A DNA stretch of 52,209 nucleotides, from NCBI RefSeq assembly GCF_000735355.1, contig NZ_JMPI01000032.1, positions 1 through 52,209 of the forward strand, read 5' to 3'. This document shows, one piece after another, positions 1 to 52,209 of this stretch. The position numbers and the translations under genes were made by a program. This stretch comes from Buttiauxella agrestis ATCC 33320 (GTDB taxonomy: Bacteria; Pseudomonadota; Gammaproteobacteria; Enterobacterales; Enterobacteriaceae). The notes beneath the pieces are model-generated. The model searched no databases. It was not told the DNA's origin and saw only the letters and a program-made list of their open reading frames with translations. Numbering within the stretch: the stretch's first letter is position 1; each line of letters opens with the position of its first letter.

Positions 1-280
1 AGTTTTTGTTCAGGACGCTGGATGAGCTTGAACAGGCATCCTCCTCAGATGACTGAAATTCATCACAGTTCCCCCGCACTATTGCATATCCTCATCCCTG
101 CTTACCCGCTCGCGTACTGTGCCACACCTGCGCCCGTTAACCCCGGTCTGGCAGGGTGTGAGTGTGTGCCACCTTCACGCCCCCCGGTTCCCGGCGATAT
201 CTGCTGTTTGTTCTCTTCGGCCCTGTGCCATCGCCTCCCTGCGCTTCGCGCATAAAAAGCAGCAGGGCAATCCCTTCCCC
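1..280. other. Island DNA without a supported gene
   Basis: I see no coding region here with a convincing ribosome binding site, start and family resemblance; the open frames are short and overlap each other. It lies downstream of the antirestriction gene and belongs to the mobile island that ends at 1980-2039. Confidence 0.5.
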
Positions 281-319
281 CGCCATCGTCGGGCGCGACA
301 GATGCGCCCGACGATGGCG
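281..319. repeat. Perfect inverted repeat, 16-bp arms, 7-nt loop
   Basis: CGCCATCGTCGGGCGC (281-296) is followed by a 7-nt loop and its exact reverse complement (304-319). Neither side has a T-tract, so it is not a standard Rho-independent terminator. It could be a protein-binding palindrome, a single-strand hairpin of the mobile element, or a miniature repeat. The structure is directly visible; its role is unknown. Confidence 0.85.
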
Positions 320-393
320 TCAGATACAAAATAACCCGACAGTTATTTTTCCTGTATTTCCCCGGTCTCTGTGACAATCACAAATCATTGTTA

Positions 394-428
394 AAATACC
401 CACCCCGCAATCCGTTGCAGGGCGGGAG
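394..428 (-). terminator. Probable terminator of the ardC-like gene
   Basis: On the minus strand, just after the stop codon of the antirestriction gene, a GC-rich hairpin (CCCTGCAA pairing with TTGCGGGG, imperfect) is followed by TATTTTAAC. The position and T-rich tail fit a Rho-independent terminator, although the stem is not perfect. Confidence 0.5.
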
Positions 429-431
429 AAT

Positions 432-1385
432 TCACAGCGCGACCAGATAACGGTGGGCTTTTGATGCCGCGCTGGCGGCCTGGAAAATATAACGTTTGTC
501 ATCACGCAGGTTTTTCAGCCAGGATGCTATATAGCTTTCATGCTGCACGTCGCCGCTGAGACCCAGGTCGGCCATCAGAAATGCGCTTCCCAGCTCCGCA
601 ATTAACTCTTCAAAAGCATATTCTTCCGAACCAAAGCGACCTTTCATGTCACGATTTAAACGGGTTTTATATCCACTCCAGTGAACCAGCTCATGCAAAC
701 CGGTGGCATAAAAATCTTCGGCCTTGCTGAATAAATGACGCTCGGGCAGATAAATCTCATCCGTGGCGGGTCTGAAAAATGCCTGCTGGCCGCGTTCGGT
801 GATTTTCGCACCACTGCAGTTAAACAGGGCTTCAGCCTGGGGTAACGGGTTAAACGTTTCGTCTGCAGGCTGTACCGGCTGCGTGTCGCTGCCGCTCCGG
901 GGTAAACCATCAATCTGCTCCACATTAAAGACGATAAAATGTTTCAGCATCGGAATGAGTTCAATCTCACCGTCTTCTCTTTCTTTCTCCAGCGTTTTGT
1001 AAAAAATCGCCATCGTGCCATGTTCACCTTTGCGGACCTGAGCGCCAGTGGATTTCGCCTGGTTGTAGGTCATCCAGCGTGAGTCCTGAAAACCCTGCTC
1101 AGCCGCACTGCACCACAACAGCATGATGTTAATACCGCTGTAGGTTTCATGTGTGGTGTAGTTTGAGGGAATACCAGACACCAGGCCGTTACGTTTCCAC
1201 GGGCAGGACCACGGTTTAACGCCGGATTCGAGGGCTTTGATGATGTTATCGGTGACTGTTTGATAAATATCAGTTTTGGTTGCAGAACATTTCGTTTTTG
1301 AGGAGCCTGAGCGCACCAGCGACGATACGCTGGTCGCCGCTGCGGTGTCAGAAGTGCTTGTCCGGGTATGCAGATTCATCGTCAT
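432..1385 (-). CDS. ArdC-family antirestriction / zincin-like protein
   Basis: This 317-residue protein has the two-part ArdC layout: an N-terminal ssDNA-binding-type domain (roughly residues 35-150, with the characteristic stretch around YSGIN) and a C-terminal zincin-like metallopeptidase domain with HELVH at 231-235 and the second-helix acidic motif EELIAE at 259-264. ArdC proteins of conjugative plasmids and ICEs protect incoming DNA from restriction in the new host. I chose the ATG at 1385 because GGAGA lies 7 nt upstream; an upstream in-frame start at 1487 has no good ribosome binding site. The gene sits alone near the island end defined by the tRNA-Asn att core, so it is probably cargo of an integrative element. 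The family call is strong; activity against restriction systems is inferred. Confidence 0.9.
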   Translation of the reverse strand: MTMNLHTRTSTSDTAAATSVSSLVRSGSSKTKCSATKTDIYQTVTDNIIKALESGVKPWSCPWKRNGLVSGIPSNYTTHETYSGINIMLLWCSAAEQGFQDSRWMTYNQAKSTGAQVRKGEHGTMAIFYKTLEKEREDGEIELIPMLKHFIVFNVEQIDGLPRSGSDTQPVQPADETFNPLPQAEALFNCSGAKITERGQQAFFRPATDEIYLPERHLFSKAEDFYATGLHELVHWSGYKTRLNRDMKGRFGSEEYAFEELIAELGSAFLMADLGLSGDVQHESYIASWLKNLRDDKRYIFQAASAASKAHRYLVAL

Positions 1386-1979
1386 GGTATTTTCTCCGTC
1401 AGTTGAGTGTGTTTTCGTCTTCGTATCGCCTGACGGTTCGATGCACCGGGAGCGTTCTGGTCGGCAAGGGCGCAGAAGGCGTGCCATTTACCCTTGCGGA
1501 ACAGGTTGTGACGGGGAACGATGACCGGAAGCTGATACGAAAGAGAAAACACACGGGAGAAAATAACGACGGGCATACGAGGGCTTAGCACTTCGACAAT
1601 TGCGGCGGTGAAATAGAGGTGGCTTTAAGATGCGCATGACTGGTACCCGATGCGCTATGCTGAACCCATACTTAATCTGACACATTCATTATGACCTGCT
1701 CCTCATCTTTGAATGTATTGTTAAGTCTGAAACGTCCGCTTCGGAATAAACGGACTGCCAGCTCTCTTTAGACACAGTTGCACTACGGGGAAAGTCTCTC
1801 GTTACTCGGTCTGACTGCGCTTCATACAAGGAACACCATTATAATTATCACCCCATGCAGTGGAGCTGCTCATACCAGATTTATGTAACCAACAACTATT
1901 GGTGGTCATTCTGGTGGTCTTGACAGAAAGGTGATTCCGGTTTAGTTTATTTATTAGCCAGTTACTGGCAAAGGCGATC
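1386..1979. other. Non-coding end of the island, repeats only
   Basis: No gene with a believable start or family resemblance is visible between the ArdC gene and the attachment site. The stretch contains a relic of the dispersed GTCCGCT...CGGAC repeat (1733-1755) and an 8-bp direct repeat near the att core (1900-1919). No integrase or excisionase gene is present, so the integrase is presumably at the other end of the island. Confidence 0.6.
1900..1919. repeat. 8-bp direct repeat beside the att core
   Basis: TGGTGGTC occurs at 1900-1907 and again at 1912-1919, a 12-bp period, ending 60 bp before the attachment core. Short direct repeats at this distance from an att core are typical of integrase arm or excisionase binding sites. 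The repeat is seen; the role is inferred. Confidence 0.45.
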
Positions 1980-2039
1980 CCAGTCAGAGGAGCCAAATTT
2001 AAGAAGCCCGCTTAGGAAACTAAGCGGGCTTTTTGCTTT
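1980..2039 (+). mobile_element. attR-like end of an island in tRNA-Asn
   Basis: CCAGTCAGAGGAGCCAA (1980-1996) exactly equals the last 16 bases of the tRNA-Asn genes in this window plus the next A. The identity continues through the downstream terminator to about 2039. Left of 1980 the match to the tRNA stops at once, so this is a duplicated 3' end, not a gene. The same 17-bp core is the known attachment site of the Yersinia-type high-pathogenicity island. The intact tRNA of this site, and probably the integrase, should lie to the left outside the window. Confidence 0.88.
2004..2034. terminator. tRNA-Asn terminator copy, also downstream of erfK
   Basis: The hairpin AAGCCCGCTTAG / CTAAGCGGGCTT with a GAAA loop region is followed by TTTTT. 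It is identical to the terminators after the first two intact tRNA-Asn genes. erfK ends 7 bp away on the opposite strand, so the hairpin may serve as a bidirectional terminator. Confidence 0.85.
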
Positions 2040-2040
2040 A

Positions 2041-2955
2041 TCATTCAGAACTAATCAGCACCGGCATTCCGGAACGACGGGTCAGTGCAGCACTCACCAC
2101 GCTGGCATCCACGCCAGAACCCTGCGTGACATTTTTGAGTGCCGAAGTCATTGGCAGCGGGACTTTTCTGTCAGATTCAAACTCCGCACGGTTACGCGAC
2201 AAAGGCTCGTGCACTTCCAGCCAACTCCGCCCGTCTGGCTCGACGGTTGTTTTCACCGGCTGGTCAATCAGCTGCACGCGCGTCCCTACCGGGACATTAT
2301 CGAACAGATATTTAATGTCGTCTTTACGCAGGCGAATGCAGCCCTGACTCACACGCAGGCCGATACCAAAGTTAGCGTTAGTGCCGTGAATGGCGTACAG
2401 CTTGCCGATATAAATCGCATATAGCCCCATCGGGTTATCTTCGCCCGGCGGCACGAATGCTGGCAGTGTTTTACCCTCTTTTGCGTACTCGCGACGAGTA
2501 TTCGCTGTTGGCGTCCAGGCGGGAGCTTCCTGCTTACGTTCCACTCTCGTCACCCAGTTACGCGGAGTTTCGCGCCCGGCCTGACCAATACCAATCGGCA
2601 AAATCTCCACCGTGTTGCTATCTTCCGGGTAGTAGTAAAGCCGCATCTCAGCGACGTTAATCACGATGCCCTGGCGTACGGTATCCGGCAGAATCAGTTG
2701 CTGCGGAATGGTCAACTGAGTTCCGACTTTTGGCAGGAAGGGATCAACACCTGGGTTAGCCTCCAGCATATTGCTAAAGCCCTGTCCGTAAAGCGCCGCA
2801 AAATACTCCAGCGGCTGAGTATTCCCTTCCGGAACGGAGATGGTCAACGGTGCCCCGACCAGGCGGCTACCCTCTGGCGGAAGCATATAGGTCACAGCCA
2901 GTGCGCTATGAGTAACGGCAGCAAGCACCAGGGTAAGCGAGGACAAACGGATCAT
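2041..2955 (-). CDS. erfK: L,D-transpeptidase ErfK (LdtA)
   Basis: This periplasmic enzyme of 304 residues attaches Braun lipoprotein to peptidoglycan diaminopimelate residues, as established for E. coli ErfK/YbiS/YcfS. It has a signal peptide (about 1-20, ending ALA), a LysM-like segment (about 40-85) and a YkuD catalytic domain with H190 and C206 in the motif [10 protein letters not shown]...SQGCIRLR. The sequence follows E. coli ErfK closely over its full length (E. coli about 310 residues), with a slightly shorter C-terminus. AGGGA precedes the start. The gene is transcribed on the same strand as cbl, 61 bp downstream of it. Confidence 0.96.
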
Positions 2956-3016
2956 AATTTCCCTATTATTTGACGTGATGTAGATAGGTTAAATATAACC
3001 CTCCGTTAAGCTTTCG

Positions 3017-3961
3017 TCAGATTTCATAATCCAGCACCGTTTCTTCTGGCTCCAGTGCCAGGCGTTTAATATCGGCGACGGAAAGCTCCGGGTTACATAA
3101 CTCGATAAAACGCCAGACGTAATTGCGCTGCAACTGCCCGCGCTTGAGGCCCAGCCATACGGTGTTGGCATCAAATAAATGGCGAGTGTCGAGCCTGACT
3201 AACTCCCCATCATCGCCGCTTGCCTGAAACGCCACCAGACCGATGCCCAATCCCAGCTCAACGTAAGTTTTCACCACGTCGGAATCCTGCGCGCTCAAAA
3301 CAATATCCGGCGTTAAACCTCGGCGATTAAAAGCTTCGTCTATGCGCGCACGTCCGGTGATCCCCTGGCGATAGGTAATAATCGGCCAGCGGCTGATATC
3401 GTCAAGCGTAAGGGGATTAGCATGAATCAGTGGATGGCCACGCGGCACCAGCAACGTGTGATACCAACGAAACCAGGGATAAGCGACAACTAAAGGATCG
3501 GTACTCAGGCGCTCACTGGCAATGCCAATATCTGCCGTACCGTTATGCAAAAGCGTTTCTATTTCCTGCGGCGTTCCCTGAATCAGCTCAAGCCGCACTT
3601 CTGGAAACAGCGCTCTGAAAGATTTGATCACCGACGGCAGGCTGTAACGCGCCTGGGTATGGGTAGTGGCAATCGTGAGCACGCCGCTGGCGTCATTAGT
3701 AAAGACATCGGCCAGACGGCGCACGTTGCTGGCTTCATTGAGGATGCGTTCCGCAATCACCAGCAGTGCTTTGCCCGGTTCCGTCATACCTAATAAACGC
3801 TTGCCACGACGGATGAAAATCTCGATACCGAGTTCTTCTTCCAACTCACGAATGTGACGGCTGACGCCCGATTGCGAAGTGAAAAGCATGTTAGCGACTT
3901 CGGTGAGATTGTAGTCCCGCCGTGCCGCCTCGCGGATAATTTTAAGTTGCTGGAAGTTCAC
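3017..3961 (-). CDS. cbl: LysR-type regulator Cbl
   Basis: Cbl is the CysB-like activator of genes for use of organosulfur compounds (ssu and tau in E. coli). It acts when sulfate and cysteine are limiting, with adenosine 5'-phosphosulfate as the known anti-coactivator. The 314-residue product starts MNFQQLKIIREAARRDYNLT, nearly identical to E. coli Cbl, with a winged HTH in residues 1-60 and the LysR effector domain in about 90-300. It lies 105 bp downstream of nac in the same direction, the same order as in E. coli, where both CysB and Nac affect cbl expression. Confidence 0.96.
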   Translation of the reverse strand: MNFQQLKIIREAARRDYNLTEVANMLFTSQSGVSRHIRELEEELGIEIFIRRGKRLLGMTEPGKALLVIAERILNEASNVRRLADVFTNDASGVLTIATTHTQARYSLPSVIKSFRALFPEVRLELIQGTPQEIETLLHNGTADIGIASERLSTDPLVVAYPWFRWYHTLLVPRGHPLIHANPLTLDDISRWPIITYRQGITGRARIDEAFNRRGLTPDIVLSAQDSDVVKTYVELGLGIGLVAFQASGDDGELVRLDTRHLFDANTVWLGLKRGQLQRNYVWRFIELCNPELSVADIKRLALEPEETVLDYEI

Positions 3962-4066
3962 ATTGCCCCCGGGGCATGACCGTTCTTTACACTATTGTTA
4001 AAGTGGCAACCCGGATCTAACAAATAATAAAAACCAGCAACTTATTCGATTTAGACATAAGCCTAA

Positions 4067-4984
4067 TTAGCCGACCAGTAACAACTCGCGGCTTTCCTGC
4101 GTCGGGCGAACCACCAGCGACATTAAAATGTCTTTAACGGCCTGGGCTTGCGGCGATAACGCCGTACGGGCCGACAAATTAACCGAAAGCGGCAAATTCA
4201 GTGACGGACTGGTGATCCGTGCCATCCAGCCATTTGCGGAACTCACCAGCGATCGCGCGGCAGATTCTGGCAACACGGTCACGCCCATGCCACTAGCAAT
4301 CGCGGCGGTCAGCGTCGAAATAGAATCAATCTCACCGGTAATTTTTGCCGTCAGGCGGCGCAGCGAAAACGCTTCGTCAACCCGTTTACGCACAGCGCTG
4401 TAGTCACGCGGCAGGAATAGGTTCATTTCGGCCACCGCAGCGAGATCGACTGTCTGACCTGGACAGTCGCGGGTGCCGACAAGAAACAACTCCTCTTTGA
4501 GTAACGGTTGGCTGGTGATGCCCGCCGTTGGAGAACGGTCATACAAGACCGCCATGTCAAGCTGGCCGCTTAACAGCTTGTCATTCAGGACAGAACTACT
4601 GTTCTCATGCAGATAGACCAGCACGTCGGGTAATTCCGCACGTACTGCCTGTAATAGAGGCATGGTAATAGATGAAGCTGCAGTGCCAGGCGCAAGTCCG
4701 ATAGAAACCTGCCCGCCTAAAGTTTGGCCCACATTGCAAACGGCAAGCTGTGCCTGCTCGCACTGGCGCAGAATGGTCCGCGCGTGGGTATAGAGGATTT
4801 TCCCTGCTTCTGTTGGCGTTACGCCGCGTTTGGTGCGAATTAACAGCTGCTGATCCATTTCACCTTCAAGGGTAGCGACCTGTTGACTCAGAGCGGGCTG
4901 CGCAATATGCAGCACTTCTGCGGCCTGAGTCAGGCTACCAATATCGACGATTTTTACGAAGTACTTCAGTCGTCTTAAATTCAT
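4067..4984 (-). CDS. nac: Nitrogen assimilation control protein Nac
   Basis: Nac is a LysR-type regulator made under nitrogen limitation that connects NtrC/sigma-54 control to sigma-70 promoters; it needs no known coinducer. The product is 305 residues, as in E. coli, starting MNLRRLKYFVKIVDIGSLTQ, with the HTH in residues 1-60. I chose the ATG at 4984 because AGGAGG sits 6 nt upstream; the longer open frame to 5107 runs through the promoter. The gene is preceded by a sigma-54 promoter (5042-5057) and an NtrC-like palindrome (5172-5196), the control expected for nac. Confidence 0.96.
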   Translation of the reverse strand: MNLRRLKYFVKIVDIGSLTQAAEVLHIAQPALSQQVATLEGEMDQQLLIRTKRGVTPTEAGKILYTHARTILRQCEQAQLAVCNVGQTLGGQVSIGLAPGTAASSITMPLLQAVRAELPDVLVYLHENSSSVLNDKLLSGQLDMAVLYDRSPTAGITSQPLLKEELFLVGTRDCPGQTVDLAAVAEMNLFLPRDYSAVRKRVDEAFSLRRLTAKITGEIDSISTLTAAIASGMGVTVLPESAARSLVSSANGWMARITSPSLNLPLSVNLSARTALSPQAQAVKDILMSLVVRPTQESRELLLVG

Positions 4985-5041
4985 TTTGCCTCCTACACGG
5001 AATGCCAACGCCAGTCTCGGCAGTGATGTCTCTCTAAGAAT

Positions 5042-5057
5042 TGCAATATGCTTGCCA
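5042..5057 (-). promoter_or_regulatory. Sigma-54 promoter of nac
   Basis: On the minus strand the sequence TGGCAAGCATATTGCA contains the -24 (TGGCA) and -12 (TTGCA) elements at the exact sigma-54 spacing, matching TGGCACG-N4-TTGCA at all but one position. Transcription would start near 5031, leaving a leader of about 47 nt before the nac start. nac is a known sigma-54 gene. Confidence 0.88.
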
Positions 5058-5149
5058 CTTTTGAGAAACATCCGACCAGATGCGCTAACAAGCTGGATAA
5101 TAAGCAAAAGTGATTAAATAACGCGAAGAATAGGATTGAAACAGCGGTT

Positions 5150-5168
5150 CTCTTATGCCCCATAAGAG
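5150..5168. repeat. Inverted repeat CTCTTATG-CCC-CATAAGAG
   Basis: Perfect 8-bp arms separated by CCC lie between the scs operon end and the nac promoter, directly beside the NtrC-like palindrome. It may be a LysR-type (possibly Nac autoregulatory) operator or part of the scs transcript end. No T-tract follows. Confidence 0.6.
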
Positions 5169-5171
5169 GTA

Positions 5172-5196
5172 TTTGCGCACCATTACGGTGCGCAAA
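5172..5196. promoter_or_regulatory. NtrC-binding-site-like palindrome upstream of nac
   Basis: TTTGCGCACC-ATTAC-GGTGCGCAAA has perfect 10-bp arms and contains GCACC-N5-GGTGC, the core of known NtrC sites such as those upstream of glnA. Its centre is about 153 bp upstream of the predicted nac start of transcription, a permitted enhancer distance. It also lies 10 bp after the scsD stop codon, so a transcript-end hairpin is an alternative role. Confidence 0.7.
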
Positions 5197-5205
5197 TTCA
5201 CAGGA

Positions 5206-5709
5206 TTATAAGGCCGCCCACCATAGCCGCGCCTTCATTCCCCAATACGTTGTCCAGCCGGTAGTCGAAGAAACCACTTCACCTTTATATAGCACCACCA
5301 ATGTCGGTGTGACGCCAATCTGCCAGTTGCGGGATAGCTCGCCAGAGGCGTCATTCACCACCGGTAGCTGAACTTTTTTCTGCTCAAGCCAGCGTGAAAC
5401 ATCGACGGCCGCACCAGAGCGCAGTGCGATAGTCATGACGTTTTCGCCCTCCTCCGCCAACTGCGCGACCGAAGGGGTTGTGTAACGACAAACGCCGCAC
5501 CAACTGGCCCAAAAATAGAGCAACAGCGGGCGTTCTTCACTTAATGTACTTAACGTCACGGAATGGCCATCCAGCGTATGAAGCGGCGTGCTGTCAAAGG
5601 TTGCGGGCATCTTTGGCGCGCGCCACAAATCCATCAGCACCACGATGGTGATAAAAATCACCACCATCACCAGCGCTTCTTTCCCCCAACGCCTGAGCTT
5701 ACTTTTCAT
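5206..5709 (-). CDS. scsD: Membrane-anchored thioredoxin-like protein ScsD
   Basis: This TlpA/ResA-like thiol-disulfide protein has one N-terminal membrane anchor (about residues 12-27) and a periplasmic thioredoxin fold with the active site WCGVC (Cys71, Cys74). It is the last gene of scsABCD, the suppressor-of-copper-sensitivity locus of Salmonella. Its start lies inside scsC (11-bp overlap), indicating translational coupling. The length of 167 residues is typical. It probably receives electrons from ScsB to reduce periplasmic thiols. Confidence 0.93.
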   Translation of the reverse strand: MKSKLRRWGKEALVMVVIFITIVVLMDLWRAPKMPATFDSTPLHTLDGHSVTLSTLSEERPLLLYFWASWCGVCRYTTPSVAQLAEEGENVMTIALRSGAAVDVSRWLEQKKVQLPVVNDASGELSRNWQIGVTPTLVVLYKGEVVSSTTGWTTYWGMKARLWWAAL

Positions 5710-6310
5710 TGGCCTGTTCCCGTTTTTCTTTCACCAGCTCCTCAAGTGAGTCCCACGGCACAGCACCTGCCAGCAGCGTATCGCCAACCAGAGTTGCCGG
5801 CGTGCCCTGAACCCCAACCACCCGCGCCAGTTGCAGATTGAGATTCAGCGTCTCCCGGCTCAGTTCATCAGGCTTGACCGCTGTTACACCGCTTTTAGCC
5901 ACCGCCGCATCAATGGTGGCGGCGGTGTGATTCCCGGTTTTCGACATCAAACTTTGATGCAAAGCCAGGAATTGCTGCGGATGCTCACGCCAGGTGGTCA
6001 ACGCCACGCGGGATGCCAGTGAAGATGATTCACCACGAAACGGCAGCAGCTTGAAAATGACGGCAACATCAGGGTATTTCTCAACAATTTTCTCCAGCAT
6101 CGGGTCAAATTTTTTGCAGTATGGGCAGTTGTAATCCGTAAACGAGATAATCGTAAGTTTCGGGGATGCAGCACCAATCCGTGGGCTGGCAGGATCGTGA
6201 AACAACGCCTGATAAATCATTTGTTGCACTTGCTCTTCATTCGTTGGCTCTGCGGCATTCGCGCCAAAAGTCGCTGCCACTAACAGCAGCATCGTCATGA
6301 TCATTTTCAT
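5699..6310 (-). CDS. scsC: DsbA-like periplasmic protein ScsC
   Basis: ScsC is a secreted thiol oxidoreductase/isomerase of the DsbA/DsbG class that is kept reduced by ScsB and contributes to copper tolerance. The 203-residue protein has a signal peptide (about 1-19, ending ANA), an N-terminal helix used for oligomerisation in homologues, and a thioredoxin domain with CPYC at 62-65 and a cis-proline loop around GVQGTPA. Its start codon overlaps the scsB stop by one base (TAATG). Confidence 0.94.
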   Translation of the reverse strand: MKMIMTMLLLVAATFGANAAEPTNEEQVQQMIYQALFHDPASPRIGAASPKLTIISFTDYNCPYCKKFDPMLEKIVEKYPDVAVIFKLLPFRGESSSLASRVALTTWREHPQQFLALHQSLMSKTGNHTAATIDAAVAKSGVTAVKPDELSRETLNLNLQLARVVGVQGTPATLVGDTLLAGAVPWDSLEELVKEKREQANEK

Positions 6311-8193
6311 TATTTCATTCCTTTCGCATCGTTTAACGTATTGAGCACAGCGTCACGCGTCAGCAGTGTTGGCAGTGGTTTTCCTTCGGGGAAATTCGGG
6401 CCATAAACCTGGTTATACGGCACCCCGGCCTGCCCGCGCTGTTTGAGAAATGCAGTGATATCTTTTGAAGGGAGCGTCCAGTCACCGCGCAGCGCAACTA
6501 CATCAGGTTGCTGCAATGCCGCCTGCACGTCGTCACGAGAAAGCACATTTAACTTATTAATTTTGCAGGTAATGCACCAGTCGGCGGTGACATCAATAAA
6601 CACGCGTTTATTTTGCGCCAGCGCGTCCGTAATCGCCTGTTCAGTGAGCGGCTGCCAGGGGATATTTTCTTGCGCCGCGGGTTTTGACGATGAGCCAAAA
6701 TGCACAGATAACAGACTCACTAGCCACAACGCCGAGCCAAGCATCATCACTGCCAGTATCCGGCGCAGCCAGTTCATCCAGCGTCCAGGTTTAGGCAGGC
6801 GTAATGCAAGCGATGGGCGGGCGGCAATTAACAGCCACGGCAAGCTCATGCCTACGCCAAGCGCGAGGAAGATCCCCCAAAGCGTGGGCAGCGATGCCCC
6901 CAGCGCAACGGCGACGGCAGTGCCAAGGAACGGGGCGCTACACGGTGTCGCCAGTAACGTCGCCAGTGCGCCCTGCCAGAAGTGACCGCTAATACCCTTT
7001 CCGCCATGAGTAGCAAGTTTAGTGGTGACATTAGATGAAAGTCGAAACTCGAACAGCCCAAACAGGTTGGCGCTAAAGATCAGCATCACTGCTGCCATAA
7101 AGCCGATAAACCAGACATTCTGGAACTGAATGCCCCAGCCCACAGCCTGATTCGTCAAACGCAGTACCGTCATTAACAATGCCAGCGCCATAAACGAAAC
7201 CATAATCCCGGTAAACGAGGCGAGGAATTGCTTGCGGATCACACGTTGATCCTGCTTATCCGCCAGCAATACCGAGCCGAGTTTCATCCCCAAAACCGGC
7301 AGAACGCAAGGCATCAGGTTGAGAATAAAACCGCCCAGCAACGCCAACAGTAAAACCTGCCACAACACAAAATCGCCACTGGCAGGTGGCATAACTGGCG
7401 CATCGGCTATCGTAACCTGGCTTTGCTGTGCAACACCGTTATCAGCGATAACCAGTGAAAGATGACGCCCGCGCAGATCTGGCCCGGCGCCATCCCAGCC
7501 ATCGCTCACCGGTATCGTTGCCCACAGCTTTTCGCCATCAACGCGATATTTTGGCTTACCTAAACTGGCATCGTCGGGCATATCGAGAAACAGTTCGGGT
7601 TTCTGCCAGCCAGCCGCACGAGTGGCTTGCACCACCAGTTCAGCATTGTGATATCCGGCAATCAGATTGTCCGTCAGCCCGTCGGCAAGCGGGACTTTAC
7701 CCATCGCTTGTGCGTAGTCATGTGTAAATGTCGCATCATCTTGAGTGGGGGTGATTTCAAAAGGGTAATCCGTCAGCAAGCAAACATCTTTGCAGGTCGA
7801 GAGCGTCAACACGCCAGCAATTTTCGCCGGGATTTCGCCGTCAAGCTGCATCGGAATGCTGACTTCATTGTGATAACCCTGGGTGGTGATTCCGCCCACA
7901 TCAAAACGCTGTGGAACAGGCCAAAACCACTGGGCCGATTTTACCGGCTCGTGCCAGCTAATCGTCGGCGCAACGCCGCCGTCGCCGGGTGAACGCCAGT
8001 ATGTTTTCCAGCCCTCTTCGAGTTTTACATCCAGTAAAAACTGGGTTTTCCCAGTCCCGGTGGTATCCGCACGTAACCTGACGCTGGCATGATCATTCTC
8101 AGCAGACTGAAGCCAGCCTGCCTGCGCCGCCCATGAAAATGGGTGCCATAGCAATAAAAGACAGAGCAACGTCTGCCTGAAAAGACTCAACAT
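6310..8193 (-). CDS. scsB: DsbD-like electron transporter ScsB
   Basis: ScsB moves reducing power from cytoplasmic thioredoxin across the inner membrane to ScsC and ScsD. The 627-residue protein has a signal peptide (cleaved near the AWAAQA region), a long N-terminal periplasmic domain (to about residue 270), a multi-span DsbD core (about 275-500, including the LMPCVLPVL and TPCSAPF cysteine segments) and a C-terminal thioredoxin-like domain with WCITC (540-543). This is the expected three-part layout. It is the second gene of the operon, 49 bp after scsA. Confidence 0.95.
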   Translation of the reverse strand: MLSLFRQTLLCLLLLWHPFSWAAQAGWLQSAENDHASVRLRADTTGTGKTQFLLDVKLEEGWKTYWRSPGDGGVAPTISWHEPVKSAQWFWPVPQRFDVGGITTQGYHNEVSIPMQLDGEIPAKIAGVLTLSTCKDVCLLTDYPFEITPTQDDATFTHDYAQAMGKVPLADGLTDNLIAGYHNAELVVQATRAAGWQKPELFLDMPDDASLGKPKYRVDGEKLWATIPVSDGWDGAGPDLRGRHLSLVIADNGVAQQSQVTIADAPVMPPASGDFVLWQVLLLALLGGFILNLMPCVLPVLGMKLGSVLLADKQDQRVIRKQFLASFTGIMVSFMALALLMTVLRLTNQAVGWGIQFQNVWFIGFMAAVMLIFSANLFGLFEFRLSSNVTTKLATHGGKGISGHFWQGALATLLATPCSAPFLGTAVAVALGASLPTLWGIFLALGVGMSLPWLLIAARPSLALRLPKPGRWMNWLRRILAVMMLGSALWLVSLLSVHFGSSSKPAAQENIPWQPLTEQAITDALAQNKRVFIDVTADWCITCKINKLNVLSRDDVQAALQQPDVVALRGDWTLPSKDITAFLKQRGQAGVPYNQVYGPNFPEGKPLPTLLTRDAVLNTLNDAKGMK

Positions 8194-8242
8194 ATTTTTT
8201 CTCCGTTAATGAATTATCGAACTGTGTTAAACAGCCGACGTT

Positions 8243-8608
8243 TCATTCACGGAAGACGCAGAATCGCAGATGTACCCGGAGCGTGGGCGAGGAAAACTCC
8301 CGAACCGGTGTGACGGAGGAAGATGCCGCCAGCAGTGGCGCAAGAAGTGTGAGGAGCAGACTGAAAACAAACAGCGCGCCTTCGAACAAAACAGGAGGTG
8401 AGGCAAGCAATGATTTCGCGCTTAATTCGCACGGCGTCACTGGCGCGGCTTCATCAATTTCAGAGGCACTATTTTGCGAGAGCATGACGTTTTCGGCAAC
8501 TTTCATCTGCAAGGCGTGCATTCCCGCCATGCGCTGGGCCGTGCAGACAAGCACCACCAGACATGCCAGAAATAAAAACCACTTTGCCAAATTCTGCCGT
8601 TTAAGCAT
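8243..8608 (-). CDS. scsA: Small membrane protein ScsA
   Basis: This 121-residue protein has an N-terminal hydrophobic segment (about 9-24) and a second one (about 75-94), a Cys/His-poor linker and a basic tail. Size, membrane layout and position before scsB match ScsA of the Salmonella copper-tolerance locus, whose exact biochemical role is unsettled. It is the first gene of scsABCD here. A GTAAA-N5-GTCTG sequence upstream (8674-8688) is only half a CpxR box, so Cpx control is not shown. Confidence 0.85.
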   Translation of the reverse strand: MLKRQNLAKWFLFLACLVVLVCTAQRMAGMHALQMKVAENVMLSQNSASEIDEAAPVTPCELSAKSLLASPPVLFEGALFVFSLLLTLLAPLLAASSSVTPVREFSSPTLRVHLRFCVFRE

Positions 8609-8751
8609 GAAACCCTCGCGTCATTGAACCGCATATCTTAGCCAGTCGTGCCGGTTTGGCAACACATGAGCTGTAAAGAACTGTCTGTACGCCCGAAACG
8701 CCGCGTTTGTCTGTTTTATCAGCAAACGAACCAGCGGAGTGATGACAGGCT

Positions 8752-8780
8752 TTGACAAGCCCTGATGGCATCGCTAATAT
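8752..8780 (+). promoter_or_regulatory. Promoter of tRNA-Asn copy 1
   Basis: TTGACA (8752-8757), 17 nt, TAATAT (8775-8780), followed by the GC-rich discriminator GCGCCCC typical of stringently controlled stable-RNA promoters. The block up to the tRNA is shared with the other two copies. Confidence 0.9.
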
Positions 8781-8797
8781 GCGCCCCGTTAACCGAT

Positions 8798-8873
8798 TCC
8801 TCTGTAGTTCAGTCGGTAGAACGGCGGACTGTTAATCCGTATGTCACTGGTTCGAGTCCAGTCAGAGGAGCCA
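8798..8873 (+). tRNA. tRNA-Asn (anticodon GTT), copy 1
   Basis: Seventy-six bases beginning TCCTCTGTAGTTCAGTCGGT and ending GAGGAGCCA fold as a standard cloverleaf with anticodon GTT and an encoded CCA. It is identical to the copies at 20953 and 39651. Its 3' end contains the 17-bp core used as an island attachment site. Confidence 0.99.
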
Positions 8874-8881
8874 AATTTAAG

Positions 8882-8912
8882 AAGCCCGCTTAGGAAACTA
8901 AGCGGGCTTTTT
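8882..8912 (+). terminator. Terminator after tRNA-Asn copy 1
   Basis: Hairpin AAGCCCGCTTAG / CTAAGCGGGC followed by TTTTT, 9 nt after the tRNA. Confidence 0.93.
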
Positions 8913-9157
8913 CGTTTTTGTCGCCAGCGGTCGGCCTTCTGCCAACATGTCCCCTCACCTGAACATGAAATTCTCTCATGTTCTCTGAAATTTAATCACT
9001 TTTACTCAATCAGTGACTCTGGCATAAATATCCTACTGCAATCAGTTACAGACAATATGAAGACTACTGGTTAAGAAACCTGAAAAGAAAATTGGGTCGT
9101 GCTGCAAAAGCAAAAAATAAATTCAGGTCTTATCAGAAATTAGGATACCCAATCGCG

Positions 9158-10135
9158 ATGAATAAAGAATTTAAATTTACTATTAAAAGCATTTCTTTCG
9201 ATGAGAATTACAATCCATCCGAAAATACGCGCATCACGACCAACTTTGCTAATTTAGCCAGAGGTCATAAGCGCCAGGAGAATTTGCGCAATACCTTAAA
9301 AATGATTGACGACCGTTTCAATTCCCTGGCGCATTGGGATAATCCACAAGGCGATCGTTATGGCGTCGAACTTGAAATTATCTCCGTGGAGATGGATGTT
9401 GAAGGTAAAGGTAACACCTTCCCAGTGATTGAAATATTGAAAACGAATATTGTCGATCAGAAAACTAACGAGCGTATTGAAGGGATTGTTGGGAACAATT
9501 TTTCCTCTTACGTCCGGGATTATGACTTTAGCGTCTTGCTGTTAGAGCACAACAAGAACAATGCCGGGTTTAGCACGCCAGATAATTTTGGTGATTTGCA
9601 TGGAAACCTATTCAAGTGCTTTATTAACTCAAGCGCTTACAAAGAACGCTTTAATAAATCACCGGTGATATGCCTGAGCGTGTCCAGTAAAAACACTTAT
9701 CATCGCACTGAAAATCATCATCCGGTATTGGGTGTGGAATATCAGCAAGATGAGTCGTCCATGACCGATCACTATTTCAATAAAATGGGGTTGCAGGCTC
9801 GCTATTTTATGCCGCCAAATAGCGTTGCGCCCTTAGCCTTTTATTTTGCAGGTGATTTGACGAGCGACTACACGGATCTTGAGCTGATCGGGACTATTAG
9901 TACGATGGAGACTTTCCAAAAAATTTATCGGCCTGAGATTTACAATGCTAATTCTACCGCCGGGAAAATATATCAACCGAGCCTGAATCAACAGAATTAT
10001 TCATTAACTCAAATTGTTTATGACCGAGAAGAACGTAGCCAGTTAGCTATTGAGCAGGGAAAGTTTACAGAAGAGAACTTCATCAAACCATACCAAACTA
10101 TTCTTGAAAAATGGTCTGCTAATTACGCTCACTGA
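9158..10135 (+). CDS. mesX: MesX (DUF1852), partner of methionine synthase MesD
   Basis: A 325-residue soluble DUF1852 protein. Members of this family occur next to a short MetE-like methionine synthase, and published genetics (Acinetobacter) showed that the pair MesD-MesX makes methionine without folate methyl donors and needs oxygen; MesX is presumed to help supply the methyl group. I chose the ATG at 9158 (MNKEFKF), with AGGA 12 nt upstream; the longer frame starts with TTG at 9092 and would exceed the usual length. The next gene, mesD, begins 26 bp downstream. The biochemical role of MesX itself is unknown. Confidence 0.88.
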   Translation: MNKEFKFTIKSISFDENYNPSENTRITTNFANLARGHKRQENLRNTLKMIDDRFNSLAHWDNPQGDRYGVELEIISVEMDVEGKGNTFPVIEILKTNIVDQKTNERIEGIVGNNFSSYVRDYDFSVLLLEHNKNNAGFSTPDNFGDLHGNLFKCFINSSAYKERFNKSPVICLSVSSKNTYHRTENHHPVLGVEYQQDESSMTDHYFNKMGLQARYFMPPNSVAPLAFYFAGDLTSDYTDLELIGTISTMETFQKIYRPEIYNANSTAGKIYQPSLNQQNYSLTQIVYDREERSQLAIEQGKFTEENFIKPYQTILEKWSANYAH

Positions 10136-10161
10136 TTATTAAAAAATTAAGGCTCTTTATT

Positions 10162-11190
10162 ATGAAAATATTGTTACCCACTTCGACTGCGGGCAGTTTG
10201 CCTAAACCTTCCTGGCTTGCACAACCTGAAACGCTTTGGTCTCCATGGAAACTGCAAGGTGATGAATTAGTTGAGGGCAAACAAGATGCTCTCCGTTTGT
10301 GCATGGAAGATCAGCTGCATGCCGGGATTGATATCGTCAGCGACGGCGAGCAAACGCGTCAGCATTTTGTCACGACATTTATTGAACACCTCAGCGGCGT
10401 TGATTTTGAGAAGCGTGAGATTGTTAAAATTCGCAATCGCTATGATGCGAGTGTACCCACTGTTGTCGGGCCTGTTTCTCGCCAAAAACCTGTTTTTGTT
10501 GAAGATGCCAGATTTTTACGTCAGCAAACTAAACAACCCATTAAATGGGCGCTGCCAGGCCCAATGACAATGATCGATACGCTTTATGATAGCCATTATA
10601 AAAGCCGCGAAAAACTCGCCTGGGAATTTGCCAAAATTCTTAATCAAGAAGCCAGAGAATTAGAGGCGGCGGGTGTTGATATTATCCAGTTTGATGAACC
10701 TGCATTTAATGTATTTTTTGATGAGGTGAATGATTGGGGAATTGCTGCGTTAGAAAGAGCAGTTGAAGGGCTTAAATGTGAAACGGCCGTACATATTTGC
10801 TACGGTTACGGCATCAAAGCTAATACAGACTGGAAAAAGACGCTGGGTTCAGAATGGCGGCAATATGAGGAATTTTTCCCCAAATTGCAGGCGTCTGCCA
10901 TCGATATAATTTCACTGGAATGTCAGAACTCTCGCGTACCAATGGATCTCATTGAACTCATTCGAGGGAAAAAAGTCATGGTCGGTGCCATTGATGTGGC
11001 AACCAATATTATTGAGACACCAGAAGAAGTCGCGAATACTTTACGCAAAGCACTTCAGTTTGTAGACGCCGATAAGCTCTACCCTAGCACTAACTGCGGC
11101 ATGACTCCTTTACCTCGCCAGGTAGCACGAGGCAAGTTGAGTGCTTTAAGTGCAGGCGCAGAAATCGTCCGCAGAGAACTCTCGGCTTAA
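10162..11190 (+). CDS. mesD: Folate-independent methionine synthase MesD
   Basis: This 342-residue protein corresponds to the C-terminal catalytic half of cobalamin-independent methionine synthase (MetE) and lacks the N-terminal folate-binding half. Residues matching the MetE zinc ligands are present: H211 and C213 (HICYGY), E253 (SLECQNSR) and C312 (STNCGMTP). The substrate loop FDEPAF is near 176-181. Length and the upstream DUF1852 partner indicate the MesD family, which methylates homocysteine from an unidentified donor in an oxygen-dependent way. AAGG precedes the start. The function of the pair is known from other genera; activity here is inferred. Confidence 0.9.
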   Translation: MKILLPTSTAGSLPKPSWLAQPETLWSPWKLQGDELVEGKQDALRLCMEDQLHAGIDIVSDGEQTRQHFVTTFIEHLSGVDFEKREIVKIRNRYDASVPTVVGPVSRQKPVFVEDARFLRQQTKQPIKWALPGPMTMIDTLYDSHYKSREKLAWEFAKILNQEARELEAAGVDIIQFDEPAFNVFFDEVNDWGIAALERAVEGLKCETAVHICYGYGIKANTDWKKTLGSEWRQYEEFFPKLQASAIDIISLECQNSRVPMDLIELIRGKKVMVGAIDVATNIIETPEEVANTLRKALQFVDADKLYPSTNCGMTPLPRQVARGKLSALSAGAEIVRRELSA

Positions 11191-11263
11191 TAACGTCGCA
11201 AAATATAGTTGATTGAAAAAATAGACTTCGGTCTTTTCCTGAGCATCTGAAACTTATAAAATT

Positions 11264-11305
11264 TTGACTTAGCTCAAAACATTTTGACCGATTCAGAGCT
11301 ATTTA
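11264..11305 (+). promoter_or_regulatory. FNR-like site and -10 of ydfZ
   Basis: TTGACTTAGCTCAA (11264-11277) matches the FNR consensus TTGAT-N4-ATCAA at eight of ten positions. A -10-like TATTTA (11300-11305) places the start of transcription near 11312, so the FNR site would be centred near -41.5, the class II activator position. E. coli ydfZ is FNR-activated. Confidence 0.72.
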
Positions 11306-11355
11306 TTTGCCGTTAAATCATCTCATCTTGATACAACATAAAAGGAGGAATGATG

Positions 11356-11559
11356 ATGTTGACCTATGATTGCTACCGTAACGCTATCTCAACTGGCAGC
11401 CGTGTTATGGTTTTCAATAAGGGTCTGACTGGTGTTATTAAGGCCATTCACGGCGAAGGTAAATCAGCCGAACAAATTCGTCGTTCTCAGTGTGTTGAAA
11501 TCGAAGGTTGCGAAGGTGTGTTCTGCCCGATGGAGTTGGTTAGACTTGAACTTCACTGA
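11356..11559 (+). CDS. ydfZ: YdfZ-family small protein (putative selenium-binding)
   Basis: A 67-residue protein colinear with E. coli YdfZ (also 67), sharing the NAI-TGSRVMV, TG-I, EQIRR and VEGCE blocks. YdfZ was reported to bind selenium non-covalently; its function is otherwise unclear. Three ATG codons follow AAAGGAGG; I chose the third (11356) because it lies 7 nt after AGGAGG and gives the family length. Extra cysteines compared with E. coli are visible (near residue 6 and in the GCEGVFC segment). An FNR-like site upstream suggests anaerobic expression. Confidence 0.88.
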   Translation: MLTYDCYRNAISTGSRVMVFNKGLTGVIKAIHGEGKSAEQIRRSQCVEIEGCEGVFCPMELVRLELH

Positions 11560-11621
11560 TAGGGCATATCGATTTAGCACATTGTTATTACAAATAAAAT
11601 AACCCTGCAAACTCATTATTT

Positions 11622-11649
11622 AAGGTCACCGAATAGGTGGCCTTTTTTT
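11622..11649 (+). terminator. Terminator after ydfZ
   Basis: AAGGTCACC / GGTGGCCTT stem with a GAATA loop (one T-G pair) followed by a run of seven T's. Confidence 0.9.
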
Positions 11650-11730
11650 ATGGACTATATAGCCACGCTGACCTCCTCCCCAACAATGAATACAGGGCGG
11701 ACTTAACAACGCTTTACGATGGCCTGCAAT

Positions 11731-11773
11731 GCACAAATTGTGCGATAGACAAAGTGTACTAAAAGTCTATATT
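11731..11773 (+). promoter_or_regulatory. Palindrome and promoter of the dehydratase cluster
   Basis: A perfect palindrome GCACAA-A-TTGTGC (11731-11743) lies directly upstream of a promoter-like pair TAGACA (11746-11751), 16 nt, TATATT (11768-11773). A looser pair TAGAC / GTCTA (11746-11750, 11765-11769) overlaps the spacer. The palindrome is a likely operator for the cluster, perhaps for the regulator encoded at 13740. Sequence seen; assignment inferred. Confidence 0.55.
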
Positions 11774-11803
11774 AGATAATAAATACATTTAGAGAAGATC
11801 ACT

Positions 11804-12769
11804 ATGTCGCAGCTACTCAAACTTTTTACCGCCAGCCAGGAAGCGCATACCGCACTTCGCCCACAAGTCAGAAAAACGCCGCTCGACCGCAGCCACATGC
11901 TTTCGACGCTGTACGGGTGCGATCTGTTTCTTAAGGGTGAGCATCTGCAACACACCGGTTCGTTTAAATTCCGCGGTGCCAGCAACAAGATTCGCCTGCT
12001 GACCCCGGAACAAAAGGCGCAGGGAGTGATCACGGCTTCTTCGGGTAATCACGGGCAAGGTATGGCACTGGCGGGGGCAATGGCAGGCATTCCGGTGACT
12101 GTTTTTGTGCCAGCCACCGCTTCACCTTTGAAGATTGACGCTATTCGTGCCTACGGCGCAACGGTGAATATGATCGAAAAGGACGCCCTTAGCGTCGAAC
12201 TGGAAGCGGCAGAAACCGCGGCCCGTGAAGGGATAACCTTTGTTTCACCCTATAACGATGAAGATGTGATCGCCGGGCAAGGCACCATCGCGTTTGAAAT
12301 GTTTGAAACAGAGCCGAAACTTGATGCCGTTTTTGTGGCTGTGGGCGGTGGCGGTTTGATTTCCGGCATCGGCGCGGTAATGAAACATCTGTCACCGGAA
12401 ACCCGCATCGTGGCTTGTTGGCCTGAAGCGTCTGTGGCGATGTACGCCTCACTTCAGGCGGGTGAAATTGTGGAGCCGGAAGAGCACGATACGCTTTCAG
12501 ACGGCACGGCGGGCGGGCTGGAACCCGGCACAATCACCTTCCCACTCTGCCAGGCGGTTGTCGATGACTGTGTGCTGGTCAGCGAAGAAGAAATCAAAGC
12601 GGCGATGAAAACCCTGGCCCGTTATGAACGCTGGATGGTGGAAGGCGCGGCGGGTGTGGCAATGGCAGCCTTTATGCAGCAGGCCGAGCAATGGCGAGGC
12701 AAGCGTGTCGCGGTGGTGCTGTGCGGTAAAAATATCATCCTCGAAAAATTCACCGGAGCGGTGAAATGA
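11804..12769 (+). CDS. PLP-dependent threonine/serine dehydratase-family enzyme
   Basis: A 321-residue fold-type II PLP enzyme with the Schiff-base lysine K55 in GSFKFRGA, the SSGNHGQG substrate-carboxylate loop (about 78-85), and the glycine-rich phosphate loop VGGGGL (about 179-184). It lacks the C-terminal regulatory domain of IlvA, like catabolic threonine dehydratases, serine racemases, 3-hydroxyaspartate dehydratases and EutB of hydroxyectoine breakdown. Its start is 31 bp after the promoter-like TATATT, and its stop overlaps the next gene by 4 bp (ATGA). Together with an ornithine-cyclodeaminase homologue it probably deaminates a hydroxy-amino acid; the substrate is not readable from the sequence. 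Confidence 0.85.
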   Translation: MSQLLKLFTASQEAHTALRPQVRKTPLDRSHMLSTLYGCDLFLKGEHLQHTGSFKFRGASNKIRLLTPEQKAQGVITASSGNHGQGMALAGAMAGIPVTVFVPATASPLKIDAIRAYGATVNMIEKDALSVELEAAETAAREGITFVSPYNDEDVIAGQGTIAFEMFETEPKLDAVFVAVGGGGLISGIGAVMKHLSPETRIVACWPEASVAMYASLQAGEIVEPEEHDTLSDGTAGGLEPGTITFPLCQAVVDDCVLVSEEEIKAAMKTLARYERWMVEGAAGVAMAAFMQQAEQWRGKRVAVVLCGKNIILEKFTGAVK

Positions 12770-13710
12770 AGGTTATCGGCCTTGAAGAAATCAAAACGCT
12801 ATTTAACCAGACCGACGCGCTGACCCGACTAAAAGCCGGTTTCGAAGCGTTTTCCGCAGGTCGGGTGCAGCTTCCGCCAGCCCAGCAATTTGCCTTCTCG
12901 CAAGCCGAAGGCGACTGCTGTATCAAGTCCGCCTGGATTGAGGGCAGCGATAGTTTTTGTGTAAAAATCTCAACGGGCTTTTATAACAATCCTTCCCTGG
13001 GATTGCCCAGCAATGACGGGCTCAGTATGGTTTTCTCGGCACAAACGGGACAACCCCTGGTGCTGCTGGACGATCATGGTTGGTTGACTGGCGTACGCAC
13101 CGCGCTGGCAGGACGCATTGCCGCGGAAATGCTGCTTCCTGAGCGTATAGAGCGAATTGCTATCTTCGGCACAGGATTACAGGCAAAGCTTCAGCTGCGA
13201 CAGTTACTTGAGCTAACCCCTTGCCGTGACGTGATTGTCTGGGGACGTAGCGAGGCATCGTTGGCCCGTTTCCGCGAGCAAGTTTCCGATATTGATATTC
13301 AGCTTATTACAACGACCAGCGAGCAGCAGGCTGCAAGCGGCGCTACGGTTATCGTCACGGCCACGCCATCAACCGTTCCGTTGGTGCTTGCCGAGTGGGT
13401 TCAGCCCGGAACACATATCACCGCCGTGGGTGCCGATAGCCCAGGCAAGCAGGAGCTTGACGCAAAACTGGTAGCGAAAGCGGATTGTATTGTGGCTGAT
13501 TCGCTCAAGCAGTGCGGGGCTTACGGTGAGTTAAGCCGCTTATCGGCTGACCTTCGTGAGAGCAAAAAGGTGATTGAGCTGGGGTGTTTACTGGCAGACC
13601 GTTCGCAATATGTGCGTAGCGAAACTGATATTACCCTTGTCGATCTAACCGGGCTGGGCGTGCAGGATGCGCAGATTTCGGCCAGTATTCTGGCGCAGTT
13701 AAAAGTGTAA
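12766..13710 (+). CDS. Ornithine cyclodeaminase / mu-crystallin family protein
   Basis: A 314-residue NAD(P)-dependent protein of the ornithine cyclodeaminase/mu-crystallin superfamily. It has the substrate-domain stretch CIKSAW, the TGVRTALAG segment (about 105-112), and a Rossmann motif IFGTGLQA (about 130-137) followed by the family's VGADSPGKQEL segment. Relatives include ornithine cyclodeaminase, ketimine reductases, alanine dehydrogenase, EutC and DauB. It overlaps the dehydratase gene by 4 bp, so the two are translated together. It may reduce or cyclise the keto/imino product of the first enzyme; this is inference. Confidence 0.87.
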   Translation: MKVIGLEEIKTLFNQTDALTRLKAGFEAFSAGRVQLPPAQQFAFSQAEGDCCIKSAWIEGSDSFCVKISTGFYNNPSLGLPSNDGLSMVFSAQTGQPLVLLDDHGWLTGVRTALAGRIAAEMLLPERIERIAIFGTGLQAKLQLRQLLELTPCRDVIVWGRSEASLARFREQVSDIDIQLITTTSEQQAASGATVIVTATPSTVPLVLAEWVQPGTHITAVGADSPGKQELDAKLVAKADCIVADSLKQCGAYGELSRLSADLRESKKVIELGCLLADRSQYVRSETDITLVDLTGLGVQDAQISASILAQLKV

Positions 13711-13739
13711 AACGGTTACCAGGCGGAAGGAATCAAAGT

Positions 13740-14366
13740 TTGAACGAAAATATAAGCCTTAAAGATGAGCAGTTTGCCACGCTAAAAGCGATGGCAGAAG
13801 GAATCGCAGCGCTGTTTTTCCCGGTGGTAGAAGTCGCTATACACAACGTTAAAAGCGGCAAAATTGCCTGGCTTGCTAATAATATCTCTAAACGCAGCAT
13901 CGGGGATGATGCCGGGCTTGAGGAGCTGTCGCTTCACGACCTTGAAAGCATGACCGGGCCTTACGAAAAACTGAACTGGGATGGTAAAAAAGTCCGCTCA
14001 GTCAGTATCCGCGCAAACGTAGAAGGTGAAACCGAATATATTTTTTGCATCAACTTCAGCACTTCGCTGTTAGAGGATGCCAAAAATGCCCTCGAGATGT
14101 TCCTTTCTGTTAACCGTTTGCAGCCACAGCCCGTCCAGCTTTTTAAACATGACTGGCAGGAAAAAATTAATACTTTTCTTCATCAGTGGCTGAATGAAAA
14201 TAATACGTCGCTTTCCACACTCTCTCGCCAGCAGAAAAAGGAACTGGTGACGGAGCTGTATCGCCAGGGTGCATTCACCGTCAGAAACTCCGCAGACTAT
14301 ATTGCTAACGTGCTCTCTATGGGGCGCGCGACTGTTTATAAGCACCTCAAGGAAATCAAAAACTGA
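13740..14366 (+). CDS. YheO/DauR-like PAS-HTH transcriptional regulator
   Basis: A 208-residue regulator with an N-terminal YheO-like PAS domain (about 8-120; VEVAIHNVKSGKIAWLANN) and a C-terminal HTH (about 160-205; GAFTVRNSADYIANVLSMGR). This layout is that of DauR, which controls D-arginine use together with an ornithine-cyclodeaminase-like enzyme in Pseudomonas. It starts at TTG with AAGGAA 7 nt upstream, 30 bp after the previous gene, so it is the third gene of the operon and probably its regulator. The ligand is unknown. Confidence 0.85.
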   Translation: MNENISLKDEQFATLKAMAEGIAALFFPVVEVAIHNVKSGKIAWLANNISKRSIGDDAGLEELSLHDLESMTGPYEKLNWDGKKVRSVSIRANVEGETEYIFCINFSTSLLEDAKNALEMFLSVNRLQPQPVQLFKHDWQEKINTFLHQWLNENNTSLSTLSRQQKKELVTELYRQGAFTVRNSADYIANVLSMGRATVYKHLKEIKN

Positions 14367-14455
14367 AAATGTCCTTTGAACTATCGTAGGCGTGGTGACT
14401 CAGTGAGTCGTTGTATCAATTTAGTATTCAATTTCAGACCATTAAGGAAGCAGGC

Positions 14456-14839
14456 ATGTCGCAGAATACTGAATCCAGCGCTGAGTTTTATGTGCAGACA
14501 CTCGGTCTGCCGCTAAAGCCAATGGAGGGGAACTGCGATTACCTGCTGTCGGAAAAAGACCTGCTGAAGGGCGTGAAGCATTTTGCCGTCTGGCCACTAT
14601 CACAGGCAGAAAATTCATGTTTTGGTGTTGGGCAGTGGCCAACTGAACACCCGATACCACAGGGATGGATTGAATACGAGGTAGAGGATCTCGATTCTGC
14701 TACCCGCATATTGAGTGAGAAGGGTTATCGCCTGTTGGTGGCTAACCGCATAGAGCCGTGGGGGCAAACCGTCACGCGCCTGCTCAGCCCCGAAGGGTTG
14801 CTTACCGGACTGACAATTACCCCCTGGCTTCGTGGGTAA
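14456..14839 (+). CDS. VOC (glyoxalase/bleomycin-resistance fold) protein
   Basis: A 127-residue VOC-fold protein with the usual opening FYVQTLGLPLK and the closing LLSPEGLLTGLTITPW. The first typical metal position carries no clear His or Glu, so metal binding is uncertain. ATG at 14456 follows AAGGAAG by 7-8 nt; a longer frame from TTG is less likely. It follows the regulator at 89 bp, but linkage to that operon is not certain. Catalytic function unknown. Confidence 0.8.
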   Translation: MSQNTESSAEFYVQTLGLPLKPMEGNCDYLLSEKDLLKGVKHFAVWPLSQAENSCFGVGQWPTEHPIPQGWIEYEVEDLDSATRILSEKGYRLLVANRIEPWGQTVTRLLSPEGLLTGLTITPWLRG

Positions 14840-14843
14840 ATAA

Positions 14844-14911
14844 TGACCGCTCCTGCACGAAGCGGTCAGGTTGAAGGGCCTTATTGTCTGCGGTGAGCGA
14901 GGAGCGGAAAT
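14844..14911. repeat. Dispersed repeat copy: TGACCGCT...AGCGGTCA and GAGCGAGGAGCGGA
   Basis: TGACCGCT (14844-14851) and AGCGGTCA (14861-14868) form perfect 8-bp arms around CTGCACGA, followed by GTGAGCGAGGAGCGGAA (about 14895-14911). Related copies occur at 1733, 16372, 46992, 47034, 47639 and 51786. See the finding on the repeat family. Confidence 0.65.
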
Positions 14912-15079
14912 TCACGATTGGTTCCATTGCTCATTAAGGCTTTACAAGCATCGCTGTAGGTTAGTGAGCCGGGAGCAGATCAAAGCTTTACGGGGGCCGT
15001 CCAGGGCAGTTTTTACTTTGAACGCCAAGACCACCGAATGGTGGCCTCAGTTATTTCAACGGGAGTTATAATAATAAAA

Positions 15080-16138
15080 CTATTGATTACTTGCAGCGAA
15101 AGTACGAACTAATTGTGAAGCTTTTTCCTCTGACATAAAATGGGAATAAAATTCCCTCAGATGTTCAGCCTCTTCCTCGTCTTCATCGCCTACTACAGCC
15201 CAATTTAGAGATTCTTTTCTACTTAATCCCTCAAAGTCATTAATTAGCATAACATCACGAAGGAAACCATATATGTTATTTTCTGGGGAGTGTACCTTAC
15301 ATACCTCGACGTAATTATCGGGGATTGAATCTGCAATTGATTTAAAGTTGTCAAGTCCAGTAAATTCTAATTCCTCTATAATATCTCTAGTGGTTGAACC
15401 ACCCCAATCCTTTACAGGAACCAAATCCAAACCTATTTTTTTGCTAATTTCTTGTACAAATTTTGAAAGATTGATGGAGTTTATTTCTTGAGATAATAGT
15501 GCCTCCAAGTCATTATCTTTTATGGATTCTTTATATTCGTCAATGGCGTTAACAATCTCAGAGAAACCTTCATCCGCAATTTCAAGCATACCGGAGTATA
15601 AATTGATTTTTCTTTGGATCTGTAATGGTAAGTTTGCACCAAGTTTGTAATTACGATCATGCGTTAATTCTGCCCAAGCGTGCTGCAACATAGTTCTGAC
15701 TTGAATTTCGCAGTTCAAGCCTGAGATATACTCATACTCTTTCAGAGCGTTTCTTTTTTCACCAATGTCGCAAACATAATGCACAGATCTATATCCTACT
15801 TTATCAGAGGATAGCCTGCCTTCATTGTCCATGCTATTCTTAACGTCAATATTGAATGTGGACTTGATCACATCACTAACTCTAGTTATATCAGACTCTA
15901 GGTATAATATTATCCTTACACCTGAAATATCTGTTAACTCATCAGTTGGGTTTTTATATTTTTTCCTACCAATTTTCTCCAGTATACCTTCCTTCGTTTT
16001 AGTTCTATAACTAACAGAAAGATAGTCCACTTGATTTTGTTGAAGGAGGTTCTCAATTATAAAAGCTATATGCTTTCCTAAGAGTTCAAACTTGGGTAAG
16101 TTTTCATCGACCCATGAATTAATGCTTTGTTCTTTCAT
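15080..16138 (-). CDS. Stand-alone RelA/SpoT-domain nucleotide pyrophosphokinase with extra C-terminal domain
   Basis: A 352-residue protein whose residues about 20-170 form a RelA/SpoT synthetase domain: basic ATP-site residues R45, K47 and K49, D70 and R75 (DISGVRII), Y116 and H120 (VGYRSVHY), and the catalytic block with E144, Q146, R148 and H153 (CEIQVRTMLQHAWAEL). There is no HD hydrolase, TGS or ACT domain, so it is a small-alarmone-synthetase-like protein. The EIQVRT-LQHAWAE wording is typical of the toxic/defence-linked subgroup (toxSAS, CapRel-like). The C-terminal ~150 residues are acidic and I do not recognise them; they could be a sensor or a fused antitoxin. The gene is clearly more AT-rich than its neighbours and stands alone on the minus strand, which suggests transfer. 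A housekeeping role cannot be excluded. Confidence 0.85.
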   Translation of the reverse strand: MKEQSINSWVDENLPKFELLGKHIAFIIENLLQQNQVDYLSVSYRTKTKEGILEKIGRKKYKNPTDELTDISGVRIILYLESDITRVSDVIKSTFNIDVKNSMDNEGRLSSDKVGYRSVHYVCDIGEKRNALKEYEYISGLNCEIQVRTMLQHAWAELTHDRNYKLGANLPLQIQRKINLYSGMLEIADEGFSEIVNAIDEYKESIKDNDLEALLSQEINSINLSKFVQEISKKIGLDLVPVKDWGGSTTRDIIEELEFTGLDNFKSIADSIPDNYVEVCKVHSPENNIYGFLRDVMLINDFEGLSRKESLNWAVVGDEDEEEAEHLREFYSHFMSEEKASQLVRTFAASNQ

Positions 16139-16485
16139 ACACCCTCGCTTAATTGCGGCTTCCCTATTACAAATTGAAGATAAAATAAATCATAAACAAT
16201 TCAATTTCTGTCTTAAAATTTTACTTAAAAGAACACTTATGTAAGAAAAATTCAACCGCTAATTTTAATAGTTCTGACCTGCTCCCCGTTAATCAACAAA
16301 AACTGATATCAGCAACGTCCCCCTTGATTAAGGATAGCGTTGCATCGACCCCTTGAACTCACAGCACATAGCGGACTGGTTGGGTGGTCATCAGGTCAGC
16401 TATGAGCGAGGAGCGAGGAGCGAGGAGCGGACATGCTATTCATAGTGGAATCCGCTTCGGTAATAGCTCAATGGTTTTGAAAACC
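16139..16485. other. Gene-free spacer with GAGCGAG tandem repeat and relic repeat
   Basis: No gene is visible. It contains an AT-rich half next to the RelA/SpoT gene, AGCGGACTGG at 16371-16380, and four tandem 7-bp units GAGCGAG, GAGCGAG, GAGCGAG, GAGCGGA (16404-16431). The latter belong to the dispersed repeat family described in the findings. The promoter of the RelA/SpoT gene must lie here on the minus strand, but I cannot point to one convincing -10/-35 pair. Confidence 0.6.
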
Positions 16486-17274
16486 TCAAAGCATTTTTAC
16501 AGTGTTATCTAGCCAGGCAGGAAGATTTTCTCTGTACCAGTTGAGATAGAATTGAAAATCACTTTTCTGCCTTTCATTAAGCAATACGACTACCTCGGTA
16601 ACAATCCATGCTTTAGCAATCGCAATTTCTTTAGCTAAGTCACCTGGATTATATTGACGAGATATACAGTTATAGCGTTCAGCAAACTCAATAAATTTTT
16701 GTTTAGAACCCATTCCCTTTATCAGTGGAGCGAGATCAATAGCTGGGCTACCCATGCTGAATCTCTCCCAGTCAAAAAGCACTAAATCACCGTTATCCCT
16801 TTTCCCCCAATTACCCGCATTACTATCGCCTGAAATTAAGCACTGCCCGCTAAAAAGAGCATCACTTTCCTGCTGAAAATACCGTAACTGTTTTGCTGCT
16901 CTATCCGGTAATGCCAACAATATGAGAGATTTTTCGAGGGCTGTTTCTGACCAGGTGTGATTATGATAAACCCATGAAGGGTCAGGCCGATGGGAATGTA
17001 AGCGAGACAGAATTGACAACACTTCATCTCGTCCAACCGCATCCTGATCAACCTGGTGCGGGATATATTCCAGTCTTAACTTGCGCAAGGATGGTTCGGC
17101 TAACAACAACTTTGGGGTGAAAATGTCTGCCTGAGCGAGATCCCGAGCTGCATATTGATAAAAGTTGTACTCCACATCACTGACAGGAAACTTCTCGATT
17201 ACCTGATGATTTGTTTCATCCACAAAAAGTGTCACTTTAGCGGAACCCATGCAGGATAAATTATCAACAGACAT
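16486..17274 (-). CDS. APH-fold phosphotransferase (aminoglycoside/choline kinase-like)
   Basis: A 262-residue kinase-fold protein with a catalytic loop SGDSNAGNWG (D150, N155) and a metal-binding DWE (168-170) in LFDWERFSMGSPAIDLA, the signature of the aminoglycoside phosphotransferase/choline-kinase family. The usual HGD is SGD here. AAAGGA precedes the start. Substrate cannot be told: antibiotic, sugar, choline or a small metabolite are all possible; it does not read like a known clinical aminoglycoside resistance enzyme. It lies 347 bp from the RelA/SpoT-domain gene on the same strand and 228 bp from divergent amn. Confidence 0.82.
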   Translation of the reverse strand: MSVDNLSCMGSAKVTLFVDETNHQVIEKFPVSDVEYNFYQYAARDLAQADIFTPKLLLAEPSLRKLRLEYIPHQVDQDAVGRDEVLSILSRLHSHRPDPSWVYHNHTWSETALEKSLILLALPDRAAKQLRYFQQESDALFSGQCLISGDSNAGNWGKRDNGDLVLFDWERFSMGSPAIDLAPLIKGMGSKQKFIEFAERYNCISRQYNPGDLAKEIAIAKAWIVTEVVVLLNERQKSDFQFYLNWYRENLPAWLDNTVKML

Positions 17275-17502
17275 GCATATTTCCTTTAGCTTTGATCGGT
17301 TGGTTAATTCGGAGGCGTTTGAGTTTAGCGTAGACTGAAATCCTTACGATAAGACGCTCTCCCTATCGCTTATCCGAGCTGGGAAGAGGTTTGTTAGCAG
17401 GCTTCTTGTTTTCTCCTCCTGCCCCTTCCGTTGACGCCCGCCGATGACATACTATCGAAGCTGCAAACAGCCCTGTAAAAATCAGCAGGATGAGGAGAGA
17501 AG

Positions 17503-18963
17503 ATGACGCATCAGACAGCCGCTACGGCCCTTACCCCGAACCAGGCCCTCGATAAATTAGAGGAGCTGTACGATGCCTCGGTCAACGCACTGCGCGACGC
17601 TATTGGCCAGTATGTTGAAAACGGCGCACTACCTGAATTTGAAAAACGCGCCGCAGGATTATTTGTTTACCCGGAACTGCGCGTCAGTTGGGATGGCACC
17701 GTTAAGCATCCGAATAAAACTCGCGCTTATGCTCGTTTCACCCATTCCGGCAGTTACACCACCACCATCACCCGCCCGGCACTTTTCCGCCACTATCTCG
17801 CCGAACAATTAACGCTACTTTACGAAGATTACGGCGCGCAGATTGAAGTGGGTTTATCGCAACATGAAATCCCTTATCCGTATGTGATTGATGGCTCCAG
17901 TTTGTCGCTGGACCGTTCAATGAGTGCCGGTTTACCACGCCATTTCCCGACTACCGAACTGGCGCAAATTGGGGATGAAACGGCGGACGGCCTGTTCCAT
18001 CCCACCGAGTTTTACCCGCTTTCACACTTCGACGCCCGTCGCGTTGATTTCTCGCTCGCCCGCCTGCGCCACTACACCGGCACGCCGGTTGAGCACTTCC
18101 AGTCTTTTGTCCTGTTCACCAACTACACCCGTTATGTGGACGAGTTTGTGCGCTGGGGTTGCCAGCAGATCCTTGACCCGGAAAGCCCATACGTTGCGCT
18201 TTCCTGCGCAGGCGGCGTGTGGCTAACCGCCGACAGCCAGGCTCCCGAAGAAGCCATTTCCGATCTCGCCTGGAAGAAACACCAGATGCCCGCCTGGCAC
18301 TTGATTGATGCCAACGGTAACGGCATCACGCTGATTAACATTGGTGTTGGCCCATCAAACGCGAAAACTATTTGCGACCATCTGGCGGTGTTGCGCCCTG
18401 CGGCCTGGCTGATGATTGGCCACTGTGGCGGCCTGCGCGAAAGCCAGTCGATTGGCGATTACGTGCTGGCGCATGCGTACCTGCGCGACGACCATGTGCT
18501 TGATGCGGTTCTACCGCCAGATATCCCCATCCCAAGCATCGCCGAAGTGCAGCGCGCTTTGTACGACGCCACTAAACTGGTGAGCGGCATGCCGGGCGAA
18601 GAAGTGAAACAGCGGTTGCGTACCGGAACCGTCGTCACCACCGATGACCGTAACTGGGAATTGCGTTACTCCGCCTCGGCCCTGCGCTTTAACCTGAGCC
18701 GCGCCGTTGCGATTGATATGGAAAGCGCCACCATTGCCGCGCAGGGTTATCGCTTCCGCGTGCCATACGGCACCTTGCTTTGTGTTTCCGACAAACCGCT
18801 GCACGGTGAGATCAAACTCCCTGGCCAGGCAAATCGCTTCTATGAAGGTGCTATTTCTGAGCATTTGCAAATCGGCATCTGCGCTATTGATTTGCTGCGA
18901 GCGGAAGGTGAACGCCTGCACTCACGTAAACTCCGTACCTTTAACGAACCCCCATTCCGATAA
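17503..18963 (+). CDS. amn: AMP nucleosidase
   Basis: Amn hydrolyses AMP to adenine and ribose 5-phosphate and is a purine-pool regulator in the cytoplasm. The product is 486 residues (E. coli 484), with an Amn-specific N-terminal domain (about 1-180) and a C-terminal nucleoside-phosphorylase-like catalytic domain (about 270-470; GHCGGLRES and the AIDMESATIA block). A short spacing of 12 bp to the next gene suggests co-transcription. In E. coli amn also lies in the asn-tRNA region. Confidence 0.97.
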   Translation: MTHQTAATALTPNQALDKLEELYDASVNALRDAIGQYVENGALPEFEKRAAGLFVYPELRVSWDGTVKHPNKTRAYARFTHSGSYTTTITRPALFRHYLAEQLTLLYEDYGAQIEVGLSQHEIPYPYVIDGSSLSLDRSMSAGLPRHFPTTELAQIGDETADGLFHPTEFYPLSHFDARRVDFSLARLRHYTGTPVEHFQSFVLFTNYTRYVDEFVRWGCQQILDPESPYVALSCAGGVWLTADSQAPEEAISDLAWKKHQMPAWHLIDANGNGITLINIGVGPSNAKTICDHLAVLRPAAWLMIGHCGGLRESQSIGDYVLAHAYLRDDHVLDAVLPPDIPIPSIAEVQRALYDATKLVSGMPGEEVKQRLRTGTVVTTDDRNWELRYSASALRFNLSRAVAIDMESATIAAQGYRFRVPYGTLLCVSDKPLHGEIKLPGQANRFYEGAISEHLQIGICAIDLLRAEGERLHSRKLRTFNEPPFR

Positions 18964-18975
18964 GAGAACATAAGA

Positions 18976-20754
18976 ATGCAACCAACATCATCTCTGCATG
19001 CCCTACGCAAACTGCTCAAAGAACGCGACCTCGATGGCATGATCATTCCGCGAGCGGATGCGCATCAAAGTGAAGACTGCTCACCAAATGACAACAAACT
19101 GGAATTTATCAGCAACTTTGACGGTTCAGCAGGTCTGGCGCTGATTCTGGCTGACCGCGCGCTGCTGTTCGTTGACGGGCGTTATCAGGTTCAGGCGCGT
19201 CAGCAAGTGAACCTTGAAGAGTTTGAAATCCATCATTTGCACGACGAACCACTTCATCTGTGGCTGCGTGACAACTTACCCGCCGGTAAACGCATCGCGT
19301 TTGAGCCGCTGCTGATGGTCAACAGCCAGTACGAAAGCCTGCGCACCAGCGGTTGCGACCTGGTTGCCGTCAATGACGACCCGCTCAATACCATCTGGGC
19401 CGATCGCCCGGCAGCACCTCGCGGCGTTGTGACCCAAATGCCAGATGAGATCAGTGGTGAACCAAGCGCTGCTAAACGTGCACGCATGGCGGCTTTGCTC
19501 AAAGAAAAAGGCGTCGACTATCTTGCCATCACCCTGCTGGACAATATTGCCTGGTTGCTCAACGTGCGCGGTTCCGACGTTGCCATGAACCCGGTTGCGC
19601 AGTCTTTTGCTCTGCTGAAAAACGATGGTGAAATCGAATGGTTCGTCGACGATGCAAAACTGCATCAGCTTGACAGCACCCTGCTGAACTCGGTCAGTCT
19701 ACAACATCATGACTCTTTCCTGGCCCGTTGCCAGCAACTTGCCGCAGGTAAACGTTTCTCGCTTGACGGTGACACTGCGCCTGTCGCAGTGCGCATTGCC
19801 GTAGAAGCGGGCGGCGGTGAGATAGTCTGGCAACCCGATCCTATTACGCTGGTAAAAGCGAATAAAAACAGCGCCGAACTGGAAGGTTACCGCGCGTGTC
19901 ACATTGAAGATGGCGTGGCATGGGTGAACTTCCTGGCCTGGCTCAGCCACGAAGTGCCACTGCGTGAAGCGGCGGGCAACCCGGTCACTGAACTCGAAGC
20001 GCAGGAAAAACAACTCGCCTTCCGCCAGCAGTGCGACAACTTCCGCGAGCAAAGCTTCAGCACTATTTCTGCTGCGGCCCACAACGCCGCCATGTGTCAC
20101 TATCATTCCGCACCAGAAACCAACATGGCAATAACCACCAAAGCGTTCTACCTGAACGATTCTGGCGGCCAGTATTTCAACGGCACCACCGATGCCACAC
20201 GCACCCTGAACTTTGGGCAAGTCGACGCCCAGCGCCGCCTGCATTACACCGCGGTATTGAGAGGCTTCCTGGCGCTGATTTCACTGCAATTCCCGCAAGG
20301 TACACAAGGCCACCAGTTGGACGCTTTCGCGCGCCGTCCATTGTGGGAAATGGGTCTGGACTACGACCACGGCACTGGCCACGGCGTGGGTCATTGCCTG
20401 TTTATCCATGAAGCCCCGCACCGTCTGGCGAAGAAAGTGAACCCGTGGCCGTTGTTGCCGGGCGTTATCCAGACCATCGAACCGGGTTACTATCTGGAAG
20501 GCAGCCACGGTATGCGAGTTGAAAACCAGGTTGAAATCGTTGCCTCGCAGCCAGGCTTCTGCAAATTTGCTTCTCTGACGTTGATCCCAATCGATCTGAG
20601 CGCGGTTGAAATATCGCTGTTGAGCGAACAAGACATCGCCTGGCTTGATGATTACCACCAGCAGGTACGTGAAATCTTGTCGCCGCTGGTTTCAGGTGAT
20701 GCCCGTCCGTGGCTGATTGAAGCGACCGCGCCGGTCAGAACTCAACGTGCATAA
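18976..20754 (+). CDS. Xaa-Pro aminopeptidase (M24B, three-domain type)
   Basis: A 592-residue aminopeptidase P of the large three-domain form that removes N-terminal residues preceding proline. Two creatinase-like domains (about 10-145 and 160-310) are followed by the pita-bread catalytic domain with all five metal ligands visible: Asp in LNDSGGQY, Asp in GTTDATRT, His in GHGVGH, Glu in TIEPGYY and Glu in ENQVEIV. It has no signal peptide. It follows amn at 12 bp and ends before a strong terminator at 20829. Confidence 0.94.
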   Translation: MQPTSSLHALRKLLKERDLDGMIIPRADAHQSEDCSPNDNKLEFISNFDGSAGLALILADRALLFVDGRYQVQARQQVNLEEFEIHHLHDEPLHLWLRDNLPAGKRIAFEPLLMVNSQYESLRTSGCDLVAVNDDPLNTIWADRPAAPRGVVTQMPDEISGEPSAAKRARMAALLKEKGVDYLAITLLDNIAWLLNVRGSDVAMNPVAQSFALLKNDGEIEWFVDDAKLHQLDSTLLNSVSLQHHDSFLARCQQLAAGKRFSLDGDTAPVAVRIAVEAGGGEIVWQPDPITLVKANKNSAELEGYRACHIEDGVAWVNFLAWLSHEVPLREAAGNPVTELEAQEKQLAFRQQCDNFREQSFSTISAAAHNAAMCHYHSAPETNMAITTKAFYLNDSGGQYFNGTTDATRTLNFGQVDAQRRLHYTAVLRGFLALISLQFPQGTQGHQLDAFARRPLWEMGLDYDHGTGHGVGHCLFIHEAPHRLAKKVNPWPLLPGVIQTIEPGYYLEGSHGMRVENQVEIVASQPGFCKFASLTLIPIDLSAVEISLLSEQDIAWLDDYHQQVREILSPLVSGDARPWLIEATAPVRTQRA

Positions 20755-20776
20755 ACCCGACTGATCAACGGGTTTT

Positions 20777-20815
20777 GTCGGATGACGCTACCGCTTCTCC
20801 AACCTACGGAGAGGT
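20777..20815. repeat. Degenerate REP element
   Basis: GTCGGATGACGCTACCGCTT and the reversed, decayed half CCTACGGAGAG resemble the REP units at 30551, 32368, 33977 and 37899. It lies between the aminopeptidase stop and its terminator. Confidence 0.55.
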
Positions 20816-20828
20816 TTGTCACCCGTAT

Positions 20829-20854
20829 AAAGAGCCGCACATTGCGGCTCTTTT
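20829..20854 (+). terminator. Terminator of amn-aminopeptidase operon
   Basis: AGAGCCGCA-CAT-TGCGGCTCT, a perfect 9-bp stem, followed by TTT. Confidence 0.92.
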
Positions 20855-20906
20855 CTTCTATTTGTTGATTAAACCAGCAATCAAACAATTTTCCTCTAAA
20901 CAGCCT

Positions 20907-20935
20907 TTGACAACCTGACGAGCGCTCGTTACTAT
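20907..20935 (+). promoter_or_regulatory. Promoter of tRNA-Asn copy 2
   Basis: TTGACA (20907-20912), 17 nt, TACTAT (20930-20935), then the discriminator GCGCCCC, as for copy 1. Confidence 0.9.
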
Positions 20936-20952
20936 GCGCCCCGTTAACCGAT

Positions 20953-21028
20953 TCCTCTGTAGTTCAGTCGGTAGAACGGCGGACTGTTAATCCGTATGTC
21001 ACTGGTTCGAGTCCAGTCAGAGGAGCCA
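20953..21028 (+). tRNA. tRNA-Asn (anticodon GTT), copy 2
   Basis: Seventy-six bases identical to copies 1 and 3, with encoded CCA. The following 39 bases match the island att scar at 1997-2035, so both derive from the same tRNA-terminator unit. Confidence 0.99.
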
Positions 21029-21036
21029 AATTTAAG

Positions 21037-21067
21037 AAGCCCGCTTAGGAAACTAAGCGGGCTTTTT
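21037..21067 (+). terminator. Terminator after tRNA-Asn copy 2
   Basis: Hairpin AAGCCCGCTTAG / CTAAGCGGGC followed by TTTTT. Confidence 0.93.
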
Positions 21068-21177
21068 GCTTTCTATTTCCCCGCCAACCCTCTATTTTCC
21101 CTCACCGCGTTCGGCATCACATCGTTGGTTAAAGTTGTGTAAATGTGAATTATTTGCACTTAGCGATTATTGTAAAT

Positions 21178-21196
21178 GCTAGTAGTTATCATTTAT
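21178..21196 (+). promoter_or_regulatory. Possible Fur box upstream of the iron transporter
   Basis: GCTAGTAGTTATCATTTAT matches the 19-bp Fur consensus at about 11 positions, including the half-site TTATCATT, and lies 73 bp before the iron-binding-protein gene. Iron repression by Fur is expected for this kind of transporter. Confidence 0.4.
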
Positions 21197-21268
21197 CGTG
21201 CGCCTGCCCGCAAGAACTCTTCCTGACGGGACACCAACGACGTTCCAACCACTCTGGGATATAAAACG

Positions 21269-22306
21269 ATGAATGCTCTGCCTCGCACCGGACTGCGCCG
21301 TATCACGCTTGCATCGGCTGTGGTTTTATCCGTCAGCCTGCCGGCTTTCGCACAAGATCCTCTGACTGTTTACACCACTCGTGAACCGGGCCTGATTCAG
21401 CCATTGCTGGACACCTGGACGCAAACCAGTGGTGTCAAAGTGAACACGGTTTACATCAAGGATGGCATGCTCGAGCGTGTAAAAGCGGAAGGCAAAAACT
21501 CCCCTGCCGACCTGCTGATGACCGTAGATGCAGGCAATCTTATCGATTTAGTTGAAGCGGGCGTTACACAACCCGTGCAGTCGGAAATACTGACAAAAGC
21601 TATCCCGGCCAACCTGCGTGGCGAAGATAACCAGTGGTTTGCACTTTCTATGCGTGCCCGCGTGCTGTACGCCGAAAAATCGCTGCCGATTGATAACTGG
21701 CATTACGAACAACTTTCCAGCCCGGAATACAAAGGGAAAGTGTGTATCCGTTCCGGTCAGCATCCGTATAACACCGCGCTGATTGCCGCGATGATTGCAC
21801 ACCACGGCGAAGCAAAAACCGAAGAATGGTTGCGTGGCGTCAAAGCCAATCTGGCACGCAAAGCCACCGGCGGCGACCGCGATGTTGCACGCGATATCCT
21901 CGGCGGCATTTGTGATATTGGCCTGGCGAATTCCTACTACATCGGCCATATGAAAAATGCCAAAGAAGGCACCGATGCACGTAAATGGGGCGATGCCATT
22001 AAAGTCGTGAAACCGACCTTCGAACAAGGCGGCACGCACGTCAACATCAGCGGTGCCGCAGTGGCTAAGTTTGCCCCTAACAAAGCAGATGCCGTGAAGT
22101 TAATGGAATACCTGGTCTCCGAACCCGCTCAGCAACAATATGCCAAAGCGAACTATGAATATCCGGTTCTGAAAGGTGTCGCGCTTGACCCGGTCATCAG
22201 CAATGTCATTGGCGAAATCGACGTTGATAAAATTCCATTAACCGAGATTGTTAAACACCGTAAACAAGCGAGTCTGCTGGTAGATAAAGTTGGATTCGAT
22301 CAATAA
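21269..22306 (+). CDS. Periplasmic ferric-iron-binding protein (FbpA/FutA/SfuA type)
   Basis: A 345-residue substrate-binding protein with a signal peptide (about 1-28, cleaved after AFA) and the family opening DPLTVYTTREPGL. The adjacent tyrosines Y223-Y224 (ANSYYIG) correspond to the iron-binding tyrosine pair of FbpA/FutA. It delivers Fe(III) to the membrane complex encoded by the next two genes. The permease start overlaps its 3' end by 17 bp. A Fur-like site lies upstream. Confidence 0.92.
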   Translation: MNALPRTGLRRITLASAVVLSVSLPAFAQDPLTVYTTREPGLIQPLLDTWTQTSGVKVNTVYIKDGMLERVKAEGKNSPADLLMTVDAGNLIDLVEAGVTQPVQSEILTKAIPANLRGEDNQWFALSMRARVLYAEKSLPIDNWHYEQLSSPEYKGKVCIRSGQHPYNTALIAAMIAHHGEAKTEEWLRGVKANLARKATGGDRDVARDILGGICDIGLANSYYIGHMKNAKEGTDARKWGDAIKVVKPTFEQGGTHVNISGAAVAKFAPNKADAVKLMEYLVSEPAQQQYAKANYEYPVLKGVALDPVISNVIGEIDVDKIPLTEIVKHRKQASLLVDKVGFDQ

Positions 22307-23978
22307 ATCACTTCGTCTTCCGACGTTACGCGGCCTGTTTTCCGGGCCGCAGTCATTATTAACCCCGCTGCATCTTGGTGCGTTATGTGTTGCGCTTGGC
22401 GTACTCACGCCTGTTGTAGCGCTTATCTGGCAAGCAACGCTGGCTGATTTCTCGCACTGGGACAATCTCATCACTTTTGTTCTGCCTTCGGTGCTGAAAA
22501 ATACCGTGCTGTTGCTGGCAGGTATCGCCGTCATCGTGGGAGTGATTGGTGTTGGCAGCGCGTGGGCCGTCACCGCGTGGGATTTCCCCGGACGCAAAAT
22601 ACTCAGTTGGGCGCTGCTGCTTCCGCTGGCAATGCCCACTTACATTGTGGCATTCGCATGGCTCGATCTCTTACACCCGATAGGCCCGCTGCAAACCTTC
22701 ATTCGCTTTGTGCTGGGGTTCGACAGCCCGCGCCAGTTCCGTCTTCCTGATTTACGCTCGCTGCCAGGCGCGATTATTTTGCTGGGGCTGGTGCTCTATC
22801 CTTACGTCTACCTCACGACCCGCGCCATGTTCATCAGCCAGCCTGCACATTTGCTGGAAGCCGCACGAACATTGGGTTGTAGCGCGGCGGGCACGTTCTT
22901 TCGCGTGGCACTTCCCATGGCCCGCCCGGCGCTGGCTGTGGGCATTAGCCTTGCGCTTCTGGAAACCCTTAACGATATTGGCGCATCTGAGTTTCTCGGT
23001 GTACAAACCCTCACCGTCACGGTCTACACCACCTGGATTTCGCGCTCAGATCTCGCTTCTGCCGCCCAAATCGCCTGCATGATGCTGATGTTTATCTTCT
23101 GCATCCTGACGCTGGAATTTTATGGGCGTAAAAAGCAGGGATTCAGCAGCCGCAGCCTGCGTGAAATTCAGCCCACACGCGTACACGGCTGGCGTGGCTG
23201 GCTGCTTGGCGGCGTTATCGCGCTGCCGGTAATCCTGGGATTTTTGGCCCCGGTGATATTTTTAGCATGGGAAAGTGCAAAACGTTTGGGTGAAGAAAAT
23301 GCGCTCTCACCTGCGTTGCTATCGGCCTTACAAAACACGTTATCGCTGGCTGCGGGAACCACGCTGGTGGTGGTTTGTGTCAGTTTGCTGGTGGCGTGGA
23401 GTGCGCGCCACAGTGCCGCCGATAACTCGATGTCCGGGTTTCGCCGCGGTGTGATGCGCCTTGCCTCTTTAGGCTACGCCGTGCCTGGCACCATCCTCGC
23501 GATTGGTTTTCTGACTCCCGCTATGGCTGTAGACAGATGGCTGGCCGATTTACTGGAGATTCGCGGTCTGCCGCTGATGTCTGCCGGGATCTTGTTAGTT
23601 ATCTGCTGCGCGATGCGTTTCCAGGCCATCGCCATCGGCGCGCTGGATTCCGGCCTGAGCCGTATTCCCCCTTCCCTTGAGCAGGCTTCGCGTTTGTTGG
23701 GCGAAAATGGCACTGGCACCTTCGCCCGTATTCACCTGCCGTTATTGCGTCCGGCGCTGGTCAGCAGTGCGCTGTTAGTCTTCGCCGATGCGATGAAAGA
23801 GCTGCCAACGACCCTGCTTTTGCGTCCGGTAAATTTTGAGACGCTGGCGACGCTGCTGTACGCCGAAGCCGCGCGCGGCACCTACGAAGAAGGGGCTATC
23901 GCCGCCTTGATGATTGTTCTCGCGGGCACATTGCCGGTTATTTTGCTGGTGCGCCACCAGATGACTCGCCAGGGTTAG
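22290..23978 (+). CDS. Ferric-iron ABC permease (FbpB/SfuB type)
   Basis: A 562-residue fused double permease with about twelve membrane segments and two BPD-transport signatures (around EAARTLGCSAAG and EQASRLLGENGTG), as in FbpB and SfuB. The best start is TTG at 22290, overlapping the binding-protein gene by 17 bp; no ATG occurs early in the frame and the ribosome binding site is weak, so translational coupling is likely. The gene ends 11 bp before the ATPase gene. Confidence 0.92.
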   Translation: MDSINKSLRLPTLRGLFSGPQSLLTPLHLGALCVALGVLTPVVALIWQATLADFSHWDNLITFVLPSVLKNTVLLLAGIAVIVGVIGVGSAWAVTAWDFPGRKILSWALLLPLAMPTYIVAFAWLDLLHPIGPLQTFIRFVLGFDSPRQFRLPDLRSLPGAIILLGLVLYPYVYLTTRAMFISQPAHLLEAARTLGCSAAGTFFRVALPMARPALAVGISLALLETLNDIGASEFLGVQTLTVTVYTTWISRSDLASAAQIACMMLMFIFCILTLEFYGRKKQGFSSRSLREIQPTRVHGWRGWLLGGVIALPVILGFLAPVIFLAWESAKRLGEENALSPALLSALQNTLSLAAGTTLVVVCVSLLVAWSARHSAADNSMSGFRRGVMRLASLGYAVPGTILAIGFLTPAMAVDRWLADLLEIRGLPLMSAGILLVICCAMRFQAIAIGALDSGLSRIPPSLEQASRLLGENGTGTFARIHLPLLRPALVSSALLVFADAMKELPTTLLLRPVNFETLATLLYAEAARGTYEEGAIAALMIVLAGTLPVILLVRHQMTRQG

Positions 23979-23989
23979 AGGAGTGATTT

Positions 23990-24685
23990 ATGTCAGAAAT
24001 TGCATTACGTCTGCAGGATGTTCACGTTGCTTACAGCAACAGCCAGCAACACGTGTTGAAAGGATTTTCGATGTCGGTGCGCAAGGGCGAACTCGCCTGC
24101 TTATTGGGCGCGTCAGGCTGCGGGAAAACCACGGTATTGCGCGCGGTTGCCGGTTTTGAACGGCTGCAAAGCGGTGAGATTTATGTATCACAAAAACGTG
24201 TCGCCGGGCCGGAGGTTCATCTGCCCCCGGAAAAGCGTCACGTCGGCATGGTATTTCAGGAATATGCCTTATTCCCGCATCTGACTGCCCAGCAAAACGT
24301 GGCGTTTGGCCTGCGCCGTCTCCCGCGTGAACAGCAGAACGCGAGGGTGACGGAACTGCTGCGAATGGTGGAGTTACATAGCCATGCCAGCCGTTATCCC
24401 CATGAGCTTTCCGGCGGGCAACAGCAGCGTATCGCGCTGGCGCGAGCACTGGCACCTCATCCCGAAATTCTGCTGCTGGATGAACCGTTTTCAAGCCTTG
24501 ATAAGCAAACACGTGAGCGCCTCGGCGGTGAGGTGCGTGATATTCTGCGGGACGCGGGGCAAACCGCGCTGCTGGTCACGCACAGCGAACACGAAGCCCA
24601 GCTAATGGCCGACCATATCGGTTATGTGCAACAAGGTGAGTATTGCGCGAGCCAGTCACCTCGCGCTGAACACATTGAAAGTTAA
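23990..24685 (+). CDS. Ferric-iron ABC ATPase, short form (FbpC type)
   Basis: A 231-residue ATPase with Walker A GASGCGKTT (about 36-44), signature LSGGQQQR (about 137-144), Walker B ILLLDEP and H-loop THSEHEA. FbpC proteins are normally near 350 residues because of a C-terminal TOBE-type regulatory domain; that part is missing here, with the stop directly after the ABC core. There is no sign of a frameshift remnant: the next gene, on the other strand, begins 8 bp later. It may be a natural short form. Confidence 0.9.
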   Translation: MSEIALRLQDVHVAYSNSQQHVLKGFSMSVRKGELACLLGASGCGKTTVLRAVAGFERLQSGEIYVSQKRVAGPEVHLPPEKRHVGMVFQEYALFPHLTAQQNVAFGLRRLPREQQNARVTELLRMVELHSHASRYPHELSGGQQQRIALARALAPHPEILLLDEPFSSLDKQTRERLGGEVRDILRDAGQTALLVTHSEHEAQLMADHIGYVQQGEYCASQSPRAEHIES

Positions 24686-24693
24686 CCCAAACT

Positions 24694-25071
24694 TCAGGCC
24701 GCTGCGGTTTCGTGCAGGCGTAACCAGAGCAGGTCAGAACCCGCATTGCTGAATATTACGGTGGAATGGCGCAGCGTGTTTTCTTGCCCCGGTAAACTTT
24801 GCCCCTCGCTATAGCTGACCACCGCACCACCTGGCCACTCGGCAATCACCGTTATCTCATCCAGTGAAATTTTTAATCCAGGTTTTGCGGCTGGCTGGGC
24901 CTGAAAGAATGCACTCAGTGAGTCAAAATTCAGTGTTTTGCCGCCGGGAGTGACCATGGTAAATACCGGCGAAAAGCGTGCCAGCAGCGCCTGTACGTCC
25001 CCTTCTCCTTTGCCAAGCCAGTTTTCGATTGCGACGTGAGCCTCGATCACTTCCTGAATGTAGCGATTCAT
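24694..25071 (-). CDS. SnoaL/NTF2-like small protein
   Basis: A 125-residue protein with an NTF2-like/DUF4440-type layout: an N-terminal helix (MNRYIQEVIEAHVAIENWL), then FSPVFTMVTPGG, and a long curved beta region. Such proteins bind small hydrophobic ligands or act as isomerases or polyketide-cyclase relatives; no catalytic residues can be assigned. It overlaps the stop of the DHA2 transporter gene (ATGA) and is co-transcribed with it. Confidence 0.7.
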   Translation of the reverse strand: MNRYIQEVIEAHVAIENWLGKGEGDVQALLARFSPVFTMVTPGGKTLNFDSLSAFFQAQPAAKPGLKISLDEITVIAEWPGGAVVSYSEGQSLPGQENTLRHSTVIFSNAGSDLLWLRLHETAAA

Positions 25072-26450
25072 CTTCTCTCCTTTTGAGCCTTGAGTTGACG
25101 CAAAATAGCGCCGTTAGCGATGCGCAGACAAAGCAGCGCAGGAATTAATGTGCTGACCGCCGCCAGATAAAAACACCATTGATAAGCCGTTGCGGAAGGA
25201 AGCGTTTCCAGCAAAGTATTAAGCATCAGGCTCAATACCGATATGCCCATACAAAAGCTCAGTTGGCGGTTGATATTCCACAGGGTGCTGGCCTGGGCGA
25301 GTTGCTCATTTGCCACCTGTAAAAAGGCGCAACTTTGCGCGGTGCTGCTGCACAGGCTGCCACCGAACCCCATCACGGCAAATGCCGCCAGCAAAAGGGG
25401 ATATTGTTCCGCGCTGTGAACCTGGGTCAACGCCAGAATACCCAGCCCTTGCAGCAGACAACCCGTTATCAGCATCGGGCGTGGGCCAAAACGGTTGAAC
25501 TGTTTTCCGGTGAACGTTATCGCCATTAATGAAGCCATCGACCAGGGCACCATCAGGCTGCCGACTCGTGTCGCGCTCAGGTTAAGTTGGGTTTGCAGCC
25601 AGAGTGTCGCTATCAGGCTAACGCCAATAAACATCCCCGGAATACACTGATAAATCATCATGGCGCTGCGTAATAACGGCTCCTTCACCAGACGCACATT
25701 AATCAGCGGTTGCGGATGACGCAGGCTATGGCGCACAAACCCCGCGAATAGCGTTATCGCGCATAACAGCAGCAAGATGCCCTTCAACATCTGGCCGTTT
25801 TCAGCCAGCATCGTGAAGCCGAGTAAAGTACACATCAGCGCACCGCAGCCGCTAATCAGGCCGATAAAATCCAGCGCGGTGGGCTGCGTGGTGCGGGGTT
25901 CTTTTTGTAGCCAGACTGCCGCCAGCAGCAGCGCAATGAAAGCAAGCGGCAGATTAGCGAAGAAAACCCAGCGCCAGCTGAGTGAATCGACAATCACCCC
26001 CCCCATCGCAGGCGACAGCGCCGGAGCTAACAGGCCCACTAACATGATCGCTGCCGATAATGCGGCGCGTTCATGGCTGCGATAAAGCTGGTAGGTTAGC
26101 GTCTGCCCAACCGGGATCAGCAGCCCGCCGCCCAGACCCTGCAATAGCCGCCAGCCAATCAGTTGCTCGATAGAGTGCGCCATACCCGCGCCAAGGGTGG
26201 CCAGCAAGAATGAACTCAGCGAAAGCAGCAAAACGTTGCGCCCACCGAGGCGCTGCGCGAGCCAGGCACTCAGCGGAATCACCAGCGTCAGCCCTAAAAT
26301 ATAGGCGTTACTGACCCAGGAAAGCTCGCTGACAGATGCCCCAAGCCCGCGCCCGATCGCCGGGTACGCGACGTTGGCGATAAACATGTTGATCAAATCA
26401 ACGAAAAAGCCCAGCAGATAAACAATGGCAACTTTGGTGCGATAACGCAT
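25068..26450 (-). CDS. DHA2-family MFS drug efflux transporter
   Basis: A 460-residue major-facilitator protein with about fourteen hydrophobic segments, the motif-A loop WLAQRLGGRN (about 63-72), and the motif-C-like glycine/proline-rich fifth helix (GLLAPALSPAMGG). These are features of the EmrB/QacA (DHA2) group of proton antiporters for drugs. It is divergent from a LysR gene (26558), with a 25-bp palindrome in between that probably controls both. Confidence 0.88.
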   Translation of the reverse strand: MRYRTKVAIVYLLGFFVDLINMFIANVAYPAIGRGLGASVSELSWVSNAYILGLTLVIPLSAWLAQRLGGRNVLLLSLSSFLLATLGAGMAHSIEQLIGWRLLQGLGGGLLIPVGQTLTYQLYRSHERAALSAAIMLVGLLAPALSPAMGGVIVDSLSWRWVFFANLPLAFIALLLAAVWLQKEPRTTQPTALDFIGLISGCGALMCTLLGFTMLAENGQMLKGILLLLCAITLFAGFVRHSLRHPQPLINVRLVKEPLLRSAMMIYQCIPGMFIGVSLIATLWLQTQLNLSATRVGSLMVPWSMASLMAITFTGKQFNRFGPRPMLITGCLLQGLGILALTQVHSAEQYPLLLAAFAVMGFGGSLCSSTAQSCAFLQVANEQLAQASTLWNINRQLSFCMGISVLSLMLNTLLETLPSATAYQWCFYLAAVSTLIPALLCLRIANGAILRQLKAQKERR

Positions 26451-26520
26451 AAAACCTCCGGCTAGAGGCGACGGAGTGTAGCGGTAGGGAAGATGGGGAT
26501 AAATCGTCTGGCAGGCGTTA

Positions 26521-26545
26521 CACTGTCAAAATATTTTTGACAGTG
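26521..26545. promoter_or_regulatory. 25-bp perfect palindrome, likely LysR operator
   Basis: Arms CACTGTCAAAA and TTTTGACAGTG are separated by TAT. The core fits the T-N11-A LysR motif (T of TGTC to A of GACA). It lies between the divergent DHA2 gene and LysR gene, ending 12 bp before the LysR start codon, so binding would block the regulator's own expression. Confidence 0.82.
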
Positions 26546-26557
26546 ACGAGGATTATT

Positions 26558-27457
26558 GTGCTGAATCTGCAACGGTTAACCATATTTGTCGCCGTGGTGA
26601 AGGCCGGGAGTTTTACCGCAGCGGCTAACGCGCTGGGCCTGACCAAAGCGGTAGTGAGTTTTAACATCAAACAGCTTGAGGCGGAATCAGGCGTATCGCT
26701 GTTGGTGCGCAGTACCCGGCGGCTCTCGCTGACTGACGCGGGAGAGCGTTTTTATCCCCGTTGCCAGCATCTGCTTGAGGAAGCTCAAAATCTGCTGGAC
26801 GATGTGCAGCGCGATCACCAGGGATTGAGCGGCGTTTTGCGTATTACCAGCACACCGGAATATGGCTCGCAGGTGGTGGTGCCTGCACTTGCGGCCTTTT
26901 CGCGTGAACATCCGCAACTGCGCATCCAGCACGTTTCTTCTTCGTATCATGCGGATTTGATAGCGGAACGATTCGATGTGGCTATCCGCCTGGGCCAGCT
27001 TGCGGATTCAAATCATCGCGCCGCACCTGTCGATAGCTTCGCGATCTTACCCGTTGCCGCCCCTGCTTACCTGGCCGGACACCCCATAGAAAACCTGGCT
27101 CAGTTGGCGCAAGCCACATGGCTGGCACACAGCCGACTGGCTTCGCCCCTTAGCTGGCAAGTCACAACCCCGCAGCGGCAGGCGATACTATTTGATGTGG
27201 AAAAACCGCCAAATATCGTCGCGGATAGCGCATCCGCGCTGCTGGCCTTTGCCCTTGCCGGTGCAGGTGTCGCCCTCTTACCCGAGTGGCTGGTGCGCCC
27301 GGCTATCGCCTCGGGTCAGTTACAGGCGGTACTGAATCAACACCAGTTTCCTCGCCAGAGCATCTATGCGCTTTACCCCAATACTCGCCATGTGCCTGAG
27401 AAAGTCCGCGTGTTTATTGATTTCTTTCAGGCGTGGGTGGCTCGCACGAAAAACTAG
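26558..27457 (+). CDS. LysR-type regulator, divergent from the DHA2 transporter
   Basis: A 299-residue LysR protein with the HTH in residues 1-60 (LNLQRLTIFVAVVKAGSFTA) and an effector domain (about 88-295) of the subgroup with aromatic or drug-like ligands. I chose GTG at 26558 because GAGGA lies 5 nt upstream; a TTG at 26537 falls inside the palindrome. It likely represses or activates the DHA2/NTF2-like pair and itself. Confidence 0.9.
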   Translation: MLNLQRLTIFVAVVKAGSFTAAANALGLTKAVVSFNIKQLEAESGVSLLVRSTRRLSLTDAGERFYPRCQHLLEEAQNLLDDVQRDHQGLSGVLRITSTPEYGSQVVVPALAAFSREHPQLRIQHVSSSYHADLIAERFDVAIRLGQLADSNHRAAPVDSFAILPVAAPAYLAGHPIENLAQLAQATWLAHSRLASPLSWQVTTPQRQAILFDVEKPPNIVADSASALLAFALAGAGVALLPEWLVRPAIASGQLQAVLNQHQFPRQSIYALYPNTRHVPEKVRVFIDFFQAWVARTKN

Positions 27458-27490
27458 AAAAAAGGCCGTCACAGATACTGTGGCGGCCTC
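27458..27490 (-). terminator. Terminator of the oxidoreductase operon (minus strand)
   Basis: GGCCGTCACAG-ATA-CTGTGGCGGCC, an 11-bp stem with one T-G pair. On the minus strand it is followed by TTTTTT. It directly abuts the LysR stop codon on the plus strand and may terminate both. Confidence 0.9.
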
Positions 27491-27528
27491 GGTTTAGTGG
27501 CTCAATTTACAGAGAAAACGCTCAGGGC

Positions 27529-27831
27529 TTATGGCTCAACCGCAGTCAAACGAATGAGCTGTAAGGGTTCGGCCAGCAGGGAATCCATCTGCTCCACAAA
27601 CGCCTGAAAATGCGGCAATGCGATATGCGCATCCAGCGCTTCCTGCCCTTTCCAGGACTCGCGCACGTAAAACACATCCGGCGTTTCCTGTAACTGGAAC
27701 AAAGCGTAATCCAGACAACCGTCTTCTTTGCGCGTCGGAACTATCAGCGCCTGTAAAGCAGATTTCAGATTGTCGCGTTGCCCGGTTTTGGCTTTCAGCA
27801 CTGCAATAATCGACAGCGTGTTATTACTCAT
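27529..27831 (-). CDS. ABM-domain putative quinol monooxygenase
   Basis: A 100-residue antibiotic-biosynthesis-monooxygenase-fold protein (LSIIAVLKAKTGQRDNLK; FYVRESWKGQEALDAH), similar in layout to YgiN. I chose the ATG at 27831 with GGAG 8 nt upstream, 2 bp after the preceding stop codon. As third gene of an operon with a nitroreductase and a quinone-reductase-like dehydrogenase it fits a role in quinone or electrophile metabolism. Function inferred. Confidence 0.82.
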   Translation of the reverse strand: MSNNTLSIIAVLKAKTGQRDNLKSALQALIVPTRKEDGCLDYALFQLQETPDVFYVRESWKGQEALDAHIALPHFQAFVEQMDSLLAEPLQLIRLTAVEP

Positions 27832-27833
27832 TT

Positions 27834-28487
27834 TTAGCACTCCGTTAAAATTTCGCTGAACTCAAGACGCGATTTTGGCAGTGACGCGTTAAAGTCTTCC
27901 ACGCTGCGATAGCCAATTGGCACGATAACCAGGCTGGTGAAGCCTTTTTCGCGCAGGCCAAATTCTTCATCCAGAATACGCGCGTCGAAGCCTTCGATTG
28001 GCACGGCGTCAATATTCAGCGTGGAAACACCCAGCAAGAAGTTGCCAACGTTCAGGTAAACCTGCTTTTCCATCCAGTGCTGCGCGTCTTTGTAATCAAA
28101 GCGGTGCATATTCACAAAGTAAGAACGGCCTTTGTGCTGCCCTTCCATCGCCTGCTGGCTGGCAAAACGGCCATCGGCATTTTCCTGGTCCAACAATTTA
28201 GACAGGTGCGCTTCATCAATAGCCGTTTTCGCGCAGAACACCACCACATGTGAAGCATCAAGCACTTTGCGCTCATTGAAAACATAAAAACCGGACGTCG
28301 CTTTGGCAATACGCGCTTTCGCTTCCGGCGTGCTTGCCAGAATAAAATGCCACGGCTGCGAGTTAGTGCTGGATGGGCTGAGACGCAGCAAATCTTTCAC
28401 TTTCTCAATGTTTTCTTCGCTAATTTTTTTGTCGGCATCAAACGCTTTAGTCGAGTAACGGGATGCTGCTGCCTTAATAATATCCAT
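27834..28487 (-). CDS. NfsB-family oxygen-insensitive NAD(P)H nitroreductase
   Basis: A 217-residue FMN-dependent nitroreductase, same length as E. coli NfsB and closely similar along the whole chain ([52 protein letters not shown]). NfsB-type enzymes reduce nitroaromatics, quinones and dihydropteridine. The gene is in an operon not seen around E. coli nfsB, so it may be a paralogue; I therefore give no symbol. It lies 27 bp downstream of the dehydrogenase. Confidence 0.93.
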
Positions 28488-28514
28488 GATTATTTCTCTA
28501 TGATTTTTATGTAA

Positions 28515-29522
28515 TTAGAAGCCTTCGAGGACGATTTTACCGACCGCACGATTGGTTTCAATTAATTCATGGGCGCGGCGCAAGTTGGCGGCATTAATCG
28601 TGCCGAAATGCTCGCCAAGCGTCGTCTGCAACACTTTCTGGTCAATCAGGTCAGCCACGCGGGTCAATAGACGGTGCTGCTCAATCATGTCGCTGGTTTC
28701 AAACATGGATCGAGTGAACATAAATTCCCAGTGCAGTGAAATGCTTTTCACTTTCAACGGACGCGCATCCAGGGTTTCCGGGTCATCAATCAGTGCCAGT
28801 TTGCCTTGCGGAGCCAGGGCTTCTATCAGCTGCGCGTAATGTTTATCGGTCTGGTTCAGGCTGGCAACGTGAGTCACGTGCTTCACGCCAATCCGCGCCA
28901 GTTCTTCCGTCAGTGGTTTGCTGTGGTCGATAACATGATGCGCGCCCAAATCGGACACCCATTTCTGGCTTTGCGGACGTGATGCGGTGCCGATAACCGT
29001 AATATTGGTGAGCTTGCGAGCCAGCTGCGTGAGAATAGAACCCACGCCACCCGCCGCGCCAACAATCAGCAACACATCGTTTTCGTTGCCCTGCTCTTTC
29101 ACACCCAGGCGGTCAAACAGCATTTCCCAGGCGGTGATCGCCGTTAACGGCATTGCCGCAGCGGAAGCGTTATCAATGGATTTTGGTTTCAGCGCGGCGA
29201 TGCGTTCATCCACCAGTTGGAATTCGCTGTTGCTCCCGGGGCGAGTCAGCGAACCTGCATACCAGATTTCATCACCCGGCTTAAACAGCGAAACTTTTTC
29301 GCCGGTTGCCACCACCACGCCGACCGCATCCCAGCCTAAAATACGCGGCTGGTCAGCTTTAAAACCGGCGCGGACTTTGGTATCAACCGGGTTTACGGAA
29401 ATTGCTTTCACTTCCACCAGCAAATCGTGGCCTGTGGCGACAGGTGTCGGTAAAGTGATCTCAGCCAGAAATTCCAGATTAGTGCCCGCCTGCGCGGCTT
29501 GAGTAATAGCAATAGCTTTCAT
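28515..29522 (-). CDS. MDR-family zinc-type alcohol dehydrogenase-like protein
   Basis: A 335-residue medium-chain dehydrogenase/reductase with the N-terminal GroES-like domain (HDLLVEVKAISVNPVDTKVRAG) and nucleotide motif GAAGGVGSILTQLA (about 155-168). Cysteines of the catalytic and structural zinc sites are absent, as in quinone reductase-like members. It is the first gene of the operon with the NfsB-family and ABM genes, and divergent from a LysR gene. Role probably quinone/enone reduction. Confidence 0.9.
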   Translation of the reverse strand: MKAIAITQAAQAGTNLEFLAEITLPTPVATGHDLLVEVKAISVNPVDTKVRAGFKADQPRILGWDAVGVVVATGEKVSLFKPGDEIWYAGSLTRPGSNSEFQLVDERIAALKPKSIDNASAAAMPLTAITAWEMLFDRLGVKEQGNENDVLLIVGAAGGVGSILTQLARKLTNITVIGTASRPQSQKWVSDLGAHHVIDHSKPLTEELARIGVKHVTHVASLNQTDKHYAQLIEALAPQGKLALIDDPETLDARPLKVKSISLHWEFMFTRSMFETSDMIEQHRLLTRVADLIDQKVLQTTLGEHFGTINAANLRRAHELIETNRAVGKIVLEGF

Positions 29523-29633
29523 GGTGTGCTCCAGAGAATTAAGAGTTCAGCGAGTGAATGAACTCATGGTACAAGGTGTGCCGCAGGTGAAAAATAGCCC
29601 TTTGAAAACAACACTTATACTCGGAGAGTTAAA

Positions 29634-30542
29634 ATGCTCAGGTTGGAAGACCTCACTTTGTTTGTCAGGGCCGCCGCTTTAAACAGTTTTAGCGACACCG
29701 CGCGTGAGGCAGGATTGCAACCCGCACAGGTCAGCACTGCCATAAAGCGCCTCGAGCAAACGCTGAATATCCGTTTATTTGCCCGTTCGACCCGCAGCCT
29801 GCGGCTCACACCCGAAGGCGAAACCTGGTTGCCATATGCCATTAGCGCGCTGCAAACCCTGGAAAGCGGACTTGAGCAAATCCAACCGGCAAGCGATGAA
29901 GTGCGTGGCGTGCTGCAAATAGCGGTGCCATCTGACCTCGGGCGCAACATGTTACTGAGCGTTTTTCAGGCGTTTCGTCGCGAGCACCCAGCACTGCATC
30001 TGAAAATTCTGTTCTCCGATCAAATCACCGATGTGTTTAAAGACCCGGTGGATGTCGCCTTCCGCTATGGCAACAACGATGACGCGTCGTACGTGTCACT
30101 TCCCCTGGCACCGCATAATCAGCGGGTTGTTGTCGCCTCACCGGCCTATATTGCCCGCTGTGGCGAACCCAAAACCATCAGCGAACTGTCCCATCACGAT
30201 GCGCTAACCTATGCACTTCGCGGACGAGTATATGACAAATGGACGTTAAGTCTGGATGGCGATACGCATCATGTAGCCGTGAAAAGCGCCATGATGAGCG
30301 ACGATGCCGAAGTGATTCGCCGCCTGGCGGTCGCGGGCGAAGGGATTGCTTATAAATCCTGGCTGGATGTCAGTGAGGATGTCAGCGAAGGTCGCCTGAA
30401 GATTATTCTGCCGCAGTATCAGGGTGATAGCGTGCCGCTGAATATGATTTGCCCGCATCGCAAACAGCTGTCCACCACGGTGCGGTTGTTGCATCAGGCG
30501 GTTAAACAGCGGTGTGACATATTACAGAGTCTTAAAATTTAG
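29634..30542 (+). CDS. LysR-type regulator divergent from the oxidoreductase operon
   Basis: A 302-residue LysR protein, HTH in residues 1-60 (LRLEDLTLFVRAAALNSFSDTA), effector domain about 90-295. It resembles the CrgA/YafC-type subgroup that is often divergent from NADPH-dependent oxidoreductases. Its start lies 111 bp from that of the dehydrogenase gene, so the shared intergenic region probably holds its operator. An effector cannot be named. Confidence 0.9.
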   Translation: MLRLEDLTLFVRAAALNSFSDTAREAGLQPAQVSTAIKRLEQTLNIRLFARSTRSLRLTPEGETWLPYAISALQTLESGLEQIQPASDEVRGVLQIAVPSDLGRNMLLSVFQAFRREHPALHLKILFSDQITDVFKDPVDVAFRYGNNDDASYVSLPLAPHNQRVVVASPAYIARCGEPKTISELSHHDALTYALRGRVYDKWTLSLDGDTHHVAVKSAMMSDDAEVIRRLAVAGEGIAYKSWLDVSEDVSEGRLKIILPQYQGDSVPLNMICPHRKQLSTTVRLLHQAVKQRCDILQSLKI

Positions 30543-30550
30543 CAAATTTG

Positions 30551-30621
30551 TCGGGGGACGCTGCGCTTGCCCGACCTACAAAACGTCAATTGTAGGGTGG
30601 ATAAGCACAGCGTCATCCACC
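30551..30621. repeat. BIME: two inverted REP units
   Basis: TCGGGGGACGCTGCGCTTGC...CGACCTACA faces TGTAGGGTGGATAAGCAC...GTCATCCACC. Such paired REP units form stem-loops at transcript ends. Between convergent LysR and abgT-family genes. Confidence 0.85.
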
Positions 30622-30625
30622 GGTG

Positions 30626-32179
30626 CTACGAAATCGGGTAGGTATACGGCGCGTTCACACCCAGCGGCAGACCCACAGCCCACCACACCAGCAGGAAGAT
30701 GCTCCAGCAGATAAAGAAGATGACCGAGTAAGGCATCATCATCGACACCAGCGTACCCACACCGGTTGATTTCACATAGCGCTGGCAATACACCACCACC
30801 AGCGGGAAGAACACCATCAGCGGCGTAATAATGTTGGTGGTGGAATCACCGATACGGAACGCAGCCTGCGTCAGTTCCGGGGAAATCCCAACCGCCATCA
30901 GCATTGGCACCATGATTGGCGACAACAGCGCCCATTTCGCCGAAGCCGAACCAATCAGAATGTTCACCACTGCTGTCAGCAGAATCATACCGATAATGGT
31001 CGCTTCGCCCGGCAGCGCCATGGTTTTCAGCACGTCCGCACCCGCCAGGGCAATCAGCGTACCGATGTTGGAATCACCAAATGCTTTGATAAACATGGCG
31101 CAGAAGAAAGCCATCACCATGTACGAACCCATTTTGCTCATGGATTGGTTCATCGCGTCGATGACATCTTTGCCGCGGCTAAAGGTTCCGGCGACAAAGC
31201 CGTAGACAATACCTGGGATGATAAAGATCAGGAAAATCAATGGCACAATGGACTTCATGATTGGCGCGCCATAGCTGGTCAGCGAGCCATCCGTCGGGCT
31301 ACGCAGCAAGGACGTTTCAGGCCATGCCAGCGCCGCAAGACCTGCCAGCCCCAGAAGCATCACCAGGCCTGCCACTTTAAAACCACGGCTTTCCGCAGCG
31401 GTGTAGCTGCTCATATCTTCGTTATGTTGATAATCGCCGTCGATCTCCAGTTTAGACACGCGTGGCTCAACAATTCGTTCAGTCACCCACCAGCCAACCA
31501 GGGTAATCATCACCGTCGAACCGATGCCGAAGAACAGGTTACACAATGTGTTGACGGTATAAGTCCCGTCCAACAGCTGCGCGGCAGTTTGGGTAAAACC
31601 TTGCAGCAACGCATCGTTACCGGTTGGCACCATGTTGGCCGCAAAGCCGCCAGAAACCCCGGCAAATGCCGCCGCAATACCCGCTAACGGGTGGCGACCG
31701 GCAGACATAAAGATAATCGCGCCCAATGGAATAACCAGCACGTAGCCTGCATCCGCTGCAACGTGGCTGAACATCGCGACGAAAATAATCATTGGAGTTA
31801 ACAGTTTCTTCGGCGTCACGCGCAGCATTTTTTTCAGGCCGGTATTAATAAAGCCTGAACTCTCTGCCACGCCCACACCTAACATCGCCACCAGCACGAT
31901 CCCCAGCGGAGCAAAGGTGGTAAACGTGGTCACCATTGAGGAAAGAGTGACGGTTAACGCCTGTGCCGAAAGCAGGTTATTAATTCTGACCGCTTCATTG
32001 GTCACAGGATTGACGACATCAAAATCAACGGTGGAAAGCACCGCCGACATCGCCATGACGACCAGTAAAAAATAGAAAAAGATTAATGCGGGTTCGGGTA
32101 ATTTGTTCCCTGCTTTCTCAACAGCGTTGAGAAATCCTGTCATCAGACGACCTTCCGTGTTCCTTGTCGTTGTACTCAT
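30626..32179 (-). CDS. AbgT-family transporter (p-aminobenzoyl-glutamate type)
   Basis: A 517-residue inner-membrane carrier with the family motifs VPTGNDALLQGF and GDSTTNIITPL and about eleven membrane helices. AbgT proteins carry p-aminobenzoyl-glutamate, and other members were shown to export sulfonamides. No abgA/abgB hydrolase genes accompany it, so the substrate is not fixed. I chose ATG at 32179, with GAGG 5 nt upstream, over the GTG before it. It ends next to a BIME. Confidence 0.93.
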   Translation of the reverse strand: MSTTTRNTEGRLMTGFLNAVEKAGNKLPEPALIFFYFLLVVMAMSAVLSTVDFDVVNPVTNEAVRINNLLSAQALTVTLSSMVTTFTTFAPLGIVLVAMLGVGVAESSGFINTGLKKMLRVTPKKLLTPMIIFVAMFSHVAADAGYVLVIPLGAIIFMSAGRHPLAGIAAAFAGVSGGFAANMVPTGNDALLQGFTQTAAQLLDGTYTVNTLCNLFFGIGSTVMITLVGWWVTERIVEPRVSKLEIDGDYQHNEDMSSYTAAESRGFKVAGLVMLLGLAGLAALAWPETSLLRSPTDGSLTSYGAPIMKSIVPLIFLIFIIPGIVYGFVAGTFSRGKDVIDAMNQSMSKMGSYMVMAFFCAMFIKAFGDSNIGTLIALAGADVLKTMALPGEATIIGMILLTAVVNILIGSASAKWALLSPIMVPMLMAVGISPELTQAAFRIGDSTTNIITPLMVFFPLVVVYCQRYVKSTGVGTLVSMMMPYSVIFFICWSIFLLVWWAVGLPLGVNAPYTYPIS

Positions 32180-32367
32180 CACTACCTCGTCTTCCTGTTA
32201 TATTCACCAAAGTAATTTCTTGCGGTAATTAATAACATTTTAGAATATTTCACTGCTAGTAACTTTACGTTACTAGTCAAAACGAGACGTAGCAGAGTGA
32301 TAGATATCAAGTTTCCGAAGAATAGCCAGATATTAAGTTGGTTAATAATCAGTCACGCAGAAGAAAA

Positions 32368-32440
32368 GTCGGATGTCGCTGGCGCTAATCCGACCTACAG
32401 CAGCCGATTGTAGGGTGGATTAGCGCAGCGTCATCCACCA
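32368..32440. repeat. BIME: two inverted REP units
   Basis: GTCGGATGTCGCTGGCGCTA...CGACCTACAG and TGTAGGGTGGATTAGCGCAG...CATCCACC face each other between the abgT-family gene and yeeO. Confidence 0.85.
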
Positions 32441-32441
32441 T

Positions 32442-33911
32442 TTAGGTTTTAGTCAAAGGTTCTTTTTTGAGACGCGGGTATTTCTTAAGCCAGCGGCCGC
32501 TGACCATTCGCCAGTAGAACAGCACGCCGCGCACGGTCCAGTCGAAGAACATCCCCATCCACACCCCGACCACGCCCATTCCCAGCACAATACCGAGCGT
32601 GTAGCCCGCCACCACGCGGCAACCCCACATGCTCGCCATCGAAACCCACATCGCAAAACGGGCATCGCGCGCGCCTTTCAGACCGGCAGGCAAAACCCAG
32701 GACGCGGCCCAAATCGGCATAAACGCGGCATTCAGCCAAATGAGGATTTTGACCACCTCTTTTACGTCATCTTCATGCGTGTAAAACGAGGCCATCAATC
32801 CGGCGAATGGTGCCGTTCCCCAGGCGATGATCGTCAGGCCCAGAGTGGATAGCCAGAACACATGGCGCAGCTGCCTTTCGGCCTGGCCAATTTGCCCTTT
32901 CCCCAGACGCTTGCCAACAATAATGGTCGATGCCGAACCCAGGGCGTTGCCGGGTAAGTTAATTAATGCGGCAATCGAGAACGCGATAAAGTTACCGGCA
33001 ATCACGTTGGTGCCCATCCCGGCAACAAACATTTGCGTGAGTAATTTCCCGGCATTAAACAGCACCGACTCAATGCTGGCCGGAATACCAATCCCCAGCA
33101 CTTCCCACAAAATGCCGACTTTAAGTGGCCGGAAATAACTTTTCAGCGAAATGCGCAGCGACGGCGCAAAGCCCGCCACTAACACATAAACAAAAGCGAG
33201 CGCACCGATATAGCGCGAAATAGTTAAGCCCAGTCCAGCGCCAAAAAAGCCCAGCCCGTTCCAGCCCATCGCGCCGTAAATCAGGATGCTACTGATAATA
33301 ATGTTGAGAATGTTCATCCCGCCGTTAATCAATAACGGGATTTTGGTATTCCCTGCCCCACGCAACGCGCCGCTGCTGATAAGCGCAATCGCCGCCGCCG
33401 GGTAACTCCATACCGTGGTTTGAAGGTAGGAAAGTGCCAGCGCCTTAACTTCTGGCGTTGCCGCTCCGGCAATAACATTCACGACATGTTCACCCGCCAG
33501 GTGAATACCCGCAGCCAGACCAATGGCGATAATCGTCATTAATATCAGTGACTGACGTGCCGCATCACGCGCCCGTTTCGGGTCACGCTTGCCAAGACTG
33601 AAGGCAACCACCACCGTCGTGCCGAGATCGACTGCGGCGAAGAACGCCATGATGACCATGTTGAAGCTATCGGCCAGCCCCACGCCTGCCATCGCCTCTT
33701 TTCCCAGCCAACTCACCAGGAAGGTGCTTAAAACCCCCATCAATAAAACGCAGGTGTTTTCCAGGAAGATAGGCACCGCAAGGGGTGTAATTTCGCGCCA
33801 GAACAGGACTCGATAGCTCTTTCGTTTGGCGTACCAGCGAGTTTTAGCCACGCGCTGGCGAAGTGCTGCTTGTAAGTTCAAGATTGACCTTGGGGGGAGA
33901 AGTGAAACCAC
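32442..33911 (-). CDS. yeeO: MATE-family FMN/FAD exporter YeeO
   Basis: A MATE exporter of up to 489 residues with twelve membrane helices, closely similar to E. coli YeeO (flavin and dipeptide export): WYAKRKSYRVLFWREITPLAVPIF, SGALRGAGNTKIPLLING, IEYS-type MATE cores. E. coli YeeO is annotated with a longer N-terminus. The GTG at 33911 lacks a ribosome binding site; TTG at 33881 with AAGG 6 nt upstream is the more likely start. Its place near asn tRNAs is conserved. Confidence 0.93.
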   Translation of the reverse strand: MVSLLPPRSILNLQAALRQRVAKTRWYAKRKSYRVLFWREITPLAVPIFLENTCVLLMGVLSTFLVSWLGKEAMAGVGLADSFNMVIMAFFAAVDLGTTVVVAFSLGKRDPKRARDAARQSLILMTIIAIGLAAGIHLAGEHVVNVIAGAATPEVKALALSYLQTTVWSYPAAAIALISSGALRGAGNTKIPLLINGGMNILNIIISSILIYGAMGWNGLGFFGAGLGLTISRYIGALAFVYVLVAGFAPSLRISLKSYFRPLKVGILWEVLGIGIPASIESVLFNAGKLLTQMFVAGMGTNVIAGNFIAFSIAALINLPGNALGSASTIIVGKRLGKGQIGQAERQLRHVFWLSTLGLTIIAWGTAPFAGLMASFYTHEDDVKEVVKILIWLNAAFMPIWAASWVLPAGLKGARDARFAMWVSMASMWGCRVVAGYTLGIVLGMGVVGVWMGMFFDWTVRGVLFYWRMVSGRWLKKYPRLKKEPLTKT

Positions 33912-33976
33912 ATTTCAAATAATGATTTACAAATCGTTATCCTGCAAAGAGTTTTTTAAATATTCGTTGAAATCAC

Positions 33977-34047
33977 GGTGGATGACGCTACGCTTATCCA
34001 CCCTACAAAACCAAACCGTAGGTCGGATAAGCGCAGCGTCATCCGGC
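33977..34047. repeat. BIME between yeeO and livF
   Basis: GGTGGATGACGCTACGCTTA...ACCCTACAAA and CCGTAGGTCGGATAAGCGCAG...CATCCGGC inverted. It lies immediately after the LivF stop codon and separates the liv operon from the yeeO promoter. Confidence 0.85.
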
Positions 34048-34053
34048 AAAATC

Positions 34054-34773
34054 TCAACCGTGACCGCCTAAATACGCCTTGCGCACTTCCTCATTCCCCA
34101 ACAACTCCTCACCGCTGCCGCTCAACCTGATCTGCCCGTTGGCCATCACGTAGCCCCGGTCAGACAGTTTCAGCGCGTGGTGCGCATTCTGCTCCACCAG
34201 AAAAATCGTCATGCCGTTACGCGCCAGTTCACGCAACGTCTGGAAGATTTGTTTCACCACAATCGGTGCAAGGCCCAGGCTCGGCTCGTCTAAAAGTAAT
34301 AATTTAGGGCGGCTCATCAGTGCACGCGCTATCGCCAGCATTTGCTGTTCGCCACCGGACATCGTCATCGCCCGCTGTTTGCGGCGCTCTTTCAAACGTG
34401 GGAACAGATCAAACATGGTTTGCAGATCCTGCGCGGCGTATCGGTCCCCGATGGGGATCGTGCCCATCAGCAAGTTTTCTTCAACCGTCATATCCGGGAA
34501 AATGCGTCGCCCTTCCGGTGCCTGCGCAATGCCGCCGGATGCCACGAAATGGGTCGATTTATGGCTGATGTCGTCGCCGCGAAACAGGATTTGCCCGCCA
34601 CGAATGCGCGGCTGGCCAAAGATCGACATCAACAACGTCGATTTCCCCGCCCCGTTTGCGCCAATCAGCGCCACGGTTTCCCCTTCGTTAACCTGCAACG
34701 AAACCTGTTTTAGCGCCTGAATGGCACCGTAAAACACGTCCACATTGCGAAACTCCAGCATCGCCTCACTCAT
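34054..34773 (-). CDS. livF: Branched-chain amino-acid ABC ATPase LivF
   Basis: 239 residues (E. coli LivF 237). Walker A GANGAGKST, signature MSGGEQQM, Walker B LLLLDEP. Second ATPase of the LIV transporter, on the cytoplasmic face. Overlaps livG by 4 bp (ATGA). Confidence 0.94.
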   Translation of the reverse strand: MSEAMLEFRNVDVFYGAIQALKQVSLQVNEGETVALIGANGAGKSTLLMSIFGQPRIRGGQILFRGDDISHKSTHFVASGGIAQAPEGRRIFPDMTVEENLLMGTIPIGDRYAAQDLQTMFDLFPRLKERRKQRAMTMSGGEQQMLAIARALMSRPKLLLLDEPSLGLAPIVVKQIFQTLRELARNGMTIFLVEQNAHHALKLSDRGYVMANGQIRLSGSGEELLGNEEVRKAYLGGHG

Positions 34774-35645
34774 ACACTGACCTCGTCTTCGTCGGTGCCC
34801 AGATAGGCGGCAATCACTTTTTCGTCGTGTTGGATTTGCTCAGGTTTACCCTCGGCAATCACATCCCCGTGGTCGAGCACGATAATGTGGTCGGAAATTT
34901 CCATCACCATGCCCATATCGTGTTCAATCAGTAAAACGGTAATGTCGTGATGGTCACGCAGGAAACGGATAATTTTACTCAGCGTACGCGTTTCCACCGG
35001 GTTCAGACCCGCCGCCGGTTCATCCAGGCAGATCATCTCCGGCGCGGTGCACATCGCCCTGGCAATTTCGAGCCGCCGCTGTTGCCCGTAAGACATCTCC
35101 CCAGCAAGGCGATTTGCGCAATCCACCAGCTCAACTACTTCAAGCCAGTAAAATGCACGATCCAGCGCGCGGCTTTCGGCGCGGCGATAGGCGGGCGTGT
35201 TCAGCACCCCGGCGAGTAAATTGCGGTTCACCTGCATATGCTGCGCCACCAGCAGGTTTTCCACTACCGACATTTCGCGGAATAAACGGATATTCTGAAA
35301 GGTCCGCGCAAGACCTGCGCGGTTCACCAGATGCGTGCCGCCGAACATTTTGTAGAACAGACGCGAGCCCAATTGCGCCGGGTTTATCCAGTCACCGGGC
35401 TGGAATTTCTGCCCGAGTATCTGAATCACATTGGTGGTTTTGTCGCGCGTATTGAACAAAATATTGCCGCCTGAGGCCTTGTAAAACCCCGTCAGACAGT
35501 TAAAAACCGTGGTTTTGCCCGCGCCATTGGGGCCGATCAGCGCGGTAATCGAGCCGCGCCGCACTTCAAGATTCACATCGTTCAGCGCCTTTATGCCGCC
35601 AAAATGCATCATTAAATGTTCAACGCTTAAAATCATTTCGCTCAT
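34770..35645 (-). CDS. livG: Branched-chain amino-acid ABC ATPase LivG
   Basis: 291 residues, longer than E. coli LivG (255) by an insertion at about residues 67-105 (NTRDKTTNV...FYKMFGG), which is unlike the E. coli LivG of the rpoH locus and marks this as a second, paralogous LIV system. Walker A GPNGAGKTT, signature MSYGQQRR, Walker B MICLDEP and H-loop IEHD. Overlaps livM and livF by 4 bp each. Confidence 0.94.
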   Translation of the reverse strand: MSEMILSVEHLMMHFGGIKALNDVNLEVRRGSITALIGPNGAGKTTVFNCLTGFYKASGGNILFNTRDKTTNVIQILGQKFQPGDWINPAQLGSRLFYKMFGGTHLVNRAGLARTFQNIRLFREMSVVENLLVAQHMQVNRNLLAGVLNTPAYRRAESRALDRAFYWLEVVELVDCANRLAGEMSYGQQRRLEIARAMCTAPEMICLDEPAAGLNPVETRTLSKIIRFLRDHHDITVLLIEHDMGMVMEISDHIIVLDHGDVIAEGKPEQIQHDEKVIAAYLGTDEDEVSV

Positions 35646-36934
35646 GGCGCCACTCCCTTTCGCACCACATAGCCGCTGCGGTTGATGCGAATCAGGCCGC
35701 GTGGCCGCCAGATCATCATCACCACCATCAACATGCCAAACAGCAGCACGCGATACTCTGCGAAACTGCGCAGTAGTTCCGGCGTCACCGTCAGCACAAA
35801 TGCCGCCAGCACCACGCCAATGGTCGAGCCCATTCCGCCGAGGACGACAATGGCGAGAATCAATGCCGATTCAAAGAAAGTGAACGATGTCGGGTTAACA
35901 AAGCCCTGATAAGTGGCGAAGAAAACGCCGGCAATCCCTGCGGTGGAAGCGCCGAGGGTGAAAGCAGAGAGCTTCACCAGCACGTGGTTCAGCCCCATAG
36001 ATCGACAGGCAATTTCATCTTCACGCAGCGCTTCCCAGGCACGACCAATCGGCATGCGCGTCAGGCGGTGTTTGATGTAAAGCACCAGCAACACCACCAG
36101 CACCAGAATGGCGTAGATAAAGATAAACTTCAGATTGGGGTTATAGGTGAGATGGAAGAATTCGTGGAACGGCACGCCACCTTCTTCTTTTGCCCGCCGC
36201 CCAAATTCCAGGCCAAACAGCGTGGGGGGCGGTGCGGAAATCCCGTTCGGGCCACCGGTAAACGTCAGCCAGTTATTGAGCACCAGGCGGATAATTTCCC
36301 CGAAGCCCAGCGTCACAATCGCCAGATAATCGCCATGCATACGCAACACTGGGAAACCGAGCAGCGCGCCTGCCGCCGCCGCCATCAGTGCCGAAAGCGG
36401 CAGCATCGACCAGAAACCCAAACCGAGGTACTGGTAGCCGAGCGCCAGGCCATACGCGCCTATGGCGTAAAAAGCGACGTACCCTAAGTCCAGCAATCCG
36501 GCGAGGCCAACGACGATATTTAAACCTAAACCGAGCAGAACATAGATCAGCCCGAGAATCGCCACGGTCAGCACATATTTGGTGGCAACAAACGGGAAGC
36601 AAACCGCCAGCACCAACACCAGCGGGATTATCCAGCGCAGACGACTTTTATAGTCTGGCGGGCGCACATACACGCCTGAGTTATCGGTTTCAAAGCGGCT
36701 GAGAAAGCGGGTTCCCACTCCGGTTGTCAAGAAAGCGCTCAACAGAAAACGCCCGGCCATCACCGCCGCGATAATCATCACCAGGCGCTGGCCGTCGAAG
36801 TTAAAACTGTAACCATCCAGCACCATACCGACAATCGGGCCAAAAATGATTAACGCCACCAGACCAGCGAAAACCGCATCCAGCAAGCAGCGTTTGAGGG
36901 AAAAACCTTCATGCAATACCGTTTCTGCTGTCAT
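35642..36934 (-). CDS. livM: Branched-chain amino-acid permease LivM
   Basis: 430 residues, starting MTAETVLHEG at 36934 with AGGGAG upstream; the longer frame to 36973 overlaps livH and is less likely. Multi-span permease with conserved MHGDYLAIVTLGFGEIIRL and EDEIACRSMG loops. Forms the membrane channel with LivH. 10 bp after livH. Confidence 0.93.
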   Translation of the reverse strand: MTAETVLHEGFSLKRCLLDAVFAGLVALIIFGPIVGMVLDGYSFNFDGQRLVMIIAAVMAGRFLLSAFLTTGVGTRFLSRFETDNSGVYVRPPDYKSRLRWIIPLVLVLAVCFPFVATKYVLTVAILGLIYVLLGLGLNIVVGLAGLLDLGYVAFYAIGAYGLALGYQYLGLGFWSMLPLSALMAAAAGALLGFPVLRMHGDYLAIVTLGFGEIIRLVLNNWLTFTGGPNGISAPPPTLFGLEFGRRAKEEGGVPFHEFFHLTYNPNLKFIFIYAILVLVVLLVLYIKHRLTRMPIGRAWEALREDEIACRSMGLNHVLVKLSAFTLGASTAGIAGVFFATYQGFVNPTSFTFFESALILAIVVLGGMGSTIGVVLAAFVLTVTPELLRSFAEYRVLLFGMLMVVMMIWRPRGLIRINRSGYVVRKGVAP

Positions 36935-36944
36935 TTTTTCTCCC

Positions 36945-37859
36945 TCACACTTTGGCAACGATCGGGCGACCAAGCAGCCCTTGCGGCCGGAAAATGAGGA
37001 TCACCACCAGCAACCCAAACGAGAAGACATCTTTATAATCAGAATTCACCATGCCGGAGAATTGCGCCTCGGCAATTCCCAGAATCAGGCCGCCTAACAT
37101 CGCGCCGGGTAACGAGCCAATCCCCCCGAGCACCGCCGCCGTGAACGCTTTAATGCCGATGATAAACCCGGCGTAGAAATCAAAAGTGCCGTAGTTCATG
37201 GTGATTAACACGCCCGCCAGCCCGGCCATGGACGCGCCAATCACAAACACAATCGAGATAATTCGGTCGGTGTTAATCCCCAGAATCGAGGCCATTTTGC
37301 GGTCCTGCTGCACCGCGCGGCACATGCGCCCCAGGCGTGTGTTACCGATAATCCAGGTGAGCAACAGCATGCCGGCAAACGAGGCAATCAAAATAAACAC
37401 TTTGGTGTAGGTGATTTGCACAAAACCTTCGCCAATATGGAAGCGGAACACGCCGTCAAGCATGGTTGGAATGCCCTGCTGGCGCGGCCCCTGGCTGATT
37501 TGCGCGTAGTTTTGCAGGATGAGTGACATGCCGATTGCGGAGATCAGCGGCGCTAAACGTGTGGAGTTGCGCAGCGGTTTGTAGGCGATGCGCTCAATCG
37601 TCCAGCCATAGACGCCCGTCACCACAATGGTGAATACCAGCGTGCCGAGGATTAATAGCGGGAACGAGTGAATGCCAAAGAACGACAGCAGCGCCAGGCC
37701 GATGGCGCACAGATATGCGGAGATCATATACACTTCGCCGTGTGCGAAGTTGATCATGCCAATAATGCCGTAAACCATGGTGTAGCCGATGGCTATCAAC
37801 CCGTAAACGGACCCTAGCGTTAAGCCATTTATCAATTGTTGCAGGAAGAAGGCATCCAT
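36945..37859 (-). CDS. livH: Branched-chain amino-acid permease LivH
   Basis: 304 residues (start MDAFFLQQLINGL at 37859), eight predicted membrane helices, conserved GMINFAHGEVYMISAY. Heterodimerises with LivM. A TTG 30 nt upstream is a worse start. Separated from the binding-protein gene by a BIME (37899-37989). Confidence 0.92.
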   Translation of the reverse strand: MDAFFLQQLINGLTLGSVYGLIAIGYTMVYGIIGMINFAHGEVYMISAYLCAIGLALLSFFGIHSFPLLILGTLVFTIVVTGVYGWTIERIAYKPLRNSTRLAPLISAIGMSLILQNYAQISQGPRQQGIPTMLDGVFRFHIGEGFVQITYTKVFILIASFAGMLLLTWIIGNTRLGRMCRAVQQDRKMASILGINTDRIISIVFVIGASMAGLAGVLITMNYGTFDFYAGFIIGIKAFTAAVLGGIGSLPGAMLGGLILGIAEAQFSGMVNSDYKDVFSFGLLVVILIFRPQGLLGRPIVAKV

Positions 37860-37898
37860 AGTTTGGCAGTCTCTTTTGGTGGCGGACAAACTTCTTTT

Positions 37899-37989
37899 GT
37901 AGGTCGGGTAAGCGCCGCGTCACCCGACACTTTCTCCTGCAATGACAGGCGTAAATGGTGGATGACGCTAACGCTTATCCCCCCTACAA
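37899..37989. repeat. BIME inside the liv operon
   Basis: GTAGGTCGGGTAAGCGCCGC...CACCCGAC and GGTGGATGACGCTAACGCTTA...CCCTAC flank a spacer between the binding-protein gene and livH. REP structures between such genes are known to stabilise the upstream mRNA and lower expression of downstream permease genes. Confidence 0.82.
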
Positions 37990-37998
37990 ATCCCGATA

Positions 37999-39120
37999 TT
38001 ATTGGACTTCTTTGTATTTACCCTGCGCATCCCACTGATAAACCACATAATCTGAGACTTTTAAGTCGCCCTTCTCATCCCAGGCTTTTTTACCCATCAC
38101 GGTATCCACCGGATTGGCTTTTAACCAGGCGCTGGCTTTGGCGGAATCGGTGCCGCCTGTGGCTTTGAAGGCCGCAGCAATTGCCTGAACGGATGCGTAG
38201 GAATAGAGGGTGTAGCCTTCTGGCTCGAATTTGCTGGAGCGGAATTTATCAATAACGGCTTTGCCGTCCGGGATCAAACGCGGATCTTTCCCGAAGGTCA
38301 TGTAGATACCGTTGGTGTATTGTGGGCCGCCTGCGGCTGTGACCATCTCTTCGTTTACGATACAGTCGCCGGAGAAGAATTTGGCCTGTACGCCCTGTTC
38401 ACGCATCTGGCGCACCAGCGGCCCGGCTTCCGGATGGCAACCGCCGAAGAACACCACGTCGGGTTTTTGCGCACTGATTTTAGTCACCAGCGCGTTAAAG
38501 TCTTTTTCGCCGCGCGACAAACCTTCATACATCACGTCGTTGACGCCACGTTTGGCGAGCGCGGCTTTGGTCGCATCGGCCAGCCCCTGCCCGTAAGTGT
38601 CTTTATCGTGAATGATCACCACACGTTTAGCTTTGAGCTTATCAATAATGAAATCGCTGGCGACCTTCCCTTGCTGGTCATCACGCCCGCACATGCGGAA
38701 CATATCGTTCATCTTGCGCTCGGTGATAAGCGGGTTCGTTGACCCTGGAGTGATAGCCAGGATCCCCGCGTCGTTATACACCTCGGACGCAGGCATAGTG
38801 GAAGATGAGCAGAAATGGCCAACCACAGCTTTCACTTTATCCTGATCCACCAGACGGTTAGCGACGGACACCGCCTGTTTCGGCTCACAAGCATCATCAC
38901 CCTGCACCAGTTTGATTTTTTCGCCGTTGATCCCGCCTGCGGCGTTGATGTCTTCAGCGGCCTGCGTCGCGCCATGCCAGTATTGATCGCCATAAGTGGC
39001 GTTCGGCCCGGTGAATGGCCCGGCAACACCAATCACAATATCGGCCTGGGCGGAGAACGCCGTCACCAGACAACCTGCCAACACAAGAGAAAGAGGACTT
39101 CTGATTAATTTCAGCGACAT
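37999..39120 (-). CDS. Periplasmic branched-chain amino-acid-binding protein (LivJ/LivK type)
   Basis: 373 residues starting MSLKLIRSPL at 39120 with AAGGAAC 7 nt upstream; a longer frame to 39204 is not needed. Signal peptide about 1-26, then DIVIGVAGPFTGPNATYGDQ, the LivJ/K opening. Contains a Cys pair (DACEPKQ and FCSSST) like the LIV-BP disulfide. It is the first gene of the LIV operon (binding protein, livH, livM, livG, livF), distinct from the rpoH-linked E. coli one. Specificity for Leu/Ile/Val is inferred. Confidence 0.92.
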   Translation of the reverse strand: MSLKLIRSPLSLVLAGCLVTAFSAQADIVIGVAGPFTGPNATYGDQYWHGATQAAEDINAAGGINGEKIKLVQGDDACEPKQAVSVANRLVDQDKVKAVVGHFCSSSTMPASEVYNDAGILAITPGSTNPLITERKMNDMFRMCGRDDQQGKVASDFIIDKLKAKRVVIIHDKDTYGQGLADATKAALAKRGVNDVMYEGLSRGEKDFNALVTKISAQKPDVVFFGGCHPEAGPLVRQMREQGVQAKFFSGDCIVNEEMVTAAGGPQYTNGIYMTFGKDPRLIPDGKAVIDKFRSSKFEPEGYTLYSYASVQAIAAAFKATGGTDSAKASAWLKANPVDTVMGKKAWDEKGDLKVSDYVVYQWDAQGKYKEVQ

Positions 39121-39604
39121 TTGTATGTTCCTTAGCAAAGAAGCAAAGAGGTTTATGCACAACGGTTTAAGACCATTCACAAGCAAAAACACGAACGAGT
39201 ACAAATTGGACTATCCAGACAAAATCCTGTGATTTACGGCGGGGTTTCCTTACGGGGTATCCTTACGATTTTCACGGCCCTGAACATTAAGCAAAATGGT
39301 TGCCAATGTTGTTAACCGAATGTCATTGTTTCGACATATGTCAGTATAGAGCGCGGTTGAAAGCGGCCCGGTATCACAGATTGAAATTACAGCGGGGATC
39401 ACATCTGCTTAACAATAAAGCAGAAAAGTTGAGAATTACGCCACTTTGCACCAATAAAGAACTTACTGATGAAGTGGTTAATCATGCTTAAGGAGTTGAG
39501 TTTGCGTGAAATGAGCAATGGATGATTAAGACAAGGACAATTCGCCTTAATACTCAACAAGTTGACTATAAAAAGAGCAAACAAAATTCTTTTTCGCGAA
39601 CCCT
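39121..39604. other. Gene-free upstream region of the liv operon
   Basis: No supported gene. The liv promoter must lie here on the minus strand but I cannot fix a -35/-10 pair. The right part is AT-rich DNA with no recognisable repeat; nothing joins it to the tRNA. Confidence 0.5.
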
Positions 39605-39633
39605 TTGACATGCCCCCTGCTTCTCGTTAATAT
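39605..39633 (+). promoter_or_regulatory. Promoter of tRNA-Asn copy 3
   Basis: TTGACA (39605-39610), 17 nt, TAATAT (39628-39633), GCGCCCC discriminator. Confidence 0.9.
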
Positions 39634-39650
39634 GCGCCCCGTTACACAAT

Positions 39651-39726
39651 TCCTCTGTAGTTCAGTCGGTAGAACGGCGGACTGTTAATCCGTATGTCAC
39701 TGGTTCGAGTCCAGTCAGAGGAGCCA
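39651..39726 (+). tRNA. tRNA-Asn (anticodon GTT), copy 3
   Basis: Identical 76-base gene with encoded CCA. The upstream block reads GTTACACAAT instead of GTTAACCGAT, and the downstream terminator carries compensatory changes, so this copy diverged earlier from the other two. Confidence 0.99.
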
Positions 39727-39733
39727 AATTCGA

Positions 39734-39767
39734 AAAGCCTGCTTAGGAAACTAAGCAGGCTTTTTTT
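39734..39767 (+). terminator. Terminator after tRNA-Asn copy 3
   Basis: Hairpin AAAGCCTGCTTAG / CTAAGCAGGCTTT with T-run. One C-G pair of the other copies is replaced by T-A on both arms, preserving the stem. Confidence 0.93.
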
Positions 39768-39863
39768 GTGTCTGATGATTGGGGCTAAAAGCCGAATAAC
39801 CCAATTCGCCTGTCGGTTTAAAGTTCGCTATCATCCGCTTCCACTTTCCGTCCAGGCAGTCTG

Positions 39864-40562
39864 ATGTCTACCATTATCGATAATTTTATTGCCCCGCCGT
39901 GCCATGAGCAGATTGAGACGCTCTATCAGGACGAACATCTGGTATTGATCAATAAACCTACCGGGTTACTCAGCCTCTCGGGGAAAAACCCGCAAAATCT
40001 CGATTCAGTGCATCATCGTCTGGTACAAGAATTCCCCGGCTGCACCCTGGTGCATCGCCTGGATTTCGGGACTTCCGGGCTGATGGTGATTGCGCGCAAT
40101 AAAGCTATCAACGCCGCTCTATGCCAACAATTCAGCCAGCGCGCAGTTACCAAAGCCTACAGTGCGCTGCTCTGTGGGCATGTGAGCGACAACGACGGGG
40201 TGATAGACGCCGCGATTGCCAAAGATCCGGCGCTGTTCCCGCTCATGTCGATTTGCGCCATCAACGGCAAGCCTGCACGTTCTGGCTATCGGGTCGTTGA
40301 ACGCTTTTACCGTGAGCGGGAAGACGGGGCGTTACTGCCATTGACGCGGGTAGAACTTACCCCGGAAACCGGGCGTACTCATCAACTTCGCATTCACTGC
40401 CAGCAATTGGGCCACCCTATTTTGGGCTGCGACCTATACGGCGGCCTTCTGTTGCCAGGAACTGAACACACCCCGCGGCTAATGCTGCACGCCAGTGAGC
40501 TGGATTTTGTTCATCCGGTCAGTGGTGAGTTGATTAAAGCACGCAATGCGAGTCCGTTTTGA
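39864..40562 (+). CDS. RluA-family pseudouridine synthase
   Basis: A 232-residue RluA-type synthase that converts uridine to pseudouridine in rRNA or tRNA. The catalytic Asp is in HRLDFGTSG (about residue 67), with NKPTGLLS upstream and the TGRTHQLRIHCQQLGHPILGCDLYG block downstream. E. coli RluA is 219 residues; this one differs enough that RluA, TruC or YqcB-like targets cannot be distinguished, so no symbol is given. Lies 137 bp after tRNA-Asn copy 3. Confidence 0.9.
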   Translation: MSTIIDNFIAPPCHEQIETLYQDEHLVLINKPTGLLSLSGKNPQNLDSVHHRLVQEFPGCTLVHRLDFGTSGLMVIARNKAINAALCQQFSQRAVTKAYSALLCGHVSDNDGVIDAAIAKDPALFPLMSICAINGKPARSGYRVVERFYREREDGALLPLTRVELTPETGRTHQLRIHCQQLGHPILGCDLYGGLLLPGTEHTPRLMLHASELDFVHPVSGELIKARNASPF

Positions 40563-40678
40563 GTAAGGACAAAAACTTTCACGCCACGCTCCGCCGCTTT
40601 ATCCAACGCGGCAACAATCTTCGGTGCTTTGAACTCATAAGCCATCATTTCAATCGTTTTCCACAACCCGCCTTCAAA
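40563..40678 (-). pseudogene. Remnant of a phospholipase D-like gene
   Basis: On the minus strand a stop-free stretch reads with the pattern IEMMAYEFKAPKIVAALDKAAERGVKVFVLT, which resembles the N-terminal half of PLD-like proteins (residues before the HKD motifs). It is preceded by an in-frame TGA and runs into the 3' end of the pseudouridine synthase gene, with no start, no HKD and no domain remainder. The resemblance is by eye only. Confidence 0.4.
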
Positions 40679-40976
40679 TCATGATCTTCCACGCAAGTAA
40701 ATTTTCTGATTCCTGATGTAAAAACTTTTGGAAAAAAACTGAAATTCAAGCGACATATGCAGAACTTGCTACGCTTTGGTTGAAGTTAAGCTTTCTGATA
40801 TCTCAATTTAAAAGGTCATCCCATAATTTTGGGGGGACTGCGGTTATCAAACGCTGCTATGCGTAACCTGTTGTTTATTGAGGTACGTATTCCATCCCTG
40901 AACCTGTAGCGGTGAAGTGGCCTTGCCGAAGCCAGGAATTTGAATGTTTAAATGACTATTACTTAGGGCAAAGTGG

Positions 40977-41762
40977 ATGACACTAAAAAATACAGTGCTG
41001 GTGATGGCGGGAACATTGGCGGTAATGACGGGCTATGCTAAAACGCCCACACCTGATGCTTCACAAGCCAACAATCCGCTCGCCAATATGACAGCCTTTA
41101 ATATGCAGAATTATTATATTGGTGATGTCAGTGGCTCTGATAAAGATGCAAATCAGTTCTGGTTTCGCTACGCCAAGCCCTTCTCCCTCGGGGAGAGTCA
41201 ATGGCTGCTGCGTGCGTCTTTACCCATAAATACTTACCCTTCCCCTCCTACAGGGGGGCATCAGACAGGATTAGGCGATCTTAACCTGTTTACGGCCTAC
41301 CTGATTGATACAGGAAATCCTGCAATCAGTTTCGGCATTGGCCCTCAGCTTACCGCGCCAACAGCAACTGAAAACGCTCTTGGAACGCAGAAGTGGTCTG
41401 GTGGGCTCGTGAACGTGTTATTCAATGCCAGCTCACCCGTTTTCCAGTATGGCTATCTGGCTTCCTGGCAGCATAGCTTTGCAGGAGAAGGTGACAGAGC
41501 CGATGTGAACATAGGTGCATTCCAGCCCTTCGCCTTTTATCAATTAGGGGGAGGCACCTATCTTCGTGCCGCACCGATCTGGAATTATAATTTCCAGAAT
41601 GACAGTTATGGCGTTCCGTTGGGTGTCGGTATAGGTCAGGTTATTAAGCAGAAAAAAACGGTTTATAACTTTTTTGTCGAGCCTCAATTTTCTGCCGCAG
41701 ATCATGGCCCTGGGCAGCCACAGTGGCAGGTTTTCGCTGGGTTGAATTTACAATTTCTATAG
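40977..41762 (+). CDS. Outer-membrane beta-barrel protein, phenol-degradation MetA-like family
   Basis: A 261-residue protein with a signal peptide (about 1-21) followed by alternating beta-strand segments that end in the terminal aromatic strand FAGLNLQFL, a hallmark of outer-membrane barrels. The GLGDLNLF and [13 protein letters not shown] strands resemble the PF13557 (phenol MetA degradation) group. No known substrate. It is preceded by a 300-bp gene-free stretch. Confidence 0.72.
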
Positions 41763-41861
41763 CATAAATAAGCGGCTGATGACGTCCCGGCGCAAGGTTC
41801 GACATCAGAGATGAGATATCTGACGCGCTCTACAATTGAAGGGTTCGAATGACCGAAACAG

Positions 41862-42344
41862 TTAGATTGCAAGTGCTGCAAGGATTGCGGCTTCCATTTT
41901 CTCCGGGGTGGTGAACGGTGCGAAACGTTTGAGCGGTTTACCATCGCGTCCGACCAGGAACTTAGTGAAATTCCATTTAATCCGTCTACCCAGCACGCCG
42001 GGCAATTCGTTTTTCAGATAACGGAACACCGGGTGCGCTGCGGTTCCGTTGACCTCTACTTTATCGAACATCGGGAAGCTCACACCGTAGTTAATGTGAC
42101 AGGTCTGCGCGATTTCTTCTGCGCCGCCGGGTTCCTGTTTACCGAACTGGTTGCAAGGAAAACCAAGCACCACCAAACCATGAGTGGCGTACTTTTTGTA
42201 GAGTGCTTCAAGGCCAGCGTATTGTTTCGTGAAGCCGCAATGGCTGGCGGTATTCACGACCAGAACCACTTTACCTGCGTAGTCGTCCAAAGAGATAGAC
42301 TGGCCGCCCAGACTGGTGGCTGTAAGTTGATGAAAAGGGGTCAT
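41862..42344 (-). CDS. Glutathione peroxidase family protein
   Basis: A 160-residue GPx-fold thiol peroxidase with Cys36 in VNTASHCGFTKQY, GFPCNQFGKQEPG, and WNFTKFLVGRDG. Cysteine in place of selenocysteine is usual in bacteria; it probably reduces peroxides with thioredoxin or glutathione. I chose ATG at 42344 (MTPFHQL) with GAGGA upstream; the frame to 42419 is longer than the family. Confidence 0.93.
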   Translation of the reverse strand: MTPFHQLTATSLGGQSISLDDYAGKVVLVVNTASHCGFTKQYAGLEALYKKYATHGLVVLGFPCNQFGKQEPGGAEEIAQTCHINYGVSFPMFDKVEVNGTAAHPVFRYLKNELPGVLGRRIKWNFTKFLVGRDGKPLKRFAPFTTPEKMEAAILAALAI

Positions 42345-42491
42345 ATCGGAATCCTCAAAGCAGAACCTGTTGCTGAATACGCGGCAGTTCTGGTGCTCGG
42401 TGAATTGGATCTTACGCATACTAATGTGCCGTTACTTCATACTTATTTGCCGATAGGCAAACACCTGTAGATTGCACATTCTACATTTATT

Positions 42492-42640
42492 ATCTGATAT
42501 ATTAAATGTTTTACCCCCGTCCCTGCTGTATAAGAATGCGCTACTCACAAAAATGCGTTCACTACCAAAATAGTTTGGTTCTATGGGCTTGCATAATTCA
42601 TAATAAAACTTAGACTAACATCTGATATATAATTTATAAT
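42492..42640 (+). promoter_or_regulatory. AT-rich leader of the cat gene with direct repeat
   Basis: TATAAT at 42628-42633 is a good -10, though its -35 is weak. ATCTGATATAT occurs twice (42492-42502 and 42620-42630), the second just before the -10. AAAGG lies before the start codon. No attenuator leader peptide is seen. The 309-bp gene-free stretch otherwise holds nothing recognised. Confidence 0.45.
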
Positions 42641-42653
42641 AAAAGGTTAAAAA

Positions 42654-43331
42654 ATGGAAAAAACAACCCTGGAATATACACCTGTTGACTTGTCTCGTTG
42701 GGCAAGGAAGGAGCATTTTGAGGTATTCCAGTCATTTGCTCAAAGTACAATTAACCAAACTGTCCTGATAGATATTACCGAACTGCTAAAACATATAAGG
42801 GAAGCTGGCTGGAAATTTTACCCTACTATTATTTTCCTCCTTTCTAAAATCGTAAATAGTCATGCAGAGTTCCGTATGGCTATAAAGAACAATGAGCTGG
42901 TCATATGGAATGAAATTCATCCAAGCTATACTATTTTCCATAATGAAACGGAGACCTTTTCATCATTATGGAGTCACTACGATGGCAATATTCATCACTT
43001 CCAGGACATTTATTCAGAAGACGTTGCACGTTATGGTAATAACCTTTCTTATTGGCCTAAGGGGGAGTCTCGAGAAAATATCTTTTTCGTATCGGCTATT
43101 CCTTGGGTAAGTTTCACCAGTTTTAATATTAATGTTGCTAACATGCAGAACTTTTTTGCCCCCATGTTCACTCTTGGAAAATACTACAAACAAGATGGAA
43201 AAGTATTGTTGCCGCTCGCTGTTCAGGTACATCATTCCGTGTGTGATGGTTTCCATGTCGCAAGACTGATCAATGAGTTACAAGAGATGAGTGATGGCAT
43301 CAAGCACCTTTCAGAGGAACCCAATGCTTAA
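42654..43331 (+). CDS. Type-A chloramphenicol O-acetyltransferase (CatA family)
   Basis: A 225-residue acetyltransferase that inactivates chloramphenicol with acetyl-CoA. The catalytic H194 and D198 sit in HHSVCDGFH (consensus HHAVCDGFH). Length fits the family (about 213-220). The gene is AT-rich compared with neighbours and has no accompanying transposase, so it is likely an old chromosomal acquisition. The exact subtype cannot be assigned. Confidence 0.94.
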
Positions 43332-43358
43332 TGCACCAGTAGTCTTGAAGACCTCCAT

Positions 43359-45287
43359 TTAACCGTATCTGATTTTCCCATCTATATAAGGCTGAGGTTT
43401 ACCAAACAGATAGCCTTGTATGAAATCACAGCCCAGCAACTGAAGGCTTTCCAGTTGCTCCTGTGTTTCAACACCTTCCGCAACGGACTTCATATTGAGG
43501 GATTTCGCCATGCCGGTGATGAGCCTGATAATATTAAGGGCGTCTTCCTGTGTCGATATCGAATGCACAAAGGATTTGTCTATTTTGATTTTATCGAAGG
43601 CAAGCCTGCTGAGGCGCGAAATAGAAGAATAACCGGTACCAAAATCATCGAGGGAGATTTTAACCCCCAGAGCCCGCAGCCTGTTAAGCGTATTCATCGG
43701 CGTATTGCTCTCAGTAAAGAGAGAGGATTCTGTCACTTCCAGTTCAAGACGCTCAGCGGGAAGTCCCGTTTCGTTCAGAATGGACAACACCATTGTGGCA
43801 AAGGTTTTACTGCTTAGCTGGACAGGAGAGACATTGACTGAAATTTTAGTCGGAATCACCCAGGAAGCGGCTTCGCGGCAGGCCATCTCAAGCACCGATT
43901 TCCCCATCTCGTTTATCATTCCTGTTTTTTCAGCCACAGGAATAAAGCTGTCCGGCGACAGGAGCCCCTTCTGAGGATGTATCCAACGAATAAGGGCTTC
44001 ATAACTGTAAATTTCCTGGCTGAAAGAATCGACAATAGGCTGATAGTAAACCACGAATTCTTTATTCACTAACGCCAGTGCCATATCATGCTCAAGGGTT
44101 CGGCTTTCTTGCAGCTTATCTAACATCCATTGCCGGAAGACTTTTATCTTACCAGCGCCTTCCTTTTTGGCTTCATAAAGGGCCAGATCGGCAAATTTAT
44201 AAAGATAGTCGGAGCGGCGTTCAGTGTCTGAGACGACAATACCGACACTGGTGGTTATATTGATAATCGTATTATTAATAGTGTAGGGCTGGCTGATTAT
44301 ATTGCATATTTTTTGGGCTTGTGAAACGGCACTGCTCTCCGTCAGGCCACTCGAGAGAAACGCAAACTCATCCCCGCCTAAACGATAAAGCGTATCGGAA
44401 GTCAGGCCCATTGAAATAAGACGGTGTGATATCTGGCGTAATAACATATCGCCGACATCATGACCATACGTATCATTGACCTCCTTGAATCGATCTAAAT
44501 CAAACAACATCACATTCACAGAATTATTGGTTTTTACCGCGATCTCGATGGTTTCATTTAAATTCCCCCAGAAAAAATGGCGGTTATTCATTTCTGTCAA
44601 AGAGTCATGGTAGACGTCATACTCCAACTTTGTATTCTGGATTTGCAATTTTTCTTTAGATTCCTGCAGTGCTTCAGCAAGACTCTTTACCTGAAGATGC
44701 GCCTTCAGAATATTTCTGTTTTGATAAAATATCAGCACGCCGAGTATCGCACTCATTATGATCAACAATACAGACGTCGCTGAGTAAATATAGTACAGGG
44801 TTTTAATTTTGAGGTTGGCGTCATTAATTGAATTAATGTCTTTGTCTAAAGCGCCGGACGACAGACGAGCCAGTTGTGGGTCAAGCGTCTGCATTCTTTT
44901 CAGGTATGCCTGGAGTTCTGAGCGGTTCATTTTCTCAAGATGAATATCCAGATACTCAAGTGTCTTTTCAAGCTGTAGAGCCAGTGCATGATGGGCTTTA
45001 TTACTTTCTATGTAATCCCTCAGATCACCTTCTTTCATTAAATCACTCTGGCTGAGCATAATGTCGAGACGCATGCGCACATCATCCAGCGTCATCGTTT
45101 CATCAATAGTGTAAAGACCAAGCAACGACTCGAACCGGTAATACTCTGATACCATCTGTGCAGCAGACCACGAAGCGGCGTAGTGAGTCAGTTTCTGTAA
45201 CTCTTGTTGCCTTTCATGCACAAGGAAAGAGATATACCCGGTAGATATAAAAAGGAAACAAATGATGCCAGCCAGAATTCTGTTCAT
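43359..45287 (-). CDS. Membrane GGDEF-EAL protein (c-di-GMP turnover)
   Basis: A 642-residue protein with TM1 (about 7-23), a periplasmic segment (about 30-160), TM2 (about 165-188), a short coiled coil, GGDEF 304-308 (intact) and an EAL domain with EAL at 430-432, NVSP, DDFGTGYSS (547-555), IDKSFV and EGVETQEQ. Both active sites look complete; the I-site RxxD before GGDEF reads LTSD (295-298), so product inhibition is probably lost. It is 17 bp downstream of a periplasmic molybdopterin-domain protein, which may act as its sensor partner. Convergent with the cat gene. Confidence 0.95.
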   Translation of the reverse strand: MNRILAGIICFLFISTGYISFLVHERQQELQKLTHYAASWSAAQMVSEYYRFESLLGLYTIDETMTLDDVRMRLDIMLSQSDLMKEGDLRDYIESNKAHHALALQLEKTLEYLDIHLEKMNRSELQAYLKRMQTLDPQLARLSSGALDKDINSINDANLKIKTLYYIYSATSVLLIIMSAILGVLIFYQNRNILKAHLQVKSLAEALQESKEKLQIQNTKLEYDVYHDSLTEMNNRHFFWGNLNETIEIAVKTNNSVNVMLFDLDRFKEVNDTYGHDVGDMLLRQISHRLISMGLTSDTLYRLGGDEFAFLSSGLTESSAVSQAQKICNIISQPYTINNTIINITTSVGIVVSDTERRSDYLYKFADLALYEAKKEGAGKIKVFRQWMLDKLQESRTLEHDMALALVNKEFVVYYQPIVDSFSQEIYSYEALIRWIHPQKGLLSPDSFIPVAEKTGMINEMGKSVLEMACREAASWVIPTKISVNVSPVQLSSKTFATMVLSILNETGLPAERLELEVTESSLFTESNTPMNTLNRLRALGVKISLDDFGTGYSSISRLSRLAFDKIKIDKSFVHSISTQEDALNIIRLITGMAKSLNMKSVAEGVETQEQLESLQLLGCDFIQGYLFGKPQPYIDGKIRYG

Positions 45288-45304
45288 GTTGGTCTTTAGA
45301 CCCC

Positions 45305-45799
45305 TTACTCAATATTCATTCTGCTGACCTGCCAGGCTGACCTTGAATAATAAATCTGATTATTCAGCTCCGGCAGGCTGTCATAGGGGTAAACAACAAA
45401 CAGCGGGCCTTTATCACGGATACGCATATATTCTCCGTTGATTTTTAAAGCAAGGATAACGTTGTATTTCTTAAAATCATTGAGGGGGATTTCAGTGGTG
45501 TAGTCATTGAGCGCAGTGACCTTTACAACAGAACCTTTCGCCCCGACATAATCCATGAGCTTTTGCAGTGGAATACCCGTAAATGTTGTGCGGCCATCAT
45601 ACCAGGGAGAAGTGGTCTGAAAGCTGACCATCCCCAGTTTCTCAAGGCTGGCGAGATCAAAAACGGCTTTTCCACCTTCATTTGTATTTTCGATATTACC
45701 TGAGAGCGTTAAAAGGATTTTACCGGCAGGCCTGGAAAATTCACCCGCCCAGACCGGTGTGGAGAGCGCAAAGCTTAACAGCATGACAATTAACCGCAT
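45305..45799 (-). CDS. Periplasmic oxidoreductase-molybdopterin-domain protein
   Basis: A 164-residue secreted protein (signal peptide about 1-19, ending VWAG). The mature part has a fold like the sulfite-oxidase molybdopterin domain (PF00174): FDLASLEKLG, FTGIPLQKLMDYVGAKG, VKVTALNDYTTEIPL and LFVVYPYD. Conserved Cys for cofactor binding is not seen, so it may be a cofactor-free sensor. Same-strand gene with the GGDEF-EAL protein 17 bp away. ATG at 45799 follows GAGG by 6 nt. Confidence 0.8.
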   Translation of the reverse strand: MRLIVMLLSFALSTPVWAGEFSRPAGKILLTLSGNIENTNEGGKAVFDLASLEKLGMVSFQTTSPWYDGRTTFTGIPLQKLMDYVGAKGSVVKVTALNDYTTEIPLNDFKKYNVILALKINGEYMRIRDKGPLFVVYPYDSLPELNNQIYYSRSAWQVSRMNIE

Positions 45800-46392
45800 T
45801 TTGACCTCGTATATCAACCGGATGTTAAAGAATTATAATTTAGATACTGTGCTATTTATATATGCTCTGGAACTATTGTTGATACAATCATTTCACCAAT
45901 ATTTTAACTCATTAAAATCAACAGGTTAAAAACAATTTCCTTTTTAAATTGATTAAGAAATGTCGATGCCGTTATTTGATATACATAAAACAGCGTTGCA
46001 CCTGTGCAAAAAAAAACCACCTCTTTACTCAGCACAAATAAACACACAGCAATATAAAGGTTTATTTATTTGTGAGCCGACAGGAATTTCACGCAAGCAA
46101 TTGTCAGCTAATGGCACATAGAGGAGTTCGAAGCGAAGCAATGATCCAAAAGCGCCTGGAAAGACCATCGCCTTTTTCATACTGAAGTGGCCGACAAAAA
46201 TTGGCCACGACATGAGAGCATTTCTGGAACCATTGAGGAAACATGATCAATGGGGAGAAGATATCACAGCGTGCTTACCTTGATTAAGCGCGGCCAAACC
46301 GATAAGGCATCGGGGAGCATCTGGGGAAATTATCAAGGTTAGTTTTATTAAGGATTTATTGGGAGAACTTACAATTCAAAGGAGGGAGTAAT

Positions 46393-46429
46393 CTTAAAAG
46401 CCCTGACCATTGCAGCCAGGGCTTTTAAG
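46393..46429. repeat. Perfect inverted repeat, 13-bp arms, 11-nt loop
   Basis: CTTAAAAGCCCTG (46393-46405) and CAGGGCTTTTAAG (46417-46429). T-rich arms on both strands resemble a bidirectional terminator, yet no gene ends nearby. Confidence 0.8.
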
Positions 46430-46991
46430 GTACTACAGACTTCAGATTTAACATTAATGGACTTAATAAAATGATACTGCTATTTATACTGCTTTCAAAT
46501 GTACCCGTTTACTACAGATAATATTGGGCATTAATACTAAAAATCCTCCCTCTATTTATCTCGTCATACACCTGCCTGCGCTTTCAGAACCTAAGCGTGG
46601 CAACTTAAACAAGCACATCACCCATCGCGACATATACTCTTTGATGCGTTGCCTGTTGCTCATACGGTTACCATAAACAAACGAAACCGTCAGCATCAAC
46701 TAAAAAACAAGGCCTTACATCGTCGCGCTAACACTACCATTTTGCGAACCAGCACAATCACTACAAGGCCTGAAAGCAACTACATCCCAAACAACAAACT
46801 TCGTGGCCTGTAAAGCAAAATGGCTTTCCCAGAACTTCTTTCTATTCACTAACTTACTAACCACTTTCATTGTGCTGCTGAGTACTAATTTACTCATTTG
46901 AGATTTGAGGTCAATACTGTTTTTTAAAACATGTTTTTATTTACAGCGACAGTGATATATCCCGCTACTCATTGTACCGACTTACTAGCAA

Positions 46992-47060
46992 AGTCCGCTA
47001 GTGGCACGGAACGGACACGTTAACTGGGCTTAAAGTCCGCTGTGAGCGAGAAGGGGACGA
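46992..47060. repeat. Dispersed GTCCGCT repeat pair
   Basis: AGTCCGCTAGTGGCACGGAACGGAC-type copy (46992-47016) and AAGTCCGCTGTGAGCGAGAAGG (about 47033-47054) within 70 bp, belonging to the same family as 14844 and 47639. Confidence 0.65.
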
Positions 47061-47171
47061 AAGTTGCCCTCATGTTTTCGATTATGCCATCTTAGTCATC
47101 TCGTATCGTTCAAAAAATGCGGCAACACTTTTAATAATCAAGCTAAGTAATGACACATATAAGGAATCATT

Positions 47172-47576
47172 ATGCCTGGAATAACGCTCACATTGTCTGG
47201 TTGCAAGGATCAAAAATTAACCAAAGAGTGTGTACTTTTAGCTACTCAAATCACATGCGAGATATTGAAGAAAAACAGCTTCGAAACCATGGTAATAGTA
47301 AGACATGTGGATGATGATGACTGGTTTATTGATGGCAAGAGTCTGGCTGAATGGGGGAAAAATTCGTTTAGACTTGAAGTTACTGTCGTGGATGAAACGT
47401 GTAGCAAAGATCAGAAAGCAGCGTATCAAAAAGCAATTTACAACGCTATGGACCAAGCTATTGGTAACCTACATCCTCAGTCAAATGTGCATGTTATTGA
47501 TTGTAAAGCTGCTTCATATGGATACACAGGGATAACGCAAGAATACAGATATCAGCATAAAGATGAGTTTTACTAA
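47172..47576 (+). CDS. Tautomerase superfamily protein (4-OT-like, Pro2)
   Basis: A 134-residue protein beginning MPGITLTLSG with the catalytic proline at position 2 after Met removal, typical of the 4-oxalocrotonate tautomerase superfamily. AAGGAA lies 6 nt upstream. The chain length suggests a duplicated beta-alpha-beta unit. It carries several Cys residues. Substrate unknown. Solitary gene, flanked by dispersed repeats on both sides. Confidence 0.72.
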   Translation: MPGITLTLSGCKDQKLTKECVLLATQITCEILKKNSFETMVIVRHVDDDDWFIDGKSLAEWGKNSFRLEVTVVDETCSKDQKAAYQKAIYNAMDQAIGNLHPQSNVHVIDCKAASYGYTGITQEYRYQHKDEFY

Positions 47577-47638
47577 CCAAAATTTCTTTTCTATTATCGT
47601 TAATGAGGCGCATTTTGATTGTGGACTTAAGACGCCAA

Positions 47639-47665
47639 CGTCCGCTCCTGGCACGAAGCCGCTCT
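47639..47665. repeat. Dispersed GTCCGCT repeat copy
   Basis: CGTCCGCTCCTGGCACGAAG followed by CCGCTC (47639-47664), a near-consensus copy of the family between the tautomerase and AraC genes. Confidence 0.65.
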
Positions 47666-47706
47666 TAGGGTTGCATCCTAACGGCTAAAAGAGAGCAGCG
47701 TTAAAC

Positions 47707-48474
47707 TCAGGCTCTGTGCGATTTAATCTCGCCAGGCGAGTGGCCGAATTTACGCAAAAATGCGCGAGAAAATGCTGCGGCGCTTCCGAAGCCAACCATG
47801 GCGGCAGCAGCTTTTACGCTATGCCCTGATCGCAGTTTTGCCCTCCCCAAGGCTAAACGCCAGCTGGTTAAATATGCGCCCGGCGATTGTCCGACGGTTT
47901 TCTTGAAGATTTCAATAAATTGCGCCCGTGACATTCCCGCGATGGCTGACAAATCGAGAATATTCCAGTTCGCCGCGGGTTTATCGTGCATGGCGATGAG
48001 ACTCTTATGAAGTTTTGGGTGTGCAAGTCCCGCTAACAATCCGGCATCAACCGTGCCAATCGCGATTGCCCGACGGATTGCCAACACAACGACAACCTCA
48101 CACAGGCGGGTTCGGACTGAGCCTCCACCGCAACGAGCCACGTCGATCTCAGCCACGATCAGCTCTACCAGACCCAGTAATTGCGGCATCTCAGTCATGG
48201 AAAAACACAGCTCGTCTGGTAATGCACCGACCAATGGATTATCACTGCCGCCAAAATCTACCCTGGCAGCAGCGCACAACCTTGCCCCGGCGGGTAGGCC
48301 AAACGACTCCCTGACACGATAAAGTAAATGGGTCGGACCGCCTGAGTTATTTATGTCGATGATGAGAAGATTCGCGGACTCCGCGCAATCGCAATGCTTA
48401 GCACGGAGTTGAAAGGCTTGCAGAAAGGCCGTCAGGCGATCATGACTTAGTGAAGTTTCCAGATTTTCAATCAT
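47707..48474 (-). CDS. AraC-family regulator with cupin_6-type N-terminus
   Basis: A 255-residue regulator with an N-terminal cupin-like region and two C-terminal HTHs (about 165-255; LSAIAGMSRAQFIEIFKKTVGQSPGAYL and VKAAAAMVGFGSAAAFSRAFLRKFGHSPGEI). I chose ATG at 48474 (MIENLETSL) with GAGA 7 nt upstream; the TTG start at 48501 is weaker. It is divergent from the methyltransferase gene and probably controls it. Confidence 0.88.
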   Translation of the reverse strand: MIENLETSLSHDRLTAFLQAFQLRAKHCDCAESANLLIIDINNSGGPTHLLYRVRESFGLPAGARLCAAARVDFGGSDNPLVGALPDELCFSMTEMPQLLGLVELIVAEIDVARCGGGSVRTRLCEVVVVLAIRRAIAIGTVDAGLLAGLAHPKLHKSLIAMHDKPAANWNILDLSAIAGMSRAQFIEIFKKTVGQSPGAYLTSWRLALGRAKLRSGHSVKAAAAMVGFGSAAAFSRAFLRKFGHSPGEIKSHRA

Positions 48475-48562
48475 GTTTTTCTCAAACTTTATCATCAACA
48501 ATCTTTTATCCTACTTCAAAATGCTGAGATGACCCAAACCGAAACGATTGACAGGAGACGCC

Positions 48563-49279
48563 ATGACCCAAGATTCTGCCGCTAAATTCGACGCTGTGCG
48601 TGCAGGGGAGTATGCACGACAAAGCCGGATCGCCCTCGCCGGATATGATGCATGCCACGAGCTATCCGCCTGCATGCTGTCAGCCGTCCTGGGCGAAGGA
48701 AAGTCTGCGCGCGTGCTGGTAGTTGGCGCGGGCGGAACGGCAGGTGAAATCATTGCCTCAGCGACACTGGAGCCATACTGGTCATTCGTCGCCGTCGATC
48801 CATCTCAACCGATGCTGGACCTTGCCCGCGTGAATATGACCGAAGCAGGAATAGCAGACCGAGTAAAAGCCGTTCAGGGCGTGGTCTCCGATTTGGATGC
48901 TGCCCCATTATTCGATGCAGCACTCATGATTGGCGTGTTGCACCACCTCCCTGACGATAAGGTAAAGCAAGAAGTTTTGGCAGGGGTGGCAATGCGCCTT
49001 AAACCGGGCTCCCCCTTGATTGTTGCGGGTAACTATCGCGCTTACGCTTCCCAGCCCTTGCTAATGGCTGGGTGGTCAAATCGTTGGCGAATGAACGGAG
49101 TGGGTCCGGAAGAGATTCAGGCCAAAATGAACAAAATTCTGCAGGGCGCAGAGCCTCCTCAATCGGAAGAAGCCGTCTTTGCCCTACTCAACGGAGCAGG
49201 CTTTGAGGAACCCATTCGTTTTTTTGCCAGTTTATTCTGGGGTGCCTGGTTGGCCCGACGCATGCCAGCATCAAATTGA
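48563..49279 (+). CDS. Class I SAM-dependent methyltransferase
   Basis: A 238-residue protein with motif I VLVVGAGGTAGE (about 47-58), motif II FVAVDPSQPMLDLA and motif IV-like FDAALMIGVLHHLPD. Small-molecule methyltransferase fold; substrate unknown. ATG at 48563 has AGGAG 5 nt upstream; the frame beginning at 48548 uses TTG. Divergent partner of the AraC gene (88 bp between starts). Confidence 0.88.
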   Translation: MTQDSAAKFDAVRAGEYARQSRIALAGYDACHELSACMLSAVLGEGKSARVLVVGAGGTAGEIIASATLEPYWSFVAVDPSQPMLDLARVNMTEAGIADRVKAVQGVVSDLDAAPLFDAALMIGVLHHLPDDKVKQEVLAGVAMRLKPGSPLIVAGNYRAYASQPLLMAGWSNRWRMNGVGPEEIQAKMNKILQGAEPPQSEEAVFALLNGAGFEEPIRFFASLFWGAWLARRMPASN

Positions 49280-49421
49280 TCGAACAGTGGGTCATATTAA
49301 AGAAAATATCAGTAATAGGGGGTCTGTTGAAATCCGGCGATTCAGCATCTCTACTTGAAGAATTATGCATTTATCATCAGCATCTCCTATCCTGAAGAAG
49401 AACTATATAAAGGCTATCGCC

Positions 49422-49877
49422 ATGATAACAGTAGATAAAGCAGATCCACTTTCTTCAGATTCTCATTCTTTAATAGAAAAATTGTCAGCAGAGCTTGCCG
49501 CTATTACTGGTGATAGTGGCAAAAGTAATTTCACCATAGACTCAGTGGATGGGGACAGGTCGCTCTGGGTACTGGCAAGAAACAAAAAAGGCGATGCGAT
49601 AGGTTGCGGAGCTATCCGACCGTTAACAGAAAATATCGCCGAACTTAAAAGAATGTTTTCAGACCGGAGCTCCCCCGGAGTGGGAAAAGCTTTACTCACT
49701 TTTCTTGAAACATCCGCAAAAAATATGGGATATACAGAGCTCTGGCTTGAAACCCGATATGTTAACCATAAGGCTGTAAATTTTTATATGAACAATGGAT
49801 ACGTATCCATTGAAAATTACGGCCCCTATATCGGCCGGGAAGAGGCTGTATGTTTCTCGAAAGTATTACGGGACTGA
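49422..49877 (+). CDS. GNAT-family N-acetyltransferase
   Basis: A 151-residue GNAT protein with the acetyl-CoA-binding region SSPGVGKALLTFLETSAKNMGYTELWLET (a QxxGxG/A-like loop near residue 87) and the closing YPV-like AVNFYMNNGYVSIENYG. ATG at 49422 with AAGG 8 nt upstream; longer frame from 49365 is weaker. Substrate unknown. AT-rich compared with the methyltransferase before it. Confidence 0.87.
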   Translation: MITVDKADPLSSDSHSLIEKLSAELAAITGDSGKSNFTIDSVDGDRSLWVLARNKKGDAIGCGAIRPLTENIAELKRMFSDRSSPGVGKALLTFLETSAKNMGYTELWLETRYVNHKAVNFYMNNGYVSIENYGPYIGREEAVCFSKVLRD

Positions 49878-50199
49878 TACAAAGACTATTTAGCATAAGC
49901 GTAATTCTCCTCATACTTTTGTTTGTGCCGCGTGTTTATGACCGCTGTTGGCACAGGGCTACCAGCAGCAACGCTTTCTGACTGAGCAGGTTAGCTACGC
50001 GTTAGAGCAGTCGCAGACCATTTACTTGCCATATTTGATGCGATTGAAAATCAACTGACGATACCATGATAGCGCCATCCGCCTCACCAACGACCAACAT
50101 ATATTCATGGCACAGGATCGCCTTTTAATCACGGTGCCAATGAACAGATAACAGCTACGGACCACATTACTTCTAACGTGATGTCTGTTTTGTACAAAC
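49878..50199. other. Gene-free region with relic repeat
   Basis: No supported gene. ACCGCTGTTGGCACAGGGC at 49941-49959 looks like a decayed copy of the dispersed repeat family; nothing else is recognised. Confidence 0.5.
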
Positions 50200-51519
50200 C
50201 TATATGTCATTGCTCAGGAGAACGCATTCACACCCCAACGCCAGAGAGAGCAAAGAAAATTCATTCGACTCTTTCCCCAGAATTTCCATTCCTACCGGCA
50301 GCCCCTTTTGCGTCCTGCCACACGGCATTGTTATGGCGGGCAAACCGCTGATGGCTGCCAGTTCAGACGCACAGCCAGGGGGCATTTTATTGAGGCTTTC
50401 GGGCAGTCGGCAAACCGTGGGATAAAGAAAACCCTCGATACGATTCTGTTCTGCAGCCAGCCCGAGTGCATGGGCTAATCGTCGCTGAAAGCGGCGTCCA
50501 CTCAACCACAAAGGTTTGTTCAGGCTTTGATAATCCAGCATTTTTTCAAGCAGTGGGATGAACTCAGGCAGACACTCACCGGAATCCACAATTCCCCGCA
50601 GCGTTGTCGGCACAGCTGTTTGTGCCGCCAGCCAGCTGTTTATGGCGATCGGGAATTCATACATGCTCAGGCAAGACTGTGATTCAACCTCCGCCAGAAT
50701 GGGCAGAGCGATCTCTACGATGACTGCGCCCGCCTGGCGTAATCTCTCCAGCGCCTTGTTCCAGACCGTTCGCTCATCGCTATTTTCTGCCTCCAGCGCG
50801 CGAATCACGCCTAATCGCACGCCTTTCAGCGATGTTGGCGATAATTCTGCAGCCTCTTCGCCGTGGAGAATGCAATGTAACAGCGCTGCATCCCGGACAC
50901 TGTGGACCATGGGGCCAACGGTATCCTTACTCACGGACAGCGGCGCAACGCCCGCGAGCTGCTGTCGTCGGAAAGCAGGACGCAGTCCGACCAACCCGGT
51001 GTAGCTGCATGGAATGCGAATCGAACCACCGGTATCGGTTCCCAGCGCACCATCTGCCATTCCGGCAATCACAGATGCAGCACTGCCCCCGCTGGATCCG
51101 CCTGCGGTTAACGCCGGGCACAGTGGGTTACGGACATCGCCCCCCAGAGAACTCCGGGAGCGAACATCAAAAGCAAACTCTGACATATTCGCCCTTGCCA
51201 GAATAATCGCCCCTGCTTTCCGCAGACGCTGGATCACTAACGCATCCTTAGCCGCGATGACCGATTCCAGCGCCTTACACCCCAGCGTTAGCGGCAAAGA
51301 CGCACAGGCAATATTATCTTTTACAATGAGGGGGATGCCATGCAGCGGCCCGAGGATTTTCTTTTCGCGGCGTAATTGCTGACACTTTTCTGCTTGAGAA
51401 ATGGCCTCCGGGTTTACCCCGAGAATCGCGTTAAGGTGCTGGTTCTGCTCGACTATCTCCAGTCGTCGGGCTATCTCTTCCCGGCAGTCGGACGGTGGTA
51501 CAAGACGCATAGTTCGCAT
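50200..51519 (-). CDS. Amidase signature family enzyme
   Basis: A 439-residue amidase-signature hydrolase with catalytic triad K67 (LIVKDN), S142 and S166 in GGSSGGSAASVIAGMADGALGTDTGGSIR. Such enzymes hydrolyse amides, for example aryl amides, allophanate or indole acetamide. The N-terminus is shorter than in many members but the signature is complete. AGGAA lies 8 nt before the ATG at 51519. Solitary gene; substrate cannot be told. Confidence 0.92.
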   Translation of the reverse strand: MRTMRLVPPSDCREEIARRLEIVEQNQHLNAILGVNPEAISQAEKCQQLRREKKILGPLHGIPLIVKDNIACASLPLTLGCKALESVIAAKDALVIQRLRKAGAIILARANMSEFAFDVRSRSSLGGDVRNPLCPALTAGGSSGGSAASVIAGMADGALGTDTGGSIRIPCSYTGLVGLRPAFRRQQLAGVAPLSVSKDTVGPMVHSVRDAALLHCILHGEEAAELSPTSLKGVRLGVIRALEAENSDERTVWNKALERLRQAGAVIVEIALPILAEVESQSCLSMYEFPIAINSWLAAQTAVPTTLRGIVDSGECLPEFIPLLEKMLDYQSLNKPLWLSGRRFQRRLAHALGLAAEQNRIEGFLYPTVCRLPESLNKMPPGCASELAAISGLPAITMPCGRTQKGLPVGMEILGKESNEFSLLSLALGCECVLLSNDI

Positions 51520-51982
51520 TGAGTGATTTCCTATTTCAACTTAAACCTGCGGGCAAATTTCATTGCTGCTCTACACCTAGCCTAATCCCGCAGGATATCT
51601 GTTCTTTCCATCCCCTCATGCTTGCATACGTATGCAATTTAAAAAGTCATCCACCTCACAAAAACAAAACAATTGCCTTACAACTAAAACACCAATTATT
51701 AACTTATAAGCTGATGTCATGACAGCACAGTACGTTGCCATATTACGCTGAACAGTCCCGGAGATTAGTACATTACGATGTTAGCAACGTCCGCCCCTGG
51801 CGCCCGAAGCGCTGCTCGCTGGCAGCTATGAGCAAATAGCGGAAGTTGGCTACCTAGTTAAAGCGATTCACACTGTGACGACTTTGAAGTTTTCCTGCCT
51901 CTCGTTTGAAGCTCGGGCCAGAAGAATGTTGCAGTCATTTTACGGGTTCGGTGTGACCATTACAGTGCCAAAGATTAAGCGT
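51520..51982. other. Gene-free region with dispersed repeat copy
   Basis: No supported gene. ACGTCCGCCCCTGGCGCCCGAAGCG... and GCAGCTATGAGCAAATAGCGGAAG (51786-51844) form a diverged copy of the dispersed repeat. The rest shows nothing recognised. Confidence 0.5.
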
Positions 51983-52008
51983 TAAGGCCTGATATCCATC
52001 AGGCCTTA
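51983..52008. terminator. Hairpin downstream of the right-edge gene
   Basis: TAAGGCCTGAT-ATCC-ATCAGGCCTTA, perfect 11-bp arms. It lies 26 bp after the stop codon of the minus-strand gene and may end its transcript; no T-run of more than two follows on the minus strand, so it could also be a repeat. Confidence 0.6.
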
Positions 52009-52033
52009 GTACCCATAAACTATCTTTAAGCGC

Positions 52034-52209
52034 TTACATAAAGATTATACGAGATACTTTCACACCAAAATCAGCATCCGGATTTGTCCTGCTGTCACCG
52101 GCCCGTTCCTGAAATACGGCAGCTGCAAGATCCCTTCTTGCGGCCAGACGGGATGCTTCAGCCGATGCCAGCGCGTCGGGTATTTCATCATAATGCAGAT
52201 CTGTGCAAT
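52034..52209 (-). CDS. 3' end of an unidentified gene at the window edge
   Basis: The minus-strand frame is open from the window edge to TAA at 52034-52036, encoding at least 57 residues, ending DADFGVKVSRIIFM. It is rich in Ala, Arg and Asp and hydrophilic. I do not recognise the family. The beginning lies outside the window. Confidence 0.55.
   Translation of the reverse strand, partial: CTDLHYDEIPDALASAEASRLAARRDLAAAVFQERAGDSRTNPDADFGVKVSRIIFM

Follow-up and report, generated by a model that had tools for sequence, protein, structure and literature searches.

The window analyzed here (52,209 nucleotides of contig NZ_JMPI01000032.1, Buttiauxella agrestis ATCC 33320) contains, at positions 15080-16138 of the minus strand, a gene encoding a 352-aa stand-alone RelA/SpoT-type synthetase extended by a C-terminal domain. 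We tentatively propose, with a probability of roughly 0.45, that it is a mobile single-gene cassette, in which a RelQ/RelP-like synthetase and an acidic, fast-evolving, predicted helical C-domain would form a self-contained anti-phage switch making predicted (p)ppGpp. This proposal draws on the domain layout, the intact catalytic residues, the guanosine-type motif and the low charge of the enzyme part, the placement in a separate clade, the mobile contexts, the lack of a partner gene and the faster divergence of the C-domain, as well as on the folds of both domains as predicted by modelling.

The ORF is intact, with an ATG start, a GAGG sequence 5-8 nt upstream of it and a stop codon at 15080-15082. 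As noted in the preliminary description of this DNA, the gene is AT-rich (35.3% GC vs 50.4% for the window) and solitary, i.e., 240 bp separate it from a glyoxalase-like gene and 347 bp from a kinase-like gene, and these gaps hold mechanical ORFs only (e.g., one of 66 aa at 14871-15071). Both the synthetase part (dN/dS 0.06 and 0.14) and the C-domain (0.19 and 0.39) are under purifying selection, the values referring to the same two closest of seven loci, with the remaining five at or near saturation.

Residues 1-208 (15515-16138, minus strand) constitute the synthetase domain. Pfam RelA_SpoT (PF04607) was matched by residues 45-166 (E 3.2e-20, 72.9 bits vs a cut-off of 27), and an HD hydrolase domain was not found by the Pfam scan of the 352-aa protein, which sets it apart from the long bifunctional RSH enzymes; two further PF04607 frames of the same genome, taken as SpoT and RelA, are longer (704 and 750 aa). 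The significant domain match and the intact catalytic residues place the protein in the SYNTH superfamily. A search of 5.8 billion proteins yielded 581 relatives at E<=1e-3. From the 120 best of them, 95 that were at least 320 aa long and showed <85% mutual identity formed alignment A1. The residues named for FaRel2 are R64, K66, K74, R77, D90 and the G-loop Y128 (PMC11782079); their counterparts by motif position (R45, K47, K55, R58, D70, and Y116) are invariant in 95/95 aligned members, and R75, E144 and others are likewise invariant across the alignment. The position of FaRel2 Ser70 (51 here) is variable, with Gly in 53/95 and Ser in 34/95 members. An intact active site and a missing hydrolase domain, both put forward in the preliminary description, are thereby corroborated.

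At the third synthetase motif all of the family members (95/95) carry GYRSxH, and none (0/95) has the adenosine-type GY.G.N. In Apk2, GxN replaces SxH at this motif, Syn3 (PMC12226406), and these counts speak against the (p)ppApp synthetase type (Tas1, FaRel, Apk2). The net charge of the synthetase part, calculated over the whole part, is negative or low; a tRNA-targeting toxSAS would have a basic groove for the CCA end and acceptor stem, which is a local surface feature. Both the profile and the predicted fold of the synthetase part are nearer RelQ/RelP. Fold, motifs and charge together point to a RelQ/RelP-like (p)ppGpp synthetase rather than to a tRNA-modifying or (p)ppApp-making enzyme, and because all three agree with RelQ/RelP, the product would most likely be (p)ppGpp. 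The motif reading is no proof of the product, since exchanging the Syn motifs of a (p)ppApp-producing enzyme did not make it produce (p)ppGpp (PMC12226406).

The assignment to the toxic-synthetase type, made in the preliminary description, was not upheld by these features. A true toxSAS, i.e., an enzyme that pyrophosphorylates tRNA or makes (p)ppApp and is, like CapRel, a toxin-antitoxin fusion, though its antitoxin domain is of another kind, is in our opinion an unlikely alternative: unlike in CapRel, the synthetase part is not basic, and its H...YK element is kept as in RelQ and the long RSH enzymes of the same genome, not as in CapRel. Such an alternative would nevertheless match the overall logic of CapRel (one gene, about 350 aa, prophage-borne, an in-cis C-terminal domain; PMC9712102). 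Moreover, the GYRSxH loop also occurs in the CapRel-type protein of a congener (L013), and the pronounced acidity of the C-domain might enable it to mask a basic substrate site. In the tree, the window protein falls into a supported clade apart from both CapRel and RelQ/RelP, and the CapRelSJ46 clade (7 rows, 100/99) excludes it. The best named models match it partially: PADLOC PDC-S33 over residues 27-156 (positions 54-175 of the 349 of the model, synthetase only) and phrog_9640 over residues 8-230, and NCBIfam YjbM matches below its cut-off. The L013 locus (1252-2328) is the congener's own nearly full-length gene of the CapRel/PDC-S33 type; its product covers positions 5-341 of PDC-S33 and, since it matches both, PDC-S33 appears to be the CapRel family.

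The C-terminal domain (residues 209-352; 15083-15514, minus strand) was modelled by AF2 as all-helical (pLDDT 93.4, pTM 0.88) and has a net charge of -16. It gave no convincing Pfam match and no PDB fold match in the libraries searched, so the preliminary description was right in leaving this part without assignment; a separate domain is indeed present, but it comprises 144 residues and not 150, and the synthetase ends at residue 208 and not 170. The structure prediction proposed there supports a separately folding, all-helical unit, which is not the antitoxin domain of CapRel. The latter is described as a C-terminal pseudo-zinc-finger with a beta core and a YXXY motif (PMC9712102, PMC11782079). 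The YXXY motif is absent from the window protein and present in 19/95 relatives. A CapRel-type toxSAS was rejected given the predicted all-helical C-domain (pLDDT 93), the missing YXXY, the partial PDC-S33 match, the position outside the CapRel clade and the non-basic synthetase. CTD11, the C-terminal domain of certain ABC-3C effectors, was matched weakly by 3/95 full-length members (best E 0.0013, match position not given) and by 0/29 C-domains at E<=1. In all 4465 pairs compared, the C-domain diverges faster than the enzyme part; accessory domains often change faster, so this is no proof of sensing. Given the limited reach of the two C-domain searches (exact 5-residue words, one of them confined to proteins of 79-252 aa), other fusions or free copies of this domain may exist.

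In its logic the window protein resembles CapRel, in its enzyme type RelQ/RelP, and its C-domain is unlike either. It shares with CapRel the stand-alone, one-gene, prophage-borne format of about 350 aa with a C-terminal domain in cis, and differs in its non-basic charge, its predicted helical C-domain in place of the pseudo-zinc-finger and its separate clade. With RelQ (SAS1/YjbM) and RelP (SAS2/YwaC) it has in common the synthetase fold and the active-site motifs; those are, however, housekeeping enzymes of about 200-240 aa having no such C-domain, whereas the window protein (352 aa) is accessory and mobile. RelQ proper was rejected as well, as the allosteric motifs KXKXKXXR, EFVT and LAMNFWAT, given for RelQ in PMC10434055, were each found in 0/95 family members. 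In DsRel/Tde-SAS of Treponema denticola, the catalytic part is RelP/RelQ-like, and a helical C-terminal domain attached to it brakes ppGpp synthesis (PMC10434055). That domain, however, is a TPR of about 180 aa, and 29 C-domains of the family studied here matched 19 Pfam families at E<=1, none of them a TPR model. In the open-licence literature we found no description of a fusion of a RelQ/RelP-like synthetase with such a C-domain.

Comparison with other genomes delimited the mobile unit. Positions 14838-16319 (1.48 kb), comprising the synthetase gene only, show 92% DNA identity (blastn, 1492 columns) to a prophage edge of Proteus alimentorum (L004), where the copy is situated between phage-tail-like genes (recognized by eye) and smpB. 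Another locus (L015) shares 14917-16272 at 85%, and L005 and L016-L021 match the window within the ORF, with L005 and L018 also matching in a short upstream piece. This piece, a conserved element at 16222-16256 (minus strand), about 85-120 nt upstream of the start codon, was clear in 5/6 aligned upstream regions (the window, L004, L015, L005, and L018, not L020), i.e., in loci of different contexts. It is a possible promoter or operator and overlaps a weak sigma-70-like match, the number of such matches in the region being not above chance. Judging from the alignment, such conservation is what one would anticipate were the gene to move together with a control element of its own. The gene is flanked by GAGCGAGGAGCG repeats (4 found at <=1 mismatch vs 0.20 expected): three overlapping copies lie on its upstream side (16404-16431, plus strand), and a longer form, GAGCGAGGAGCGGA, lies on its downstream side (14895-14908, plus strand) and occurs once elsewhere in the same genome (L106), before an HNH nuclease-like ORF (by eye). 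These repeats may mark a cassette-type insertion.

This unit is located within a larger region of about 8.5 kb (8919-17395), whose left edge is a tRNA-Asn (gtt) gene (8798-8873, plus strand; ARAGORN). In blastn comparisons with four congener loci (L083, L087, L088, and L089), the matches up to about 8918 and those from 17396 meet, hence we regard the region as an island beside tRNA-Asn. The congener matches share about 18 bases, over which the two window ends look alike, and the junction can therefore be placed only to within about 20 bases. The DNA at 13740-14839 of the island is present in 1/12 genomes (the own one, no congener), and the right-hand gene at 17503-18963, presumably amn, in 12/12. 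The island further encodes a MesX-family putative oxygenase (9092-10135), a YheO-like regulator and a glyoxalase-like protein, and, as named by eye, methionine-synthase-like (10162-11190), PLP dehydratase-like and ornithine-cyclodeaminase-like proteins. The kinase-like gene (16486-17274, minus strand), situated outside the transferred unit, is of the APH/ThiK small-molecule kinase type, with Pfam APH just below the cut-off. The other island genes look metabolic and no integrase was seen, with only the MesX, YheO-type, glyoxalase-like and APH-like genes scanned and the others read by eye.

The gene is rare. The protein was matched in 6/99 relatives including the own genome, which alone has a close copy, and one congener (G010) gave a weak hit (E 1.1e-5) corresponding to a CapRel-type gene. 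Being core in all relatives, which the preliminary description had named as counting against its proposal, does not apply to this accessory gene, carried by 0/11 congeners. Profile A1 matched 17/295 family genomes at E<=1e-3, most of them over the synthetase part only, and at E<=1e-30 it matched 7/394 order genomes and 3/369 class genomes (own genome included). At least 80% of the gene length was held by 0/16 matching phage records and 0/38 matching plasmid records. Among E. coli genomes, 0/5426 hold at least 80% of the 14800-17500 query and 606/5426 show some match to it; the 20 matches listed are short, mostly unannotated pieces at 16274-16387 (75-92% identity), one of which lies among broken transposase genes.

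A profile scan of viral contigs yielded 50 loci, and the neighbourhoods of 36 loci were compared; the viral-contig loci were fetched for being viral, which biases the share of prophages. Recurrent neighbours in the comparison were an integrase (5 loci), a portal (4), a small ORF beside the integrase (4) and a tail-like ORF (4, recognized by eye). Drt2 adjoins the L018 copy, TIR-TM the L031 copy and HNH_5 the L015 copy, and single loci have a DUF4062 protein (L028), an SDH protease (L032), a C5 methylase (L026) or a trypsin-like protease (L004). PADLOC matched 4/9 neighbours given, one by a general methylase and one by a generic protease match; as the neighbours submitted to these scans had been picked by eye, no frequency follows from them. 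Six of the nine non-own profile matches in genomes were also examined: at four, a neighbour is of phage, IS, integrase or integron type, at one a TIR gene adjoins, and one has neither. In particular, an OLD-like TOPRIM ATPase, DUF2971 and an integrase were found at L113, TIR at L114, Zot at L109, IS110 copies at L111 and acetyltransferase-type neighbours only at L110 (a contig end). The sixth locus (L112, G539:C4) holds a distant member near an integron-integrase fragment, between two copies of a 127-aa ORF in a cassette-array-like arrangement; no repeats of >=25 bases were found around this copy.

The defence idea gains support, at the level of sequence comparison, from the one-gene unit at a prophage edge, the mobile and defence neighbours of relatives and the fast-changing C-domain. 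The preliminary description had nominated the gene as a defence candidate, which holds for the contexts of its relatives, typical of defence genes, but not for its immediate window neighbours, which do not form a defence island. Those metabolic-looking neighbours and the RelQ/RelP-like enzyme type would suit an alarmone synthetase serving prophage or host physiology (lysogeny, stress tolerance, growth rate), in which the C-domain would sense a metabolic signal; a regulatory C-terminal brake is also known in a SAS for which the available text of PMC10434055 mentions no role in defence. We consider this improbable, as the gene is rare in the genus, order and class and is exchanged as a one-gene unit, several relatives adjoin known or candidate defence genes, and the C-domain diverges fast.

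Across the 36 loci no conserved partner gene was found within 2.5 kb (7 loci have <500 bases upstream of the match), and a bicistronic toxSAS toxin-antitoxin was rejected. This distinguishes the gene from PhRel/ATphRel of mycobacteriophage Phrann, a toxin with a separate antitoxin, which PMC9712102 presents as a prophage-encoded RSH enzyme said to inhibit superinfection. An addiction cassette stabilizing prophages or islands would agree with the mobile contexts, but it is very improbable: no separate antitoxin gene was seen in any neighbour cluster. Furthermore, a fused protein allows no differential decay of toxin and antitoxin, which disfavours addiction.

In the proposed anti-phage switch, the C-domain would hold the enzyme off by autoinhibition until phage infection, acting as the trigger, releases it; the released enzyme would make the predicted (p)ppGpp, the infected cell would be slowed or stopped, and this growth arrest would protect the population. 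Since (p)ppGpp is generally regarded as bacteriostatic, the protection might be weak. Because no antitoxin gene travels with the synthetase gene, any control would be exerted in cis, with the acidic C-domain as the obvious candidate for both brake and sensor, and the genomic contexts make phage infection the likely signal. CapRel is reported to be activated by a phage capsid protein (PMC9712102) and CapRelEbc by a complex of a phage protein with FtsZ (PMC13423816). For a P. putida phage, (p)ppGpp is reported to be a determinant of defence, and its effects on other phages are the opposite (PMC12814882).

CapRel set the precedent of a fused RSH enzyme that directly recognizes proteins of the phage, and there the effector acts by damaging tRNA; if our reading is true, phages would also set off genuine (p)ppGpp synthesis as an immune response through a mobile RelQ/RelP-like family, large as it is (the 581 proteins mentioned above), and whether alarmones protect against phages becomes directly testable with one gene. 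The broader view, that there is a whole class of one-protein immune receptors, in which a helical sensor would recognize the phage and unleash (p)ppGpp instead of tRNA damage or (p)ppApp, spread as single-gene cassettes in prophages, integron-like arrays and islands, appears rather doubtful. Defence-finding tools would miss or mislabel the protein, because PADLOC gives a partial CapRel-type match only.

Two further observations concern the collected loci. Beside the Proteus copy, L004:9636-12087 encodes the trypsin-like protease, a phosphoribosyltransferase that resembles ComF (by eye) and an ORF of 184 aa for which no match was obtained; together they may be a further set of cargo genes. Three loci (L010, L067, and L101) represent a different group of synthetases, in which the G-loop reads GYKGLH and is followed downstream by DHKIKYKK; the acceptor of this group may differ.
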